Shown here piece after piece: positions 1-64,000 of a stretch of 64,000 nt of DNA. The position numbers and the translations under genes are program-made. Each line of letters begins with the position of its first letter. Position 1 is the stretch's first letter. This DNA is from Thalassobacillus devorans MSP14. Its GTDB lineage: Bacteria; Bacillota; Bacilli; Bacillales; Halobacillaceae. The stretch covers positions 784,641 through 848,640 of the forward strand of contig NZ_KI543237.1 in the NCBI RefSeq assembly GCF_000496835.1, given 5' to 3'. Below the pieces are notes generated by a model. The model searched no databases. It was not told where the DNA came from and saw nothing but the letters and a program-made list of their open reading frames with translations.

Positions 1-47
1 AACCTCTCCATAAAGTTATTAAACCTTTGGATTTCTGAAACGTTATT

Positions 48-605
48 GGATATTTTCACAAGAATCTTATTCAACAAAATGGCCGGATTATGTAAGACTT
101 GGTTTCAAGATAAGGGTTCTTTATCATAAAAGCGTCAGGGGTGGTTTGGAAACTACTCGCTTTCCTGCGGGGGACCTGGCGAGCTTCCTCGGGCTATCGC
201 CCTGTGGGATCTCGCCTATCTCCTTCTCCCGCGGGAGTCTCGCAGTTTCCCTACCACCCCATCCGAAGGATGGGAGAAACGAACCCCTGCCATACATGAA
301 GATGTCTTCCAAATTCACCGCCAAACAAGGCCTCTTTGTACCTATTAGTATGGTTGGATGACTCTGCCTGCCAATGTTTTCGTTTCTCTTATAGACGTAA
401 GGAGGGCCGGGAAATTGCGAGACTCCAATGGGAGGATAGGACATGGTGAGATCCCGCAAGGCGGAGCCTGAGGAAGCTCACCGTCCGCCCATGGAAAGCG
501 AGTGATTTCCCGGACCTCCAAACGCTTATCGCCATAACGGAAACAGTTTCTCTCGAAACTGAGTCTTCAGGAATAGGGAGCTTATCTGTAAATTCAAATC
601 GGAGG
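48..605 (+). repeat. Composite inverted repeat element, copy 1
   Basis: The 773 bases before the first gene hold no credible coding sequence and are largely filled by this element. It contains two related ~120-nt units in opposite orientation: unit 1 (minus) at 138-260 and unit 2 (plus) at 401-520, separated by ~140 nt. Each unit carries the blocks GCGAGACTCC, GCGAGATCCC and GGAAAGCGAG and is closed by complementary arms (GGGGTGG/CCACCCC in unit 1; GGAGG-CCGG/CCGG-CCTCC in unit 2). The left flank (73-102, block ATGGCCGGATTAT) matches the right flank of copy 2, and the right flank (561-590, block GGAGCTTATCTG) matches the right flank of copy 3. No transposase is nearby. Confidence 0.85.
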
Positions 606-707
606 TTCAAAAGAGCCAAAACTTTTATCTTATTTCGAAATATGGGGAATTACGGATGTAATTCCAATAATATATTTTCAGAAGATAGCTTGTCATGATT
701 ATTTAAA

Positions 708-736
708 TTTACTTAATTACAGTGACAATATATAAT
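708..736 (+). promoter_or_regulatory. Sigma-A-type promoter of the RsbR-like gene
   Basis: A -35 TTTACT (708-713) and a perfect -10 TATAAT (731-736) are separated by 17 bp, about 35 nt upstream of the start codon. No sigma-B-like GTTT/GGGTAT pair was seen here. Confidence 0.6.
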
Positions 737-773
737 GATAGTAATTTATTGTTAAAAGGGACTGAATTGTTTT

Positions 774-1628
774 ATGGTGCAAAAAGAACACGTGGTATTC
801 TTCCAAAAGAAAATATCTGAAAACGTTGACGAATTGACTGAAAGAATATTCACTTTATCTGAACATAGGTACCCGCAAGAACTAGCAAAGTTAACCGAAG
901 AAGACTTAAAAGATAATAAAAGAGTCGTCCATGAACTATTTGAAACAATTGCTAAAACAATGCTATATGTAGAGAAATCTAATGAAATAGCCGCTCAATG
1001 GGGAGAGGAAGTCGGAAAAACAGCTGTCCGCCAGGGTGGTTCTTTAAGTGATGCGTTGGAGAGAATCGGAATATACAAAGAAGTGCTTTGGACATTTATC
1101 GAGGAAACAGCAAGGGAAACCGATTATAACTTCACCCACATCATTGAAGTGGTGACACGTACGGATGATATCTTCAACCATATCGTGCATGGGTTCAGTC
1201 TTAGTTTCGCTCGGGAAGAAGAGCGGATTCTTAGAGATTATGAAGAAAAATACCTTAAGCTTTCTACTCCAATTGTCCCAATCAAAGACTCCGCCGCTAT
1301 CCTGCCAATCATCGGAGAGATTGATCAGAAGCGGGCAGATGTCCTGATGGATGAGACATTGAAAGAAGTGAGCAATTGGAATATCGACTGGCTGATCATC
1401 GATTTATCCGGTGTATATGATGTGAACAACTCTTTTATGAGCCATTTGTATCGTCTGCTTGATTCCCTGACTCTATTAGGGATTACACCGCTCCTTACCG
1501 GTATGAGACCTGACCTCAGCATGCAGGCAACCAAACTTGGGTTATTTCAAACGAGCAAAAACCGCATTACCACCTGCTCTTCGTTGAAACAAGCGATTGA
1601 ATTGTTAGACAAGAAAAACATCTCATAA
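774..1628 (+). CDS. RsbR-family stressosome-type protein with C-terminal STAS domain
   Basis: 284 residues. Residues ~10-150 form a helical RsbRD-like sensor domain and ~165-280 a STAS domain, the architecture of RsbR co-antagonists that assemble with RsbS into the stressosome and release RsbT to activate sigma-B. The STAS landmarks are visible as GEID (181-184), DLSGV (210-214) and TGMRP (242-246). The positions that carry phospho-threonines in RsbRA (GTIDT and DTM contexts) read GEIDQ and VNNS here, so RsbT-dependent phosphorylation may differ. ATG is chosen, with AAAAGGG 13 nt upstream. The gene is monocistronic, without rsbS/rsbT next to it, which is usual for RsbR paralogues in Bacillus. 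It converges on the next operon across a shared terminator. Confidence 0.85.
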   Translation: MVQKEHVVFFQKKISENVDELTERIFTLSEHRYPQELAKLTEEDLKDNKRVVHELFETIAKTMLYVEKSNEIAAQWGEEVGKTAVRQGGSLSDALERIGIYKEVLWTFIEETARETDYNFTHIIEVVTRTDDIFNHIVHGFSLSFAREEERILRDYEEKYLKLSTPIVPIKDSAAILPIIGEIDQKRADVLMDETLKEVSNWNIDWLIIDLSGVYDVNNSFMSHLYRLLDSLTLLGITPLLTGMRPDLSMQATKLGLFQTSKNRITTCSSLKQAIELLDKKNIS

Positions 1629-1630
1629 CC

Positions 1631-1670
1631 AACAAAGCCAGCTTCCCACGCAGGAGAAGCTGGCTTTGTT
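1631..1670. terminator. Bidirectional intrinsic terminator
   Basis: A perfect 15-bp stem (AACAAAGCCAGCTTC and its complement) with a 10-nt loop lies between the convergent RsbR-like and phasin-like genes. Its A/T-rich ends serve both strands. Confidence 0.9.
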
Positions 1671-1673
1671 CCG

Positions 1674-1979
1674 TTATTCACTTTTGTCCCCATGAAGCTT
1701 TTCTAATCGTTGTACCCTTGCTTCTAATCTTTCGTATTCGTCTTTCGTTACAAAGCCCATCTCTTTGGCACGCTGTTGCATTTTCGCTTTGCCTTGCTCA
1801 CTCCACTCAGCATCTTTCTGCATTCCTTTAGCCATAAATTCATCAAACATTTCACGTGCCTGCGAGGGACTGACATCTCCCCGCTGGACTAGGTCATCTA
1901 ACAGCTTTTCTGCTTTTTCTTTCCCGCTCAAAGCTGCTCCAAGTCCTAGATAAAACCCTTTTTTCAACAGGTCACTCAT
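1674..1979 (-). CDS. Phasin-like coiled-coil protein, coupled to ubiB
   Basis: 101 residues. A short hydrophobic start (LLKKGFYLGLGAALSGKEKA) is followed by a highly charged helical region ending in a predicted coiled coil (EYERLEARVQRLEKL, ~81-95). This is the pattern of phasin / polyhydroxyalkanoate-regulator-like proteins, which in Bacillaceae often sit beside a UbiB/AarF gene. The ATG shares its A with the TAA stop of the upstream kinase gene (TAATG) and uses an AGGAGG inside that gene, so translation is probably coupled. No PHA synthase gene is in the window, so a direct role in PHA granules is not shown. Confidence 0.7.
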   Translation of the reverse strand: MSDLLKKGFYLGLGAALSGKEKAEKLLDDLVQRGDVSPSQAREMFDEFMAKGMQKDAEWSEQGKAKMQQRAKEMGFVTKDEYERLEARVQRLEKLHGDKSE

Positions 1980-3640
1980 TATTGACCCCTCCTATTCAAA
2001 TTGATTGCATGCATCATTTTGACGTGCTTCCTTCCGAAAATTAATAATCCTAAAACACCTATTATGGCCATTACAAAACCGCTCCACATAAGAATGACGT
2101 CGGCTGATCCATACCAGTAGATGCCGAGCCCGCCGCCAGCGACAGCAGTCAAGAAAGACAAAGCCGCATAAAAGAGGTAAAACTGGTGGAACATATGATT
2201 CTGTTGCTTTTCCGCAGCCCACTCCCGATCTCTTTCGCTGCTTTCCAAATAGCTTACTAATGCTCTTGGCAGCGACAACAGCGGCCGGGCTGTTTCAGCA
2301 GCGATATCTTTATAGAAACCATACTTGGAATCATCACCGCTCATCCATTCCCGAATCACCGGCTTTCCCCATGCCATCAAATCGATTTGAGGATAGACAG
2401 CTGTCAGTACCCCAATGATGATGGACGTAGCTCTTCCTAAAAAGGCATAATCGGCAGGCAGCTGTATCGGCTGGTTTTTAACGAACCGCTGGATATCCTC
2501 CATGATATCGTTCATAATCGTCGCATCCAGTTTCGTGAAGTCCCCGTCCAAATACATATCGACCGTTTCCCTCAACAATTTCTTCACGCGTTCGGTATCA
2601 GCGTTTTCAAGCAGGAAGTTCATCTTAAATAAGGCATCGATCACCTGGTCATAGTCATCTAATATGAATCCCTGAATCATCAACCGGATGTAACTGGCAT
2701 CCTGCTTCTTAATTTCCCCAACCATACCAAAGTCAATCACCACGACTGTACCGTCCGCTTTCAGCATCAGATTTCCTGAATGTGGATCGGAATGGAACAT
2801 GCCGGTATATAAGAATTGCTCGACACATAAATCGAACAGGATCCTTGCGATTTTTTCACGGCTGATGCCATTTCTTTTTATGAAAGATAAATCAGTTACT
2901 CTGGCACCCTCAATCCATTCCATTACCAGTACACGCTGTGTGGAATAATCATTATAATATTCCGGGATATAAACGGACTCCATATCTTTGAAGCGCTTTT
3001 TGAAATGATTACCGTTTTGCAGTTCTTTTTTGAAGTCCAGTTCATTACTCATAACCGTTACAATCTCTTTGTAAAGTGCCTGCAAATCCGCCTTCTTCCC
3101 ATATTCCGTAAAGCGGCGCAGCATCCAGAAGACGATGCGGAGAGCCTTGAAGTCCATATGAAAAATATCTTTGACACGGTAGCGCTGCACCTTAATAGCG
3201 ACGGAAGTGCCATCTTTCAGCGTCGCTTTGTAGACTTCACCGATGGAAGCTGATGCCACCGCTTCTTCCTCTATGTCCTGCAAAAATTCCTTCAGTTCTC
3301 CGTTCCATTCTTCCTCCAGAATCTTTTTAGAATATGAAAAAGGAACCGGCTCTACCCTGTCGACCAAGCCCTCCAGTTCCCGAATGAAGGTGTCAGGCAG
3401 CAGATCAGCCCGAGAACTTAAAAATTGCCCGAACTTGATCAGAAGCCCTCCTAAATGGATTGATTTGACGCGATATTCACGAGCTTGCCTGGTCATCAAA
3501 TCATCCCATTTACGTTTCGTCTCTTCATCCCAGATTCTATGGGTTTTCTGAAACCATAACAACTGCAACATGAATTTGGCAGACATCCATACAATGACAG
3601 TTATCCGGTAGAAAGCTATGTATTTCATTCGATCCCGCAC
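1979..3640 (-). CDS. UbiB/AarF/ABC1-family atypical kinase
   Basis: 553 residues, usual length for the family. Diagnostic features are the KxGQ motif (K69-F-G-Q72), the alanine/serine loop ASASIGEVY replacing a normal P-loop (~129-137), VAIK lysine K150, the catalytic loop HSDPHSGN (D285, N290) and DFG D303. Two hydrophobic segments near the C-terminus (~494-512, ~520-541) anchor it to the membrane. The family are protein-kinase-like ATPases linked to isoprenoid-quinone homeostasis; the substrate here is unknown. The start is GTG, preceded by AGGGGGTGA; the next ATG four codons later has no better site. It forms a two-gene operon with the overlapping phasin-like gene. Confidence 0.9.
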   Translation of the reverse strand: MRDRMKYIAFYRITVIVWMSAKFMLQLLWFQKTHRIWDEETKRKWDDLMTRQAREYRVKSIHLGGLLIKFGQFLSSRADLLPDTFIRELEGLVDRVEPVPFSYSKKILEEEWNGELKEFLQDIEEEAVASASIGEVYKATLKDGTSVAIKVQRYRVKDIFHMDFKALRIVFWMLRRFTEYGKKADLQALYKEIVTVMSNELDFKKELQNGNHFKKRFKDMESVYIPEYYNDYSTQRVLVMEWIEGARVTDLSFIKRNGISREKIARILFDLCVEQFLYTGMFHSDPHSGNLMLKADGTVVVIDFGMVGEIKKQDASYIRLMIQGFILDDYDQVIDALFKMNFLLENADTERVKKLLRETVDMYLDGDFTKLDATIMNDIMEDIQRFVKNQPIQLPADYAFLGRATSIIIGVLTAVYPQIDLMAWGKPVIREWMSGDDSKYGFYKDIAAETARPLLSLPRALVSYLESSERDREWAAEKQQNHMFHQFYLFYAALSFLTAVAGGGLGIYWYGSADVILMWSGFVMAIIGVLGLLIFGRKHVKMMHAINLNRRGQ

Positions 3641-3670
3641 GCCAGCTCACCCCCTGCTTCGTTTCTCTAT

Positions 3671-3699
3671 TTATTAGTACCCTATTTTTTCCCTCTCAA
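3671..3699 (-). promoter_or_regulatory. Possible promoter of the ubiB operon
   Basis: On the minus strand TTGAGA (3699-3694) is followed after 17 bp by TAATAA (3676-3671). The -35 is good and the -10 is weak. Confidence 0.35.
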
Positions 3700-4009
3700 T
3701 CTTAGAATTAAGCTAGTGATTTTAGTGTTAAAATCATAAGGGCAACACTGCCTTATCCAGCCTTTAAATCAGAGTCATCTAATGCTTATCCTTGTTATCG
3801 GGTTTGATAAATTATTTCAATATCTTTCCGAACATATTAAATGCAGTGTCCATATATCGAATATCAGCCTTTACTAACCGAAAAGCTCATGACATAAATC
3901 ATCATTACCTTCCATTATTTTTCTAAAAACAAAATATTTTTAGGCCATACGTCTCGACAAAATATGACTTAAGTATCATTAATGTGATAAATTCCCTCCT
4001 ATTTTACCA
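3700..4009. other. Divergent intergenic region, no gene seen
   Basis: A/T-rich DNA between the divergent ubiB and metalloprotease genes. I see no open reading frame with a ribosome binding site, no RNA signature and no repeat shared with the rest of the window. Confidence 0.5.
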
Positions 4010-4063
4010 TTCACAATTTTCCGAATTTTGGCGATAATTATAACCATATGGAAAATATTCCAT
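4010..4063 (+). promoter_or_regulatory. Promoter and start-site palindrome of the metalloprotease gene
   Basis: TTCACA (4010-4015), a 17-bp spacer and GATAAT (4033-4038) form a sigma-A-type promoter. The predicted start point (~4045) is followed at once by a perfect palindrome ATGGAA-AATA-TTCCAT (4048-4063), placed where a repressor would block initiation or where a 5' hairpin would stabilise the mRNA. Confidence 0.55.
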
Positions 4064-4086
4064 GAATTTTAGGGGGAGGAATCACA

Positions 4087-6180
4087 ATGAATAAGAAATT
4101 CACAGCGTTGCTATCTGCCAGCGCGTTGACGTTGTCCCTGTTTGCACCAGCTGCAGGCGCAGGAAACGTCAGTGCAGAAAGCAAGTACAGCAACTTCAAC
4201 ACGGAGCGGTATACTGACCGTATCGACATCGACGGTATGCTGGAAAGGCAATCCCGCGATGAGGACTTCCAAAAGCAAGCGAAGCAAAAGATTAAGGAAG
4301 CAGCTGAAAATACTGATTTTAACGAGGAAGAAACCACTAGCTCTTCTGGTACACAGGCCAATGCAGCTGCCAACGTCGGAGAGACTAAAAAGTTCCTCAA
4401 TCGTAACCTTGCATTTAAACCCTTTACTCTTATGAGTGTGGGTGAACATGTCGAAGTTTGGGTAGCTAATGACCTTAGTTTTCCAGAAGGAGACCCGCGT
4501 GAGCCACATGTAGTGACACAAGAGCAAGTGGACAAGCTTACAGCTGAGTTCGATAACAATATCTATCCTACAGACACTGAATTTTTCGGTACTCCAGACA
4601 GCCATGATGGTACAAATGCCGCATTGGAAGAATTGGGAATTGTTCCTGAAGGTTATTACCAGGGTGATGGCGATAAGATCGTATTGCTTGTCGATAATAT
4701 TCAGGATGACAACTTCAATGATCCTGATTATCCATTCTTTGTTGCCGGTTTCTACTGGAGCACTTTAGAAACGTATATGGACCGCAACATCATCACCATT
4801 GACTCTACTGACTGGGCTAAGCGCCTGGAAAGTACTTTCTATGGAACGACTATCCATGAATTACAGCACTTGATTCATGATGACAATGATTCCGATGAGA
4901 CATCCTGGGTGAACGAAGGAATGTCCACCTTCTCTGAATTCCTTGGTGGTTATGGTATCGATGAAGGTTCCATCAACTTCCTATTGGACCATCCAGAAAA
5001 CTCACTGACTAACTGGGACGAGCATGTCAATGCGGAAACTGGTCCGGAAACGATTGCTGACTATGCGTTAGTTCAATTGTTCAACCTGTATAACTATGAG
5101 CAATTCGGTCAGGAATTTATCCGTACCATTGCTACAAGTGAAGTAAATAGCATCGAAGGCTACGAAAAAGCTTTAAAAGAATTTGGCATCAACAAAACAT
5201 TCAATGAAGTTTACCAGGACTTCACTACAGCTTTGACAATCGACGACGATCAATTCAAAGGCGGTATCTATGGCTTCCAAAACGCTGACCTAAGAGAGCT
5301 GGAAGTGGAAGATGGCAAAGAGCGTGGTAAGACTGTAAACTTTGAAAAAGCGAAGGCTTTTGAAAAAGACGGCGTCCCTGCTTGGGGAACTGACTATAAA
5401 GTGTTCGATTTTGAAGACAATGCTAAGATTGAAGACTTCAATTTTAATGGCGTGGACTTTATGCCAACAAAATGGGAAACTGTTGCCGATCCACTTGGCT
5501 CAGATAACCAGGTTTATTGGGGCGGAGAAGGAAATGAACTGGACAACAATATCATCTTTGAAGCTGACCTGACTAATGTAAACGAAGCAACCCTTCAGTT
5601 TGATAACTATATCGATATTGAAGAACAATGGGACTTCGGAGTAGTACAAGTTTCTACCGATAATGGACAGACATGGACTTCCCTAGCAAACGAAAATACA
5701 CGTTCTGATGTAGTACCAGAAGGCTATCCAAAAATTAAAGATAACGTTCCTGGCTTTACCGGTCACTATGAGGACTGGCAGCAAGAAACGTTCGACTTGT
5801 CTGACTATGCCGGGCAGAAAGTACACATCTCTTTCCGCTACCTGACTGACTGGGGATATAACGATGCTGGCTGGTTCGTTGATAACATCGAAGTACCTGA
5901 AATTGGATTGAGCTATGATGGTTCTTCAGTAGAAGACTTCCAATCTATGGATGAACTGCTTGAAAACTATGTGAACTATGGTGTAAGCTTCATCAACGAG
6001 AAACAAAATGGGGAACACCGAGTCCTTCAGGTTGATCCATTCAACGTAACAGAAGAAGAAGCACTTCAATTGAAACAGTTATTCAAAGAAGGTACTACTT
6101 ATATGACAACCCATTATGCTGCTCCACAGGATAATGTCACTCCAGTACCATTTGAATATAACGTCAAGTATAAAAAATGA
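4087..6180 (+). CDS. Secreted zinc metalloprotease, immune-inhibitor-A-like
   Basis: 697 residues. A Sec signal peptide (MNKK, hydrophobic stretch, cleavage expected around AGA/VSA at 25-32) is followed by a propeptide-like charged region. The metalloprotease domain carries HELQH (H257, E258, H261) and the third ligand E277 in WVNEG, a gluzincin-style arrangement. After ~residue 430 comes the beta-rich region typical of InhA/M6 C-termini (YWGGEGNELDN, DNGQTW, FRYLTDWGYNDAGWFVDNIE). The HELQH...NEG spacing recalls M30 hyicolysin-like enzymes, so the family could be M6-like or M30-like. The protein is very acidic, as expected for secreted proteins of halophiles. The start is supported by GGGGGAGGA 6 nt upstream. 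It is monocistronic and ends at a strong terminator. Likely role: extracellular protein degradation. Confidence 0.85.
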   Translation: MNKKFTALLSASALTLSLFAPAAGAGNVSAESKYSNFNTERYTDRIDIDGMLERQSRDEDFQKQAKQKIKEAAENTDFNEEETTSSSGTQANAAANVGETKKFLNRNLAFKPFTLMSVGEHVEVWVANDLSFPEGDPREPHVVTQEQVDKLTAEFDNNIYPTDTEFFGTPDSHDGTNAALEELGIVPEGYYQGDGDKIVLLVDNIQDDNFNDPDYPFFVAGFYWSTLETYMDRNIITIDSTDWAKRLESTFYGTTIHELQHLIHDDNDSDETSWVNEGMSTFSEFLGGYGIDEGSINFLLDHPENSLTNWDEHVNAETGPETIADYALVQLFNLYNYEQFGQEFIRTIATSEVNSIEGYEKALKEFGINKTFNEVYQDFTTALTIDDDQFKGGIYGFQNADLRELEVEDGKERGKTVNFEKAKAFEKDGVPAWGTDYKVFDFEDNAKIEDFNFNGVDFMPTKWETVADPLGSDNQVYWGGEGNELDNNIIFEADLTNVNEATLQFDNYIDIEEQWDFGVVQVSTDNGQTWTSLANENTRSDVVPEGYPKIKDNVPGFTGHYEDWQQETFDLSDYAGQKVHISFRYLTDWGYNDAGWFVDNIEVPEIGLSYDGSSVEDFQSMDELLENYVNYGVSFINEKQNGEHRVLQVDPFNVTEEEALQLKQLFKEGTTYMTTHYAAPQDNVTPVPFEYNVKYKK

Positions 6181-6212
6181 GAAACCCTAGAAGATAAAAG
6201 ATAATTAACCTT

Positions 6213-6245
6213 AACCAGCCAGGACTTAACCTGGCTGGTTTTTTG
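6213..6245 (+). terminator. Terminator of the metalloprotease gene
   Basis: An 11-bp perfect stem (AACCAGCCAGG and complement) with a 6-nt loop, followed by a T run. Confidence 0.9.
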
Positions 6246-6315
6246 TAGAAGATATCTGCTTGCGCTTACTTCCCCTTCTATGTCATGCTTATAGAAAAAA
6301 GGCAGGCGAATACCT

Positions 6316-7212
6316 TTGCAAATAAAAGAACTAGAAGTGAAAGACTTACAAAAGGTTGCAGAATGGCTCTACCATATGAACGAGCAGGACAAGCATTTCG
6401 TAGCCTGGCTAGCTTCTGATCAGAATGAAATCTATGAACAAATTTGGACGTTGACCCAATTCACTGATCCACTGGCATATGTAGCATGGGAAAATAATAA
6501 GATTATCGGATTTCTCGGCATCCTGCCATTTTTCGAGCAAAAGCTATGCCGGCTGCTTGGTCCGTTTGCAATGGAACAGGAAACAGAAGTGATGGAAGGG
6601 TTATGGGATAAAGCATCGTTAACAATGGAACTTCATTTTAAAGCTGTAAAGGTTGCCAGTTTTAAAGCAAATAGTCATTTGATAGACTTTTGTGAACGAC
6701 ATCGTTTCCATCTGTATAATATTGAAAAAACGATGGCTATTCACCGTTATGACTACCAACCCGGCCAGCATGATGCCCGTAATGTTGTAGAAGTCATGGA
6801 CGAGGATGAAGCAGAAATCAACCGCCTTCACCCAAAAGGTGCCTATTACACCACACAGGAAATGATGACCCTATCCCGCAAAGAATCTAATAAGCTATGG
6901 GGCTATCAAACGGAAGGCCAGCTCAAAGGTTACCTTTACTTTGAAACGATCATACCGAATGAAGAAGGGGAAATTTGCTTTGTAAATGTCGACCAGGACG
7001 AACGCAGTCAGGGAATCGGCACGGTGCTGATTGACCATGCCCTCCAATACGCATTTCTTGTCCTCGGCCTGGAGGAAGTAACCATATCGGTACGTACAAA
7101 CAATGAAGGGGCAGAGAGTCTGTATCGTGAATTTGGTTTCAAGGAAGCACAAACTATCTTTGCGTTTGAAAAGCTGTTCCAGGAGCCTGTACTGAAAAAC
7201 CCTTTCCATTAA
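6316..7212 (+). CDS. GNAT-family N-acetyltransferase (two-domain length)
   Basis: 298 residues, about twice a single GNAT domain. The C-terminal half has a clear acetyl-CoA binding motif A (DQDERSQGIGTVLIDHAL, ~225-242) and the motif B ending ESLYREFGFKEA. The N-terminal half (LYHMNEQDKHFVAWLAS, VAWENNKIIGFLGI) looks like a degenerate GNAT fold. The substrate cannot be told. The open frame begins with TTG, preceded by a modest AGGCAGG; no better ATG lies nearby. A single gene between two terminators. Confidence 0.75.
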   Translation: MQIKELEVKDLQKVAEWLYHMNEQDKHFVAWLASDQNEIYEQIWTLTQFTDPLAYVAWENNKIIGFLGILPFFEQKLCRLLGPFAMEQETEVMEGLWDKASLTMELHFKAVKVASFKANSHLIDFCERHRFHLYNIEKTMAIHRYDYQPGQHDARNVVEVMDEDEAEINRLHPKGAYYTTQEMMTLSRKESNKLWGYQTEGQLKGYLYFETIIPNEEGEICFVNVDQDERSQGIGTVLIDHALQYAFLVLGLEEVTISVRTNNEGAESLYREFGFKEAQTIFAFEKLFQEPVLKNPFH

Positions 7213-7229
7213 TGTGAAAGGTCCTGCAA

Positions 7230-7275
7230 AATGTGCTGCTTCAAAACCTGATCTCAAGGTTTGAGGCGGCTTATT
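7230..7275 (+). terminator. Likely terminator of the GNAT gene
   Basis: Imperfect hairpin: TCAAAACCT pairs with AGGTTTGA, extended by GC-rich flanks, followed by TTATTTTAT. Confidence 0.5.
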
Positions 7276-7286
7276 TTATGTGCTTG

Positions 7287-7391
7287 TAAACGTGCGACAA
7301 TACAGCCTAATCGTGCAAGTCAGAGTGTTAAACGTGTGACTGCTGGTAATAAACGTGCAAGTTTCGCAACTAAATGTGAGGGCACTGAATC
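7287..7391. repeat. Array of five ~12-nt motifs at exact 21-nt spacing
   Basis: Motif TAAACGTGCAAGT (degenerate) starts at 7287, 7308, 7329, 7350 and 7371, a constant 21-nt period. The 8-9 nt between motifs are not conserved. It lies between the terminators of the convergent GNAT and GH65 genes. There is no coding potential. Confidence 0.85.
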
Positions 7392-7411
7392 CGCTCTTCC
7401 AGCAATTATGT

Positions 7412-7446
7412 AAAAAAGCAAGCTTCATCGAGAAGCCTGCTTTTGC
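7412..7446 (-). terminator. Terminator of the GH65 gene
   Basis: On the minus strand AAGCAGGCTTC and GAAGCTTGCTT form a hairpin followed by six T. Confidence 0.85.
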
Positions 7447-9744
7447 TTAAAAGGATAATTTTGTTGTTTCATCCGTTAGTACTTCCACTTCTTCTCCATT
7501 CACAAACAGTTTTACACTGGTCCCTTCCACTAAATCCAGTGCAATACCGTCGCGGGATACTTTCACTTTGATCGGCCGCCCGTGGTAATGAATATGAAAG
7601 GCATAGCTGTTCCATTGCCCGGGCAGTTTCGGGGTTAAATGCAGACCATCCGGTTTAATGCGCAGGCCGGCAAACCCGAAGACGATCGCCATCCAGGTTC
7701 CTCCCATGTTAGCCATGTGAAGCCCGTCTTTTGTATTTCCATGTGTGTTATCCAAATCCAGCCGGGCTGTACCTTCAAAATAATGATAGGCTTTATCCAT
7801 ATCTCCCAGCTTGGACGCCATCATACTGAACACACAGGAGGACAATGATGAATCATGCGTCGTAATCCGCTCATAGTAGTCATAGGAATGATGGATCGTC
7901 TCCTCATCACTGTAGTCTTCCAACAGAAAATGCGCCAGTACTGTATCTGCCTGTTTACACACTTGATAACGATACAAAGTCAAAGGGTGGTAATGCAATA
8001 ATAAAGGATAATGTTCCTTCGGTGTATTTTCAAAATCCCAAACCGCTTTGTTTAAAAAGCTGTCATCCTGCGCATTGATTTGCAGGTTTTCATCGTATGG
8101 GAGGTACATAGACTCAGCTGCTCGCTTAAAACTTTCCACTTCCTTTTCAGAAAGGTCCAGCCGCTCCCATAGCTTTTCAGCATCATTATCCTGCCAGGTT
8201 TTCATTTTTTCGTAAATACGATAAGCCCATTCCAGATTGTACTTTGCCATGGCATTAGTATAGTAATTATTATTAACAATGCAGGTATACTCATCAGGCC
8301 CGGTGACGTTGTCGATGCCAAAGGTGCCATCCTTGCGGAAATGCCCCATATCGACCCAAAGACGGGCAGTTTCCATCAGCACCTCCGCCCCATAGTCCAT
8401 CAGGAAGACGTCATCTCCGGTAGCATGGTAATACTGAACATAGCTGTAGGCAATGTCTGCACTAATATGATACTGAGCCGTTCCAGCAGGAAAATAGGAC
8501 GAGCATTCTTCCCCGTTTATCGTTCTCCATGGAAAAAGGGCTCCCTGGTTGTGCCCCATTTCTAACGCTCGTTTACGAGCGTTGTCTAAAATAGAATGGC
8601 GATAGACCAGCAACTGCTTGGCCAGCTCTGGAGCTGTCATCAAAAATACAGGAATCATATAAATTTCTGTATCCCAGAAATAATGCCCTTCATAGCCTTC
8701 CCCACTTAAACCTTTCGCCGTGATATTACTGAATTTATCTCTTCCGGCAGATTGCAGCAAATGGTAAAGGTTGAACCGGATTCCTTCCTGTAAGGACTCA
8801 TCACCATCTACTTCTACATCGCTCCGCTCCCAATATTGTTGGAGATATTTTTCTTGTGCTTCCAACAGCTGATCCTCCTGGATGCTGTCTAATTGACCTT
8901 TAATCCGTACTGCTTTCTGTCGTAAATCCCCGTTGTGACGTAAGTCGTCCACGTAAATGTTCCACTTACTGAAGACAACCGGCTTATCCTGATCGGCTTG
9001 AAATTCATACGTGAACACAATCCGTTGTTCCTCTGCTTCCTTACTTATATCCACGAGCTTATCATCAAGGCCTTTATGATAACTCAGGCAAGCCATTTCC
9101 AGTTCCGATCTCTCTGCTTTACTTTTAAGAAAAGCATTTTCATCAAAAATTTCCGACTCATTCACGTGCAGCAGCTTGGCATGTCCCGCTCCAACTCTTG
9201 GATCCCCGGGATCTACGAAGTTTTCTACTTCTCCGTCCAGCGTGGATACAATTGTGATAGTATCATTGAAGTTCAATGGAACGACCGAGACTTTAATAAA
9301 GAACAACTCACGGTGTACAAAGGACACCACGCGCTCGAAATGAATTTCCACCTCTTTCCCCAATGGAGATTTCCATTTGATCGACCTGACTGTTTTTCCT
9401 TTGTCCAGGTGAAGAACCCTTCCGTATTCCAGCACCTCCCCTTCCTGAATGGAGAAATGTTCTTTTTCTTTACCTAAATAGATATGGATGGTCTGGCCAT
9501 CAATGACATTCAACATTTTCTGCTGCGTATCCGGGAACGCGAACAATTTTTCTCCATAGGGGATGTCAATCACGTCATGAAAAGCATTCAAATAGGTACC
9601 GCGTACTGTCGGTACTGCTCTGCCATATGATTCTTCAAAATTTCCTCTTACGCCGATATAGCCATTGCCAAGAAAGAATAAGCTTTCTTCATTATTCAAA
9701 TCCAATTCTTTGATGGAATGCCGCTCAATTTTCCAACTCATCAT
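7447..9744 (-). CDS. Glycoside hydrolase family 65 phosphorylase (maltose-phosphorylase-like)
   Basis: About 765 residues, full length for the family: N-terminal beta-sandwich, helical linker, (alpha/alpha)6 catalytic barrel, C-terminal beta sheet. The catalytic general acid is the Glu of TGPDEYTC (~residue 485), matching E487 of characterised maltose phosphorylases, and the phosphate/sugar region GYEGHYFWDTEIY is intact. Such enzymes split maltose (or kojibiose, trehalose, nigerose) with phosphate to glucose and beta-glucose-1-phosphate in the cytosol; specificity is not readable here. Two adjacent ATG codons (9744 and 9741) follow GGGAGGAG at ideal spacing; the upstream in-frame ATG would overlap that site. 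The usual partners (beta-phosphoglucomutase, sugar permease) are absent. Divergent from an AraC-type regulator. Confidence 0.88.
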   Translation of the reverse strand: MMSWKIERHSIKELDLNNEESLFFLGNGYIGVRGNFEESYGRAVPTVRGTYLNAFHDVIDIPYGEKLFAFPDTQQKMLNVIDGQTIHIYLGKEKEHFSIQEGEVLEYGRVLHLDKGKTVRSIKWKSPLGKEVEIHFERVVSFVHRELFFIKVSVVPLNFNDTITIVSTLDGEVENFVDPGDPRVGAGHAKLLHVNESEIFDENAFLKSKAERSELEMACLSYHKGLDDKLVDISKEAEEQRIVFTYEFQADQDKPVVFSKWNIYVDDLRHNGDLRQKAVRIKGQLDSIQEDQLLEAQEKYLQQYWERSDVEVDGDESLQEGIRFNLYHLLQSAGRDKFSNITAKGLSGEGYEGHYFWDTEIYMIPVFLMTAPELAKQLLVYRHSILDNARKRALEMGHNQGALFPWRTINGEECSSYFPAGTAQYHISADIAYSYVQYYHATGDDVFLMDYGAEVLMETARLWVDMGHFRKDGTFGIDNVTGPDEYTCIVNNNYYTNAMAKYNLEWAYRIYEKMKTWQDNDAEKLWERLDLSEKEVESFKRAAESMYLPYDENLQINAQDDSFLNKAVWDFENTPKEHYPLLLHYHPLTLYRYQVCKQADTVLAHFLLEDYSDEETIHHSYDYYERITTHDSSLSSCVFSMMASKLGDMDKAYHYFEGTARLDLDNTHGNTKDGLHMANMGGTWMAIVFGFAGLRIKPDGLHLTPKLPGQWNSYAFHIHYHGRPIKVKVSRDGIALDLVEGTSVKLFVNGEEVEVLTDETTKLSF

Positions 9745-9860
9745 TATTCTCCTCCCTGCTTTCATAGTGGCAGTCTAACGAGTTCGTTCCCATTTGCTCC
9801 AAATCTATTTTTTCCCGTTATACTGTATGGACAAACACCCTTCATTTCAAATATAACCGC

Positions 9861-9889
9861 TTTAATTTTTTAGTGAAATCGCTTACAAT
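9861..9889 (+). promoter_or_regulatory. Possible promoter of the AraC-type gene
   Basis: TTTAAT (9861-9866), 17 bp, TACAAT (9884-9889). The predicted start (~9896) favours translation from the ATG at 9929 over the GTG at 9902. Confidence 0.4.
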
Positions 9890-9928
9890 AGTGATTAAAT
9901 CGTGCATTTTACATACTTAGGGGGCCTC

Positions 9929-10684
9929 ATGATGTTGACAATCAAGCAAACGATGATCGACCAGTTTATGAGCATGCGAATACATAATAAGAAATCCCAC
10001 CACCCTCACCCATCTTATCTGCTGGAACAGCAATTATTGGAAGCTATCACAAGAAAAGATATGGACCGGGCAAGCCTGTTACTTAACCATATCAATCAAA
10101 TATCTCGTGTACCATACGCGAGACGCAAACTGCGAACACTAAAAAATTCAATGATCAGTTTATGTACATTATTCACCCGTTCAGCCATAAAGGGCGGAGT
10201 TAACCCGGAAACGGCATTCCAGCTAAATGAAAGATACTTGCAGAAGATTGAAGACCTTACCACTGCTCAAGCGATCCGTCAGCTTGAGCATACGATGCTG
10301 GAGGAGTTTATCCAGGCCGTAGAAAAGTCAGATGAACTCCCTTACAGTCCGGTCATCAATAAAGCGATCACGTATCTGCATGAACATATCCTATCTGACT
10401 TGACATTAGAAGATATTGCGCAGGCGTGTTACGTCAGCCCCAGTTACTTGTCCCATCTATTCAAAAAAGAGGTTGGGCTGTCCATTATCCAGTTCATCAA
10501 TGAGAAAAGAGTCGAGGAATCAAAATATTTTTTGCTGCACACGTCCACTTCTATTGCTGACATCGCCCGTTTATTTCAATTTTGCAACCAAAGTTACTAT
10601 ACCTCTGTGTTTAAAAAATATGTGCAACAAACTCCTAAACAATACAGGGAGGCAATAGGTGCTCCTCCCCTGAAGGAGTGTTAG
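9929..10684 (+). CDS. AraC-family transcriptional regulator
   Basis: About 251 residues. The C-terminal ~100 residues form the two-helix-turn-helix AraC domain (LTLEDIAQACYVSPSYLSHL and SIADIARLFQFCNQSYYTSVFKKYVQQTPKQYR). The ~150-residue N-terminal part is the helical domain seen in some Bacillaceae AraC regulators (LLEAITRKDMDRASLLLNHI); it has no cupin. The start is chosen at ATG 9929 (or the adjacent 9932) because AGGGGG ends 4-7 nt upstream; the GTG at 9902 has no site. It is divergent from the GH65 gene and 38 bp upstream of the kinase-like gene, so it may control either, which is inference. Confidence 0.85.
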   Translation: MMLTIKQTMIDQFMSMRIHNKKSHHPHPSYLLEQQLLEAITRKDMDRASLLLNHINQISRVPYARRKLRTLKNSMISLCTLFTRSAIKGGVNPETAFQLNERYLQKIEDLTTAQAIRQLEHTMLEEFIQAVEKSDELPYSPVINKAITYLHEHILSDLTLEDIAQACYVSPSYLSHLFKKEVGLSIIQFINEKRVEESKYFLLHTSTSIADIARLFQFCNQSYYTSVFKKYVQQTPKQYREAIGAPPLKEC

Positions 10685-10722
10685 CATGAAGTACGGGGTA
10701 TACGTATGTTGGAGGGATGTTG

Positions 10723-11592
10723 ATGAACCATACAATTCAAAACGCCTTGCACAACCTTGGAGACCACTCTCCTGTAGAGGCGATTCGTCAGGTGGCAGGT
10801 GGAGATATCAATGAAGCTTATCACATTACTACCCGGGAGAATAGCTACTTTATCAAAACTAATGAAGGCATTCCCACACACTTCTTCGAGGTGGAAGCCA
10901 AGGGCTTGGAATTGATTCGGAATACCAATACGATACGAGTCCCATACGTCTACTATTTTGACAGACCGGAAAATGGAACGGCCGGAGCAATCGTAATGGA
11001 GTGGATCAGCGGGGCGCCTCAGAACGATACACCCGCACGTCTCGGAAGAAAGTTGGGAGCCATGCACCAGGTTGAAAATGAACGTTATGGTCTAAAAGGT
11101 GAATCGTTTGTCGGCACACTTGCCCAGCCTAATGGGTGGTTCGGAGACTGGTTAAGTTATTATCAGAAACAAAGACTGCTTCCACAGCTCGAGTTAGCAG
11201 CCAGACAAGGATTGATGAACCATGAGCGCAGAAGTAAAATGGAGCAATTAATAGCCCAACTGGATGAATGGATACCAAAGCATCCAGGTGCTTCTTTGCT
11301 TCATGGTGACCTTTGGGGAGGGAACTGGATGGCAGGTCCGGACGGAGAGCCTTGTTTGATCGACCCTTCTGTCGTTTATGGAGACCGTTCATTTGAACTT
11401 GCCTTCACCGAACTGTTTGGAGGATTTCCAAAGCAATTTTATGAAGCCTATGAAGACATTCACCCATTTCCGCCCCACTATCACGATACCAAAGCGATCT
11501 ACCAGTTATTTTACCTGCTCGTTCACTTGAATCTGTTCGGAGAAAGCTACGGCAGGCCTGTGGACCGGATTCTCACTGCCTATATCGGCTAA
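10723..11592 (+). CDS. Fructosamine-kinase-family protein
   Basis: 289 residues with the FN3K / APH-like kinase fold. The N-lobe reads VAGGDINEAYHI and YFIKTNEG; the catalytic loop is HGDLWGGN (D196, N201) and the Mg-binding LIDPSVVYGDR follows (D214). The family phosphorylates ketoamines made by glycation of proteins or free amines, leading to deglycation. ATG 10723 is preferred: GGAGGG (10711-10716) abuts the earlier ATG at 10717 and is 6 nt from this one. Likely co-transcribed with the AraC gene (38-bp gap, no terminator between). Confidence 0.85.
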   Translation: MNHTIQNALHNLGDHSPVEAIRQVAGGDINEAYHITTRENSYFIKTNEGIPTHFFEVEAKGLELIRNTNTIRVPYVYYFDRPENGTAGAIVMEWISGAPQNDTPARLGRKLGAMHQVENERYGLKGESFVGTLAQPNGWFGDWLSYYQKQRLLPQLELAARQGLMNHERRSKMEQLIAQLDEWIPKHPGASLLHGDLWGGNWMAGPDGEPCLIDPSVVYGDRSFELAFTELFGGFPKQFYEAYEDIHPFPPHYHDTKAIYQLFYLLVHLNLFGESYGRPVDRILTAYIG

Positions 11593-11606
11593 TGCTTTTC
11601 ACAACG

Positions 11607-11640
11607 ATGCTCCCCCTTGTGGGAAGATTACGCATCATTT
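11607..11640 (+). terminator. Weak terminator-like hairpin
   Basis: GATGC/GCATC outer and TCCC/GGGA inner pairing followed by ATTTTC. Imperfect. Confidence 0.35.
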
Positions 11641-11671
11641 TCGGATTCTGAATCTTTTCAAAAAATTACTA

Positions 11672-11700
11672 TTGGCAATTCATACATTTTGTATTAAAAT
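11672..11700 (+). promoter_or_regulatory. Sigma-A-type promoter of the yjiH-like gene
   Basis: TTGGCA (11672-11677), 17 bp, TAAAAT (11695-11700), about 50 nt before the start codon. Confidence 0.65.
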
Positions 11701-11756
11701 TAATTTTGCTGTATTTTTATGAATATCCTTTATATCACATTATAGGAGTGTACCCC

Positions 11757-13115
11757 ATGAATAATTATCGTATAGCCGATCATTTAAAATTTATTATTCC
11801 ATCCTTAATTGGTATCATCCTGTTTATGGTACCTTTTGCCGATACAACCGAAGATGGTCAGGAAATCATCACTATTCCGATTGCTATTTTATCGGGATGG
11901 GTAGAAACAGCGCTTGCTGATCAGTTATCGTTTATCATGATGTTGATTATATCCATTACTGCAATCGGATCGATTGTTATCCGATTGACGGGACCTGCCT
12001 TACTCGACCAATTCCCGTTTTTCCAATCCTTATTCTATGTATCACCGGTATGGCTGATTACGAGAATTCTCGGTATGATTTTCGCCATCATGGTCTATTA
12101 TCAAATTGGGCCAGAAGCAATCATCTCTGAGAACACCGGTGGACTGCTGCTGGACTCTTTACTGCATGTTTTGTTTGCAGTCTTCTTATTCGCCGGTCTA
12201 TTTTTACCGTTATTACTTAACTATGGACTATTAGAACTGGTAGGTGTGTTATTGACAAAAATTATGCGTCCGCTGTTCACGCTGCCAGGACGTTCTTCCA
12301 TCGATTCTATTGCCTCCTGGCTGGGAGACGGAACCATCGGTGTGTTATTGACAAGTAAACAGTATGAAGAAGGATACTATTCCAAGCGGGAGGCTGCCGT
12401 TATTGGTACTACCTTCTCTGTGGTATCCATCACCTTCAGTCTTGTAGTCATCAGTGAAGTCGGTCTGGCGCATATGTTCGTACCGTTCTACTTGACCGTA
12501 GGGTTTTCCGGCTTTGTAGCTGCCCTTATTATGCCGCGGATTCCGCCACTTTCGCGTAAAGCAAGGACCTATGTAACCGAAGAATCCGAAGACGTCGAGG
12601 AAAAAATTCCAGAAGAACATAATGTGTTCAGTTACGCATACCAGCAGGCCGTCGAACGCGGCAGCAAAGAAACCAGTGTGAAAAAGTTCTTTAAGCAAGG
12701 TGCGCAGAACATCCTGGATATGTGGATGGGGGTAGCACCGATCGTCATGGCGTTAGGAACGATTGCCCTTGTGATTGCTGAATTCACACCATTTTTCACA
12801 TGGCTCGGTTATCCGTTCATTCCATTATTGGAATTAATGCAGGTTCCATATGCAGCGGAAGCATCAGAAACGATTCTCGTCGGTTTTGCAGACATGTTCT
12901 TGCCTGCCATTATTGGGGCATCCATTGAAAGTGAAATGACCCGTTTCATTATTGCTACGCTGTCGGTCACTCAGTTGATCTATATGTCTGAAGTCGGCGG
13001 CTTGTTGCTCGGCTCTAAAATCCCCGTCAACATGAAGGATCTCTTTATTATCTTCCTGCTTCGTACAATAATTACATTACCGATCATTGTACTTGTAGCT
13101 CACTTTATATTTTAA
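11757..13115 (+). CDS. YjiH-family membrane protein with Gate domains
   Basis: 452 residues, strongly hydrophobic with about ten membrane segments. Two nucleoside-recognition (Gate) regions are separated by a charged cytoplasmic loop (TEESEDVEEKIPEEHN, ~residues 278-293). YjiH proteins are uncharacterised transporters related to nucleoside transporters and spore maturation proteins SpmA/B; the substrate is unknown. Start ATG 11757 follows TAGGAGTG; the longer frame from 11706 has no site. Single gene with its own promoter. Confidence 0.8.
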   Translation: MNNYRIADHLKFIIPSLIGIILFMVPFADTTEDGQEIITIPIAILSGWVETALADQLSFIMMLIISITAIGSIVIRLTGPALLDQFPFFQSLFYVSPVWLITRILGMIFAIMVYYQIGPEAIISENTGGLLLDSLLHVLFAVFLFAGLFLPLLLNYGLLELVGVLLTKIMRPLFTLPGRSSIDSIASWLGDGTIGVLLTSKQYEEGYYSKREAAVIGTTFSVVSITFSLVVISEVGLAHMFVPFYLTVGFSGFVAALIMPRIPPLSRKARTYVTEESEDVEEKIPEEHNVFSYAYQQAVERGSKETSVKKFFKQGAQNILDMWMGVAPIVMALGTIALVIAEFTPFFTWLGYPFIPLLELMQVPYAAEASETILVGFADMFLPAIIGASIESEMTRFIIATLSVTQLIYMSEVGGLLLGSKIPVNMKDLFIIFLLRTIITLPIIVLVAHFIF

Positions 13116-13126
13116 AAAGAAAAATA

Positions 13127-13166
13127 TACCCCGGAGCCTCCAGATATTGGAGGGCTCCGGGGTATT
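13127..13166. terminator. Terminator between yjiH-like and DJ-1 genes
   Basis: A very stable hairpin (CCCCGGAGCC stem plus CCA/TGG). The minus-strand side is followed by ATATTTTTC, so it mainly ends the DJ-1 gene; it can stop both convergent transcripts. Confidence 0.85.
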
Positions 13167-13179
13167 GTTATTGGATAGA

Positions 13180-13845
13180 TTATTTATTCATTTCATCGAC
13201 AAAGGCACGGCCGGCACTTAAGCTGGATTGCGGGTTTTGTCCTGTAATGAAGTTACCATCTATTTGAATATGATCTTCCCAGTTATCTTTAGTAATGAAT
13301 TCTGCACCTTCTTCACGAAGCTTACTTTCCAACAGAAATGGCATTAGCCCATCAAGTCCTGTATCGCGTTCTTCTGCGTCAGTAAAACCTGTGATTTTTT
13401 TGCCTTTCACAATAGAATCTCCATTGCTGTCTTTGACGCCGACAAACCCAGCTGGCCCATGACATACCGCCCCGATCAATTTATCGTTATCGGCAAAGTG
13501 CTGCAATGCGTTCTGCAACGTTTTATTATCAGGTAAATCAAACATGGTCCCATGTCCCCCAGGAAGAAATACTCCGTCGTAGTTCTCAGGCGTAATGTCA
13601 TCCAATTTAACTGTACTGTTCAGGGGATCCATTACACTGTCATCCCACTCATCCGGCAGCTCGTTGGAATAGCTGTTCGGATCAATATGAATCTTTCCTC
13701 CTCGAGGACTTGCAGTTGTCACCTCATACCCGGCTTGAGTAAATTCCATGTAAGGCTCTACAAATTCAGAAAGCCAAAGTCCTGTTTCATGCTCTTCATC
13801 AATTTTTTGAGTGCTCGTTACGATCATTAATACTTTCTTAGCCAT
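13180..13845 (-). CDS. DJ-1/PfpI-family protein (class I amidotransferase-like)
   Basis: 221 residues. The nucleophile elbow reads GAVCHGPAG (C128, H129) and the acidic partner E27 lies in WLSEF, as in the HchA/YDR533C branch. Members act as glyoxalase III, chaperone or deglycase; which applies cannot be told. ATG start with AGGAGGAG 13 nt upstream (slightly long). An inverted repeat TAACC-GTTT-GGTTA sits 77 bp upstream. Confidence 0.85.
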   Translation of the reverse strand: MAKKVLMIVTSTQKIDEEHETGLWLSEFVEPYMEFTQAGYEVTTASPRGGKIHIDPNSYSNELPDEWDDSVMDPLNSTVKLDDITPENYDGVFLPGGHGTMFDLPDNKTLQNALQHFADNDKLIGAVCHGPAGFVGVKDSNGDSIVKGKKITGFTDAEERDTGLDGLMPFLLESKLREEGAEFITKDNWEDHIQIDGNFITGQNPQSSLSAGRAFVDEMNK

Positions 13846-13921
13846 GGCGTCGCCATCTCCTCCTTTAATGTTGAATCTCTCTCTACTTACTATTTCACAT
13901 TTCCTGTTATTTCAAACAAAG

Positions 13922-13935
13922 TAACCGTTTGGTTA
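13922..13935. promoter_or_regulatory. Operator-like inverted repeat upstream of the DJ-1 gene
   Basis: TAACC-GTTT-GGTTA, a perfect 5-bp arm palindrome of the size bound by TetR-type repressors. On the minus strand it is followed by TTGAAA, 17 bp and TAGTAA, a weak promoter. Confidence 0.4.
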
Positions 13936-13971
13936 AATAAAACAGCTGTTCTAATGCGGATAGAAAATAAG

Positions 13972-14013
13972 AAAGCCGTATCCATCCAGGGAAGCCTGGA
14001 AGATACGGCTTTG
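13972..14013 (-). terminator. Terminator of the acyltransferase gene
   Basis: AAAGCCGTATC and GATACGGCTTT pair with an inner CCAGG/CCTGG, followed on the minus strand by CTTATTTT. Confidence 0.85.
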
Positions 14014-14023
14014 TTTCAGCAAT

Positions 14024-15013
14024 TTATGAGGTTTGCTGCCTTTTTCTTACTAAAGGAAGCTTTCCTTCAATGAAGGGCTTTGCCACTGTCAATGCTGGTT
14101 TGCTTGATAGCAATAATACGATCAGCATCGATAATACTGCTAAACCTACGACATCCATGATGTTATCCACCTTGAACGCATCGATTTGCCTGAAGAACTG
14201 GATGAAGAAACCATGGAGTAAATACACATACAATGTCCTCTGCCCCAGGCTGGTAATTCTCATCTCTCTTCGGGGCATCCAGGCCATGACACTGACAATC
14301 ATCAGACCCGCCAGGATATAAATACTCAAACGTATTAATCCACCCGCATCTGCAAGCTCCAACACTTCGTATGACTTGGACCCTAACAGCCAGCCTGAGT
14401 TGATTTCAGGCAGGAAGAATAGCAGCCCGGCGACTATGCCCATCACAGCTAATGAAGTAATCCTTACAGGCATGGTACGCCATTTTGCGATGTTTTCTTT
14501 CGTCAGCCAGTAGCCTGCCAGGAAGAAGGGGAAAAACACAAACGTCCTCGATAGACTATAGGCATGACCAATTGTATCAAAGTATCCGACCAGTATGCCT
14601 ATCGCAATTGTAATTGCCATCCCGGTAAGTGGTGGAATTCTGCTGAACAATTGCAGCAGCAGGTGCCAGCAGAACATACTGACTAAGAACCATAATGACC
14701 AATGCGGGTAGAACAGCCCGCTCGCCCAGCCTTCTTTTCCAATAAAAAAGAAATATCCTGTATAAATCGTTTGGAACATCAAATAAGGAAAAAGTAACTT
14801 TTTAGCTAATTTAGCAATGTATCCCTTGTTCCCTGCACCTTTTGCGAAAAATCCAGCCAGTAATATAAAAGCTGGCATATGGAAGGTGTAGATCCACATA
14901 TACAACGTATACATCGGTTTTGATCCATCCGTAAACGGTTGAATCATATGACCGAACACAACAAGTAATATCAAAATTACTTTCGCATTATCAAACAATG
15001 CATCGCGTTTCAT
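14024..15013 (-). CDS. Membrane acyltransferase, acyltransferase-3 family
   Basis: 329 residues with about ten membrane segments. The N-terminus FDNAKVILILLVVFGHMIQP contains the conserved His of family-3 acyltransferases (H22), followed by FHMPAFILLAGFF. The family transfers acetyl or other acyl groups to sugars or polymers of the cell surface (fucose 4-O-acetylase-like). The acceptor is unknown and no polysaccharide genes are adjacent. ATG start with an AAGGA 13 nt upstream. Confidence 0.85.
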   Translation of the reverse strand: MKRDALFDNAKVILILLVVFGHMIQPFTDGSKPMYTLYMWIYTFHMPAFILLAGFFAKGAGNKGYIAKLAKKLLFPYLMFQTIYTGYFFFIGKEGWASGLFYPHWSLWFLVSMFCWHLLLQLFSRIPPLTGMAITIAIGILVGYFDTIGHAYSLSRTFVFFPFFLAGYWLTKENIAKWRTMPVRITSLAVMGIVAGLLFFLPEINSGWLLGSKSYEVLELADAGGLIRLSIYILAGLMIVSVMAWMPRREMRITSLGQRTLYVYLLHGFFIQFFRQIDAFKVDNIMDVVGLAVLSMLIVLLLSSKPALTVAKPFIEGKLPLVRKRQQTS

Positions 15014-15186
15014 ATGCCTCAGTCCTTTTTATTTTAAAATCTTCTTCAAATTATTCACCGTTTGTGCTTTTTTAAACAGGTGATCATGTTTCATTTTATA
15101 TGTAAATCCCTGATCATAGGGCAATTTCAAAGAGATGTTATCGAATTTTAAGTGGGGTGACAAACTTCGTAACCAGTCTGTAACAG

Positions 15187-15312
15187 ACCAGAACAAAAGC
15201 GCAAGCGCCTTGCTCACCCCCGACAAGCTTAAGTCAAGCCTCGCCGTGACGTTTTTTTGTCACAGAGAGGATTGACTTAAGACCTCGAGGGGGTAGGCGC
15301 TGGAGCTGGATG
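15187..15312 (+). repeat. Hairpin repeat family B, full copy 1
   Basis: Starts AAAGCGCAAGCGCC and ends GGCGCTGGAGCT. Nested complementary arms: GCGCC/GGCGC, CACCCCC/GGGGGT, CTTAAGTCAA/TTGACTTAAG, CGTGAC/GTCAC around a T7 loop. It fills most of the ~400-bp gap between the acyltransferase and aminopeptidase genes; the rest holds only a terminator. Translations through it are not credible genes. Confidence 0.8.
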
Positions 15313-15369
15313 CGGCCCACAACAAAATGTTATCCACAACCATTATTTTTTATAATTTCTAGACCATGA

Positions 15370-15399
15370 GAAAAAGCAGCTGAACATATCAGCTGCTTA
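15370..15399 (-). terminator. Terminator of the first M29 aminopeptidase gene
   Basis: A perfect AAGCAGCTGA/TCAGCTGCTT stem followed by TTTTTC on the minus strand. Confidence 0.9.
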
Positions 15400-15415
15400 C
15401 GATACCTGCGTTAAA

Positions 15416-16657
15416 TTATTTAAAATCGATTGCCCAGGAACCATCGATAAACAGGGGTTCGGTAGTACCATCAGCCAGCTCGCCTTGAATTTGTAAATCT
15501 TCCGAACCCATCATGAAGTCAACGTGGACCAGGCTGTCATTGACCCCATTTTTATCCATTTCTTCTTTGCTCATATTCGAGCCACCTTCGATGTTCGTCG
15601 GATAAGCTTTGCCTAAAGCTAAATGACAGGAAGCATTCTCGTCATACAAGGTATTGAAGAAAATATGGCCGGACTTCGAGATTGGCGACTCATGGGGTAC
15701 CAGGGCGACCTCACCCAACCGCTTAGCTGCTTCATCTGTTTCTAGCAGGTGTCTCAAGGTATCCTCACCTGCTTCCGCTTTATAATCCACTACTTTGCCA
15801 TTTTCAAATATAAGCGTGAAATCTTCGATTAAGCTGCCACCATGATTCAATGGTTTGGTACTGGTCACCTTGCCGTTGACCCCATATTTATGCGGCATCG
15901 TGAACACTTCTTCCGTAGGAATATTGGGATTGAATTCGATGCCATCATTTGTTTTGGTAGAACCGCCATGCCAGATGTGTCCCTCTGGAAGATCAACCGT
16001 CAAATCCGTACCAGGTGCTTTATAGTGAAGCTTGCGATATTGCTTTTTATTTAGAAATTCTCGTGCCTGACGTAATGTTTCGTTATGCTTATTCCAGGCT
16101 TCTACCGGATCATCCTGGTCGACACGGGTGATCTTGAAAATCTGGTCCCATAATTTATCAACCGCCATTTTTTCCGGGCGGTTCGGGAATACTTTTTTCG
16201 CCCATGCCACTTGAGGAAAGGCAATGATGTTCCAGGAAACCTTATCATTCATGACATAGTCGCGGTAAGTGGTCAGTGCCTGAGCACTGGCTTTATTAGT
16301 AGCCGCGATCCGCTCGGAATCCACATCTTTCATCAAATCCGGGTCAGGACCGTAAATGGTCAATAAAGAATAGCCATCTTTGACCATTTCCTCTAAACCT
16401 TCTGCTTTCCACTTTGGAAAGTTGGTCAGTACATCCATGGGGGCGTTTTTTAATTTCATGTACGAAAGCATTTCGTCATTCCATTCTACATGAACATTTT
16501 TCGCACCTTTACCATAAGCTTTCGCAGCGATGATCCGTACAAGATCGGAAGCTTCCAATGGCGCATTTATAATCAAGCCTTGTCCCTTTTGTAAGTTGAC
16601 GCCCTTAGTAAGGGCTAAATCTGCATATTTTTCAAGGTTCTTCTGATTGTTTTTCAT
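15416..16657 (-). CDS. M29-family aminopeptidase (AmpS-like), paralogue 1
   Basis: 413 residues, normal for thermophilic aminopeptidase T / AmpS. Likely metal ligands are visible in TEEVFTMPHKYG, LGEVALVP, NTLYDENASCHLALG and HVDFMMGS. It removes N-terminal residues from peptides in the cytosol using two divalent metals. The frame extends 15 nt further, but that ATG is part of the ribosome binding site GGAGGT; the ATG at 16657 is 7 nt past it. A close paralogue of the same length lies at 53468-54709 and most of the protein can be aligned by eye. Confidence 0.9.
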   Translation of the reverse strand: MKNNQKNLEKYADLALTKGVNLQKGQGLIINAPLEASDLVRIIAAKAYGKGAKNVHVEWNDEMLSYMKLKNAPMDVLTNFPKWKAEGLEEMVKDGYSLLTIYGPDPDLMKDVDSERIAATNKASAQALTTYRDYVMNDKVSWNIIAFPQVAWAKKVFPNRPEKMAVDKLWDQIFKITRVDQDDPVEAWNKHNETLRQAREFLNKKQYRKLHYKAPGTDLTVDLPEGHIWHGGSTKTNDGIEFNPNIPTEEVFTMPHKYGVNGKVTSTKPLNHGGSLIEDFTLIFENGKVVDYKAEAGEDTLRHLLETDEAAKRLGEVALVPHESPISKSGHIFFNTLYDENASCHLALGKAYPTNIEGGSNMSKEEMDKNGVNDSLVHVDFMMGSEDLQIQGELADGTTEPLFIDGSWAIDFK

Positions 16658-16818
16658 ACTGTCTACCTCCATTTATTGCCGTTTTCTTAGCTATTCTCAA
16701 TTATTTCATAATTTCGGCATCTTTCCCAGCGAGATAACTCCAAATAGCCTTTGACTGACAATAAAAACCAGCGACCGACAACCCATCCTATGTATATCTC
16801 CATTTTTAAACAAACCAC

Positions 16819-16850
16819 CCCCTCTTGATCAATCATTTGATCAAGAGGGG
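16819..16850 (-). terminator. Terminator of tcyP
   Basis: A 14-bp perfect stem (CCCCTCTTGATCAA and complement) with a 4-nt loop, then TGGTTTGTTT on the minus strand. Confidence 0.85.
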
Positions 16851-16874
16851 TTTTATCTTGATGTCTATCAATAT

Positions 16875-18269
16875 CTAGACGGCAATATCCTTTTCAACTG
16901 CATCTTTATCATTAAATTTGGTAACATCCAGTTTCCCTAAAATTCGTGATGTCAAAGTCCCCGAGGTCATGGCACCGTTAACGTTTAATGCAGTCCTTCC
17001 CATATCGATCAGCGGTTCTACGGAAATGAGCAGTCCCGCTAAATAAACGGGTAAATTCATGGAAGACAACACGATCAACGCTGCGAATGTCGCCCCTCCC
17101 CCTACTCCGGCTACACCGAAGGAGCTGATTCCGATTATCAAAATCAACTGGATCAGAAAACCTGGACTGAGTGGATCGATCCCCACTGTAGGAGCGATCA
17201 TAACTGCAAGCATAGCGGGATAGATTCCGGCACAGCCATTTTGGCCGATGGTAGCTCCAAACGAAGCCGACATATTTGCCGTTCCTTCATCTACCCCCAG
17301 GCTGTTTTTCTGAGCAGAAATATTTAACGGAATCGTGCCTGCGCTGGAGCGTGAAGTAAAGGCAAACCCTAATACCGGTAATACTTTTTTCACGTAAGTC
17401 AACGGATTCAAGCCGCCAACTGCTAATAATATCAAATGCAGAAAGAACATGACCAACAGCGCTGCATAGGAGGCGAGCACAAATTTACCCAGTTCCAATA
17501 TACCAGCCACATTCGTCTGGGCCACAGTACTTGCCATCAAACCCATGATGCCGTATGGAGTCAAACGAAGCACCAGGGTAACAATTCGCATAACAACTGC
17601 ATAAACCGCATGGACACCTTTAATAAAGATCGCCGCTTGTTCTGGGATCTTCCGTCGGACCCCAAGAACTGCTATCCCGACAATTGCTGAAAAAATAACA
17701 ACAGCGATGGTGGACGTGGCCCGTTCACCGGTCATATCCTGAAACGGATTAGAAGGGATGAATTGTAGAATCTTCTGAGGAGTAGTCATTCCTTCTATTT
17801 CACCCAGACGTTCTTCCATAAAGCTTCCCCGTTCTTGTTCAGCCTGACCTGCTTCAATCTGTTCTGCGTTCAAGTCAAAAACTAGAGAACTGCCAATCCC
17901 TACGACTGCTGCTACCATGGCGGTAGCTACCAGAATACCAATGATCCATCCGGACATCTTCCCTAATTCGGATGTTTTTTCTAAGTTGATGATCGACTGG
18001 ATAATCGAGACCATGACGAGCGGGATGACAATCATCATTAACAGTCGAACATAACCACGACCAACAATACTGTACCAATCTGTTGTTTGGGCTACTATGC
18101 CTGATTCTGCCCCGTATGCAATTTGCAAGAATATCCCTAACAGAATTCCAAAGCCTAAACCTGCAAAAACCCGCTTGCTGAATGAAAAATGCTTTTGCTG
18201 CATTTTCACCAAGGCTCCGATAAGAACAAGTAAAATAGCAATATTCAAACCAACCAACACGTGAATCAC
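16875..18269 (-). CDS. tcyP: L-cystine / dicarboxylate-amino acid:cation symporter TcyP
   Basis: 464 residues, matching B. subtilis TcyP in length and closely at the N-terminus (VGLNIAILLVLIGAL, KRVFAGLGFGILLG, YVRLLMMIVIPLVMVSII). The DAACS-family substrate motif TSRSSAGTIPLN is present. It takes up L-cystine with Na+ or H+ across the cell membrane. GTG start with AAGGAG 7-8 nt upstream. In B. subtilis the gene is repressed by CymR; I could not identify a CymR site with confidence. Single gene with a good promoter. Confidence 0.88.
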   Translation of the reverse strand: MIHVLVGLNIAILLVLIGALVKMQQKHFSFSKRVFAGLGFGILLGIFLQIAYGAESGIVAQTTDWYSIVGRGYVRLLMMIVIPLVMVSIIQSIINLEKTSELGKMSGWIIGILVATAMVAAVVGIGSSLVFDLNAEQIEAGQAEQERGSFMEERLGEIEGMTTPQKILQFIPSNPFQDMTGERATSTIAVVIFSAIVGIAVLGVRRKIPEQAAIFIKGVHAVYAVVMRIVTLVLRLTPYGIMGLMASTVAQTNVAGILELGKFVLASYAALLVMFFLHLILLAVGGLNPLTYVKKVLPVLGFAFTSRSSAGTIPLNISAQKNSLGVDEGTANMSASFGATIGQNGCAGIYPAMLAVMIAPTVGIDPLSPGFLIQLILIIGISSFGVAGVGGGATFAALIVLSSMNLPVYLAGLLISVEPLIDMGRTALNVNGAMTSGTLTSRILGKLDVTKFNDKDAVEKDIAV

Positions 18270-18342
18270 ACCTTTCTCCTTCTAAGAAATGGTAAAGCTC
18301 TGTTTAACCTGATAATACACATAAGTTTAATTGGTTTTAGAT

Positions 18343-18371
18343 AACATACCGCCATTTTATGCAGGTGTCAA
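18343..18371 (-). promoter_or_regulatory. Promoter of tcyP
   Basis: Minus strand TTGACA (18371-18366), 17 bp, TATGTT (18348-18343). Confidence 0.6.
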
Positions 18372-18424
18372 TGGATTGTTGCTTATTTTTAATAATATGA
18401 AGATTGCATCTTGTCCTAGTCAAA

Positions 18425-18454
18425 AAAAGTTCACGCAACGTTGCGTGAACTTTT
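18425..18454 (-). terminator. Terminator of the riboflavin operon
   Basis: A perfect 30-nt palindrome, each arm ending GTTCACGCAAC, flanked by T/A runs on both sides. Confidence 0.9.
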
Positions 18455-18460
18455 TCATGA

Positions 18461-18928
18461 TTATCCGAGCATTTTATTCAAGTTAGCCATTTCGATTGCT
18501 GCCGACGCTGCTTCCCAGCCTTTATTACCAGCTTTCGTACCAGCGCGTTCAATTGCCTGCTCAATCGTATCCGTTGTGATGACACCGAAAATCACAGGGA
18601 TGCCACTCTTGCTGGAGGCCTGTGATACCCCTTTGGCTGCTTCGCTGCATACGTAATCAAAATGAGGGGTGGAACCTCTGATGACAGCCCCAAGTGTAAT
18701 AACCGCATTATATTTTCCGGATTCAGCCATTTTGGAAGCGATCATAGGAATTTCAAACGCCCCAGGAACCCAGGCAGCTTCCACCTGTTCTAAATCTATT
18801 CCATGACGCTTCAATCCATCCAGCGCCCCTTCATAAAGCTTGCTTGTAATAAAGTCGTTAAATCGTCCCACGACGATTCCGATTTTCAAGTCCGATCCGA
18901 CCAAATTTCCTTCATAGTGTTTAACCAT
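18461..18928 (-). CDS. ribH: 6,7-dimethyl-8-ribityllumazine synthase
   Basis: 155 residues. Condenses the pyrimidine from the RibD branch with dihydroxybutanone phosphate from RibBA; forms icosahedral capsids. Conserved [28 protein letters not shown] and [17 protein letters not shown] (with H residue of the active site) are present. The frame runs further upstream from a TTG, but ATG 18928 lies 8 nt after GGAGG. Last gene of the rib operon, 21 nt after ribBA. Confidence 0.95.
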
Positions 18929-18949
18929 GCAGTTTTCCTCCTTCAATCC

Positions 18950-20143
18950 CTAAAAATGAAATAAATGACCCAGCTTGGATTTTTTCGTTTGCAGATACTT
19001 CTCATTTTCGACCCGGCTAGGCATTTGAATAGGCAGCCGTTCAACGACTTCCAAGCCATGTCCGCCCAGACCTGAAATTTTTCTCGGATTATTTGTCAAT
19101 AAGCGAAGTTTGGTAATACCCAGGTCCTTCAATATCTGGGCTCCAATGCCATAATCCCTTAAATCAGGTGCAAAGCCCAGCTTTTGGTTAGCTTCTACGG
19201 TGTCGAGCCCCTGCTCCTGCAATTTATATGCATGCATTTTATTTAACAAGCCGATACCGCGGCCTTCCTGTCGCATATATAAGAGGACCCCACTCCCATT
19301 CTCCTCGATTTGACGGAGGGCAGCATCAAGCTGTGGTCCACAATCGCAACGGTAAGAACCGAATACATCACCGGTCAGGCATTCAGAATGAACCCGAACC
19401 AATGTGGGTTCAGCCGGTTTTATTTCCCCTTTGACCAGGGCCACATGTTCCCGGAAATCGACATCATTGGTATAGCCGTATGCCTTGAAGTCCCCATACT
19501 CTGTTGGAAGATTGATTTCCACTTCCCTCTTAACATGATTTTCATAACGGTTTCTGTACTTGATCAAGTCTTCTATCGTAATCATTGTCAGGTCGAATTC
19601 ATCTGCCATTTTTCGGAGATCAGGTACTCTTGCCATCGTTCCATCTTCTTTGATGATTTCACAAATAACTCCGGCAGGATCCGATCCGGACAGTTTAGCT
19701 AAATCTACCGCAGCTTCCGTATGACCAGCCCGGCGCATGACTCCTCCTTCTTTCGCTAACAAAGGGAAAATATGACCTGGTTTATTGAAATCCTCTGGTT
19801 TCGATGCAGGGTTAAGCAGTTGTTTGATGGTATCTGCCCGCTCTGCTGCTGATATTCCTGTCGTTGTATTTTTATGGTCAATACTGACTGTGAAAGCCGT
19901 TGCCAGGGAATCCGTATTTCTTTCTACCATCGGGAACAGATCCAGCTTCTCAGCAATCGGCTGGCTGACTGGAGCACAGACTAACCCTTTACCATACGTA
20001 ATCATAAAGTTGATCATTTCCGGAGTCGCATATTCCGCAAGTCCAATCAGATCCCCTTCATTTTCCCTATCTTCATCATCACAGACGATAACGACTTTTC
20101 CTTGCTTTAAATCTTCTAAAGCTTGCTCAATAGAGTCAAACAT
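18950..20143 (-). CDS. ribBA: Bifunctional DHBP synthase / GTP cyclohydrolase II
   Basis: 397 residues. The N-terminal half is 3,4-dihydroxy-2-butanone-4-phosphate synthase ([34 protein letters not shown]); the C-terminal half is GTP cyclohydrolase II with zinc cysteines in [18 protein letters not shown] and RQEGRGIGL. Provides both precursors for riboflavin. ATG 20143 follows GAGGTGA; it overlaps the 3' end of ribE by a few codons in the longer frame and only touches that gene's end from this start. Confidence 0.95.
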
Positions 20144-20157
20144 TTCGGTCACCTCTC

Positions 20158-20817
20158 TCAATTTCCTCCAAACCCGTGTTCATCCAGGAATGCTTTCGTC
20201 AAGTTTGAAGATTGGCTCTTTTGGCTATTTTGTCCGGATAGAAAATGGGCGACATATTTACTGATCATGTCACATTCAATATTTACGTCATCCCCCACAC
20301 CTTTCGCGCCAAGGACGGTATGATCCATCGTGTGTGGAATCAACGATATTGTGATGGTATCTTCACTGACTCCAAACACGGTCAAACTCGTTCCGTCGAC
20401 AGCGACCGATCCTTTATAAACAAAATATCCCAGTAAATCATCAGATAAAGATATTTCATAATAAACCGCATTCGCGCGGCTGTTTTTGCTTACAATTGTT
20501 CCTTTTCCATCAATATGTCCGGAAACCAGGTGGCCCCCGAATCTGCCATCTGCTGCCATGGCCCGCTCCAGGTTCACTTTACTGCCTTTTTTCAATTCAT
20601 TTAAATTCGTGGCATGATAGGTCTCTGGCATAACATCGAAAGAAATGTTCTTATTTTTGATTTCAGTAATCGTTAAGCATACTCCGTTAATGGAAATGCT
20701 GTCCCCGAGCTTTGCATCCTCAAGAATAGTATTAGCTGTAATGGTTATTTCCATCGCTTCTGTTTTAGAGGTGATGGCCTGGATTTCTCCGATTTCTTCT
20801 ACAATCCCTGTAAACAT
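20158..20817 (-). CDS. ribE: Riboflavin synthase, alpha subunit
   Basis: 219 residues, two tandem lumazine-binding domains, each beginning with the MFTGIVEE / [10 protein letters not shown] type motif ([10 protein letters not shown] at 1, [13 protein letters not shown] ~94-106). Dismutates two dimethylribityllumazine molecules to riboflavin. AGGAGAG lies within the end of ribD, whose stop is 1 nt before this ATG, indicating coupling. Confidence 0.95.
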
Positions 20818-20818
20818 A

Positions 20819-21916
20819 TTAAGCTCTCTCCTTTGGCACGGCTGTCACTTTAATATCTTCTCCAAGCATTTCCGTCGACTGAATACGTAAATGGAGCGCT
20901 TGCTTCAATTGTTCGAACCCTTTACCTTCTACAGGAGTAAGGGCATCTTTACCACCTAACAGCTTCGGCGCGATATAGGCGACCAGTTCACTGATTTTTC
21001 CAGCGCGAACAAACGCGTCGGCAATCGTCCCTCCACCTTCTACAAGTAATGAAGTGATATCTTTTTCACCCAAATAGCGCAGCACTTCCGGGATCTTGAT
21101 TGCGGGAGATTTTAATGAGATGACTTCGACGTGTTCTTTGGACCGGTATGCTTTCAGCTGATGTGGAGATACCCTGCTGCTCGTTATAATCCACGTAGGA
21201 GCCTCGTCATTTTGAATCAATTGAGAAGAAAGTGGTGTCCGAAGGTGGTTATCCAGTATGATACGTACCGGGTTTTTTCCATTGCCTTCAATGCGGGTGG
21301 TCAATTTAGGATCATCGTTGATCACGGTTTGGACCCCAACTAATATCGCATCACAACGACGACGATAATGATGACCGTCGTTTCGCGCAGCGTCGCCAGT
21401 GATCCATTGACTTTCCCCAGTTGAAGTAGCGATTTTCCCATCCAGCGTCATCGCAGTTTTCAAGTAGACGTAAGGCTCACCGGTTTTAATAAAATGAAAA
21501 AAATTGGTGTTCATGCTGTCAGCCTGTGCTTCCAAAACACCAGTAGTCACTTCAATTCCAGCGTTTTCCAGCATTTTAATACCTCGACCGGCTACCTTCG
21601 GATTGGGGTCATCTGATGCAATTACCACTCGTTTCATTCCAGCATCAATGATCGCCTGTGCGCATGGTGGTGTTTTTCCATAATGACTGCAAGGTTCCAG
21701 CGTTACATATATTGTTGCATTATTTGCCTTCTCACCAGCCATTTTCAGCGCATTTATTTCTGCGTGGGCTTCACCCGCTTTCACATGGACCCCAAGACCG
21801 ACAACTTCATTGTCCTTCACGATCACCGCTCCTACAGATGGGTTCGGCGAGGTCTGGCCTACTGTCGGCTTTGCCATGTCAATAGCCAACTTAATATATT
21901 GTTCATCTCGATCCAT
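20819..21916 (-). CDS. ribD: Bifunctional riboflavin deaminase/reductase
   Basis: 366 residues. N-terminal deaminase with zinc site HAEINAL and PCSHYGKTPPC; C-terminal NADPH reductase (YVYLKTAMTLDGKIA, SLLVEGGG). Second and third steps of riboflavin synthesis. ATG 21916 is preferred over an upstream in-frame ATG because GGAGGTGAGG lies 5 nt before it. First gene of ribD-ribE-ribBA-ribH, controlled by the FMN riboswitch upstream. Confidence 0.95.
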   Translation of the reverse strand: MDRDEQYIKLAIDMAKPTVGQTSPNPSVGAVIVKDNEVVGLGVHVKAGEAHAEINALKMAGEKANNATIYVTLEPCSHYGKTPPCAQAIIDAGMKRVVIASDDPNPKVAGRGIKMLENAGIEVTTGVLEAQADSMNTNFFHFIKTGEPYVYLKTAMTLDGKIATSTGESQWITGDAARNDGHHYRRRCDAILVGVQTVINDDPKLTTRIEGNGKNPVRIILDNHLRTPLSSQLIQNDEAPTWIITSSRVSPHQLKAYRSKEHVEVISLKSPAIKIPEVLRYLGEKDITSLLVEGGGTIADAFVRAGKISELVAYIAPKLLGGKDALTPVEGKGFEQLKQALHLRIQSTEMLGEDIKVTAVPKERA

Positions 21917-22047
21917 ATGTTCCTCACCTCCAACATTCTGCAGGAAATTCATCCCTTAACGTTCTCAATAGAAAAGCTCGGCTTGTCGCCAAGGCGAAAG
22001 CCTTCGTATTTTCTTACATGTTAATCCAGTTAAACCTCTCAAAGGAT

Positions 22048-22085
22048 AAAACAAAAACCCTGAAGAAGGCATACTTCTCCAGGGT
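22048..22085 (-). terminator. Terminator of the FMN riboswitch expression platform
   Basis: ACCCTGGAGAAG pairs with CTTCTTCAGGGT followed by TTTTTGTTTT, about 75 nt downstream of the aptamer and 130 nt before ribD. FMN binding should favour this stop. Confidence 0.85.
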
Positions 22086-22160
22086 CATCGTAAATGTCTT
22101 TTTATTTTTGAGTATGCTTAAGAAGCCATACTTTCAGAATTCATGACCATTTACTTCTTT

Positions 22161-22332
22161 CCTTCTCCCATCCAGACTGTAACTGTCGGCTTTGGACTTT
22201 CACCAAATCAGGGGGAACACCAGATGCTTCATGCACCCGTTTCCAAAGTTGCTTTGGAGGCCTTCCCCGTCGCGGGCTGAGAGCATAATGCTCATTACCG
22301 CCGGTTGAGAATTTCACTCGACCCCGAAGGAA
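22161..22332 (-). promoter_or_regulatory. FMN riboswitch (RFN element)
   Basis: Minus-strand blocks are canonical in order: CTTCGGGGTCGAGTGAAATT, CAACCGGCGGTAATGAG, CAGCCCGCGA, GGTGAAAGTCC and GGATGGGAGAAGG. A long variable stem (GCCTCCAAAGC.. to ..CTTTGGAAACGGGTGCATGAAGC) is present. It precedes ribD and represses the operon when FMN is abundant. Confidence 0.97.
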
Positions 22333-22364
22333 TTCACTTATTCGATTTATATCACTTACCATTA

Positions 22365-22393
22365 AATATAAAGGAAATAAACAGATTTAGCAA
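22365..22393 (-). promoter_or_regulatory. Promoter of the riboflavin operon
   Basis: Minus strand TTGCTA (22393-22388), 17 bp, TATATT (22370-22365); the predicted start lies ~25 nt before the aptamer. Confidence 0.6.
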
Positions 22394-22491
22394 TTCTTTC
22401 GGTTTAAAACACCTTGTCACATATTTTACCTCTATAAAATTCATCTATAAGGCCACACTAAATAGTAAACAAACAGCGAGAGGTGCTGACC

Positions 22492-22806
22492 ATGAAGCAT
22501 AAAGAAAAAAGAAAAGACCAGAAGTATACGGATTTCGCTAATGTGGAGACACAACGTAACTTTTTGGTACCCGAGGACTTCCCGGATGGTCCTTATGGTT
22601 CCCCGATTCGAAAGGATGAACCGGTTGAATATAAAAGCACCCCATGGAAAGAGGGGCAGCAATATTATAGTAATTTCACATATGAAAACCGGAATTTACA
22701 CGAGGATCTGCCAAGACAGTATCCACAGGCGCACCCTACTCATGATGATAAGGAAATGGATAGTGAAGCTCCCTATGATAACGCATCAAACAAAGGGGAC
22801 AGCTAG
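22492..22806 (+). CDS. Small hydrophilic protein of unknown function
   Basis: 104 residues, no membrane segment or cysteine. Charged N-terminus (MKHKEKRKDQKYTDFANVET) then a proline/tyrosine-rich middle (VPEDFPDGPYGSPIRKDEPV, QYYSNFTYENRNLHEDLPRQ) and an acidic tail. I do not recognise the family; its composition resembles small cytosolic or spore-associated proteins of Bacillaceae, which is a guess. GAGAGGTG sits 6 nt before ATG 22492. Divergent from the rib operon and followed by a strong terminator, so it is probably a real gene. Confidence 0.7.
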   Translation: MKHKEKRKDQKYTDFANVETQRNFLVPEDFPDGPYGSPIRKDEPVEYKSTPWKEGQQYYSNFTYENRNLHEDLPRQYPQAHPTHDDKEMDSEAPYDNASNKGDS

Positions 22807-22807
22807 A

Positions 22808-22845
22808 GAAAATGGGAATGCCGTGAATGGCATTCCCATTTTTCT
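22808..22845. terminator. Bidirectional terminator
   Basis: GAAAATGGGAATGCC pairs with GGCATTCCCATTTTTC around a 6-nt loop, between convergent genes. Confidence 0.9.
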
Positions 22846-22864
22846 CACTCTTATCGTCGCGTCG

Positions 22865-23314
22865 CTATTCTTCAATGGAGGTATCTGCTTCTAATTCAAG
22901 TTCTACATTCCCTTTGATTGCTTTCGATATCATACAACTGGTTTCAGCTTTCTTAACCAGCTTATCCACCCTTACTAACTCGTTTTTTGAAGCATCTTTT
23001 TTCAGAACAACCTTAGGGCGGTGAATGATCTTCTGATAGGTGAAAACCCCGTCGGTTACATCTACAATACCTTCCGAGGTAAGCGCCATTTCTTTCAATG
23101 GTATACCGGCGCGTTCAATCATAGCTGCCAGAGTGATAATATAACAGGTGGACGCCGCGCCAAGGAGCATTTCATCGGGATTGGTACCGATATCAGGTCC
23201 ATCCATCTCTTTAGGAATAGATATCTCCGTTTTCAACTTTCCGGCATCTATGTAGCCGACATTATTTCTCCCGCCAGGCCAATCCGCTTTTAAATGGAAA
23301 TGATGTTCCGTCAT
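22865..23314 (-). CDS. OsmC/Ohr-family peroxidase-like protein
   Basis: About 149 residues. The two family cysteines are visible in SCxY-type contexts ASTCYIITLAA (C57) and AETSCMISKAI (C127 from this start). The OsmC family reduces organic hydroperoxides through a Cys pair. Two in-frame ATGs, the second (23314) 6 nt after GAGAGGG. Single gene with a plausible promoter. Confidence 0.85.
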   Translation of the reverse strand: MTEHHFHLKADWPGGRNNVGYIDAGKLKTEISIPKEMDGPDIGTNPDEMLLGAASTCYIITLAAMIERAGIPLKEMALTSEGIVDVTDGVFTYQKIIHRPKVVLKKDASKNELVRVDKLVKKAETSCMISKAIKGNVELELEADTSIEE

Positions 23315-23344
23315 CTTCATCCCTCTCTTTCATTTTTTATATCT

Positions 23345-23374
23345 ATTGTATAGAGGAACATGCTTAAATTCCAA
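23345..23374 (-). promoter_or_regulatory. Possible promoter of the OsmC gene
   Basis: Minus strand TTGGAA (23374-23369), 18 bp, TACAAT (23350-23345). Confidence 0.45.
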
Positions 23375-23377
23375 AAA

Positions 23378-23410
23378 AACAACCATGCCCTGCAGCGGCA
23401 TGATTGTTTT
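23378..23410 (-). terminator. Terminator of the DUF488 gene
   Basis: AACAATCATGCC and GGCATGGTTGTT pair, followed by a T7 run on the minus strand; overlaps the stop codon of the gene. Confidence 0.85.
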
Positions 23411-23768
23411 ACTGATCTTTCTCAAGCAATTCCTTTAAAACAACAGCGTGGTTATGCTCCTCATTCTTTGCACCGTACAGCAAAACCAGGCGTTCATTTT
23501 CGGCCATTTCTTTCAGCTGTTGTAATTGTTGCTTACGCTCTTTACTGTTATCAATTTGTTCTTTGTAGTATTCTTTGAACTCTTCATACTTCTCGGGATC
23601 ATGATCGAACCATTGTCTGAGCTCTTTACTGGGTGAAATTTCTTTCATCCATTCATCTACCTGGGCTTGTTCTTTTGAAATGCCACGTGGCCATACTCCA
23701 TCAACAAGAACACGGTTGCCTCCTACAGGATCAGATTCATCATATATCCTTTGTAAAACGATAGACAT
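23409..23768 (-). CDS. DUF488-family (YeaO-like) protein
   Basis: 119 residues with the family signature VDGVWPRGISKE (~24-35) and WMKEISPSKELRQWFDHDPE (~40-59). Function unknown; members are often stress-linked. AAGGGG precedes the ATG. About 35 nt further upstream a GTTTAT-N14-GGTAAT pair loosely fits a sigma-B promoter, consistent with but not proving stress control. Confidence 0.85.
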   Translation of the reverse strand: MSIVLQRIYDESDPVGGNRVLVDGVWPRGISKEQAQVDEWMKEISPSKELRQWFDHDPEKYEEFKEYYKEQIDNSKERKQQLQQLKEMAENERLVLLYGAKNEEHNHAVVLKELLEKDQ

Positions 23769-23908
23769 AATTCAAACCCCTTTCTCATCCTTACCTTTTC
23801 TTATTACCTGCTTTGCATAAGAATAAACCTGTTTTTCACCATTTCACCAAAGTCATTCTAAAAATTTTAAATGTACGTTTTCTAAAATGGAAGGATGGAA
23901 AAGTCTAA

Positions 23909-24118
23909 TCAGGAAGAAAGATCTTCCTCCCAGTCCTTACGAAAACGCTCGATTTTTATTTCCAAGTCCTTCACCATGCCTGCCAGGTGCTTTAGCTCAG
24001 CCGCTCCGGAATTTTCCTCGTCCATAGATGAAGCTACTTCATGAAGCATTTTAATACGGTTCTTTAAATATCTGAATTGTTCGTTCGACTTTTCTGTGGC
24101 TTTGCCCAACCATTTCAT
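23909..24118 (-). CDS. Small coiled-coil protein, SE1561-like
   Basis: 69 residues, almost entirely heptad-like helix, ending KIERFRKDWEEDLSS. Size and the C-terminal FRKDW pattern fit the SE1561 family of uncharacterised Firmicutes proteins, recalled rather than searched. The only ATG is directly after AAAGGAG, closer than usual, so initiation may be inefficient or the annotated start slightly off. Lies between terminators, downstream of the TerC gene. Confidence 0.6.
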   Translation of the reverse strand: MKWLGKATEKSNEQFRYLKNRIKMLHEVASSMDEENSGAAELKHLAGMVKDLEIKIERFRKDWEEDLSS

Positions 24119-24145
24119 CTCCTTTAGTAAAATTATTTCACATAA

Positions 24146-24176
24146 AACAGCCGCACCCCTGGGGTACGGCTGTTTG
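24146..24176 (-). terminator. Terminator of the TerC gene
   Basis: ACAGCCGTACCCC/GGGGTGCGGCTGT hairpin followed by TTTATG. Confidence 0.85.
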
Positions 24177-24178
24177 TC

Positions 24179-24949
24179 TTATTCTTCCGGAACTTCTTTT
24201 TTGCTGGATAAAAACCAGCCAGCTGCTGCGATTAATACCAGCACGCTGTAGAAAATAACTTTCCACAATGTCGAGTGAGCAAAGTGTTCATCCAGAATAT
24301 GAATATTCGGGTGTGCAAGTACCGATACGACCAGCTTGACACCGACCCAGCCAACAATGACGAAAGCTGCAACTTCCAACCCCGGGCGTGTCTGCAGCAG
24401 TTTTACAAAGACATTGGCAGCAAACCGCATGATGATGATCCCAATCATACCACCCGTCAGCACTACGGCGAACTGAGCGCCGTCCAGGCTGCCCACATCA
24501 GGTAAAGCTGTACCTGGAAGGGAAACAGCCAATGCTACTGCCGCCAGAATCGAGTCGACTGCGAATGCTAAATCAGCAATTTCCACTTTCAGTACAGTCG
24601 CCCAGAATCCTTTACCACGTTCAGGTCCTGCATTTTCTTCTGTTTCTTTTTTATCCTCTTTGCCTTTCCATTTATCATATAAGTGCTTGATGGAAATGAA
24701 AAGTAAGTATGCAGCACCAAGAGCCTGCACCTGCCAAACGTCTACCAGGAAAGAAATGATGAACAAGGAACCGAACCGCAATACAAAAGCTCCGGCCAGC
24801 CCATAAAATAATGCCTTTTTCCGTTTATCTTCCGGTAGGTGTTTGACCATAATGGCCAGGACCAGAGCGTTATCCGCTGCCAGTATCCCTTCAAGACCGA
24901 TGAGTACAATCAGTACCCACCCATATTCAATCAATAATTGCGTTTCCAT
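24179..24949 (-). CDS. TerC-family membrane protein (Mn2+ exporter-like)
   Basis: 256 residues, about eight membrane segments. Family acidic motifs are present in GLEGILAADNALVLAIMV (~18-35) and DLAFAVDSILAAVAL (~125-140), with a charged loop between (KWKGKEDKKETEENAG). In B. subtilis the homologues YceF/YkoY (MeeF/MeeY) export Mn2+ and support metalation of secreted proteins. The Mn2+ riboswitch upstream makes a manganese role likely. GGAG precedes the ATG. Confidence 0.9.
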   Translation of the reverse strand: METQLLIEYGWVLIVLIGLEGILAADNALVLAIMVKHLPEDKRKKALFYGLAGAFVLRFGSLFIISFLVDVWQVQALGAAYLLFISIKHLYDKWKGKEDKKETEENAGPERGKGFWATVLKVEIADLAFAVDSILAAVALAVSLPGTALPDVGSLDGAQFAVVLTGGMIGIIIMRFAANVFVKLLQTRPGLEVAAFVIVGWVGVKLVVSVLAHPNIHILDEHFAHSTLWKVIFYSVLVLIAAAGWFLSSKKEVPEE

Positions 24950-24972
24950 ACTAACTCCAGCTCCTCCAAACT

Positions 24973-25004
24973 AAAAAATGATCTTCACCCATGGCAAAGA
25001 TCAT
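24973..25004 (-). terminator. Terminator of the yybP-ykoY expression platform
   Basis: ATGATCTT pairs with AAGATCAT around TGCCATGGGTG, then seven T (TTTTTTA). It sits between the aptamer and the TerC start, where Mn2+ binding would prevent its formation. Confidence 0.8.
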
Positions 25005-25010
25005 AAAAAC

Positions 25011-25120
25011 AGACCTTTACCATGTGTGGTAAAGGTCTCGCTAACAACAAACGTTGTCAATAAAGCCGGGGATCACTCCCGAAATGACGACTTTATTGTT
25101 TTAAGCTACTCCCCTTTAAG
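25011..25120 (-). promoter_or_regulatory. yybP-ykoY (Mn2+) riboswitch
   Basis: The minus strand carries the family blocks GGGGAGTAGC, GCCGGGG-type stem (GGGAGTGATCCCCGGC region) and GCGAGACCTTTACC closed by GGTAAAGGTCT. The position upstream of a TerC gene is the classic context. This aptamer senses Mn2+ and turns the downstream gene on. Confidence 0.85.
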
Positions 25121-25140
25121 GAAATACTAATGTAATGAAT

Positions 25141-25168
25141 ATCATACCATGAAGCGTTAAAAAGTCAA
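25141..25168 (-). promoter_or_regulatory. Promoter of the Mn2+ riboswitch-TerC transcript
   Basis: Minus strand TTGACT (25168-25163), 16 bp, TATGAT (25146-25141); start predicted ~15 nt before the aptamer. Confidence 0.6.
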
Positions 25169-25296
25169 TTACTTTCTCTAACGTTCACGGACCATCTATC
25201 TTTTTGTCATAGCTGCTATATTCATCCTATACCCATATTCAGCTAAGATAATCCTATTTATTAAATTTTTTTGACCGACCTACCACTATCTTTATT

Positions 25297-25322
25297 GTTT
25301 ACATGAAGGATATAATGGATAC
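25297..25322 (+). promoter_or_regulatory. Sigma-B-like promoter candidate upstream of the AI-2E gene
   Basis: GTTTAC (25297-25302), 14 nt, GGATAC (25317-25322) loosely matches GTTTAA-N12-15-GGGTAT. The hairpin repeat at 25348 would then lie in the 5' leader. Confidence 0.3.
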
Positions 25323-25347
25323 ATAATGATAGTTATTATTTTACATA

Positions 25348-25466
25348 AGAAAAGCGCAAGCGCCCTGAAAGACACGACACGCATAAGCAAAACGGCTGGA
25401 GGAAGATGTCCTTCCCTTCCGCAAGAAGGGTCGCTTATGCCGCGAGAGTCTGGGCGCTGAAGCTAG
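25348..25466 (+). repeat. Hairpin repeat family B, full copy 2
   Basis: Begins AAAAGCGCAAGCGCC and ends GGGCGCTGAAGCT, the same ends as the copy at 15187. Internal stems: GCATAAGC/GCTTATGC and GGAAG..CTTCC. Fills part of the ~570-bp gap between the TerC and AI-2E genes. Confidence 0.8.
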
Positions 25467-25517
25467 CCAATCTTCACAGCAAAATCTTATAAATTTCTTA
25501 TTATTTAAAAAAGGTGT

Positions 25518-26615
25518 GTGTTTCGTTTGTTGGATAAAGCCTGGTTCAGAGTATTGGTCGCTGCTATCCTTGTTTCCCTGCTGATTTTCTTATTAGCTAA
25601 AATTGATTTCATTTTTGATCCATTATTGTCTACCATCGGTGCAGTCGCGGTGCCTTTTATTGGTGCCGGGATTCTTTATTATGTAACACGGCCACTCATG
25701 TACTTATTAGAGAAATATAAAGTACCACGGCTGCTCGCTATATTGGCTGTTTATCTGGTTTTGATACTTACCGGATATATCATCACTCAGTTCATAGCAC
25801 CGATTGCCCAGCAGCAGTTTTCCCGTTTAATTGACAACCTTCCTAAAATGCTTGACAGTGTTCAGCAGTTCATTGTCTATTGGCAAAACAACCAATCGCT
25901 GCTTCCAGCGCAAATTTCTGAAGCGATCAAACCGGAAAATATCATGAACAATGTGGAGAAATATTCTGAGAGTGTCACCACCGCACTTATTAATTTTCTC
26001 TCTTATTTAGTCAGTTTCATATTTGCTTTAGTACTGGTTCCTTTTTTCTTGTTTTTCCTATTGAAAGACGGGGAAAAGCTGGTACCATTTATCCGCCAAT
26101 ATTTAAATAAGCGAGTCGGCGAAAGTTTTGCAAGGCTGGCAAAATCGGTCGACCATACGCTGCAGGCATTCATCCAGGGGCAGCTTCTCGTCAGCTTTTT
26201 TGTCGGTGTGCTGCTTTTGATCGGTTATTTGATCATACATCTTGATTATGCTTTGACACTCGCTTTATTTGCAATGTTAACGAATGTCATTCCATTCATT
26301 GGTCCGTTCCTGGCAGTTATCCCCGCGATGCTTGTCGCTCTTTTTCAGGACCCGATCCTGGCAGTATGGGTAGCTGTGATCATGTTGATCGCGCAACAGA
26401 TTGAGGGTAACTTGATTTCTCCTAATGTAATGGGGAAAGCGTTAAGCATCCACCCACTCACCATCATCACATTGATACTCGCAGCCGGAAGCATTGCCGG
26501 GTTCCTTGGTATCCTGTTCGCGATCCCGGTTTATTCCGTCGTCAAAACGATCATCCATCACCTGTACGAGGAGTGGATGGCAAGCCGCGAAAAGAAAATC
26601 ACAGACATCGATTAA
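25518..26615 (+). CDS. AI-2E-family (UPF0118) permease
   Basis: 365 residues with about eight membrane segments and the family hallmark PFIGPFLAVIPAMLVAL near 270-286 and the amphipathic region (FSRLIDNLPKMLDSVQQFI). Members have been linked to autoinducer-2 export and, in halophiles, to Na+(Li+)/H+ antiport; the substrate is not readable. The start is GTG 25518 after AAGGTGT; TTG codons at 25527 or 25530 are alternatives. Confidence 0.85.
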   Translation: MFRLLDKAWFRVLVAAILVSLLIFLLAKIDFIFDPLLSTIGAVAVPFIGAGILYYVTRPLMYLLEKYKVPRLLAILAVYLVLILTGYIITQFIAPIAQQQFSRLIDNLPKMLDSVQQFIVYWQNNQSLLPAQISEAIKPENIMNNVEKYSESVTTALINFLSYLVSFIFALVLVPFFLFFLLKDGEKLVPFIRQYLNKRVGESFARLAKSVDHTLQAFIQGQLLVSFFVGVLLLIGYLIIHLDYALTLALFAMLTNVIPFIGPFLAVIPAMLVALFQDPILAVWVAVIMLIAQQIEGNLISPNVMGKALSIHPLTIITLILAAGSIAGFLGILFAIPVYSVVKTIIHHLYEEWMASREKKITDID

Positions 26616-26623
26616 TGAACATA

Positions 26624-26661
26624 AACCCTCCTATCCTTGCGATAGGAGGTTGAATTTTTAT
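26624..26661 (+). terminator. Terminator of the AI-2E gene
   Basis: CCTCCTATC/GATAGGAGG stem with 5-nt loop, then TTGAATTTTT. Confidence 0.7.
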
Positions 26662-26708
26662 GTGATTGCTTTACGATACAATCAATACGTAAAAAGGAGA
26701 ACACCTTC

Positions 26709-27896
26709 ATGCAGGAAACACCTAAACTTTGGACAAGGCCATTCATTTTTCTATTATTAGGGAACTTATTCACCTTCATGAGCTTCCAAATGCTGCTGCC
26801 TAACCTCCCTCCTTATATTGAGTCTATTGGCGGAAATAAAATGGAAATTGGTCTCGTGACCACCATGTTTTCCATTGCAGCAATTCTGATCCGGCCATTT
26901 ATTGGCCATATCTTGATGACCAAAGAGAGAAAGGTACTTGTTTTAGCAGGTTCCCTTTCTTTACTCCTCATGACACTACTTTACCCAATAACACAAGTTG
27001 TTCTTATTCTGCTGATTCTACGATTCGCCCATGGACTTGCATGGGGCTGGTCGACGACTACGAATGGTACCGCAGCCGTAGATATCGTACCAAGAAAACG
27101 TGTTGGGGAAGGGATGGGTTACTTCGGACTTTCCATCACAATTGGAATGATCATTGCTCCGAGTCTCGGAATATTCCTTTACCAGCATTACACATTCAAT
27201 CTTTTGATCTGGATTTCAGCAGCTCTGGGCATTGTTGCCATCCTGTTATTTTCACTCACCAGCTTTCATACACCGGCCAATGTCAAGGAAAATCAGGAAG
27301 CCCCTCCTAAGTTCTCATTCGCAGGTTCCTTGATTGAAAAAAGGAGCTGGTACCCGGCACTAGTCACCTTTTTCACAACCTTCGGCTATGGTTCCATTGT
27401 TACTTATATCGTTATTTTCGGCACTGAGCGCGGGTTAGATGGGACTTATTTGTTTTACTTATTCAATGCATTATTCGCGACTATTTCCAGGCCGGTTACC
27501 GGACGATATTTTGACAGGAAAGGTCCATGGAATCTGATCATGGTATGTACATTGATCGCTTTTATAGCTATGTGGATTTTGGCAATCGCTGATTCAAATA
27601 TGCATTTGATCATAGCAGGCGCTTTATTCGGTCTCGGTTACGGCTCGATGATGCCGGCATTCCAGGCCTGGGTGATTTCTAAAACGACTACGGCCAGAAG
27701 CGGTATTGCCAATGGGATGTTCTATTCTTCGATTGATCTCGGTATAGGGTTAAGTGCTGTTGTATTAGGAGTGATCTATCAATTTGTTGAAACGGCAACC
27801 TTATTCAAGATATCCAGTTTTCTCTTCCTTCTTGTCTTTGTCCTGACCTGGTTAGATGCCAGGAAACAGACAGAACCCTGGCAGCCTGTCAGCTGA
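26709..27896 (+). CDS. MFS transporter
   Basis: 395 residues, 12 predicted membrane segments in two halves with the middle loop at ~195-210 (NVKENQEAPPKF). The loop 2-3 region reads GHILMTKERKVL, a weak form of the MFS G-x3-D-R-x-G motif; the second half has GRYFDRKGPW. Drug or metabolite exporter type; substrate unknown. AAAGGAG lies 9 nt before the ATG. Confidence 0.85.
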   Translation: MQETPKLWTRPFIFLLLGNLFTFMSFQMLLPNLPPYIESIGGNKMEIGLVTTMFSIAAILIRPFIGHILMTKERKVLVLAGSLSLLLMTLLYPITQVVLILLILRFAHGLAWGWSTTTNGTAAVDIVPRKRVGEGMGYFGLSITIGMIIAPSLGIFLYQHYTFNLLIWISAALGIVAILLFSLTSFHTPANVKENQEAPPKFSFAGSLIEKRSWYPALVTFFTTFGYGSIVTYIVIFGTERGLDGTYLFYLFNALFATISRPVTGRYFDRKGPWNLIMVCTLIAFIAMWILAIADSNMHLIIAGALFGLGYGSMMPAFQAWVISKTTTARSGIANGMFYSSIDLGIGLSAVVLGVIYQFVETATLFKISSFLFLLVFVLTWLDARKQTEPWQPVS

Positions 27897-27897
27897 A

Positions 27898-27964
27898 ACA
27901 GAAGCGCGAGCGCTTTGCTCACCCCCATAACCTTAAGCCGACCTCTACGTGACGAGTTTTTTGT
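27898..27964 (+). repeat. Hairpin repeat family B, 5' half copy
   Basis: Starts 2 nt after the MFS stop codon. AGAAGCGCGAGCGC.TTGCTCACCCCC..CTTAAG..CGTGACG follows copy 1 up to its loop T-run and then stops; the complementary 3' half is missing. Confidence 0.7.
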
Positions 27965-28006
27965 ATTTTAATACAGACTAACTTTGTTGAAGAATCAAAG
28001 TATAAG

Positions 28007-28044
28007 AAAAACCACGAAGAAAATGAATTCTTCGTGGTTTTTTA
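28007..28044. terminator. Bidirectional terminator
   Basis: AAAACCACGAAGAA/TTCTTCGTGGTTTT perfect stem between the convergent MFS and TRAP genes. Confidence 0.9.
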
Positions 28045-28083
28045 TTTAAACGAGGCTTGGTATCAGCCCTTAACACATCTAAA

Positions 28084-29151
28084 TTACTCAGCGGTAGCTT
28101 TTTCGATTTCTTTTTGAAGCTTATCCAGAATTTTACCATCTACAGTAGAAACTTCTTTACGATAGAAATCACGGACAGGCATAGCTTTTTCTTTGAATGC
28201 CTGGCGCTGTTCTTCAGTCAATTCTACAATTTCAGTAGGGTTTTCATCATCGTTCTTGATGACTTTCAGATATTCCTCGTTTTGTTTCTTTTGCTCTTTA
28301 AAAACCCAATCTTGCATTTCTTTGGTGGTTTCTTTAACCATTTTTTGCATGTCTTCAGACAAACCATTAAACCAGTCTGTATTCACAGTAGTCATCGCAA
28401 CATAGTTGTTATGATTGGATAGTGTCATATAGTCCTGTACTTCATGGAAAGAAGCATCCCCGATAAAGAAGATCGGGTTTTCTTGTCCTTGCACCGTACC
28501 ACGGTCAAGAGCTGTATAAAGTTCAGACCACGACATCGGGGTAGGCTGGGCACCATACGCCTTGTATGATTCAAGAATCAAAGGAGACGTCTGGGTACGC
28601 ATTTTGAAGTTTTGGAAATCATCCGGTGAATCAATTTTCTTGCTAGACGTCCATTGCATTGCACCTTCTGTCCAGAAGGCTAACGGTGTAATGTTATGTT
28701 CTTTATACTTTTCAACCAGATCTGTATTCAAAGCTTCACTCGTATTTAAAATTTCCTGTGTCTTCTTGACGCTGTCCGGGAACAAGAAATGAAGTGCAAA
28801 TATCTGTCCTTCTTTTACCATGTTACCTGTGAAACCAGGAGACATGACTGCCATCTGTACCGCGCCATTTTGAAGCTGCTCTACCTGGTCACTCTCCGTA
28901 CCAAGTCCGCCATACTCGTAAACCTGGATGTTGACTTTGCCATCTGACTTTTCCTTCATACGTTTGGCAAACTCTTCTGCATACTCATACTGCACCTGGC
29001 CCTTTACTTCTTCCGTGACGAATTTCCAGTTTTGAGTTTCACCGCCGGAGCCCGAACCGCCTCCATCTCCGCCGTTGCCGCCACAAGCTGCCAAAACCAT
29101 ACCCACGGACAACAGCAGTATGAAACTAATTAAACCCTTTTTGTTAAAAAT
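28084..29151 (-). CDS. TRAP transporter solute-binding lipoprotein DctP
   Basis: About 355 residues. DctP-family periplasmic-type binding protein with lipobox LAAC (Cys codon 29085-29083) followed by a Gly/Ser linker, tethered to the outer membrane face. Family features: QVEQLQNGAVQMAVMSPGFTG, PTPMSWSELYTALDRGTVQGQENPI. The standard-start frame begins with TTG at 29112, which would leave only nine residues before the lipid Cys and no basic residue. The frame stays open upstream to 29163 and encodes a normal signal peptide start (IFNKKGLISFILLLSVG). The only SD (AGGGGG, 29165-29160) fits an ATT at 29151 or ATC at 29154, so a non-canonical start is proposed. Ligand unknown. Confidence 0.8.
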   Translation of the reverse strand: MFNKKGLISFILLLSVGMVLAACGGNGGDGGGSGSGGETQNWKFVTEEVKGQVQYEYAEEFAKRMKEKSDGKVNIQVYEYGGLGTESDQVEQLQNGAVQMAVMSPGFTGNMVKEGQIFALHFLFPDSVKKTQEILNTSEALNTDLVEKYKEHNITPLAFWTEGAMQWTSSKKIDSPDDFQNFKMRTQTSPLILESYKAYGAQPTPMSWSELYTALDRGTVQGQENPIFFIGDASFHEVQDYMTLSNHNNYVAMTTVNTDWFNGLSEDMQKMVKETTKEMQDWVFKEQKKQNEEYLKVIKNDDENPTEIVELTEEQRQAFKEKAMPVRDFYRKEVSTVDGKILDKLQKEIEKATAE

Positions 29152-29193
29152 GATAATTACCCCCTACAAATTTTTTATATTATCTCCCACTTA

Positions 29194-30459
29194 TTACAAT
29201 AAAATAAGTGAGAGCTCCTCAAAGTAAATCAATAAGAAAGAAACAAATACCAACATGATGATGTATGGCGGTGTTCCTTTGATGACCTCCAAATACGGTT
29301 TATTAAAAACCGCACTAGCGGTGAATATGTCGACCCCGAATGGTGGTGTTGCAGATCCTAATGCTGCCTGGAATGTGATAATCACTCCTAAATGGACCGG
29401 ATCGACTCCGGCACTCATTGCAGCAGGGTAGAAAATAGGAGTTAACACTAAGATGACGACAATCGGATCGACAAACATACATCCGATGAAGAAAAATAAT
29501 GTAACCATAAGCAGAACGAATATCGCACTTGGATCCGGACCAAGCACCGCTTCTGTGATCATCTGAGGTATTCTTGCAAACGAGATGACCCAGGTGAATG
29601 CTTGTCCGCCTGCTACTAGTACGAATACTGCAGAAGTAACCAGTCCGGTTGAACGTGCGATTTTAGGTAACTCTTTAATGTGTATGGATCGATAAATCAA
29701 TACTTCGAGAATGAAAGCGTAAAGAACAGAAACACCTGCGGCTTCCGTAGGGCTGAAAATACCTGCGTAGATTCCGCCGATAATGATGATTGGAAACCCT
29801 AAAGGAAGCAATGCTCTTCGGAAATTCCTGAATCTTTCTCCCCAGCTTGATTTTGCAGTCAGAGGAATGTCGGCAATTTTAGCATAAATGATACTGTAAA
29901 TTGCAAATAAAAGGAAAACGATAATACCCGGAACGATACCAGCAATGAACAAATCGCCGACGGAAGTTCCGGACACAAGACCATACATGATCATTCCGAT
30001 ACTTGGTGGAACAAGCAATGCGATATCACTGGAATTGATGATCAATGCGATCGCAGTAGGATCTTTATAACCGACCTTCAAAAGTCTTTCCCGCATCGGT
30101 GTACCGATTGCCACGACCGTCGCCTGGGTAGAACCGGAAATGGCTCCGAATAAAGTACAGGCAGCTGCCGTAGTAATTGCATATCCACCACGCAAATGCC
30201 CTATAAAAGAACTGATAAAGTCGAGCAGTCTATTCGATGTTTTACCGGTGGTCATAATATCTGCGGCAAAGATAAATAACGGAACAGCAAGTAATACATA
30301 AGGTCCGATTCCCGTTGCAAACTGTTTCATCAAAATCATTGCATCTAAATTTGGAAAGTATAAGAAAAGTACAATCAGTGGTGCCGCCATGAGCGGGATC
30401 ATCATTGGGAAATTCAATAACAATAGTACAACCATGATTGATAATAGAGTAGCTACCAT
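29194..30459 (-). CDS. TRAP transporter large permease DctM
   Basis: 421 residues, about 12 membrane segments; the DctM signatures FAADIMTTGKTSNRLLDFI, GAISGSTQATVVAIG and GLVTSAVFVLVAGGQAFTWV are present. Couples Na+ (or H+) influx to uptake of a carboxylate-type ligand delivered by DctP. AAAGGA precedes the ATG. Middle gene of dctQ-dctM-dctP. Confidence 0.92.
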   Translation of the reverse strand: MVATLLSIMVVLLLLNFPMMIPLMAAPLIVLFLYFPNLDAMILMKQFATGIGPYVLLAVPLFIFAADIMTTGKTSNRLLDFISSFIGHLRGGYAITTAAACTLFGAISGSTQATVVAIGTPMRERLLKVGYKDPTAIALIINSSDIALLVPPSIGMIMYGLVSGTSVGDLFIAGIVPGIIVFLLFAIYSIIYAKIADIPLTAKSSWGERFRNFRRALLPLGFPIIIIGGIYAGIFSPTEAAGVSVLYAFILEVLIYRSIHIKELPKIARSTGLVTSAVFVLVAGGQAFTWVISFARIPQMITEAVLGPDPSAIFVLLMVTLFFFIGCMFVDPIVVILVLTPIFYPAAMSAGVDPVHLGVIITFQAALGSATPPFGVDIFTASAVFNKPYLEVIKGTPPYIIMLVFVSFLLIYFEELSLILL

Positions 30460-30508
30460 ATTGTTTTCCTTTCTTGATCAAATTTGTGTGCTCTAATAGT
30501 AGTGTGAA

Positions 30509-31072
30509 TTATAGGTGAAGTTCCTCTTTCACATCCCGATCACTTAACTCTTTGTCATTATAATCTTTCGCATCTGTGCCTAAGTACACTTCATCCCGGT
30601 TTGTGATATTGATAAGCATATTCCGTAAGAACTGTATACCTCCCAGCGTAAAGCCGACAGGAAGTGCAATATACATGTAATAAGATGGAACCTGCATAGC
30701 TGAAGTCACTCGTCCTGAATCCTTTAAATCAACAACATATAAGTATGAATAATAAGCGAGTACAAACAAGAAAAGAGCTGTTACCGCGGGGATGAGAATC
30801 ATAAGTATCTTACGTACTTTGAATGGTGCAAGATCATAAAACGCTGACATACTGATATGTCTGCCTTTTCTGGCGGCGTAACTGATCCCCATAAATGTTG
30901 CGATAATGACGGAAAACTGACTTACTTCGTCAGCAAAGGGTGGGGAGTAAGTGAATAATGCTCTTAGAAGAGCTTTACCAACGACCATTACTGCAATGAC
31001 AATTACAGCATAGCTTAAAATGAATTCTTCTAATTTCAATATGAAATTGTCTAGCATCCTAAGTAGTTTCAA
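30509..31072 (-). CDS. TRAP transporter small permease DctQ
   Basis: 187 residues with four membrane segments, longer than minimal DctQ by a charged C-terminal tail (DAKDYNDKELSDRDVKEELH). Family core EVSQFSVIIATFMGISYAAR and RKGRHISM is clear. It starts with TTG at 31072, 10 nt after AGGAGG; the next ATG (31057) is too far from any site. First gene of the TRAP operon. Confidence 0.88.
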   Translation of the reverse strand: MKLLRMLDNFILKLEEFILSYAVIVIAVMVVGKALLRALFTYSPPFADEVSQFSVIIATFMGISYAARKGRHISMSAFYDLAPFKVRKILMILIPAVTALFLFVLAYYSYLYVVDLKDSGRVTSAMQVPSYYMYIALPVGFTLGGIQFLRNMLINITNRDEVYLGTDAKDYNDKELSDRDVKEELHL

Positions 31073-31131
31073 TGTAAGTATTCCTCCTAAATTAGTGCAG
31101 GAATTATCAGAAAAAAGCTCATGTATTCCTT

Positions 31132-31190
31132 ATCATACCTAATAGATTCCACTTACTCAAACTTTCCCAGTCTTTATAATACGCTTTCAA
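31132..31190 (-). promoter_or_regulatory. TRAP operon promoter with cre-like site
   Basis: Minus strand TTGAGT (31160-31155), 17 bp, TATGAT (31137-31132). Just upstream, TTGAAAGCGTATTAT (31190-31176) matches the CcpA consensus WTGNAANCGNWNNCW with one mismatch, a position typical of CcpA activation rather than repression. Confidence 0.4.
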
Positions 31191-31347
31191 AGCACAAAAT
31201 AAGGGATATGACTAAATTAGTAAGCACATAGTTATATATTGTCTGGAATACTGGGTAATCATCCTTATTTTAATATATTATCAGAAAATTCACTATCTTT
31301 CTACCTGAAAATTAATTAATTTCTACTATCAGGTAATTATTAGTGCG

Positions 31348-32190
31348 TTATGATTCACTATTAAAGCGATATACCACCGACTCTCCTATAGGAAAATAGC
31401 CTATTTTTTTATAAATGGAATTAGAAACAGGATTATCAGCATCCGTATAAAGACTGCAAAATTGGAAGCCCTGATTCAATAATTTCTTAGTAAGTGACCA
31501 GACGGCACTGGTGGCATACCCTTTCCCTTTTTCTCTATCAGGGGTGTAGACAGCATTTACGGTCGCTCCATTCCTGGTGCTCCTTGATTGATTCACCAAT
31601 GATACCGGCTCGCCATCCACCATCCATAAATGCATGGTACCAGCCGTTATCATACGCCCCGCCAAAACCTCTGCATCTTCTTTTATAGATGTCTCCCCTG
31701 TTTCCATTCCAAACCTGTATAGCCAGTCGGCAATCAAATCCGTGTCTGCTTTTACAGCGACTCTTAATTTCCCCTCTTTCAAGGCGATTGGCTGCAACGC
31801 ATCCAGCCTGTATACGTATTTATTCATATGTACCCTGCTATTCCTGCTGCTTCTTTTTGTGTAAGCATGGATGAATTTTGTCGCTCCTTGCTTTTCACCG
31901 ACCACGCCACTGACCGGATAATTGTTATGGTAAAGAAAATCTGCTGCTGTTTGAAAAACGGACTGTTCCGCGGTACAAGCTGGCAGTACCCATTGATTGC
32001 GCATCGTATGTAAAAGCGTGTAAACGACCTCCCCACTTTCTTCCAACGTTAGTAAATCTGCTTCTGACGGCTGGCTTTTCAATCGCTCTGCAATTCCCAA
32101 AGGCAAGTTGTTTAATGCTTCTTTTTGCATTAATAAAGGTTCGACCTTTTCGTAATATACCTGTGGATCTTGATATGTCTTAACTTCCAT
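31348..32190 (-). CDS. GNAT-family N-acetyltransferase
   Basis: 280 residues. The C-terminal half is an FR47-type GNAT domain with acetyl-CoA motif EKGKGYATSAVWSLTKKLL (~218-236) and NPVSNSIYKKIGYFPIG. The N-terminal ~130 residues are a second, degenerate GNAT-like region. Substrate unknown. GGGGG 7 nt before the ATG. Monocistronic; an inverted repeat TACCTGA...TCAGGTA (31301-31337) lies downstream. Confidence 0.8.
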   Translation of the reverse strand: MEVKTYQDPQVYYEKVEPLLMQKEALNNLPLGIAERLKSQPSEADLLTLEESGEVVYTLLHTMRNQWVLPACTAEQSVFQTAADFLYHNNYPVSGVVGEKQGATKFIHAYTKRSSRNSRVHMNKYVYRLDALQPIALKEGKLRVAVKADTDLIADWLYRFGMETGETSIKEDAEVLAGRMITAGTMHLWMVDGEPVSLVNQSRSTRNGATVNAVYTPDREKGKGYATSAVWSLTKKLLNQGFQFCSLYTDADNPVSNSIYKKIGYFPIGESVVYRFNSES

Positions 32191-32217
32191 CGTCTTTCCC
32201 CCTTTTATATAAGCTTG

Positions 32218-32785
32218 TTATTTCTTAGTATCTCCGTTAAAGCTCCCAATTGCAGAATACTCAGTTTCGAGAGAAACTGTCTCCGTTATGGTGATAAGCG
32301 TTTGGAGGTCCGGGAAATCACTCGCTTTCCATGGGCGGACGGTGAGCTTCCTCAGGCTCCGCCTTGCGGGATCTCACCATGTCCTATCCTCCCATTGGAG
32401 TCTCGCAATTTCCCGGCCCTCCTTGCGTTTGTAAGACTAACGGAAACATCGATATGCGGAACCACCATCTTAACAGCTGAAAAGAGCTTATGTCCTGAAT
32501 CATTGAGCTTTTCATGCAGAAAATGTGGAAGATATATTCTCACAACGTAGGGTTCGTTCGTCAAAATATGGATAAGGTGGCGGGGAAACGGTGAGACTCC
32601 CGTGGGAGAAGGGGCTAGGCGAGACCCCACAGGTCGTGAAACGGCCGAGGAGGCTTGCCAGCCTCCCCCACAGGAAAGCGAATCGTTTCCCAGCCACCCT
32701 TTCCCCTGTCTCGGTAACGAACCCAAATTACTTTGAAACTGAGTCTTCCACAATCCGGCCATATTGTTGAATACGACATTTTGGA
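32218..32785 (-). repeat. Composite inverted repeat element, copy 2 (inverted)
   Basis: Occupies the ~690-bp gap between the GNAT and SE1832 genes. Units: minus-oriented at 32302-32422 and plus-oriented at 32576-32698. The minus unit is identical over 130 nt (32293-32422) to the plus unit of copy 1 (401-530). The second unit has closing arms GGTGG/CCACC and outer arms GGGTTCGTT (32550-32558) / AACGAACCC (32716-32724). The right flank carries ATCCGGCCAT, the left flank of copy 1 in reverse, so the whole element is inverted relative to copies 1 and 3. Frames through it are artefacts. Confidence 0.88.
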
Positions 32786-32882
32786 AAAATCAATAAGGAC
32801 GTTTAACAGAGTTTTCTGATAAAATTTCAATAACTATACCATACTTGACAATCCCTCTACAATAGAATTAGAGGTGATGACA

Positions 32883-33062
32883 GTGACAAATAAAGAAATC
32901 AAAGATCAAATCGCTGAATTGAAATCAGACTATGTCCGTATTCAGGGAGATTTAGATAAGATTGAAGCTACTGGTGGAAATGTTTCTAATGCGGAAAAGC
33001 AATTGCAGCAAATCGAAAAACAGTTGAAAGACCTGAATACACAACTGGCTGAAAATAATTGA
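32883..33062 (+). CDS. SE1832-family small coiled-coil protein
   Basis: 59 residues, one long amphipathic helix pair: EIKDQIAELKSDYVRIQGDL then EKQLQQIEKQLKDLNTQL. It fits my recollection of the SE1832 family, conserved in Bacilli and without known function. GTG 32883 is chosen because AGAGGTGA lies 5 nt before it; upstream GTG/ATG overlap that site. Followed at once by a strong terminator. Confidence 0.75.
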   Translation: MTNKEIKDQIAELKSDYVRIQGDLDKIEATGGNVSNAEKQLQQIEKQLKDLNTQLAENN

Positions 33063-33063
33063 C

Positions 33064-33104
33064 AAAGTGCCGGCCGCCAAACAGTTTTGGCAGCCGGCAC
33101 TTTT
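33064..33104. terminator. Bidirectional terminator
   Basis: AAAGTGCCGGC/GCCGGCACTTTT with an inner GCCAA/TTGGC stem between convergent genes. Confidence 0.92.
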
Positions 33105-33106
33105 GT

Positions 33107-34960
33107 TTAGGCCTGTTCCGTTTCATTCCGTTGTTCTTCCAGACGCGTTTGTATTTTGTCTCGTTCTTTATCCGGGGGCATGAGGCTGACCACCACGTCT
33201 CCCTGTTCTGCTTTTATTTCGAAATCTTCTGTAAAAAAATCAATCTTCCCTGATCGTTTTTTAACAAATAACAAAATAGCGTCTTCATTTTTGTTGTTCA
33301 TATAATCCTTAAAGCTGTACTTAGAGGTAATATTCGTCTTTCTGAATTTATAACCTTCACCAGTCAGCTGGTTCAGCTTCTCCCAGGAAGCTCCTTCTTC
33401 GAACAAAATGCGTCCACCAATCGAGTGGACCAGTCCCTCCAGATTGTCTCCACTCTGGTTACGCAGGCTCAATTGATAAAGATTATTCCTGCCGAAAGTC
33501 GGCACGAACGTGGTGCAAATGAGAGCATTATACGAATCCAGTTCCGATGCAGCAATCAAATATTCAAATGGCGTCATATCCATGGTATATTCCGTCTGTT
33601 CCGAAAGTATCTCTCCATGATAAATGGGAACACCGGCACGTCTTGCTGTCGTCAACCGCTCCCAGGATGAGTCGATGATCATCACTGGAACTTTCAATTC
33701 TTCCAATGTTTTTGCGAGCGCGACTGTAAACGTACTGCTGCCATTTATCAATACTCCAGGTGGACCTTCCATGGATAAATTCAACTTCTTAGCCAGCCAC
33801 TGGATTGAAAAGCCATGGGCCACGACCGTAGAAAATACCAGCGCAAACGTAATAGAAATAAGCAGGTTGGCATCTTCATACCCTTCATCCAATAGCACAC
33901 TGGCAAAATAACTGGATACAGTCAAAGCGACAATCCCACGTGGAGCAATCCAGCCGACGAGCAGTTTTTCTGATTTTGTAAGATCTGTTCCTATCGTTGA
34001 AATCCAGATTGATAGCGGCCGGACGACAAACAACATCAGTAATACAAACCCGATAATCTGGATATTTAATATCTTAAACAATGTTTCGGGTGTCAAAGAA
34101 GCTGTCAGCATGATAAAAATCGTTGAGATCAACAACAATGAGATATTTTCTTTAAAATGCCTCATATCGGAAATAGAAGGGATATGCAGGTTTGCCAGCG
34201 TCATCCCCATTGCTGTCACAGCAAGCAAGCCGGTTTCGTGGGTAATCTCATCTGCAACCGTGAAACAGGCAATAACCACCGTGAAAACAACAGGTGATTT
34301 CAAATACTCCGGTACATATCCCGTTTCAAACATCCAACCGACGCCTCTTCCGCATGCCCAGCCGAGAACAATAGCAAATAACGAGGCAAGGAAAAAGGAG
34401 AGCAGACCAATGACTCCGACTTCATCACTGAGAATAAAGCGGATGAACTCGAAAGCAAAAACAGCCAACAAGGCACCAATCGGATCAACGATAATACCTT
34501 CCCATTTCAAAATCTTAGCTGGTCGTGCTTTTAATTTGGCCTGCCTTAATAAAGGAAGGATGACAGTCGGACCTGTCACGATGAACAACCCTGCAATGAC
34601 AAAAGCCACCGCCCAGGACAGGCCAGCCACATAATGGGCGGCAAACGCACCAAGAATCCAGCTGATAAAAGCCCCTACTGTCACAATCCGAACCACAGGA
34701 CGACCAAGACCCTTTACTTCTTTAAAGTCCAGATTCAGACTTCCTTCAAAGAGAATGATAGCTACAGCCATCGCAATGATCGGACGATAGACTGCGCCGA
34801 AATCCTGTTCCGGATTTATCAAACCGAAAACGGGCCCTGCTAACAAACCGGCAATCGACATCAATACAATTGCAGGAAGTCGAAACCTCCAGGCTGCCCA
34901 CTGGGAACCAATACCTAAAAGTCCGATAAGCATAAATTGCAATAAAATAGAATCGATCAT
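33107..34960 (-). CDS. CPA1-type Na+(K+)/H+ antiporter with cytosolic regulatory domain
   Basis: 617 residues. The first ~390 form 12-13 membrane segments with the antiporter core FIVTGPTVILPLLRQAKL and ILKWEGIIVDPIGALLAV (~140-170) and GWIAPRGIVALTVSSYFA. The rest is a soluble domain resembling an RCK-N Rossmann fold (VLINGSSTFTVALAKTLEEL) in which the glycine-rich GxGxxG loop is replaced by GSSTFT, then an RCK-C/TrkA-C-like part. Expected role: Na+ or K+ extrusion and pH homeostasis, relevant in a halophile. AAAGGGG precedes the ATG. Confidence 0.85.
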   Translation of the reverse strand: MIDSILLQFMLIGLLGIGSQWAAWRFRLPAIVLMSIAGLLAGPVFGLINPEQDFGAVYRPIIAMAVAIILFEGSLNLDFKEVKGLGRPVVRIVTVGAFISWILGAFAAHYVAGLSWAVAFVIAGLFIVTGPTVILPLLRQAKLKARPAKILKWEGIIVDPIGALLAVFAFEFIRFILSDEVGVIGLLSFFLASLFAIVLGWACGRGVGWMFETGYVPEYLKSPVVFTVVIACFTVADEITHETGLLAVTAMGMTLANLHIPSISDMRHFKENISLLLISTIFIMLTASLTPETLFKILNIQIIGFVLLMLFVVRPLSIWISTIGTDLTKSEKLLVGWIAPRGIVALTVSSYFASVLLDEGYEDANLLISITFALVFSTVVAHGFSIQWLAKKLNLSMEGPPGVLINGSSTFTVALAKTLEELKVPVMIIDSSWERLTTARRAGVPIYHGEILSEQTEYTMDMTPFEYLIAASELDSYNALICTTFVPTFGRNNLYQLSLRNQSGDNLEGLVHSIGGRILFEEGASWEKLNQLTGEGYKFRKTNITSKYSFKDYMNNKNEDAILLFVKKRSGKIDFFTEDFEIKAEQGDVVVSLMPPDKERDKIQTRLEEQRNETEQA

Positions 34961-35151
34961 GACATATCCCCTTTGCCCCCCGTTTGAGAAGGCACCCTTC
35001 TTGTTGACTCCTAATATATAAACTTAGCAATATTCTATAGGTCTGATTTTTTGATGTAAACTATTACGATTAGGATCCTTACCTTTACCCATATGTCAGA
35101 TACGTTAACCCTAAGGTTAAAATTGACAATAGCTGCAGTGATAAAAATATA

Positions 35152-35180
35152 TTGACATCGATTTTCCCGCTTGATAATAT
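35152..35180 (+). promoter_or_regulatory. Promoter of brnQ
   Basis: TTGACA (35152-35157), exactly 17 bp, TATAAT-like TAATAT (35175-35180); start predicted near 35187, giving a ~175-nt leader. Confidence 0.7.
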
Positions 35181-35208
35181 TAGCTCGTCTTGTAAATATT
35201 CAAAAAAA

Positions 35209-35325
35209 TCTGAGATGCTCCAACCGGTTCAAATCAGCATCTCCTCAGTTTCCATGACATACATGAAATGAACGACAAGGGTTACATTATGTGTAGGGTC
35301 GTCCCTCGCCAGGGACGGTTTTTTT
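35209..35325 (+). promoter_or_regulatory. Attenuator-like leader of brnQ
   Basis: Within the leader a hairpin CTGAGATGCT/AGCATCTC-CTCAG (35210-35248) precedes a full intrinsic terminator, CGTCCCT/AGGGACG plus T7 (35300-35325), 37 nt before the brnQ start. The block TAGGG before the terminator recalls T-box leaders, but the AGGGTGGTACCGCG antiterminator core and a full stem I are not there, so the class is undefined. Confidence 0.5.
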
Positions 35326-35362
35326 ACGCCTTCGTTCCCTGCGTGCAGAAGGAGGAAGTTTT

Positions 35363-36682
35363 ATGAAAATGAAATCAAGCGATATTCTGTTTATCGGTTT
35401 TATGTTATTTGCATTATTTTTCGGGGCTGGAAACCTTATCTACCCACCTACTTTAGGGGTAGAGTCCGGCACTTCGTATTGGCCCGCTATTTTCGGGTTT
35501 GTATTGACGGGTGTGGGTATTCCCATCCTTACGGTTACCGCAATCTCACTGGTTAAAAATGGAACGATTGAGTTAGGCAGCAGGGTCCATCCATTATTTG
35601 GACTTGTTTTCACCTCGGTCGTCTATTTGGCTATCGGTCCGTTTTTCGGCATCCCCAGAGCGGCCAATGTCGCTTATGAGATGGGAGTACAACCGCTTGT
35701 AGACGGTGGAAATACTGGAGTATTATTAATTTTTACTATCATCTTCTTCTCCCTGGTTTTTTGGGTGAGCCTGAACCCTTCTAAATTAGTGGATCGTGTC
35801 GGGCAATGGCTGACTCCGCTATTATTGCTGGCGATTATTGGTCTTGTGCTCGGAAGTTTCTTTTTATTAGATGGAGCCGTTCAGCAGCCAGCAGAAAAAT
35901 ACCAAGCTTCCCCGTTTTTTACAGGTTTTCTGGAAGGTTATTTGACAATGGACGCCATCGCGGCACTGGCATTCGGGATTATTGTCATTACCGCCTTGCA
36001 GGACCGTGGGGTCACAGATCGTAAGCAACTGACATCTTTCACCCTTAAAGTAGGGGCCGTTACGGCAATTGGGCTGACTACAGTTTATGCATCTATTGGC
36101 TGGATTGGAACAAAGATGGCTACAAAAGGTTCCTATACTAACGGCGGGGAGATTTTAACCGGAGCAGCACAACTGATGTACGGACAGACTGGCACACTAC
36201 TGCTTGGTGTAATTGTAGCGCTGGCTTGTTTCACAACATCGGTCGGACTGACTGTTGCCTGCGGTCAATTTTTCAGCAAAACCTTTCCAAAGCTTTCTTA
36301 TAAACTGGTTATTACCTTGGTGACAATCAGCAGTTTTGCTGTTGCCAATTTAGGATTAGAACAAATCATTGCATTTTCTGTTCCAGTGTTGGTTTTCATT
36401 TACCCGATTGCCATCGTTCTGATTGCGCTCGCTTTTGCCAATCGGTTGTTTAACGGCTCTCCGTTCGTTTATCGTGGTGCTATTTTGCTTACAGCAATCA
36501 CCAGCTTATATGATGGCTTGGCAGCTTTCGGAATGGACTTATCAAGTGTGGAACCACTGATGCAGCAATTACCTTTCTTTTCCCTTGGCCTCGGCTGGGT
36601 TGTCCCTGCACTGGCTGGAGCTTTAGCGGGCGGACTGCTGCAACTGCTTGTAGCATCCAATGGCAGAAAAGTAATCAACTAA
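35363..36682 (+). CDS. brnQ: Branched-chain amino acid:cation symporter BrnQ
   Basis: 439 residues with 12 membrane segments. LIVCS-family motif LFFGAGNLIYPPTLG lies at ~18-32, with ATGSYTNGGEIL-like and GLTVACGQFFSKTFPKLSY regions conserved. Takes up Leu, Ile and Val with Na+ or H+. AGAAGGAGG 8 nt before the ATG. Single gene with a leader that could attenuate transcription. Confidence 0.93.
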   Translation: MKMKSSDILFIGFMLFALFFGAGNLIYPPTLGVESGTSYWPAIFGFVLTGVGIPILTVTAISLVKNGTIELGSRVHPLFGLVFTSVVYLAIGPFFGIPRAANVAYEMGVQPLVDGGNTGVLLIFTIIFFSLVFWVSLNPSKLVDRVGQWLTPLLLLAIIGLVLGSFFLLDGAVQQPAEKYQASPFFTGFLEGYLTMDAIAALAFGIIVITALQDRGVTDRKQLTSFTLKVGAVTAIGLTTVYASIGWIGTKMATKGSYTNGGEILTGAAQLMYGQTGTLLLGVIVALACFTTSVGLTVACGQFFSKTFPKLSYKLVITLVTISSFAVANLGLEQIIAFSVPVLVFIYPIAIVLIALAFANRLFNGSPFVYRGAILLTAITSLYDGLAAFGMDLSSVEPLMQQLPFFSLGLGWVVPALAGALAGGLLQLLVASNGRKVIN

Positions 36683-36700
36683 CTATATTTCAATCCATCA

Positions 36701-36737
36701 CAAAAGGGCAGGTCAGTTAAACTGGCCTGCCCTTTTG
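36701..36737. terminator. Bidirectional terminator
   Basis: CAAAAGGGCAGG/CCTGCCCTTTTG with inner CAGTT/ACTG, between brnQ and the convergent transglutaminase gene. Confidence 0.92.
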
Positions 36738-36784
36738 ATGAGCAGAAACTGTTTTCTTTTGTGTAAGGGTAGTACTTTCTTTCA

Positions 36785-37636
36785 TTATTGCTCCAATAAT
36801 GTGACACTTACTTTGACATCCAACGTCTGTTGACCACCCCGATAAACACCTTGCAGTGGACTGACATCCGCATAATCACGTCCGACCCCGACACGTATAT
36901 GCTGTTCCAGGGTTTCTACGTTATTCGTCGGATCGAGACCTACCCAGCCGATGCCAGGTACCATGACTTCTACCCAGGCGTGTGTGGCTGCATCACCGAC
37001 AAGTGCTGAATCCTCCCCTACATACAAGTATCCGCTGACATACCGGGCAGGTATCCCCTTAGACCGGAGTACAGCCAGCATGATATGCGCATAGTCCTGG
37101 CATACGCCTTTTTTGTTCGGCCAGCTCTCATATGCTTTTGTATTCACATGCGTCGCTGTCCCATCATAGATGATCGACTGGTGAAGATAGGCCATCAAAT
37201 CCAATGAGAACTTTACAGGATCCGTCGGATCGCCGACCGCTGCCGTAATTTCATCGATTTGATTCTTATATAAAAAAGTGTAAGGTGTTTCGTTCAAATA
37301 AGCTAAATAATGCTTATGAAAGAGTTGAGAATGGAAAATCTGACGCATTTCATCTGTGAAATGAATCATCCGCAGGAACGGGCTTTTTTGTATGCTCACC
37401 ACAGAATTGGTTATTACCTTCAAATGTTCATGCTTTTCAGGAATATAAAAAGTCTCGACATGATTACCCCATAGATCGATGTGCTCCCTCGTCATAGAGG
37501 AAGGTGTAATTTCTGTACGGTAGAATAATAAACGCTGACATTCATCAGTCCTTGGCTTCAGACGGATATGGTTCATGCTTTGATCGACAAAGTTTTCGTA
37601 ATGAAAAATATTCGTATGTTCAATTTCATATTTCAT
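36785..37636 (-). CDS. Transglutaminase-like cysteine protease-fold protein
   Basis: 283 residues. N-terminal bacterial transglutaminase-associated beta domain (~1-80) then the transglutaminase core with catalytic triad C179 (KGVCQDYAH), H219 (THAWVEV) and D235 (GLDPTNN). Third gene of the widespread ATP-grasp / alpha-E / transglutaminase operon. The reaction is unknown; the fold allows amide bond hydrolysis or transfer. A 78-nt gap separates it from the alpha-E gene. Confidence 0.9.
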   Translation of the reverse strand: MKYEIEHTNIFHYENFVDQSMNHIRLKPRTDECQRLLFYRTEITPSSMTREHIDLWGNHVETFYIPEKHEHLKVITNSVVSIQKSPFLRMIHFTDEMRQIFHSQLFHKHYLAYLNETPYTFLYKNQIDEITAAVGDPTDPVKFSLDLMAYLHQSIIYDGTATHVNTKAYESWPNKKGVCQDYAHIMLAVLRSKGIPARYVSGYLYVGEDSALVGDAATHAWVEVMVPGIGWVGLDPTNNVETLEQHIRVGVGRDYADVSPLQGVYRGGQQTLDVKVSVTLLEQ

Positions 37637-37714
37637 GATGACAGTCCTCCAGGCACGGAAAAATTCGTTTCGTACTAACGTATGATAGAGTTATCCTTAT
37701 AGTACCCGCCTTCC

Positions 37715-38677
37715 TCATTTTATTTCGACAGGTTCAATCAGGTAGTAGGTTTCCGAGAAAACCCGGCTGACCTGGATGCAGCGGTTTTGGAAGTGGTCCA
37801 GAAACCCCATCAGCTCCTCCATCGACATCTCTTCCAAATCGAAAGAAGTCACTTCCTGTTGAATGGTTTCCAACAGCTGAAACAACCGTTCAGAGTAATG
37901 ATGGATCTCACCTTTTTCAAGCTTATAGATTGTTTCCATCACATGATCGACACAATAGCGTATAGAACGAGGGAACTTTTCTTCTTCGATAATGAAATGC
38001 AGGACATGCATCGCATTCATTTTAGGTGGGTATTCTTTAATATAGGCATCATAACCATTCACCAGCCTCAGAGCAGCCAGCCAGTAATAATGATGGTTGA
38101 TAGAATCTTGCTTTTCCTTTCTGGCTTTCTCACAAATAACATTTAAAATTCTTGCTGTTTTCTCTGCCCGTTCCAGCCATTTGCCTATTTTAATGAATGA
38201 ATAGGAAACGCCACGTGTCATCGTTGACTCAATAACTCCTTGGGAGGTCATCGACGTCATGGTAATCGTATGCAGGAAATTCTGGATTTCATGGATAGTG
38301 AAGTCACTGCGGCGAACCGCTGGCAAATCCAGATAAAACCGGTTCAGACCTTCCCAGACCCCTTCCGGAATGATATCCCTGGTTGCCCGGGCATTTTCCC
38401 GCGCATAAGTCATACAATTGACCAGCGAATTGATATTACCAGAATCAAATGCCACATAGTGGATGATTTCCTCCGATTTCAACTCCGGATATTGAGATTG
38501 ATAGTCTGCTAAAGACGCAGTGATTTCCAACACTTCTTCCCAATCACGGTCAAGTACCTCCGCATCATTCGCCTCCAGCATATTGATCAGCTGTACATGC
38601 AGAGCCCGGGCATTATTTTCCGCTCGTTCCAAATTTCGCGCCATCCAATACAAAGAGTCAGCAACTCGGCTAAGCAT
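37715..38677 (-). CDS. Alpha-E domain protein
   Basis: About 321 residues, all-helical. It begins with the family signature MLSRVADSLYWMARNLERAE and carries DIIPEGVWEGLNRFYLDL and RSIRYCVDHVM. Function unknown. It overlaps the stop of the ATP-grasp gene (ATGCTTAG), with GGGGG 7 nt upstream, so it is translationally coupled; another ATG two codons earlier is possible. Confidence 0.88.
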   Translation of the reverse strand: MLSRVADSLYWMARNLERAENNARALHVQLINMLEANDAEVLDRDWEEVLEITASLADYQSQYPELKSEEIIHYVAFDSGNINSLVNCMTYARENARATRDIIPEGVWEGLNRFYLDLPAVRRSDFTIHEIQNFLHTITMTSMTSQGVIESTMTRGVSYSFIKIGKWLERAEKTARILNVICEKARKEKQDSINHHYYWLAALRLVNGYDAYIKEYPPKMNAMHVLHFIIEEEKFPRSIRYCVDHVMETIYKLEKGEIHHYSERLFQLLETIQQEVTSFDLEEMSMEELMGFLDHFQNRCIQVSRVFSETYYLIEPVEIK

Positions 38678-40130
38678 GTGCATTCCCCCTCTCCTGCAGC
38701 ACCCACGTGTCTTTTCCGCCGCCACCTTGCGAGGAATTGACCACCAGCGACCCCTCTTTCAGGGCAACCCTTGATAGCCCGCCAGGAAGTACGTGACTAT
38801 GTGCTCCGCTCATCACAAACACTCTGAGATCGACATGACAAGGATAAAAACGGCCTCCCTGAAAAGCGGGGGCACGCGACAATTTGATTGTCGGCTGTGC
38901 GATATATTGAGCAGGTTTCTCTAAAATCTTTTCCCGGAACACAGCAATTTCTTCCTCCTCCGCATGAGGTCCAATCAGCATGTCGTAACCTCCGGAAGCA
39001 CCAACGTTTTTCACCACAAGTTCATGCAGATGGTCAAGGACATAAGCACGCTGTTCTTCATCTCTTAAAAAATATGTTTCCACGTTCGGAATGATAGGCT
39101 CTTCATCTAAGTAATAGCGAATCATATCTGGAACATACGCATACATCGCTTTGTCATCAGCCACACCGTTCCCTATGCCGTTCACAATCGCGACATTTCC
39201 TTTCTGATAAGCACGCAAGAGACCGCGCACGCCCAACACTGATTTCGGATCAAAGGCATCCGGGTCTAAGAAATCGTCATCGATCCGCCGGTAAATGATA
39301 TCGACCCGCTTCAGCCCGCGAATCGTCTTCATATAAACAATATCATTCCGTACCACCAGGTCACGCCCTTCAACCAGTTCAATCCCCATTTGCTGGGCAA
39401 GGAACACATGATCATAGTAAGCAGAGTTGTAGCTGCCCGGCGTCAAAAGCACCGCACACGGCTGTTCCGGTGATAAAGAATTGGCAGGAACATGCATGAT
39501 CAGAGCTTGATGCAGTTCAGACAACTGATGCTCAAGGGTTTCAATCGCATGTTCAAAAAATAATTCAGGGTAAACCTGCCGCATTACATACCTGTTTTGG
39601 AAGACGTAGGACATGCCGGAGGGGTTTCGTAAATTATCTTCCAGCACCCGGTATTCCCCGTGTTCATCACGAATCAAATCGATACCAGCTAAAAAAATAT
39701 GATTTTGATACGGAATGTTCAAACCTGAGGCTTGTTCATGATAGTAATATGGGTTTTGCTCCACCAGTTCGCGGGGGATGATGCCATCATTGATGATTTC
39801 CTGGTCATGATATATATCCTCCAGAAAAAGGTTGAGCGCTTTGACGCGTTGTTTCATCCCTCTTTCTATGCGCTGCCAATTTTGTGAAGGAATGATGATG
39901 GGAACAAAATCAAATGGCATCGTCCGTTCGGTTCCTACCGAATCACTATAAACAGTAAAGGTGATGCCTTTTCTTAAAAAGCTGAGTTGAGCAGTTTCGT
40001 TTTTTTCATGGAGGACTTCAACAGAAAAACGGTGGAGCATTTGATAGAAGTGTTCGTAATGAGGCTTCGGCTGTTCTTTGTTATTCATCATTTCATCAAA
40101 AAAACTATCAGTTTGGTATTGGTCCAGCAT
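38670..40130 (-). CDS. Circularly permuted type 2 ATP-grasp protein
   Basis: 486 residues. Family signatures: PFDFVPIIIPSQNWQRIERG (~74-93), GIDLIRDEHGEYRVLEDNLR (~147-166), PSGMSYVFQNR, and the C-terminal LPGGLSRVAL and NSSQGGGGKDTWVL. These proteins resemble peptide-bond-forming ligases (glutathionylspermidine-synthase-like), with no known substrate. First gene of the three-gene operon; GGGGGG 5 nt before the ATG. Confidence 0.92.
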   Translation of the reverse strand: MLDQYQTDSFFDEMMNNKEQPKPHYEHFYQMLHRFSVEVLHEKNETAQLSFLRKGITFTVYSDSVGTERTMPFDFVPIIIPSQNWQRIERGMKQRVKALNLFLEDIYHDQEIINDGIIPRELVEQNPYYYHEQASGLNIPYQNHIFLAGIDLIRDEHGEYRVLEDNLRNPSGMSYVFQNRYVMRQVYPELFFEHAIETLEHQLSELHQALIMHVPANSLSPEQPCAVLLTPGSYNSAYYDHVFLAQQMGIELVEGRDLVVRNDIVYMKTIRGLKRVDIIYRRIDDDFLDPDAFDPKSVLGVRGLLRAYQKGNVAIVNGIGNGVADDKAMYAYVPDMIRYYLDEEPIIPNVETYFLRDEEQRAYVLDHLHELVVKNVGASGGYDMLIGPHAEEEEIAVFREKILEKPAQYIAQPTIKLSRAPAFQGGRFYPCHVDLRVFVMSGAHSHVLPGGLSRVALKEGSLVVNSSQGGGGKDTWVLQERGNAHA

Positions 40131-40172
40131 AAAATCCCCCCTATTTTTAAGTGATATAAGGTCTTATACCCT

Positions 40173-40219
40173 AAAAAAGCACCAAGTAGTCAGAAAATTC
40201 CCAAACTACCTGGTGCTTC
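40173..40219 (-). terminator. Terminator of the oxidoreductase gene
   Basis: AAGCACCAGGTAGT pairs with ACTACTTGGTGCTT, followed by TTTTTAG on the minus strand. Confidence 0.85.
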
Positions 40220-40229
40220 TGTTATACTA

Positions 40230-41165
40230 TTATTTGATAGAAATAGCAATCTTTCCTTGAGCATGGTGTGTTTCACTCAGTTCGTGAGCCTCTTTCAACC
40301 CTTCTTCGGTAAAATCAAAGCGATGGCCAACAACCGCTCTTACTTTGCCTGTTTTAATCAATTCAGCAATTTTGGTTAGCTGTTCTCCATCTGGTTCCAA
40401 CCAATGGAAGCCTGCTTTGATGCCTCGTTCTTTCGCTTTTTCATCCTCGGGCGGCTGTGCAACCGAAACGAGTTTCCCGCCCTCTTTCAAGACTTCATAG
40501 CTTTTCTCCTGGACCTCTCCGCCGAGGGTGTCCACTACAATATCAAAGTCCTCCAGTACTTCACTGAAATCCTCTTCCTGATAGTTGATGAACCGGTCGA
40601 CTCCAAGCTCAGTCACCCAGTCTTCATTCTTACCGCTTGCGGTCGTAGCGACATATGCACCGAAATGCTTCGCTAATTGAATCGCATAGCTTCCGACACC
40701 ACCAGACCCGGCATGAATCAATACTTTGTCCCCATCTTTGATATCAGAAAAGTCGACAAGACACTGCCATGCAGTCAGCCCTGCCAGTGGGACAGATGCC
40801 GCTTCTTCGTAAGTGATATTTTCCGGCATGTGGGCAAGCAGACGTTCATCAACTGCTGTATATTCGGCATATGTTCCAAGACGAGTCAAGTCTGGCCGCG
40901 CGAATACATTATCGCCTTTTTTAAATTTCGTTACGTTCTTTCCTGTATCCGTAACGACGCCAGCCAAGTCCCAGCCAAGAATGATCGGAAAATCAAAGTC
41001 AGCTTTTTCTTTCAAATATCCTTGCCGCAGTTTCCAATCGATTGGGTTGATCGAAGTTGCATGGAGCTCGACAAGCACCTGATCGTCTGTAATTTCAGGT
41101 TTATCTATCTCTCTCATTTTCAGTTGATCTTTATCTCCGTAATTGTCAATTACAATTGCTTTCAT
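40230..41165 (-). CDS. Zinc-independent quinone oxidoreductase, MDR family
   Basis: 311 residues. GroES-like N-terminal half (ATSINPIDWKLRQGYL, LGWDLAGVV) and Rossmann half with GSGGVGSYAIQLAKHFGA (~155-172). NADPH-dependent reduction of quinones or enones is expected. The structural zinc cysteines are absent. ATG 41165 lies 7 nt after GGAGGT; the longer frame includes that site. Single gene, divergent from recQ. Confidence 0.88.
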   Translation of the reverse strand: MKAIVIDNYGDKDQLKMREIDKPEITDDQVLVELHATSINPIDWKLRQGYLKEKADFDFPIILGWDLAGVVTDTGKNVTKFKKGDNVFARPDLTRLGTYAEYTAVDERLLAHMPENITYEEAASVPLAGLTAWQCLVDFSDIKDGDKVLIHAGSGGVGSYAIQLAKHFGAYVATTASGKNEDWVTELGVDRFINYQEEDFSEVLEDFDIVVDTLGGEVQEKSYEVLKEGGKLVSVAQPPEDEKAKERGIKAGFHWLEPDGEQLTKIAELIKTGKVRAVVGHRFDFTEEGLKEAHELSETHHAQGKIAISIK

Positions 41166-41262
41166 AAATAATACCTCCAAACTTTAGGTTCATGAGTATT
41201 TTTCCCCTGTCAGATTGTATTAAACATGGTACCATTAATGAAGGATTTATAAAGGATGATAG

Positions 41263-43407
41263 ATGATGCTAGTACAAGCAAGAGAAAAATTACAAGAATA
41301 TTTCGGCTACCCTTCCTTCCGGCCAGGTCAGGAAGATGCGATTTCTCAAATATTACAAGGAAACAATACGTTAGCTGTGATGCCGACAGGCGGTGGGAAA
41401 TCCATTTGCTATCAAATACCAGGCCTTGTACAACCGGGCACAGCCATTATCATTTCACCGCTCATTTCTTTGATGAAAGACCAGGTGGATGCCCTTACCT
41501 CGATGGGAGTGGCAGCAACTTATATCAATAGCTCCCTGAGCATGGAAGAACAGCAGGAACGTGTGCGTGATATGAAACGCGGCCGTTATCAATTCGTGTA
41601 TGTTGCACCAGAACGGTTCGATTCCTCGAATTTCTTTTATGCGATTCAATCGATTCCATTAGCACTGATTGCTTTCGATGAAGCGCATTGTATCTCACAA
41701 TGGGGTCACGATTTCCGGCCTAGTTACCGCTCTATCGTTCCGTTATTGAAAAAGCTAAACAACCTTCCGACCATGATGGCATTGACAGCCACTGCGACCA
41801 AAGAAGTCATCCACGATATCCAGGAGCTGCTTCATGTGCCGGAAAACTCTGTCATCAACACAGGTTTTGCCCGTGATAATCTCTCCTTCCGCTTGATTAA
41901 AGGACAGGATAAACGGGACTTTTTACTGGATTATGCCACCAGGCGAAAGAGTGAGTCCGGAATCATTTATGCAGCCACCCGGAAAGATGTCGACTTCATT
42001 CATCAGTATTTACTAAAAAAAGGATTCCAGGCAGGAAAATACCATGCCGGCCTTACGGAAGACGATCGAAAACAAGCCCAGAACAGCTTCATTCAGGATG
42101 AAACGCTGATCATGGTTGCAACGAACGCGTTCGGCATGGGGATCGACAAGTCGAACGTCCGCTACGTCATCCATTATTCGATGCCGATGAATATCGAATC
42201 GTATTATCAGGAAGCAGGCCGTGCTGGGAGAGATGGTGAACCGAGTGAATGCATCCTGTTATTCTCCGGTCAGGACGTCAACTTGCAGAAGTATATGATC
42301 GAGCAGTCAACCTTACCGGAAGATAAAAAGTCTAAAGAGTACGAAAAACTGCAGTCCATGGTGAACTATTGCCATACCCACCACTGCCTGCAGCAGTATA
42401 TCCTCGATTACTTCCATGATCCGACAGGAAGTGAACCGTGCGGGCGCTGCTCCAACTGCTTGTATGATGGAGAACGGGAAGATATGACAAAGGAAGCCCA
42501 GATGGTTTTATCCTGCGTCAAACGTATGGGAGAACGTTTCGGAGCTGGCCTGACTGCCAAAGTGCTGCGCGGGTCCGCTGATCAGAAGGTGAAAGAATTC
42601 GGTTTCGAGCGTCTGAGCACCTATGGGTTGATGTCTCAATATAAGGAAAAAGAACTGACCAGCTTCATTCATTTTTTGACGGCAGAAGACCTGTTGAATC
42701 CGGGACAGGGAAAGTTCCCGACTTTACAGCTGACACCAAAAGCAGTCGATGTATTAAAAGGCGAGAAACAGGTGTGGATGAAAATTGAGAAAGCAGCGCA
42801 ACAGACCCCTGTGGACTACCACCAGGAGTTGTTTGATTCCTTGCGTCATTTGCGGAAAGAAATTGCTGACAAGCATGACCTTCCGCCATACGTCATTTTT
42901 TCAGACGCTACGCTTAAGGATTTTGCACGATATTTTCCTGCATCAAAGACAGACATGCTGGCAATCAAAGGTGTCGGGGAAAGGAAATACGAACAATATG
43001 GAGAAACTTTCCTTGCTGCCATCGAACCTTGGAAAGAAAAGCTGCCTGCCAGTAAAGCCGTCAAAGGACCGACTCCGATTTTCCAAAAGAAATCCGAGCA
43101 GGATAAATTACCAAGCTACATGATTTCTTACCGATTATGGAAAGAAGACGGCAAAGATTTGGAAGCCATTGCCCGTGACCGCGGTATGAGCGAAATCACA
43201 ATTGAAAACCACCTGTTCAAAGCAGCAGGAGAAGGGTATGATTTTGACTGGGAGCAATGGTTTGATGAGGCAGTTGAAGCAGAGGTTATGCGCGCACGCG
43301 AAACGTTGGAAAAGGATGAGGGCTTGAAGGCGTTGCGAGAAGCGCTGGATAACGCTTATACTTATGCCACCATAAAAGGTGTGCTTGTGAAAAATGGTCT
43401 GATATGA
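41263..43407 (+). CDS. recQ: ATP-dependent DNA helicase RecQ
   Basis: 714 residues. SF2 helicase core with motif [13 protein letters not shown] (K46), DEAH box [18 protein letters not shown] (~138-155) and motif [18 protein letters not shown]; zinc module with C...CGRCSNC (~380-404); RQC; HRDC (~510-585) followed by a C-terminal HTH extension ([20 protein letters not shown]). Unwinds recombination and stalled-fork intermediates. Longer than B. subtilis RecQ (591) because of the C-terminal extension, common in Bacillaceae. AAAGGATGAT precedes two adjacent ATGs. Confidence 0.95.
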
Positions 43408-43415
43408 AAGTTCAA

Positions 43416-43450
43416 AAAATGCCCTCGATGATTAATCATCGGGGGCATTT
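43416..43450 (+). terminator. Terminator of recQ
   Basis: AAATGCCCTCGATGAT pairs with ATCATCGGGGGCATTT. Confidence 0.85.
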
Positions 43451-43461
43451 CTCAACCTAGT

Positions 43462-43620
43462 TGTCTAGAAAAATCCTTGCCTGTCCAGTAAATTTTATAA
43501 AATGTCTAGTAAAATTTCCAAAGTGTCTAATAAACTTTGGAAATTGTCGAGTAAACTCAATTATTGTCTTGAAAATCAACAGATCTGTCTTGTATACCTA
43601 CTGTCTTGTCTAGTATTTAA
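43462..43620. repeat. Array of eight TGTCTAGTAAA motifs at 20-21-nt spacing
   Basis: TGTC motifs start at 43462, 43482, 43503, 43524, 43545, 43565, 43586 and 43607 (steps 20, 21, 21, 21, 20, 21, 21). The consensus is TGTCTAGTAAA with 10 variable nt. Units 3 and 4 include a perfect 12-bp inverted repeat, AATTTCCAAAGT (43513-43524) and ACTTTGGAAATT (43534-43545), that could terminate rbsK on the minus strand. Located between the convergent recQ and rbsK genes. Confidence 0.85.
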
Positions 43621-43657
43621 TCCATTTTGAAATCTAGAGCTAGAAGGGACTACCTAT

Positions 43658-44539
43658 TTACGATTCCTTTTCTCTGATGAACTCTAGGACTGCTTGCTCT
43701 GTAGGCATGCCCCCCTGTGCTCCCGATTTTGTTACTGATAAGGCAGAACCAGCATTGGCGATCTTGCACGCCTCCTCCAGATTGTCCCCACGAGCCAGGC
43801 AAGTACTCAATATGCCACAAAACGTGTCACCGGCCCCCGTTGTATCAACGGGATTAACTGGATAGCCTGGGATTTGGACGGTCCCTTCTTTAGAATAAAA
43901 CATAACCCCTTGCTTACCCTTCGTGATAAGAAGCTTGTCGTGCAGGTCTGTACTACCAGCAATCAAGTCTGCTGCTTCTGCTTCATTCGGGATTACATAT
44001 GTAACCTTTTCTAACAGCTTACTGCTCAATTGCTTCGAAGGGGCTGGATTCAAAATAATTGGTACTCCAGCTTCATACGCAATTTGAGATGTTTTTTCCA
44101 CAGACTCCATCGGAATCTCCAATTGAAGTAACACCATATCACTTTCAATAACCAAGTTACGATGCTCTTCTATATGTTCAGGTGTGACCCTCCCATTCGC
44201 ACCAGGAACAACAATAATCCGATTATCACCCTCGGTCAATAAAATAGTAGCTGTACCTGTCGACATGTCTTTTATGGAACAAACTCCGGCAGCCGATATT
44301 TTTTCTTCTGCTAAAATCAAAGAAAGTGATTGAGCAAACCCATCGCCCCCTACAGCCCCGATCATAGAAACTTCAGCGCCGAATCGAGCAGCAGCAACTG
44401 CTTGATTAAAACCTTTACCACCAGGGTAGGTAGCAAAGGAAGTCCCGTGCAGCGTTTCTCCTTTTTGTGGCATACGATCGAATGTAGTTGTCAAGTCCAT
44501 ATTGATACTTCCAACCACTGTAATTTTAGGGCGCCTCAT
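43658..44539 (-). CDS. rbsK: Ribokinase
   Basis: 293 residues, PfkB family. Ribokinase-type substrate motif GGKGFNQAVAAARFGA (~38-53), NPAPSK, and the catalytic GAGDTFCGIL (~247-256) with anion hole. Phosphorylates ribose to ribose-5-phosphate. No ribose permease or RbsR lies nearby, so another pentose or nucleoside-derived substrate is possible. ATG 44539 is 8 nt after GAGGAG; the GTG start of the longer frame abuts that site. Last gene of a four-gene minus-strand operon. Confidence 0.88.
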   Translation of the reverse strand: MRRPKITVVGSINMDLTTTFDRMPQKGETLHGTSFATYPGGKGFNQAVAAARFGAEVSMIGAVGGDGFAQSLSLILAEEKISAAGVCSIKDMSTGTATILLTEGDNRIIVVPGANGRVTPEHIEEHRNLVIESDMVLLQLEIPMESVEKTSQIAYEAGVPIILNPAPSKQLSSKLLEKVTYVIPNEAEAADLIAGSTDLHDKLLITKGKQGVMFYSKEGTVQIPGYPVNPVDTTGAGDTFCGILSTCLARGDNLEEACKIANAGSALSVTKSGAQGGMPTEQAVLEFIREKES

Positions 44540-44562
44540 TTTATCCACTCCTCAGAATCCTC

Positions 44563-45069
44563 CTACAATAATTTCGCCATATAATACTCATTAACATAAT
44601 CTCCATCAATCAATAAGGAGTCCCGCTTGGTGCCTTCCACTTCAAATCCTGCTTTTTTATATAACCCGAGAGCTGCTTCATTTTGAGTGACAACAGTAAG
44701 TTCAAGACGGTGGATGCCTTTTTCTTGTGCCCATGCTTCCAACGCTTGAAAAAGTTTTGAACCAATTCCATTGCCGCGAAAGTCAGCATTGATTCCGATC
44801 ACTAAATAGGCAGAATGCTTCGTTCGTTTAGCTTTCCCGCCTACAGCAATCAAATATCCTGCGAGATCCCCATCAAAGTCCGCAAGAAAGATGGCAGCGT
44901 TCTCCTGAGCCTGGATACTTTTAATCATAGATTTCTGGCGTTCGATGCTTATATCTCTTTCGCCAGCCTCATAAAGCATAAAGTCCGACTCGGCTTCCAC
45001 TTGCAGCATCAGGTTACGAAATCTTTCAGCATCAGCTATCTCAATATGTCTTATTTTCATGATTGCCAT
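44563..45069 (-). CDS. GNAT-family N-acetyltransferase (RimI-like)
   Basis: 168 residues, single GNAT domain. Motif A: VIGINADFRGNGIGSKLFQA (~93-112); motif B: NEAALGLYKKAGFEVEGTKR. C-terminal DYVNEYYMAKLL is typical of the RimI/RimL-like group acting on small molecules or protein N-termini. It begins 3 nt after the FAH stop codon with little SD sequence, so translation probably depends on coupling. Confidence 0.85.
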   Translation of the reverse strand: MAIMKIRHIEIADAERFRNLMLQVEAESDFMLYEAGERDISIERQKSMIKSIQAQENAAIFLADFDGDLAGYLIAVGGKAKRTKHSAYLVIGINADFRGNGIGSKLFQALEAWAQEKGIHRLELTVVTQNEAALGLYKKAGFEVEGTKRDSLLIDGDYVNEYYMAKLL

Positions 45070-45072
45070 CCA

Positions 45073-45711
45073 CTAACCCAGTTTGAAGGTACATTGTCCA
45101 AGTGAATCGCCATCCCACACCAACTCCATGTGATCGCCATCAGTTATGGAGCCTACTCCTTCAGGTGTGCCAGTAAAAATAATATCTCCTTCACTTGTAC
45201 CTAAGTGCGTCCCGCAGTAGTCGATCAATGTCTGTAAATCAAAAATCATTTGCTTTATGTTTCCAAGCTGAACTTGTTTTCCGTTTATCATGAGGGCAAA
45301 GTCTTTTTCTTTACATATTTCTTCCCCGGGAAAAGGAATGAAATCACTGATTACCGCTGCGTTCGGAAAACCTTTTGCCATCAGCCATGGGTGTCCTTTC
45401 TTCTTTAGTTCACTCTGTACATCGCGCAAGGTAAGGTCAAGTCCAAGCGCCATACTGTCAATCAATTCATTTACCTTTATCCCTTTTTCGTAAGGCTTGC
45501 CCAGGCGTATGATTAATTCTGCTTCGTAATGAACCTTACCTTTATCTCCCGGAAGCATGATATCATCTCCAGCAGCTTTTACCAGGGACCGGTTCGGTTT
45601 AGAAAATAAAAGCGGCTTAGTCGGTACATCATTATTCAGTTCTTTGGCATGGTTCACATAATTGCGGCCAACACAATAAATATTGCGTATTTCATTCATA
45701 GGTATCATCAT
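45073..45711 (-). CDS. Fumarylacetoacetate hydrolase family protein
   Basis: 212 residues. Signature CVGRNYVNHAKEL, metal-binding EAELIIRLGK (E-x-E) and TGTPEGVGSI are conserved. Members are oxaloacetate decarboxylases, acylpyruvases or 2-keto-diene hydratases needing Mg2+ or Mn2+; the substrate is unresolved. The start overlaps the stop of the upstream GNAT gene (ATGA). Confidence 0.88.
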   Translation of the reverse strand: MMIPMNEIRNIYCVGRNYVNHAKELNNDVPTKPLLFSKPNRSLVKAAGDDIMLPGDKGKVHYEAELIIRLGKPYEKGIKVNELIDSMALGLDLTLRDVQSELKKKGHPWLMAKGFPNAAVISDFIPFPGEEICKEKDFALMINGKQVQLGNIKQMIFDLQTLIDYCGTHLGTSEGDIIFTGTPEGVGSITDGDHMELVWDGDSLGQCTFKLG

Positions 45712-46148
45712 AGCTCCATCCTTTTTTTAAAAACATAACTTACTTTGTCATAATCCGCCTTTTCTTCGTAGAAACGATGTGCGTCAGTCCGCTGCAATCC
45801 AGAAGATAGCGCCACACTTTCGTATCCCCTCTGTTTTGCCCAGTCATGGACAAAATCCAGTAATACTTTCCCATAACCATGGGAACGGCTATTTTCATCT
45901 GTCACTAAATCACATACCCATACAAACCGGCCATAATAAAGCGTAGTCATCGGTTCAAAACCTACAACTGCTACAATTTTTCCTTCTTCATATAAAGCAA
46001 ACATCCGATAACCATCTTTTTCTCTGGCTTCTGCTGCCAACTGAGCATATGTAGAAATATCAAGATGGGTTCTCAGCTGTTTGATAACGGGATAAGCTTC
46101 CAGTATGTCTTCTTTAGATTGAAGTTCTTTGAGTGATGAAGCATCCAT
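45708..46148 (-). CDS. GNAT-family N-acetyltransferase
   Basis: 146 residues, single GNAT domain with DENSRSHGYGKVLLDFVHDW (~83-102) and a hydrophobic AVVGFEPMTTLYYGRFVWV strand region. Substrate unknown. AAAGGAG 7 nt before ATG. First gene of the GNAT-FAH-GNAT-rbsK operon with tight overlaps. Confidence 0.85.
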   Translation of the reverse strand: MDASSLKELQSKEDILEAYPVIKQLRTHLDISTYAQLAAEAREKDGYRMFALYEEGKIVAVVGFEPMTTLYYGRFVWVCDLVTDENSRSHGYGKVLLDFVHDWAKQRGYESVALSSGLQRTDAHRFYEEKADYDKVSYVFKKRMEL

Positions 46149-46352
46149 AGCAAGGCTCCTTTTTTCTGAATATTTTCAATATCACTAGATTAACATATCT
46201 CTCCCGTTCTATGGGTAAAAAAGAATGGGCGACCCTTTATCGTAAGGATACACCGGATTATGCATGAATCCGTCGTGTAGCATAACTGAGCCCATCGAAA
46301 ACATGCAGGTGTCAACAAGTACTGCCTCTTCCATTTCAGAGGGGCGTTTCAT

Positions 46353-46381
46353 TTGTCACCTGCTGTCAAAATCAGTATAAT
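46353..46381 (+). promoter_or_regulatory. Promoter of the DHA2 permease gene
   Basis: TTGTCA (46353-46358), 17 bp, perfect TATAAT (46376-46381). Confidence 0.7.
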
Positions 46382-46442
46382 TTTATAATTGTTCTATGAA
46401 ACTATCTCGTTTAGATAATATAGATTGAAAAGGAGGAGAAAC

Positions 46443-47891
46443 ATGCCGGATCAGAATTATAATAAAGTTTTAATGGCTGGATTATTGCTTGCAGGTTCGT
46501 TCATTACTATTCTTAACCAAACACTTATGATTACGGCTATTCCTCCGATTATGCATGAAATGAACGTGTCAGCCAACTCAGCACAGTGGCTCACTACAGT
46601 CTTCATGCTTGTCAATGGAATCATGATTCCTATCAGTGCTTTTTTGATAGAGAGATTTACCACCAGACAACTTTTCATGGCCGCCATGAGTGTTTTTACT
46701 TTTGGAACGATAATAGGCGGACTTGCCCCCAATTTTCAGCTGCTGTTGGCGGGAAGAGTCATCCAGTCGGCTGGGGCTGGCGTAATGCTTCCCCTGATGC
46801 AAACCGTGTTTTTGTTGATTTTTCCTGTCAACCGCCGTGGAGCAGCAATGGGGTATATTGGACTCGTCATATCCTTTGCACCAGCGATCGGACCCGCTTT
46901 ATCAGGGTGGATTACAGAACATTATTCCTGGCGCGCATTATTTCTAATAACCTTACCGCTTGCCATCATCATTATTGCGGTGGCCTATTTTATTTTGAAA
47001 AATGTTACCGAGCTTAAGAACCCGAAAGTCGATATCCCATCCATCATCCTGTCTTCCATCGGTTTTGGCAGTCTGCTTTATGGGTTTACCAGCGCAGGTA
47101 ATAATGGCTGGGGCAACTCGATAACGATGTCAACTCTGGGACTCGGCGTACTCACACTGACGTTGTTCATTACCCGGCAATTACGCATGCATCACCCTAT
47201 GCTTGAATTCCGCGTATTCAAACTGAGGACATTTACCATTACGACAATTATTGCTATGATCGCCTTTATGGGTCTTATCGGGTCGGAAACTTTGATTCCG
47301 TTATATATGCAGAATATGCGGGACTTCACTGCATTTGAATCCGGGCTTGTACTATTGCCCGGCGCTTTGATTTCAGGGTTTATGTCACCTGTCACTGGCC
47401 GGATTTTTGATCGGATAGGTGCACGATTACTGGGAATTGTTGGTCTGACCCTGATTACTGGGGCCTCCCTGGCCCTTTCTTTCCTGAATCCAGCGACAAC
47501 CATCGTTTACTTGACGGTTATGTATGCGATTCGGATGCTCGGCCTGTCCATGGTGATGATGCCTATTACGACAGCAGGATTGAATGAACTGCCAAACAAG
47601 TTGATTCCTCACGGTGCTGCTATGAGTAACACGATGCGCCAAATTGCCGCATCGATCGGTACAGCAATCCTTGTCACAGTAATGACCACCACAGCTCAAA
47701 ATGCAGCACGGCAGCCTGATGTAGCCAACCCGGATATTCACGGGGTGAATGTGGCATTCCTGGTGATTACCGTATTGTCTTTCATAGGTATTCTATTATC
47801 GATTTTCGTGAAAAAGACAGCACCACCAACTGATGAAGAACTGGAGACGACAGAACACGCCCAAAGAAAACAAGAAAAACTAGATGCCTGA
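46443..47891 (+). CDS. DHA2-family multidrug MFS transporter (LmrB/EmrB-like)
   Basis: 482 residues with 14 membrane segments. Motif C-like APAIGPALSGWITEHYSWR (~143-161) and motif A-like ISAFLIERFTTRQLF identify a 14-TM drug:H+ antiporter. ATG 46443 follows AAGGAGG by 6 nt; the longer frame has no site. Two degenerate inverted repeats around the promoter could bind a TetR or MarR repressor, but no regulator gene is adjacent. It lies just upstream of kynU but is separated by a terminator. Confidence 0.9.
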   Translation: MPDQNYNKVLMAGLLLAGSFITILNQTLMITAIPPIMHEMNVSANSAQWLTTVFMLVNGIMIPISAFLIERFTTRQLFMAAMSVFTFGTIIGGLAPNFQLLLAGRVIQSAGAGVMLPLMQTVFLLIFPVNRRGAAMGYIGLVISFAPAIGPALSGWITEHYSWRALFLITLPLAIIIIAVAYFILKNVTELKNPKVDIPSIILSSIGFGSLLYGFTSAGNNGWGNSITMSTLGLGVLTLTLFITRQLRMHHPMLEFRVFKLRTFTITTIIAMIAFMGLIGSETLIPLYMQNMRDFTAFESGLVLLPGALISGFMSPVTGRIFDRIGARLLGIVGLTLITGASLALSFLNPATTIVYLTVMYAIRMLGLSMVMMPITTAGLNELPNKLIPHGAAMSNTMRQIAASIGTAILVTVMTTTAQNAARQPDVANPDIHGVNVAFLVITVLSFIGILLSIFVKKTAPPTDEELETTEHAQRKQEKLDA

Positions 47892-47897
47892 TCAAGA

Positions 47898-47934
47898 TCA
47901 AGGGGGATACATGATGTGTCTCCCTTTTTATTTT
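47898..47934 (+). terminator. Terminator of the DHA2 permease gene
   Basis: AAGGGGGATACA/TGTCTCCCTT imperfect stem followed by TTTATTTT. Confidence 0.75.
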
Positions 47935-47948
47935 GGTTGAAATAGCCC

Positions 47949-47982
47949 CTCCATTGGAGCGTTTCCAAATAAGAGCTATAAT
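47949..47982 (+). promoter_or_regulatory. kynU promoter with overlapping palindromes
   Basis: TTGGAG (47954-47959), 17 bp, TATAAT (47977-47982). The -35 is overlapped by CTCCA-T-TGGAG (47949-47959) and TTGGA-N5-TCCAA (47954-47968), candidate repressor sites. Confidence 0.6.
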
Positions 47983-48001
47983 AAATACAGGAGGCGATTT
48001 G

Positions 48002-49282
48002 ATGGACAATTCAAATATAACTCGTAAAGATGCGATCGAACTGGATGAACAGGATAAGCTTGCGCACTTTAAAAAGGAATTTTACATAAAAGAAAAAACT
48101 TTATATATGGATGGAAACTCGCTTGGTCTGTTATCGAAGCGGGCAGAACAAACGCTTCTTACCTCTCTGGAGGACTGGAAACAGCATGCAATCGAAGGAT
48201 GGACAGACGGGGAACAGCCATGGTATTACATGTCCGAAAAGCTCGGTGAAATGACAGCACCTCTGATCGGGGCAAAAAAAGAAGAAGTAATCAACACCGG
48301 GTCCATCACCACCAACCTGCACCAACTGCTGGCCACCTTTTTCAAACCAAAAGGAAAAAACACAAAAATTTTGGCTGATGCCCTGAACTTTCCTTCCGAT
48401 ATCTATGCTTTAAAAAGCCAGCTCCGTCTACACGGGCTGGATCCTGAGGAACACCTGATTCAAGCGCCAAGCGGTGATGGAAGGACGCTTGATGAAGACA
48501 AAATCATCGAGCTGATGGATGATGATGTAGCTTTACTGCTTCTTCCTTCAGTTCTATACCGCAGCGGACAGCTCCTGGATATAAAGAAACTGACAGAAGC
48601 CGCTCATGAAAAAGGGATCATCGTCGGATTTGATTTAGCCCATTCGATTGGCGCACTCCCCCATGAACTTCACAAGTGGGAAGTGGATTTCGCTGTATGG
48701 TGCACGTATAAATATTTGAACAGTGGCCCAGGTGGTGTCGGCGGACTTTTTGTTCACGAAAAACATTTAGGTCAGGCACCCGGTCTTGCAGGCTGGTTCA
48801 GTTCCCGAAAGGATAAACAATTCGATATGGGTCACACCCTGATACCGGCAGAAACAGCAGGTGCCTTCCAAATCGGTACACCGCACATATTAAGCTCCGC
48901 GCCTTTAATCGGTTCCCTGGAAATTTTTGAAGAAGCAGGAATCGAAAATATTCGCAAAAAATCACTACAGCAGACAGAGTTCATGATGAAGTTGATCGAA
49001 CAAGAACTGGATGGCTGTGGGTTTACGATTGCCAATCCCCGTGAAAATGAGCGGCGCGGCGGCCATGTCAGCCTGGAACATGACGAAGCGGCAAGAATCT
49101 GTAAAGCTTTAAAAGAAAAACACATTATTCCTGATTTCCGCTCACCGAATGTCATACGGCTTGCGCCAATCGCCCTGTATGTGTCCTATGAAGATGTATT
49201 AGAGATGGTCATGCGCTTAAAAGAAATCATGGAGAAGCAATCCTATAAGAAGTTTGAAAACGAACGTGGGATTATTGCCTAG
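48002..49282 (+). CDS. kynU: Kynureninase
   Basis: 426 residues. PLP-dependent fold-type I enzyme cleaving kynurenine to anthranilate and alanine. PLP lysine K237 in [16 protein letters not shown]; substrate-facing MDGNSLG near residue 34; [17 protein letters not shown] is typical. ATG 48002 lies 7 nt after GGAGG. Followed 11 nt later by kynB. The tryptophan 2,3-dioxygenase gene kynA, often the third member, is not in this window. Confidence 0.93.
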
Positions 49283-49293
49283 GAGGTTAGAAC

Positions 49294-49914
49294 ATGAAGA
49301 TCATTGATATTTCCATGTTGCTGGACCAGCAAACTCCCCCCTGGCCGGGAGACGAGCAATATGCATACAATTTAACGTGGTCGATGGAAGAAACAGGATC
49401 GGTCAATGTCGGTAGCATAAAATTGAGCAACCACACCGGCACCCATGTTGACGCTCCATTTCATTATGATGATAAAGGAATGAAAATAGCCGAACTGCCG
49501 CTGGAAAGATTTCATGGCCCGGCCGTTGTGGTTGATATCGAAGGGAAAGCAATAGTAGGTGCGAAGGATTTAACAGGTATCGATTTTTCCGGAGTATCTA
49601 AACTTTTACTCAAATCCAACAGTTGGAAGGACCGCGCTGCCTTCCCGGAAAACTATACCGTCCTCGGGGATGACCTCGGCCCGTTTTTAAATAGAAACGG
49701 CATCGATATGGTCGGTGTTGACACTCCTTCCGTCGATCCAGAAACAAGCAAAGAATTGAAAGCTCACCACAGCTTATATGAAAATGATGTTCTGATTCTG
49801 GAAGGATTGGTGCTTGATCATGTGGAGCCCGGACAATATGAACTCAGCGCCTTTCCTTTAAACATGGCAGAAGCAGACGGAAGCCCGGTCCGCGCGGTGT
49901 TGAAACAGAAATAA
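49294..49914 (+). CDS. kynB: Kynurenine formamidase
   Basis: 206 residues. Cyclase-fold metal hydrolase with HTGTHVDAPFHY (~48-59, zinc ligands) and DTPSVDPETSKELKAHH. Hydrolyses N-formylkynurenine to kynurenine, upstream of KynU in tryptophan breakdown. AGGAGG 7 nt before the ATG. Convergent with the BCCT gene over a shared terminator. Confidence 0.93.
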   Translation: MKIIDISMLLDQQTPPWPGDEQYAYNLTWSMEETGSVNVGSIKLSNHTGTHVDAPFHYDDKGMKIAELPLERFHGPAVVVDIEGKAIVGAKDLTGIDFSGVSKLLLKSNSWKDRAAFPENYTVLGDDLGPFLNRNGIDMVGVDTPSVDPETSKELKAHHSLYENDVLILEGLVLDHVEPGQYELSAFPLNMAEADGSPVRAVLKQK

Positions 49915-49918
49915 AATA

Positions 49919-49951
49919 ACAATCCCAGCATCCGGAATGCTGGGATTTTCT
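49919..49951. terminator. Bidirectional terminator
   Basis: AATCCCAGCAT/ATGCTGGGATT perfect stem, followed by TTTC, between kynB and BCCT. Confidence 0.88.
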
Positions 49952-49954
49952 AAT

Positions 49955-51472
49955 TTATAAGTTTTGATCGCGAGCCATTTCCCCGGCTACCTTTGGTGCT
50001 AACCAGATGACTGGAAGTAATAAGAGGGAAACTGGTACAGCGGTTATGACAATGAATGATTGTAATGCACCGACTCCGCCTTCCCCAATGAATAATAAAA
50101 TAGCTGCCAGCGTTCCCATGACTACAGACCAGAAAATCCGAAGCCACTTTTGAGGATTCCCCTCTCCTGTAACTGCCATAGCAATCGTATAGGACATCGA
50201 ATCATTGGTGGTAACTACAAATAAAATAGTCAGCAGCAGGAAAAGCGGAGAAATAATTTCGCTTAACGGGAACTGCTCTGTAATCGCGAACATGGCAGCC
50301 CGTTTCCCAGCTTCATTCAATGCTTCCGATACAGAACCTGCTGTTTCTAACTCAAAGAAAATCCCTGACCCGCCAAGCACCGTGAACCAAAAGGCCGAAA
50401 TCACCGGAGCCATTATTGAAATCGCAAGGATGATCTCCCTAATCGTACGGCCGCGGGAAATCCGGCTTACTAAAATCGCCATCATCGGACCATAACCGAT
50501 AAACCATCCCCAGAAAAATACCGTCCATAACGATAACCACTCTTCATCGGCACGGAAGGTACTCATCGGAATGAATTCCTGGACGTAAAAACCAAATGAG
50601 GAAATAAAGTAATCAATGATAAAGCCGCCAGGACCAAATAAAAGGACAAATAGCATCAAAACAACCGCCATACGGACATTGAAACTGCTTAACCATTGAA
50701 TCCCCCGGTATAAACCAGTAACCGCTGAGATAGTAGAGATGGTAACGACGGCAATAATAATCGATAGCTGGGTTCCGAAAGTATCCGGAACGCCGAATAT
50801 CGTGTTTAAACCATAACTAGCCTGCGCTCCAAGAAAGCCGATTGGGCCAATTGTACCTGCTGCAACAGCAATGACCGAAAAGGCATCAATAATCTTGCCG
50901 AACCAGCTGTCCCTGAGCTTTTCCCCGAAAATAGGATAGAGGAGCGTACGGGGCTTCAACGGCATCCCTTTATAATAATGACCGTACATCATGACAACGG
51001 CGCTAATCGTACCTAATATTGCCCAGGCAAGAAAGCCCCAGTGCATGAAGCTTTGTGCTAATGCCGCATTAATGGCTTCTGTGGTGCCCGCTTCGATTCC
51101 ACTGTGAACTGGTGGTACTGTCAGAAAGTGATACATTGGCTCTGCAGCTGCCCAAAATACACCGCCACCAGCAAGTAGAGTTGCCATGATAATAGACAGT
51201 CACTTCCACAAACCGATTTCAGGTTTATCCAATCCACCCATTTTGATTTTTCCTTTTTTTGAAAAAGCCAGCCAGAGACCCACAAAGAAGGTCGCAAGCA
51301 TCAACAGCTGCCAAAAGGCACCGAAATAGTTAGAGGAAAGGACAAGGCCTTGGCTTACCAGTTCGGAAACCATCGTTAAATCTATAAAAGCTAATAAAAT
51401 AAAAATAAGTAGCGCTCCACCACTTATAATTAAAACAGGCCAGTCAATATGCCCGTGATTTTTGTTATCCAT
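49955..51472 (-). pseudogene. BCCT-family osmolyte transporter with one internal UGA
   Basis: 505 codons of one continuous frame, normal BCCT length, interrupted only by TGA at 51202-51200 (codon 91). The first fragment ends KPEIGLWK and the frame resumes LSIIMATLLAGGGVFWAAAEP, so a TGG-to-TGA change best explains it; no indel is needed. BCCT signatures are intact: WAAAEPMYHF, the tryptophan motif TVFFWGWFIGYGP, and SRGRTIREI. About 12 membrane segments. Such carriers import glycine betaine, choline or carnitine for osmoprotection. AAAGGAG precedes the ATG. A short read-through product, a sequencing error or a recent loss of function are all possible; the downstream part has no SD of its own before its first ATG (51187). 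Confidence 0.85.
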
Positions 51473-51549
51473 AGTTAACTCCTTTTTATACGAATTAAAA
51501 GCACAATATCGAACTATACCAGTAATTCACTTGATTTGTAAACTAAAAA

Positions 51550-51578
51550 AAACCTCATCCGTTATAGGATAAGGTTTT
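51550..51578 (-). terminator. Terminator of the small Cys4 protein gene
   Basis: AAAACCTTATCC/GGATGAGGTTTTTTT on the minus strand. Confidence 0.8.
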
Positions 51579-51594
51579 TCAGTTAATATTATTC

Positions 51595-51771
51595 TTATTC
51601 AGCATCCATTTCATCCCGTTTCTCATCGGAACTTAAACGTTTCTGACACTCTTTACAAAGTTTCACTTTTTCTTCTTGTTTACTGGTCAATAATATTCCA
51701 CAATTGCTGCATTTGTCAAACTCGTTCGGGTTGGCTTGAAAGCCTGTCAAATGAGATTCTGGGCCAGTCAT
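51595..51771 (-). CDS. Small zinc-ribbon-like protein
   Basis: 58 residues with two CxxC pairs, CSNCG (~25-29) and CKECQ (~44-48), giving a Cys4 zinc site, and a charged tail. I do not recognise a named family. ATG 51771 is 9 nt after AAGGAG; the upstream TTG overlaps the site. Own terminator. Confidence 0.65.
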   Translation of the reverse strand: MTGPESHLTGFQANPNEFDKCSNCGILLTSKQEEKVKLCKECQKRLSSDEKRDEMDAE

Positions 51772-51935
51772 AAAATACAACTCCTTGTTATTGTCATTCG
51801 ATATAGTTTTGGTTTACCCGATTCAAGGAAAGCAAAACTTTCTCCAAGGTGCAGTGGGCTTCACACCCCTTACGTTTTAAAATACAACCAACTATATTAG
51901 AATAAAATCAGTTTCACACAGCAGGAGGAACTTCT

Positions 51936-52808
51936 ATGTTGAGCAATTATACCAACAAAAATAAAATAGTAATGATTTTGGTGACTTCCATCATCATCGG
52001 ATCTGTTTCATTTTTTATACATTCCATTCGTACCGGCTCACAGGATAATTCCAAAATTACCCCCACTTTATTTGTGCACGGGTTTAAAGGAGGTCCAGGA
52101 TCCTTTAATACCATGTTAAACCGCTTCGAGAGCAACCGATTGGGAAAGAAAGAAATGGTCGTTCGTGTCTCTACTGAAGGCCGGCTTTTCATTAGAGGGA
52201 ACTTTTCCGGGAGTAAGCAGCCTTTTATCCAGGTAATCTTCGAAAACGACCGCGCAGCTCTCCATAAACAAACCATATGGCTGCAAGAGATAATGAATAA
52301 GCTTCAAACTGATTATGGAATTCAGCAAATGAATATGGTGGGCCATTCGATGGGAGGTTTAGCATCTGCTAATTTTCTAGTCCAGGGCCACGGCACGTAC
52401 CCGACTGTAAAAAAACTGGTGGTCATGGGCAGCCCATTCTTAGGAATCGATAAAGAGGAATATTTTGAAATGAATACCGGTGAGGCATTGCCGGATTTAC
52501 GTGTGGATTCGAAAGCACTGACGGCGTTGAGAGGAAATAAGGATAGCTTTCCTGCCCATACCGAAGTCCTTGCTATCGCCGGGGTAATCGACGGAAAGTA
52601 TACGACCGAAAACGCAGATAAGGTCGTGAAACAAAAAAGTTATGATGGAGGAGATGGGTTGGTAAGCGTATCCAGTGCGCTTGGCATTAAGCAGCTGGTG
52701 AAAAAAAGTAATTACCATCAGGAAGTGTTTCTCGATGCTTCAGCCACACACTCCGGACTGCATGAACATCCCGACGTTGACGAGGCTATAACTGAGTTTC
52801 TTTGGTAA
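51936..52808 (+). CDS. Alpha/beta hydrolase, DUF915 family, membrane-anchored
   Basis: 290 residues. An N-terminal membrane segment or signal (IVMILVTSIIIGSVSFFI, 11-28) places the enzyme outside the membrane. The oxyanion strand TLFVHGFKGGPGSF (~44-57), nucleophile GHSMGG (S138), D240 in GGDGLV and H272 in THSG complete a lipase-like triad. Cell-surface hydrolases of this family are lipase or esterase-like; substrate unknown. AGGAGG 6-7 nt before ATG. Confidence 0.87.
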   Translation: MLSNYTNKNKIVMILVTSIIIGSVSFFIHSIRTGSQDNSKITPTLFVHGFKGGPGSFNTMLNRFESNRLGKKEMVVRVSTEGRLFIRGNFSGSKQPFIQVIFENDRAALHKQTIWLQEIMNKLQTDYGIQQMNMVGHSMGGLASANFLVQGHGTYPTVKKLVVMGSPFLGIDKEEYFEMNTGEALPDLRVDSKALTALRGNKDSFPAHTEVLAIAGVIDGKYTTENADKVVKQKSYDGGDGLVSVSSALGIKQLVKKSNYHQEVFLDASATHSGLHEHPDVDEAITEFLW

Positions 52809-52822
52809 TACTCCTATGCCGC

Positions 52823-52852
52823 AATCCCCCGTACGAGCGGGGGATTTTCATT
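52823..52852. terminator. Bidirectional terminator
   Basis: AATCCCCC/GGGGGATT with a GtacgagC loop; its downstream edge overlaps the stop of the minus-strand lipoprotein gene. Confidence 0.8.
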
Positions 52853-53306
52853 CTGCTTCAATAATGAAGCTTGCAAAATTTTCGCCTTCTACCGATACTT
52901 CCATTAACCACAGGCCGGGCTTACCTAAACTGAATTTAGCTCCACTTACAGCATCAGCGGAAATGTGGTCACCTGTGTTCTTACCGATCATTTTACTATA
53001 CAATTCCCTGGCTTCGTCCGCATTTTCATGGGTGGCTGTCAATGTATATGATTTACCGACTAAACCCTCCAGGTCTCCCCAAAAATATACACTATACAAC
53101 CTCCCCTGAGGACCTGCAGGAAAATCACTCTCGTCATCTTTTCCATTTTCCTTTACAATCGCAAACTTACCTTCTTTACCATAATAAGTCCGGCCATCAA
53201 CTTCAAACGTTTCATCCTTGCTCCATACTTCTTTCTGCCCCGCTTCACTGGAGCATGCCAGAAAGAATAAAAGTATTATGATTACACTGACGGAAGCCTT
53301 TTTCAT
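52848..53306 (-). CDS. Small lipoprotein of unknown function
   Basis: 152 residues. Lipoprotein signal MKKASVSVIIILLFFLAC with lipobox FLAC (Cys 18). The mature part is acidic (DDESDFPAGPQG) with beta-rich segments (GRLYSVYFWGDLEGLVGKSY). It may be related to DUF4871/YhfM-like lipoproteins, which I cannot confirm. ATG 53306 follows GGAAGGTG; the GTG start of the longer frame is inside that site. Confidence 0.7.
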   Translation of the reverse strand: MKKASVSVIIILLFFLACSSEAGQKEVWSKDETFEVDGRTYYGKEGKFAIVKENGKDDESDFPAGPQGRLYSVYFWGDLEGLVGKSYTLTATHENADEARELYSKMIGKNTGDHISADAVSGAKFSLGKPGLWLMEVSVEGENFASFIIEAE

Positions 53307-53426
53307 AGCACCTTCCACCCTTCTGTTTCATTATCCATCACTAAAACTATTCGTGAATCCCCTTAAATAAACCTTCTATTTTATCCCTGCAAACATTTCT
53401 TCTAACAAAATATCTACCAACAAAGA

Positions 53427-53459
53427 AAATGCCGGATGCATGCTGCACCCGGCATTTGT
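53427..53459 (-). terminator. Terminator of the second M29 aminopeptidase gene
   Basis: AAATGCCGG/CCGGCATTT hairpin followed by TTCTTTG on the minus strand. Confidence 0.8.
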
Positions 53460-53467
53460 CTTTCTGG

Positions 53468-54709
53468 TTAGTCAAATTTGATGGCCCAGCTGCCTTTACG
53501 CATGACCGCTTCTGTCGTACCATCTTCCAACACGCCATCAATATCCAATTCTCCAGATCCCATCATGAAATCAACATGAGAGAGACTATCATTTACCCCA
53601 TGCTTATCAAGCTCTTCTTCATTCATATCCGATCCACCTTCTAAGCTGTTTGGATAGGCTTTACCCAACGCTAAATGGCAGGAAGCATTCTCATCATAGA
53701 GGGTGTTATAGAAGATCAATCCTGATTGGGAAATCGGCGATTCGTTCGGTACGAGTGCCATTTCTCCAAGACGGGTCGATCCCTCATCTGTTTCCAATAA
53801 ATGCTTTAAAGTAGCTTCGCCTTGTTCCGCTTTGTAATCAACAACTTTTCCTTCTTTGAACGTCAATGTAAAGTCATCAATCAGGTTTCCGCCATAATTC
53901 AACGGTTTTGTGCTGGACACTTGGCCATTGACCCCATATTTATGAGGAACCGTGAACACCTCTTCGGTCGGCATGTTAGCATTGAAAGGTATCCCCTCTT
54001 TTTCTGTCTTGGATGCTCCCCCCTTCCATTTATGCCCTTCCGGAAGTTCGACTTCCAAGTCTGTTCCAGGTGCTTTATAAATGAGTTTCTTATATTTTTT
54101 TCGATTCAGGAAATCCCTTGCCTGGGCAAGAATATTGTTATGTTCTTCCCAGGCAGCAACTGGATTTTCCTTATCGACTCGGACAATTTTAAAAATCTGT
54201 TCCCATAATTTAGTGACCGCTTCCTCTTCACCAGCTTCAGGAAATATCTTTTGCGCCCAAGTAGTGATCGGAATAGAAACAATGGACCACTGGATACGGT
54301 CATTCATTGTAAAGCTGCGGAAGTTTTTCATTGCCTGTGCTCCCGCCTTATTAGCTGCAGCTATTTTTTCCCCATCTATTCCTTGTAGTAGATCCGGATC
54401 GGTAGCACGGATGGATAGGATGGCAGCGCCGCCTTCCGCAAAGTAATCATACATATCGACTTTCCATTGGGGTACTTCCGATAGTGTTTCTTTTGATTCA
54501 AACTCGTATTTGGTACGAATGATGGCATCGTCGGCCCAGTTAATATGTACTGTTTTTGCCCCCATTTCGTAAGCTTTGCGAACTACAATACGGGTGAAAT
54601 CCGCTCCTTCAACGGTCGAATTGACCATCAACATTTGACCCTTTTGCAAGTTGACGCCTGTTTTCAACGCCAACTCGGCATACTTTTCTAACATTTGCTG
54701 TTCTGGCAT
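53468..54709 (-). CDS. M29-family aminopeptidase (AmpS-like), paralogue 2
   Basis: 413 residues, the same length as the gene product at 15416-16657. The same metal-site segments are present: TEEVFTVPHKYG, LGEMALVP, NTLYDENASCHLALG, HVDFMMGSG. Cytosolic, metal-dependent removal of N-terminal residues. GAGGGAG 6 nt before the ATG. Monocistronic. The two copies keep all catalytic segments, so neither looks degenerate. Confidence 0.9.
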   Translation of the reverse strand: MPEQQMLEKYAELALKTGVNLQKGQMLMVNSTVEGADFTRIVVRKAYEMGAKTVHINWADDAIIRTKYEFESKETLSEVPQWKVDMYDYFAEGGAAILSIRATDPDLLQGIDGEKIAAANKAGAQAMKNFRSFTMNDRIQWSIVSIPITTWAQKIFPEAGEEEAVTKLWEQIFKIVRVDKENPVAAWEEHNNILAQARDFLNRKKYKKLIYKAPGTDLEVELPEGHKWKGGASKTEKEGIPFNANMPTEEVFTVPHKYGVNGQVSSTKPLNYGGNLIDDFTLTFKEGKVVDYKAEQGEATLKHLLETDEGSTRLGEMALVPNESPISQSGLIFYNTLYDENASCHLALGKAYPNSLEGGSDMNEEELDKHGVNDSLSHVDFMMGSGELDIDGVLEDGTTEAVMRKGSWAIKFD

Positions 54710-54775
54710 CTTTAACTCCCTCTCTCTAATAATTTATTTCCCGTTCCTATTATTCCATATATTGTATGAACAAAC

Positions 54776-54812
54776 AAAAAAATCCGCAGTTTAACACCGC
54801 GGAAATTTTTAA
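54776..54812 (-). terminator. Terminator of the ABC-F gene
   Basis: TTCCGC/GCGGA with a ten-nt loop, then seven T on the minus strand. Confidence 0.75.
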
Positions 54813-54815
54813 CAA

Positions 54816-56714
54816 TTACTTATTTTCTAATTCTTCAACCAGTAAAGATAATTCCTCCCAGCGCTCCATTGCCTGCTCAAGCTCAGCCTCCAGGATTTCC
54901 TGTTCCTTATATAAATCCTGAACTTTTCCGAGATCACTTCCTGCTTCTGCAATGGATATTTGTACTTCTTCTATTTTTCCTTCAAGATTTGCTATTTTAT
55001 CTTCAATGCCTTCAAATTCTTTCTGTTCATGGTAAGAAAGTTTCCGCTTTTGCCTCACCTTTTTTTCTGCAGTCTTTTCCGCCTGCTGTTTCTTCTCGGC
55101 AGCTTGGAGGCGTTCTGCCTGCCTTTTTTCGTCGATATATTCACTATAATTACCATGAAACTTTCTGATTCTTCCTTTACCTTCGAATGCGACCAGACGA
55201 TCAGCTACTCTGTCGAGAAAATACCGATCGTGGGAAACCGCAATGACAGCACCTGGAAAATGATCAAGATAGTCTTCCAGGATACTCAGGGTTTTCGTAT
55301 CCAGATCATTGGTAGGTTCATCTAAAAACAGAACGTTTGGTTCTTGCATAAGCACACGCAGCAAATAAAGACGCCGCCGTTCACCACCAGAGAGCTTCCT
55401 GATGTAAGTCCATTGCTGGGATCTAGGAAACAAAAATCGTTCCAGCATTTGCTCAGCGGTGATTTCCTGACCATCAGCAGTAGTAATCACTTCAGCTACT
55501 TGTTTGATATATTCTACCACTTTTAAACTGCCATCGATTTCTTGATGATCCTGGGTATAATAGCCAATTTTCACTGTTTCACCGATATCAATAGTTCCAT
55601 TATCAGGCTCCATACGCTGCGCCATGATATTCAATAGTGTTGTCTTGCCGCTTCCATTAGGTCCGATAATACCCAGTCGTTCTTCAGGTACAATCAAATA
55701 ACTGAAATCATCAATCAGCGTTTCTCCAGCAATTTTTTTTGTGATGGTATCGAGTTCAATCACTTTTTTGCCTAATCGACTCGATCCAATCGCAATATCC
55801 ATATTCTGTTCCGCACTCGGACCGGATTGATTTCGTAATGATTCTACGCGCTGTTTACGAGCCTTTTGCTTAGTCGTCCGCGCTTTTGCACCACGTCTTA
55901 ACCATGCTAATTCCCGCCGGAGGGTATTCTGCCTTTTTTCTTCTGAAACCCGTTCCTGTTCGTCCCTCTCCGCCTTTTTTTCCAAATAAGTTTCATAGTT
56001 TCCTTCATATATATAAAGGCTGCCTCGATCAAGCTCATAGATCAGATTGGTCACTCTATTTAAAAAGTAACGATCGTGAGTGACTACAATCAACGCACCC
56101 CGATACTGGGAAAGGAACTCCTCGAGCCACTCAATGGTTTCGTTATCCAAATGGTTGGTTGGTTCGTCCAAAATCAACAAGTCTGCTGGCTGAATAAGTG
56201 CCCTGGCAATGGCGACTCGCTTTTTCTGTCCACCTGATAATTCCCCTGTCTTTTTATCAAAGGTGTCAATCCCCAGCTTGGTAAGGATCGTTTTAGCTGC
56301 CGTGTTTGCTTCCCATGCATCATTTTCATCCATGTGCTGCTGGTTTTTTAGCAACTGATCCTGAAAGTGTGTATTTTCAGGATCATTTTCGAGGTTTTGC
56401 AAAGATTGTTCGTAAGCCCGCATCGTTTTCATTATTTCGGAATCACCATAATAAATCTGCTCCAGGACAGTCAATTCCGGATTAAGCTCTGGTTCCTGAT
56501 GGAGGTATTCCATGCGAAAACCCTTAGCATGTTTCATCTCACCGGATTCTTTTGAATCCAGGCCAGCGAGCACCTTCAGCAAAGTCGACTTGCCTGTTCC
56601 ATTGACTCCTATCAAACCGATTCGCTGCTCCTGTTCAATCGTAAATGATATATTTTCAAACAGGGTCTTATCCCCATATGTTTTTGTCAAATTTTCCACT
56701 TGCAAAAAACTCAT
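54816..56714 (-). CDS. yfmR: ABC-F ATPase, YfmR/Uup type
   Basis: 632 residues: two ABC domains without membrane segments (Walker A GVNGTGKST and GPNGSGKTT; signatures LSGGQKKR and LSGGERRR; Walker B LLILDEPTNHLD and VLFLDEPTNDLD), the linker/arm region with RRELAWLRRGAKARTTKQKA, and a C-terminal coiled coil (~555-632). Matches B. subtilis YfmR in length and many segments. These ribosome-associated factors relieve stalled or misplaced peptidyl-tRNA (Uup/YfmR with EF-P). ATG 56714 lies just after AAGGGTGA. Confidence 0.88.
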   Translation of the reverse strand: MSFLQVENLTKTYGDKTLFENISFTIEQEQRIGLIGVNGTGKSTLLKVLAGLDSKESGEMKHAKGFRMEYLHQEPELNPELTVLEQIYYGDSEIMKTMRAYEQSLQNLENDPENTHFQDQLLKNQQHMDENDAWEANTAAKTILTKLGIDTFDKKTGELSGGQKKRVAIARALIQPADLLILDEPTNHLDNETIEWLEEFLSQYRGALIVVTHDRYFLNRVTNLIYELDRGSLYIYEGNYETYLEKKAERDEQERVSEEKRQNTLRRELAWLRRGAKARTTKQKARKQRVESLRNQSGPSAEQNMDIAIGSSRLGKKVIELDTITKKIAGETLIDDFSYLIVPEERLGIIGPNGSGKTTLLNIMAQRMEPDNGTIDIGETVKIGYYTQDHQEIDGSLKVVEYIKQVAEVITTADGQEITAEQMLERFLFPRSQQWTYIRKLSGGERRRLYLLRVLMQEPNVLFLDEPTNDLDTKTLSILEDYLDHFPGAVIAVSHDRYFLDRVADRLVAFEGKGRIRKFHGNYSEYIDEKRQAERLQAAEKKQQAEKTAEKKVRQKRKLSYHEQKEFEGIEDKIANLEGKIEEVQISIAEAGSDLGKVQDLYKEQEILEAELEQAMERWEELSLLVEELENK

Positions 56715-56799
56715 ATCTATCACCCTTATTATTAAGCTTGCTCTATTATAACATTGAAATCTGAAGGTTTCTTAACGGGGGGTTGAAGGGAAGGAACAA

Positions 56800-56838
56800 A
56801 AGAAAAACCAGATGCGACTGCTGTGCATCCGGTTTTCT
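56800..56838 (-). terminator. Terminator of the response regulator-kinase-thioesterase operon
   Basis: AAAACCGGATGC/GCATCTGGTTTT followed by TCTTTTG on the minus strand. Confidence 0.85.
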
Positions 56839-56878
56839 ACAATTATCCATCAATGAACAGTTTAACTTTACCCCGTTT

Positions 56879-57394
56879 TTACTCTTTCCACGGGAAGGCT
56901 GTCCCGAATTTTTTGGCCAGTTCTTTAGATTCTTTGCTCCGTTTCTTTCTTTGGTCATGGCGATCTGCTGCCCCTGCATGCAGCCATTTTTCTTCATCTG
57001 ATTCTGGACGTACCGGAGGAACGGGTGTTGGTCTGTTATTTTCATCAACGGCTACCATCGAGACAAAGGCAGTGGTACATACCTTCCGCTCACCACTCAA
57101 TAGATTTTCAGTTATCGCCTTTACGAAAACTTCCATCGATGTATTATGGGTCCAGGTCACATAGCTGACCAGACAAATCGTGTCGCCTTCAAATACGGGT
57201 TCTAAAAAATCAACAGAGTCTATCGAAGCCGTCACCACTGGTTTCCGGCAATGACGTGTAGCAGATATCGCAGCCACATCATCAATATATGCCATCAATT
57301 TTCCTCCAAATAATGTCCCGTGGCTATTCGTATCCGGCGGCAGGACGTGTGAGTTTTTTACTGTCAATGAATCAATACACGCTTTTTTTTCCAT
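56879..57394 (-). CDS. Acyl-CoA thioesterase, hotdog fold (YkhA/YciA type)
   Basis: 171 residues. Hotdog core with NSHGTLFGGKLMAYIDDVAA (~23-42, catalytic Asp and FGG) and SVDFLEPVFEGD. Hydrolyses acyl-CoA in the cytosol; the charged C-terminal ~45 residues (DRHDQRKKRSKESKELAKKF) extend past the usual domain. Its ATG overlaps the histidine kinase stop (TAATG), with GGAGAG inside that gene: an unusual coupling of a thioesterase to a two-component system. Confidence 0.88.
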   Translation of the reverse strand: MEKKACIDSLTVKNSHVLPPDTNSHGTLFGGKLMAYIDDVAAISATRHCRKPVVTASIDSVDFLEPVFEGDTICLVSYVTWTHNTSMEVFVKAITENLLSGERKVCTTAFVSMVAVDENNRPTPVPPVRPESDEEKWLHAGAADRHDQRKKRSKESKELAKKFGTAFPWKE

Positions 57395-58758
57395 TACATT
57401 CTCTCCTTATCATTCTTGAGGGTATCAGACTTTGGTAGCAGGATGTTAAAGACAGCACCTTTAGCTTCTACATTATTTTGTGCAGCAATCTTTCCTCCAC
57501 TACGTTCAATAATCGCTCTGGAAATGGCTAATCCCAGTCCGGTTTCTCCTTCTTTCCCTTTGATAAATCGTTCAAATAATTGCGGGAGAATTCCTTCAGA
57601 AATACCCGTACCGTCGTCCTTAACTGCAATCAGTATATGATCTGCAGTTTCCCTGGTCTTTATTTGCACCCTGGAGTCCGCATGACGGATCCCGTTAGCT
57701 ATAATATTAACCAGGGCTTGCATCACTTTTTCGGGATCTACATATAGGTTGTACGATACTGGCTGTTCATAATCAAGCTCTATCCCTTTTCCTCTGGCAA
57801 GTGGGTACAGCCCTTCTTTGGCTTGTTCAATCAATGCATGAATATCAGTATCTTCCGGATGATAAACATTTTCATCACTATCCAGTTTAGCCAATAAAAT
57901 CATTTCATTCACAATTTTCTTCAGTCTTTCCGTTTCCTTGATCATGACAGACAATCCTTTATCTGCCGCTTCTCCCTCGAACACTCCATCACGGATGCCT
58001 TCAGCATAACCCTGAATGGACATCAATGGTGTTTTCAATTCATGGGAAGCGTTTTGGAAGAACTGTTTCTGAGTACGGATATAATTCTCTAACTCAGCAG
58101 CCATGGTTCGGACACTATGTTCGACCTCTTCTATTTCCCCGCTCGCTTTCACTGGTTTAAGGTCCTGGAATTTACGATGCTCAATTTTCTTAAGTTCTGT
58201 TTTCAGCCGGATTAACGGAGTTACCAGTCTCCGGTTCATAAAATGACTGATGCCGACAGCGAGCAATAAGCCTATGAATAATACGAAAATCATCCGCCAC
58301 GCAAACATCGTTTGGACAGCCTGTAAGTCTCTCAACGGCGTAGCTAATACCAGGATGACACCATCTGCCTGCGGGGTGAAGGCAATATCGTAGACGACAA
58401 AGTCCTTCCCCTGGCTTTCCCAGAGATCTTCCTCATGTAATGTCTCATCATATTGACTTGCCCAGGCAGCAGCAGTTTCCGGTGGTAAAGTAGAAAACAT
58501 GATTTCACGCTTGCTGCGATCAAACATCAACACCCTGAATTCACTATCCCTTAAAAGCTGCGATAACTGATTGACTTTTAGAGGGCTATCTTCTTCGTTA
58601 AGTAACTCTATCAGCAATTCCCCTCTGCCTTCCAGCTGCCGCTTTTCATCTTCAATCAGCATGTTGAGGATCAGGGAATAAAGGATGAAAGCAGTAATCG
58701 ACATGACTATGATAATTAATGTTGTGAATGCGGCATTCAGTTGATGAAGCAGTTTCAT
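57394..58758 (-). CDS. Sensor histidine kinase, CssS-like
   Basis: 454 residues. TM1 ~9-33, extracytoplasmic sensor ~34-150, TM2 ~152-171, HAMP, HisKA with ASHELKTPLMSIQGY (H239), HATPase with NIIANGIRHAD, DDGTGIS, GLGLAIS. The stretch after the His box (AEGIRDGVFEG) resembles CssS of B. subtilis, which senses misfolded secreted protein. Overlaps the response regulator stop (ATGA). The divergent HtrA protease supports this role; orthology is not proven. Confidence 0.85.
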   Translation of the reverse strand: MKLLHQLNAAFTTLIIIVMSITAFILYSLILNMLIEDEKRQLEGRGELLIELLNEEDSPLKVNQLSQLLRDSEFRVLMFDRSKREIMFSTLPPETAAAWASQYDETLHEEDLWESQGKDFVVYDIAFTPQADGVILVLATPLRDLQAVQTMFAWRMIFVLFIGLLLAVGISHFMNRRLVTPLIRLKTELKKIEHRKFQDLKPVKASGEIEEVEHSVRTMAAELENYIRTQKQFFQNASHELKTPLMSIQGYAEGIRDGVFEGEAADKGLSVMIKETERLKKIVNEMILLAKLDSDENVYHPEDTDIHALIEQAKEGLYPLARGKGIELDYEQPVSYNLYVDPEKVMQALVNIIANGIRHADSRVQIKTRETADHILIAVKDDGTGISEGILPQLFERFIKGKEGETGLGLAISRAIIERSGGKIAAQNNVEAKGAVFNILLPKSDTLKNDKERM

Positions 58759-59450
58759 GGCTGTGCGCCATCTTTTTTAAGCCGGTATCCATATCCCCAA
58801 ACCGTTTCTAAAGGGATGTCGGTCAGCTTTTTTCTTAAACGCTTGACGAGATCGTCTACAGCTCGGTCACTGCCGAAGTAATCGTCGCCCCAGATTTGTA
58901 TCAGCAGCTCTTCCCGGGAAAAAGCACGGTTGGGATTTTGTGCAAGCAGCTTCAACATATCGAATTCTTTCGCGGTCACTTCCACCTCTTCCCCACTCCA
59001 AAAAGCACGGCGTTCCTCCATATAAAGTGCCAGGTTGTCCACTTGGAGTGTTTCCTTCTCAGATGGAAACGCTGTTTTATTCATCGCTTCCCACCGGGTC
59101 AGCTGCCGTTTTACTCTGGCCACTAATTCCCGCGGGCTGAACGGCTTGGTCAAATAATCGTCACCCCCGAGTTCCAACCCTAATATCCGGTCAATTTCGT
59201 CATCTTTAGCAGAAATAATGATAATGGGGACTTGTGAGTTTTGGCGCACCTGTTTGCAAAACTCATAACCATCCATTCCTGGCAGCATGATATCGAGCAC
59301 CCATAGGTCAGGCGGATCCTGTTGGAATAAATCCCATGCTGCTTCCGCTGATTCCATCTCATTAACCTTATAACCGTCTTTCTCCAAATAAGCTTTGACA
59401 ATATCGCGGATATTCATATCATCTTCAACAATTCCAATCGTTCGCTTCAT
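58755..59450 (-). CDS. OmpR-family response regulator, CssR-like
   Basis: 231 residues. Receiver with phospho-acceptor D53 (DLWVLDIMLPGMDGY), K102 (LTKPFSP); winged-helix output domain with EFDMLKLLAQNPNRAFSREE and WGDDYFGSDRAVDDLVKRLR. The segments DLWVLDIMLP and DYFG-DR-VDDLV are close to B. subtilis CssR. Probably activates its own operon and the divergent htrA-like gene in secretion stress, an inference from arrangement. Confidence 0.88.
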   Translation of the reverse strand: MKRTIGIVEDDMNIRDIVKAYLEKDGYKVNEMESAEAAWDLFQQDPPDLWVLDIMLPGMDGYEFCKQVRQNSQVPIIIISAKDDEIDRILGLELGGDDYLTKPFSPRELVARVKRQLTRWEAMNKTAFPSEKETLQVDNLALYMEERRAFWSGEEVEVTAKEFDMLKLLAQNPNRAFSREELLIQIWGDDYFGSDRAVDDLVKRLRKKLTDIPLETVWGYGYRLKKDGAQP

Positions 59451-59526
59451 GTAAAAGCCTCCTTATCCTACCTGACTGCCTCTATTTTCCCACATAGATT
59501 GGGTGTTGTTCCTCTCTCTTCTTATT

Positions 59527-59547
59527 TTACACATTTATTCCACATTT
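59527..59547. promoter_or_regulatory. 11-bp direct repeat in the RR/HtrA divergent region
   Basis: TTACACATTT (59527-59536) and TTCCACATTT (59538-59547), offset by 11 bp, one helical turn, as OmpR-type dimers require. On the minus strand it lies in the spacer of a possible promoter TTGGAG...TGTAAAAT of the regulator gene. Confidence 0.45.
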
Positions 59548-59632
59548 TCTCCAATCTCGTGCCATACGTGGAACGTAAACTAATAATTGTCCAGGTTAGG
59601 AAATATCATTTTTTTAAAGGGGACCTGTTTAT

Positions 59633-60778
59633 ATGTCTATAGAACAACAACCGCAAAAACGGACAAGAAAACGAGCCAATTTTGCTTATGGAGTTTTTGG
59701 AGCGATAGCAGCTATTTTTCTCGTTACCACTATCTTTCAATGGAAAGGCGTTTCCATCAACATCAATACAGAAAAGCCGACAGCCCAAGCCAACGAATTG
59801 AATATAGGAAAAGAAAAAGAACCCGTTACTCAGGCTATTGAAAAAGCTGGCGGAGCTGTTGTCGGCATCTCTAATATAAAACAAAGCAGCCCGATGTCCC
59901 AAAAATCCGGTACAGGTTCAGGGGTCATTTACAAAAAAGAAGATGGTAAAGCCTATATCGTCACCAATCATCACGTAGTTGAGGGTGCGAGTCAACTGGA
60001 AGTGATCATGAATGACGGTACCAAAATTGAAGCCGAACTAGAAGGAAGCGACCCATTGACTGACCTTGCCGTTTTAAAAATAGATGATCAACACGTCAAG
60101 CAGGTTGCCGAGTTAGGCAAGGCCGAAGACGTAGAGGTAGGGCAAACAGCCATTGCCATCGGCAACCCGCTTGGCATGGAATTCGCCGGATCAGCCACTA
60201 AGGGGATCATCAGTGGTTTGAACCGTAACATCCCGGTTGATATCAACAAAGATGGTCAACAAGATTGGCAGACAGAAGTAATCCAGACTGACGCTGCCAT
60301 CAACCCTGGTAATAGTGGCGGAGCCCTCATTAACCTTCAAGGTGAAGTCATTGGTATCAACTCGATGAAAATCGCCAGAAATGCAGTGGAAGGCTTAGGC
60401 TTTTCCATTCCGATGGACGTAGTGAAGCCGGTCATTAAGGACCTCAAGACTAACGGCGAAGTGAAACGACCTTATATGGGAGTTTCCTTACAAGATGTGC
60501 GTCAGATACCTGCTAACATTCTGACAGAACAATTGAACCTCCCTCCAGATGTTCAGCACGGTGTCATCGTCGGTGGTGTCGAGCCCGGGTCACCTGCAGC
60601 AAAAGCCGGACTTAAACAGAATGACATCATCACGGAAATCGAAGGTAATAAAATTGAAACTATGGTAGACTTGCGTCAATATCTTTATAAGGAAGCAGAA
60701 AAAGGCCAGGAAGTAGAATTAACAATTTACCGGAATGGCGAAAAGATTAAATCCAATTTAGAATTGTCAGCACAGTAA
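59633..60778 (+). CDS. HtrA-family serine protease with PDZ domain
   Basis: 381 residues. Cytosolic basic N-terminus (KRTRKRANF), one membrane anchor (~19-36), trypsin-like domain with triad H114 (TNHHVVEG), D144 (LTDLAVLKI) and S228 (NPGNSGGAL), then one PDZ domain (~285-375: QHGVIVGGVEPGSPAAKAGL). Degrades misfolded proteins at the outer membrane face. Divergent from the CssRS-like genes, the arrangement of htrB/cssRS in B. subtilis. AAGGGG 10 nt before ATG. Shorter than B. subtilis HtrB (458) mainly in the N-terminal part. Confidence 0.93.
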   Translation: MSIEQQPQKRTRKRANFAYGVFGAIAAIFLVTTIFQWKGVSININTEKPTAQANELNIGKEKEPVTQAIEKAGGAVVGISNIKQSSPMSQKSGTGSGVIYKKEDGKAYIVTNHHVVEGASQLEVIMNDGTKIEAELEGSDPLTDLAVLKIDDQHVKQVAELGKAEDVEVGQTAIAIGNPLGMEFAGSATKGIISGLNRNIPVDINKDGQQDWQTEVIQTDAAINPGNSGGALINLQGEVIGINSMKIARNAVEGLGFSIPMDVVKPVIKDLKTNGEVKRPYMGVSLQDVRQIPANILTEQLNLPPDVQHGVIVGGVEPGSPAAKAGLKQNDIITEIEGNKIETMVDLRQYLYKEAEKGQEVELTIYRNGEKIKSNLELSAQ

Positions 60779-60812
60779 GCAAGAGCGAAACAACCTCCCC
60801 CTGAATATAGAG

Positions 60813-60856
60813 AAAAGCCTGCACCTTGATTGCCAGAAAGGTGCAGGCTTTTTTTG
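60813..60856 (+). terminator. Terminator of the HtrA gene
   Basis: AAAAGCCTGCACCTT pairs with AAGGTGCAGGCTTTT, then T7. Confidence 0.92.
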
Positions 60857-60904
60857 TCGGAATGAAAACATGTATTTCCATACAAGCAACATATTTCACT
60901 AATG

Positions 60905-61455
60905 CAAAACCTTCTATTATAGGGCCGTGTAAGGGAACAACTCGATTTCGAGATGTTTATCTGAATAAGAGTCCGGTGGGGAACGACTCCCTTTCCGCGG
61001 ACATGCGCTGAGCCTCCTCAGACTTCGTCTTCCGGGGTCTCACCTGTCATTTTCATCCCGCAGGAGTCTCGCCGTTCCCCTCCGGACCTTGCAGTAGATA
61101 GTTTTCAAAATCACACTTGTGGGAAAAACATCCCATATTATTTGAAAGAAGACTTCTGCACCTTTATTTCCTTTATAAATGCTTAAGTATGAAGTTTTTA
61201 ATTGTACATTCTTTCTCATATTTGAAGGGTCCGTTAATTACTAAGCTGGCTGGATGGGAAGGGAAACGGCGAGACTCCCGCGGGAGAAGGGGCTAGGCGA
61301 GATCCCACAGGGCGCAGCCCGAGGAAGCTTGCCAGGTCCCCCGCAGGAAAGCGAGTTGTTTCCCAGACCATCCTATTCCTCTCATGGTAACGGACCCAAC
61401 TATCTGGAGCCTGAGTCTTCAATTAAAAGGAGCTTATCTGTAAATCAACACTGAG
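60905..61455 (+). repeat. Composite inverted repeat element, copy 3
   Basis: Fills the ~690-bp gap between the HtrA and cardiolipin synthase genes; no gene is seen there. Units: minus-oriented at 60971-61087 (closing arms GTCCGG/CCGGAC) and plus-oriented at 61252-61373 (arms GGATGG/CCATCC, outer arms GGGTCCGTTA 61227-61236 / TAACGGACCC 61388-61397). The right flank (GAGTCTTCA..GGAGCTTATCTGTAAAT) matches the right flank of copy 1, so both have the same orientation. Confidence 0.85.
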
Positions 61456-61473
61456 AGTTAACAGAGCTGAAAA

Positions 61474-62925
61474 TCAAAGGATAGGTGACAATAATCTGGC
61501 GATGGATTCCTTGAAACGTATCCACTTCGATCTATGTTTATAAAGTTGAACGGTCAGCTGGGTTGAATCTATGATATCTTCCAGAAAACTATCCTCCAGC
61601 TCTTTTGCTAAATCCGGGTGATACAAAAACGCATTTACCTCAAAATTCAACCTGAAACTCCGGACATCAATGTTAGCGGTTCCGACAGATGCAATCTTTC
61701 CATCTACCACAATGGTTTTGGCGTGTAAAAATCCTTTTTGATAAATATAGATTTTCGCCCCGGCTTCTAACAAATCTCCGACATTCGAATAAGTCGCCCA
61801 ATATACAAAGGGGTGATCGGGCATTTTTGGGATCATCACCCTGACGTCCACGCCAGACAGTGATGCTATTCGTACCGCATCTAAAAGGCTGTCATCCGGA
61901 ATAAAGTAGGGTGTCTGGATATAGACAGTATCTTTTGCCGAGAGGATCATTTTAATATAGCCATGTTTTATTTGTTCCCATTCTGAATCCGGACCGCTGG
62001 AAACGATTTGCATAGCGACATCCCCCTTAGGCTCAGCCTGATAATACCGGTCTTCATAATGAATATCCTGTCTGGAGGCATGATTCCAATCCAGAATGAA
62101 ACGGGTCTGCATGTTATGTACAGCACCGCCTTCCACCTTCAGATGTGTATCCCGCCAATAACCGAATCTTTTGTTGAAGCCAAGGTATTCGTCGCCGATA
62201 TTAAACCCGCCGATATATCCGATTTTTCCATCGATGATCGTAAGCTTCCGGTGGTTTCTGTAATTTATTTTCATATTCAGCTTAGGTATCAAAGCAGGGA
62301 AGAAAGCTTCTACTTCAACGCCGGACTTTTCCAGTCTTTTTACGTACTTTCTGCTTAATGTCCTCGAGCCCATGTCATCATACAGTACACGTACCTTGAC
62401 GCCTTGTTTGGCTTTTTTGATAAGAGCTTCCGATAGCCGCTGTCCTAACTGATCATCCCTGATGATGTAATAAAGCAGGTGAATATGCTCTTTGGCATTT
62501 TCAATATCTTCAATTAAAGCATGGAATTTATCCTGCCCATCCGTAAAGATTTCCACCTGGTTATCTTTCGTCAAAAGAGCATCATTATTTTTCAAGTGTA
62601 AGTAAAACAAGTCTTCGAAAGACTCAAGTTCGGAATGATCCAATTTTAAGGTGTCTTGTTCAATCGAGCGAAGCTGATCCTGCACAGCCGCTAACAATCC
62701 AAGTCTGTTCTTTTTATCCCATGTAAATATCTCTTTTTTGCTCAGTCGTCTTCCAAAAATCAAATAAAGCAGGAACCCGCCGACAGGAATGAATAATAAT
62801 ACCATCAGCCATGCCCAGGTGGCGCTGGCATCCCGCCGTTCTAAAAAGATGATGGCAAACGCCAGTAAAACGTTGATAAAGATTAGAAAACTGAATAAAT
62901 AAGGAGCCATTGCAAAGTCCAGCAT
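61474..62925 (-). CDS. cls: Cardiolipin synthase
   Basis: About 483 residues. Two N-terminal membrane segments (~5-27, ~37-57, with FLERRDASATWAWLM between), then two phospholipase-D HKD motifs: NHRKLTIIDGKIGYIGG and HAKTIVVDGKIASVGTANID. Joins two phosphatidylglycerols to cardiolipin and glycerol at the membrane; important for salt tolerance. ATG 62925 is favoured after GGGTGAGG; GTG three codons upstream is possible. Confidence 0.93.
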   Translation of the reverse strand: MLDFAMAPYLFSFLIFINVLLAFAIIFLERRDASATWAWLMVLLFIPVGGFLLYLIFGRRLSKKEIFTWDKKNRLGLLAAVQDQLRSIEQDTLKLDHSELESFEDLFYLHLKNNDALLTKDNQVEIFTDGQDKFHALIEDIENAKEHIHLLYYIIRDDQLGQRLSEALIKKAKQGVKVRVLYDDMGSRTLSRKYVKRLEKSGVEVEAFFPALIPKLNMKINYRNHRKLTIIDGKIGYIGGFNIGDEYLGFNKRFGYWRDTHLKVEGGAVHNMQTRFILDWNHASRQDIHYEDRYYQAEPKGDVAMQIVSSGPDSEWEQIKHGYIKMILSAKDTVYIQTPYFIPDDSLLDAVRIASLSGVDVRVMIPKMPDHPFVYWATYSNVGDLLEAGAKIYIYQKGFLHAKTIVVDGKIASVGTANIDVRSFRLNFEVNAFLYHPDLAKELEDSFLEDIIDSTQLTVQLYKHRSKWIRFKESIARLLSPIL

Positions 62926-62990
62926 CCACCTCACCCTTCCTTGACTAAAAATTAACGCTGACTAAAATATAGCATATATTACTTTATTCA

Positions 62991-63041
62991 AAAAAAATCG
63001 AAGGAAGAGATTTGCCTTGCCAGCATACCTCTTCCTTATCC
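62991..63041 (-). terminator. Terminator of niaR
   Basis: AAGGAAGAG/CTCTTCCTT with a long loop, then CGATTTTTTT on the minus strand. Confidence 0.65.
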
Positions 63042-63064
63042 TATTCATTATGGCTGCATTTGCC

Positions 63065-63607
63065 TCAGGCTTTTAATAAAATGCCTTCCTTTTTAAGCGC
63101 TTCTACGGCTTCATCCAGGGCTTCTTCACTTTCTGCAGCCACCGTATGCATATGAATACCATCGGTCAACTCTGACAGGAAGGATGCGTTTGTTTCCTTA
63201 ATATTATCCAAGAACTTCTGTACGTCCCTGCGGTTCCAAACTAAAACAGAAGCGGTCAGGTCTCCATATACTGGATGCTCAACGGTTACATCCTTAATGA
63301 ACACCCCATGATCCACCAGGATAGTCAATTCTTTCTCCGTCTGATCAGGGCTGTGCTTTACAGCAATTGTCCGTTCAACCGGTGGAGTATCGATTCGCTC
63401 CGTCATGTAGATATATCCCTGGCTTGTCGCTACAATCGGTTCATTTTTAGCTTTCAATAAAGAAACATCCCCGACAATCACTTGTCGTGAGACATCCATT
63501 TCCTCAGCAAGCTCGCTCCCTGTAATCGGTTTTTCACTGTTTTTAAGCAGTGCCAGAATATCCTCCCGCCTTTCGGAAGCTTTCGGTTTTTTTGGATCTT
63601 TCACCAT
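63065..63607 (-). CDS. niaR: NAD biosynthesis repressor NiaR
   Basis: 180 residues. N-terminal winged HTH (ERREDILALLKNSEKPITGS, DVSRQVIVGDVSLLK) and C-terminal 3H domain with the histidine segments VDHGVFIKDVTVEHPVYGDL and GIHMHTV. Nicotinate-responsive repressor (YrxA) of NAD synthesis and niacin uptake genes. The usual partners nifS/nadBCA are not in this window. AAAGGAAGAGAG before ATG. Confidence 0.9.
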   Translation of the reverse strand: MVKDPKKPKASERREDILALLKNSEKPITGSELAEEMDVSRQVIVGDVSLLKAKNEPIVATSQGYIYMTERIDTPPVERTIAVKHSPDQTEKELTILVDHGVFIKDVTVEHPVYGDLTASVLVWNRRDVQKFLDNIKETNASFLSELTDGIHMHTVAAESEEALDEAVEALKKEGILLKA

Positions 63608-63700
63608 GCTCTCTCTTCCTTTCCTGTACGGTTATCTTATCGTTATTTTATCATAAACGCACAGTTTTACAGGAATAGCAGCAATAGTTATTTAACAAGT

Positions 63701-64000
63701 TCATGCTTTGGCTGCCCGATGGATATGCAAGGTTAAATAACCGATTTCCGAAGAAGGGAAATGGATGCCACATTTCTCTGACAGATGCGTAGTCATATCT
63801 ACGGCACACTGGTATGCTTTTTGATATTTTTCCTGGATCATCACTAACATGTTCTTGTCCACCATGTTAAATTCTGATTGTTCTCTCGTTCTTTGTATCG
63901 CACGGTTCAAATGGGTCACTAAATGCTGATAAGCAACATTATCTTTGGATAAAACTTTCTTATAATCTTTCTCTATCTTCCAAACAAGATCACGAATGAT
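63701..64000 (-). CDS. PRD-domain transcription antiterminator, C-terminal fragment
   Basis: Partial: the frame is open from the window edge (64000) for 100 residues, with no start inside. It reads LVWKIEKDYKKVL..QHLVTHLNRAIQRTR..EIGYLTLHIHRAAKA, a second PRD with the phosphorylatable histidines HL-x and LHIH. BglG/LicT/GlcT-type RNA-binding antiterminators are controlled by phosphotransferase phosphorylation at such residues; whether this is GlcT, LicT or SacT cannot be said from the fragment. Confidence 0.8.
   Translation of the reverse strand: MIRDLVWKIEKDYKKVLSKDNVAYQHLVTHLNRAIQRTREQSEFNMVDKNMLVMIQEKYQKAYQCAVDMTTHLSEKCGIHFPSSEIGYLTLHIHRAAKA

Follow-up and report, generated by a model that had tools for sequence, protein, structure and literature searches.

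Homing endonuclease genes are site-specific nuclease genes that lie beside their own site and pass through cyclic gene loss, and CRISPR and TIGR arrays present a repeat-spacer look next to a nuclease-like gene. The arrays described here share with the former a nuclease-like gene adjoining a candidate site, and the loss of that gene, but their sites are multi-unit arrays with many solo copies that have no gene; they differ from the latter in that their spacers are orthologous and drift, in that many of the arrays are short and solo, and in that they are known from DNA sequence alone.

A closer precedent is RAYT (TnpA-REP) with its REP/BIME repeats, for which two papers describe a gene flanked by its own repeats, with cognate repeats dispersed intergenically and co-evolving with the protein (PMC2817692, PMC8266576). 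The arrays treated here are likewise dispersed between genes and co-vary with a protein; however, RAYT is an HUH tyrosine transposase of the IS200/IS605 superfamily, whereas the linked genes here encode NERD proteins, and REPs are palindromic, whereas the NERD-linked units are asymmetric direct repeats at 20-21 bp that fold weakly. The same domain (PF08378) occurs in SmdA, PglW and MAD6, and there are weak matches to PglW and MAD6, but the arrays accompany one NERD subfamily alone. The authors of a NERD paper state that the role of bacterial NERD proteins is unstudied to their knowledge, and the portion of it consulted does not mention repeats (PMC9040797). In the open PMC literature, outside of which most subscription papers lie, we met no report joining NERD with repeat arrays; the nuclease-gene-linked 21-base arrays of Bacillus relatives are apparently a large, undescribed system.

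We propose, at a probability of roughly 70%, that the array at the recQ-rbsK junction of Thalassobacillus devorans MSP14 belongs, as a solo site array, to a two-part NERD-linked repeat system, RAYT/REP-like in its working but made of unrelated parts.

Two phased arrays in one window

The window is the whole 64,000-nt stretch analysed. At 43462-43617 (+ strand) lies an array of type A, in which eight TGTCTAGTAAA-like units start at 43462, 43482, 43503, 43524, 43545, 43565, 43586 and 43607, with steps of 20, 21, 21, 21, 20, 21 and 21 nt and mutually unlike spacers of 9-10 nt. The unit at 43503 matches TGTCTAGTAAA exactly, and the others deviate from it at one position (four units) or at two (three units). 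Tandem Repeats Finder reports 43482-43557 at period 21 (3.6 copies, score 75). When 4-mers are chained at steps of 20-22 nt over the whole window, the maximum is 8, reached by TGTC, compared with a maximum of 5 in 200 dinucleotide-preserving shuffles of the window. The motif taken alone, with up to two mismatches, is not enriched in the window (19 found versus 16.4 expected), so the unusual feature is the spacing.

The array sits between recQ (41263-43407, +; DEAD, Helicase_C, RQC and HRDC domains) and a convergent PfkB-family carbohydrate kinase of the rbsK type (43658-44548, −), with a terminator-like hairpin, an inverted repeat at 43417-43450, between recQ and the first unit. The sequence-only reading had described just such a run of eight motifs at a convergent junction, together with a perfect 12-bp inverted repeat, and that repeat is exact at 43513-43524 / 43534-43545, where it consists of the spacers flanking unit 4. 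It is probably peculiar to this array, since the RNA of such arrays folds weakly on average.

A second array of the same period, also described in that reading, lies at 7287-7391 and has five TAAWYGTG units (GCACGWTTA-like on the − strand) starting at 7287, 7308, 7329, 7350 and 7371, each step being 21 nt; ORFs at 6316-7212 (+) and 7447-9765 (−) converge on it. Its reverse-strand motif GCACGWTTA (motif 2) is the one that flanks a NERD gene of the same genome, G000:C2:328581-329519 (L243), on both sides, with a two-sided similarity of 0.82; judged by its motif, 7287-7391 is a solo array of the L243 gene. The suggestion that both arrays represent variants of a single system is thus supported: type A is found beside NERD genes in T. 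cyri and Piscibacillus and motif 2 beside one in the window's own genome, which makes them two families of one system.

Type A arrays in the genome and the genus

The window's genome (G000, 3.94 Mb) contains 12 A arrays of 3-9 units each (the detector gave 13 entries, with one array entered twice), and for three patterns its matches exceed those of the reversed-pattern control (39 versus 11, 40 versus 8 and 27 versus 0). The consensus of units preceding a 21-nt step is TGTCTAGTAAA followed by a weak A/T preference. The first step is 20 in seven of the eight G000 arrays measured, and later steps are mostly 21. The spacers of these dispersed arrays are mutually unlike, so the arrays are not recent copies. 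To the same genus belong G001, G003 and G004, which we take to be T. cyri, T. devorans CECT 7046 and T. devorans Marseille-P394, respectively; the A pair pattern was found in four of five genus members (none in G002), one of 32 other members of the family and one of 24 other members of the order.

Seven of the 12 A arrays of G000 lie within 185 kb (G000:C1:683269-867985) of a 1.85-Mb contig, and T. cyri has five A places on a single 130-kb contig (C25). We considered and rejected a polar replication fork trap, with nine arrays co-oriented and three anti-oriented by GC skew (one of the nine weakly assigned). Elsewhere on the G000 contig, G000:C1:1235862-1235889 has three mismatches to a dif consensus, and the sign of GC skew flips between samples around this dif-like site.

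Arrays of other taxa and the question of transposon ends

A scan of a species-genome collection for similar arrays gave at least 114 stretches, many of which, with like spacers and from other phyla, were set aside as ordinary minisatellites. Among the matches listed, arrays with multiple units and unlike spacers came mainly from Piscibacillus, Filobacillus, Aquisalibacillus, Gracilibacillus, Halalkalibacter, Fictibacillus, Ureibacillus and several Chloroflexota MAGs, and each taxon measured has its own variant of the unit. The solo arrays of Chloroflexota (L093, L094, L104, L125, L136, L144, L147, L153, L166 and others) have the consensus TGTCCAGTTTTcGGCCGAATG, 5-7 units and mostly a first step of 22, which holds for 13 of the 14 arrays of the Chloroflexota set (12 labelled Chloroflexota and two from the unclassified MAG RHO3_bin_31). 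Examined regions of 3-8 kb around Chloroflexota arrays of like architecture contained no NERD gene, and no transposase was recognised by eye in four TGTCCAGTTTTcGGCCGAATG loci inspected. In another family of the order, L054 (G040:C1:4141790) is a long motif-2-like array with alternating steps of 20 and 21, away from the NERD genes among the matches listed for its genome.

TGTC-led sites at 20-22 bp resemble the ends of Mu/Tn7/IS21-type transposons, and the arrays might be solo ends of such an element, perhaps conferring target immunity. We find this very improbable: the arrays have one orientation without an inverted partner; the IS21 family (NF033546) has no match in six of 15 array-bearing genomes searched, G000 included; the 28 IS21 loci present in the others of the 15 have no TGTCYAGT-like arrays; and Mu-transpos_C (PF09299) occurs in just two of the 15. 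The IS21 and Mu-type searches of these 15 genomes found no DDE transposase with arrays at both ends.

Linkage of the arrays to one subfamily of NERD genes

For the analysis of neighbours, 54 loci were picked by eye, mostly with unlike spacers and with three- and four-unit arrays of other phyla excluded. All-against-all comparison of the ORFs next to the arrays, combined with a Pfam scan of 75 proteins, found NERD (PF08378) recurring in three genera; among the best 25 of 111 neighbour families it has three members and every other family has at most two. DUF2332 was dismissed as a recurrent neighbour, its pair deriving from orthologous loci. At all three NERD loci (T. cyri L109, Fictibacillus L069 and Piscibacillus L168) the array opens with its first unit 2-6 nt past the NERD stop codon in the same orientation, with motif A in Piscibacillus as in T. 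cyri, and a variant of it in Fictibacillus; the linked genes scanned as NERD with E-values of 1e-22 to 3e-10. At the orthologous locus of G000 (C1:830749, L010) the NERD gene has been deleted, from the 5' part of its coding sequence through into the array; what remains is four units and a 68-aa NERD remnant. No intact NERD-A gene was found in G000 among the matches listed, where the profile has two matches, one of them the motif-2 gene.

A profile of the three NERD proteins gave matches in 50 of 61 genomes, and 90 loci were read among the matches listed (60 of them chosen at E-values up to 7.3e-47). Already in the first 30, 26 have an array of 19-23-nt period within 500 bp, each with its own motif. 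Altogether, an array of 19-22-nt period lies within 500 bp of the NERD gene at 79 of 92 loci (76 of 89 without the three seeds) and was not detected within that distance at the other 13. It is downstream only at 43 loci, upstream only at 22 and on both sides at 14, and downstream arrays start at a median of 11.5 nt past the NERD stop codon. A scan of periods from 10 to 45 at 50 NERD loci has peaks only at 19-22 and its double; at period 21, 45 kb of NERD flanks yielded 58 arrays, spread over 40 of the 50 loci, against one in 132.5 kb farther out at the NERD loci and one in 200 kb of random G000 sequence. By contrast, none of 20 low-scoring NERD loci (E-values of 3e-22 to 3e-9) has an array, so the linkage is a property of one NERD subfamily.

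Three NERD-side arrays, L238 (809-1476), L242 (453-986) and L245 (1002-1450), have 22-33 similar units, as if amplified in tandem recently, and may show how arrays are born. They also lend some support to reading the recQ-rbsK array as an ordinary tandem repeat, or as chance. This is the least probable of the readings that we weighed: no shuffle of 200 reaches an eight-unit chain, and the spacers are unlike while the motif is conserved and kept between species.

The NERD matches of several genomes contain internal stops or are split into pieces, as one would expect if such genes are frequently lost. A NERD-like tblastn match of 70 aa (49%) at L119 (844-1053), on an Odoribacteraceae contig, falls inside an 18-unit repeat and is perhaps simply a translation of that repeat.

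Co-variation of motif and protein

Where arrays lie on both sides of the NERD gene, the two sides have a common motif at 12 of 14 loci, taking as common a similarity that exceeds the 95th percentile for pairs drawn from different loci; 11 are direct and one is inverted, unlike the inverted copies that flank RAYT, and the two loci with unlike motifs are L247 and L297. Over the 75 of 92 loci that have an array and a frame of at least 290 aa, motif similarity correlates with NERD identity (Mantel r 0.36, 0 of 2000 permutations). Mean motif similarity is 0.31-0.32 for NERD identities below 35%, 0.40 at 40-50%, 0.51 at 50-60%, 0.43 at 60-70%, 0.51 at 70-80% and 0.77 above 80%; the relation is uneven, and shared descent accounts for part of it. 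A comparison by windows along the NERD protein singled out none that would determine the motif (best r 0.21).

Several NERD genes of one genome can have different motifs, as do L225, L256, L258 and L259 of G024. Arrays with the motif TTCTGACATT were found in three of 14 genomes searched, or three of 11 in genus g4, and each of the three has an array beside a NERD gene and in one to three places elsewhere. These three genomes are those in which a TTCTGACATT NERD gene was seen (for the remaining eight of genus g4, part of the NERD genes were read).

Conservation of the motif and the fate of the spacers

Motif letters are conserved between species above the spacers. In six orthologous arrays of the genus, 81% of motif columns are identical compared with 58% of spacer columns (pooled Fisher p 2e-13). 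Two reservations apply: some loci were picked up through their motif, so that the test is tilted towards this outcome, and the columns cannot be taken as independent observations. Motif identity exceeds flank identity in all six, narrowly in one. The spacers are orthologous between species and drift about like the flanks.

This behaviour of the spacers bears on the idea that the arrays act at the RNA level, being transcribed and cut to guides or hairpins of about 21 nt that would serve the NERD nuclease much as CRISPR or TIGR arrays do theirs. A conserved stretch of about 10 nt alternating with a variable one of about 10 nt, adjoining a nuclease-like gene, would suit such a system, and single arrays do fold somewhat (window z −2.2, best −4.2). 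However, the mean folding z of 47 arrays is just −0.85 / −0.83, spacers that are orthologous and drift like flanks speak against guides, and the period of two helix turns is constant whatever the motif. We therefore hold an RNA-level system to be improbable.

Type A and type B in Thalassobacillus

The NERD-A protein of T. cyri and the NERD-B protein of T. devorans CECT 7046 are encoded by syntenic orthologues and are 61% identical. The array behind the former is of type A (TGTCTAGTAAA) and the array behind the latter is of type B (TGTCTCTCTTA). Pattern matches for A and B number 27 and 1 in T. cyri, 8 and 32 in CECT 7046, 16 and 15 in Marseille-P394, 27 and 2 in G000, and 0 and 1 in G002, with reversed-pattern controls of 0 except for one A match in T. 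cyri.

At the recQ-rbsK junction itself G000 has an A array, and both CECT 7046 and Marseille-P394 have a B array in the same register; T. cyri and G002 have no array there. There are four orthologous junctions (recQ-rbsK, the NERD locus, L005 and L364) at which G000 or T. cyri has A and CECT 7046 has B in the same orientation, and at the latter three both flanks are syntenic between G000/T. cyri and CECT 7046. The unit-by-unit alignment of A with B is clear at recQ and L005 and less so at the NERD locus and L364. The sequence-only reading had asked whether the spacing would be lost in relatives; it is kept at the aligned orthologous junctions.

The partition is not strict. Five junctions (L012, L020, L013, L006b and L108) carry type A in a T. 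devorans genome as well, and some B arrays occur in G000 and T. cyri. A arrays for which no cognate NERD gene was found number 12 in G000, three detected in CECT 7046 and eight in Marseille-P394; the last also has 11 B arrays without NERD-B, an A remnant at its own NERD locus and no close NERD gene (for T. cyri, CECT 7046 and Marseille-P394, the arrays compared are a subset of those in each genome).

A more specific version of our reading is that each NERD gene of Bacillaceae owns a helically phased array motif and acts on it in trans across the chromosome, and that the dispersed arrays are converted where they stand, one unit after another, following a change of NERD specificity, as between A and B in Thalassobacillus, the rewriting being due to selection or to nuclease-driven conversion. 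We put this forward tentatively, at slightly short of even odds.

Gene context and a possible host role

Gene context was counted for 43 arrays of three genomes with a simple ORF caller. The arrays are not scattered at random within genes, a possibility that had been raised beforehand: 40 are placed between called ORFs, and the three that a called ORF overlaps were set aside. Of the 40 with neighbours called on both sides, orthologous arrays being counted apart, 23 are in convergent gaps, 16 in co-directional ones and one in a divergent one; a background of 106 gaps in G000 has 17 convergent, 68 co-directional and 21 divergent. Several arrays abut terminators.

These figures speak for the main rival to NERD-driven spread, a chromosomal site useful to the host, in which NERD or another host protein on phased arrays at gene ends would act as a roadblock, an insulator or an anchor for supercoils or the nucleoid, and the linkage to NERD genes would reflect autoregulation or common descent. 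The conservation of the motif above the spacers fits this too, as does the persistence of solo arrays that have no spacers in common and lack a known cognate gene. Yet a genome may have up to 11 NERD matches, with differing motifs, and occurrence is patchy, with an A match absent from G002. A host site of this kind seems to us unlikely, although it deserves far more weight than the other alternatives.

A proposed NERD-linked repeat system

The features that can be read from the sequences in favour of a NERD-linked system are the linkage of gene and array, the sharing of a motif by both sides of a gene, the occurrence of different motifs at different NERD genes, the co-divergence of motif and protein, cognate solo arrays, and conservation of the motif over the spacer. 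At several orthologous junctions, moreover, one lineage has another motif type, and this is the type that accompanies its own orthologous NERD gene.

The first part of the proposed system would be a gene for a NERD-subfamily protein of about 330 aa, PD-(D/E)XK-like and with a C-terminal zinc ribbon. In the 75 NERD proteins, the characteristic D and ExK positions of PD-(D/E)XK nucleases are over 80% conserved. We had considered the zinc ribbon as a mark of array-linked NERD proteins and rejected it, as it is present in unlinked ones alike (73 of 75 array-linked, 13 of 13 high-scoring unlinked and 16 of 20 low-scoring proteins). A structure model of the protein is poor (mean pLDDT 55.5), and its best PDB match, SduA of Shedu (8ps5; E-value 8.5e-4, TM 0.23), is a mere hint of a PD-(D/E)XK core. 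A PDB sequence search with the NERD profile gave no match below an E-value of 0.024. In viral contigs, 87 stretches fit a peptide pattern for NERD relatives and none was confirmed.

The second part would be the asymmetric motif of about 10 bp, recurring at intervals of 20-21 bp, or two helix turns, next to the NERD gene and again in solo arrays between genes elsewhere, often at convergent junctions. The NERD protein would bind the motif as double-stranded DNA, with several molecules lined up along a single helix face, as the period is fixed at two turns and the sites are non-palindromic. By analogy with RAYT/REP, we infer that the nuclease spreads the arrays: it would help them to arise and to multiply, the whole being a REPtron-like and largely selfish element retained in tolerant gaps. 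NERD genes would often be lost and solo arrays left behind, as is seen at G000 C1:830749.

NERD proteins are common and hardly studied, and one subfamily of dozens of members would gain a predicted DNA target that can be read from the genome. If the proposal is true, Gram-positive bacteria would have arrived, with unrelated parts, at a second version of the RAYT/REP arrangement of a gene tied to scattered extragenic repeats, and the natural A/B differences between NERD orthologues would make the recognition of DNA by the protein directly testable.
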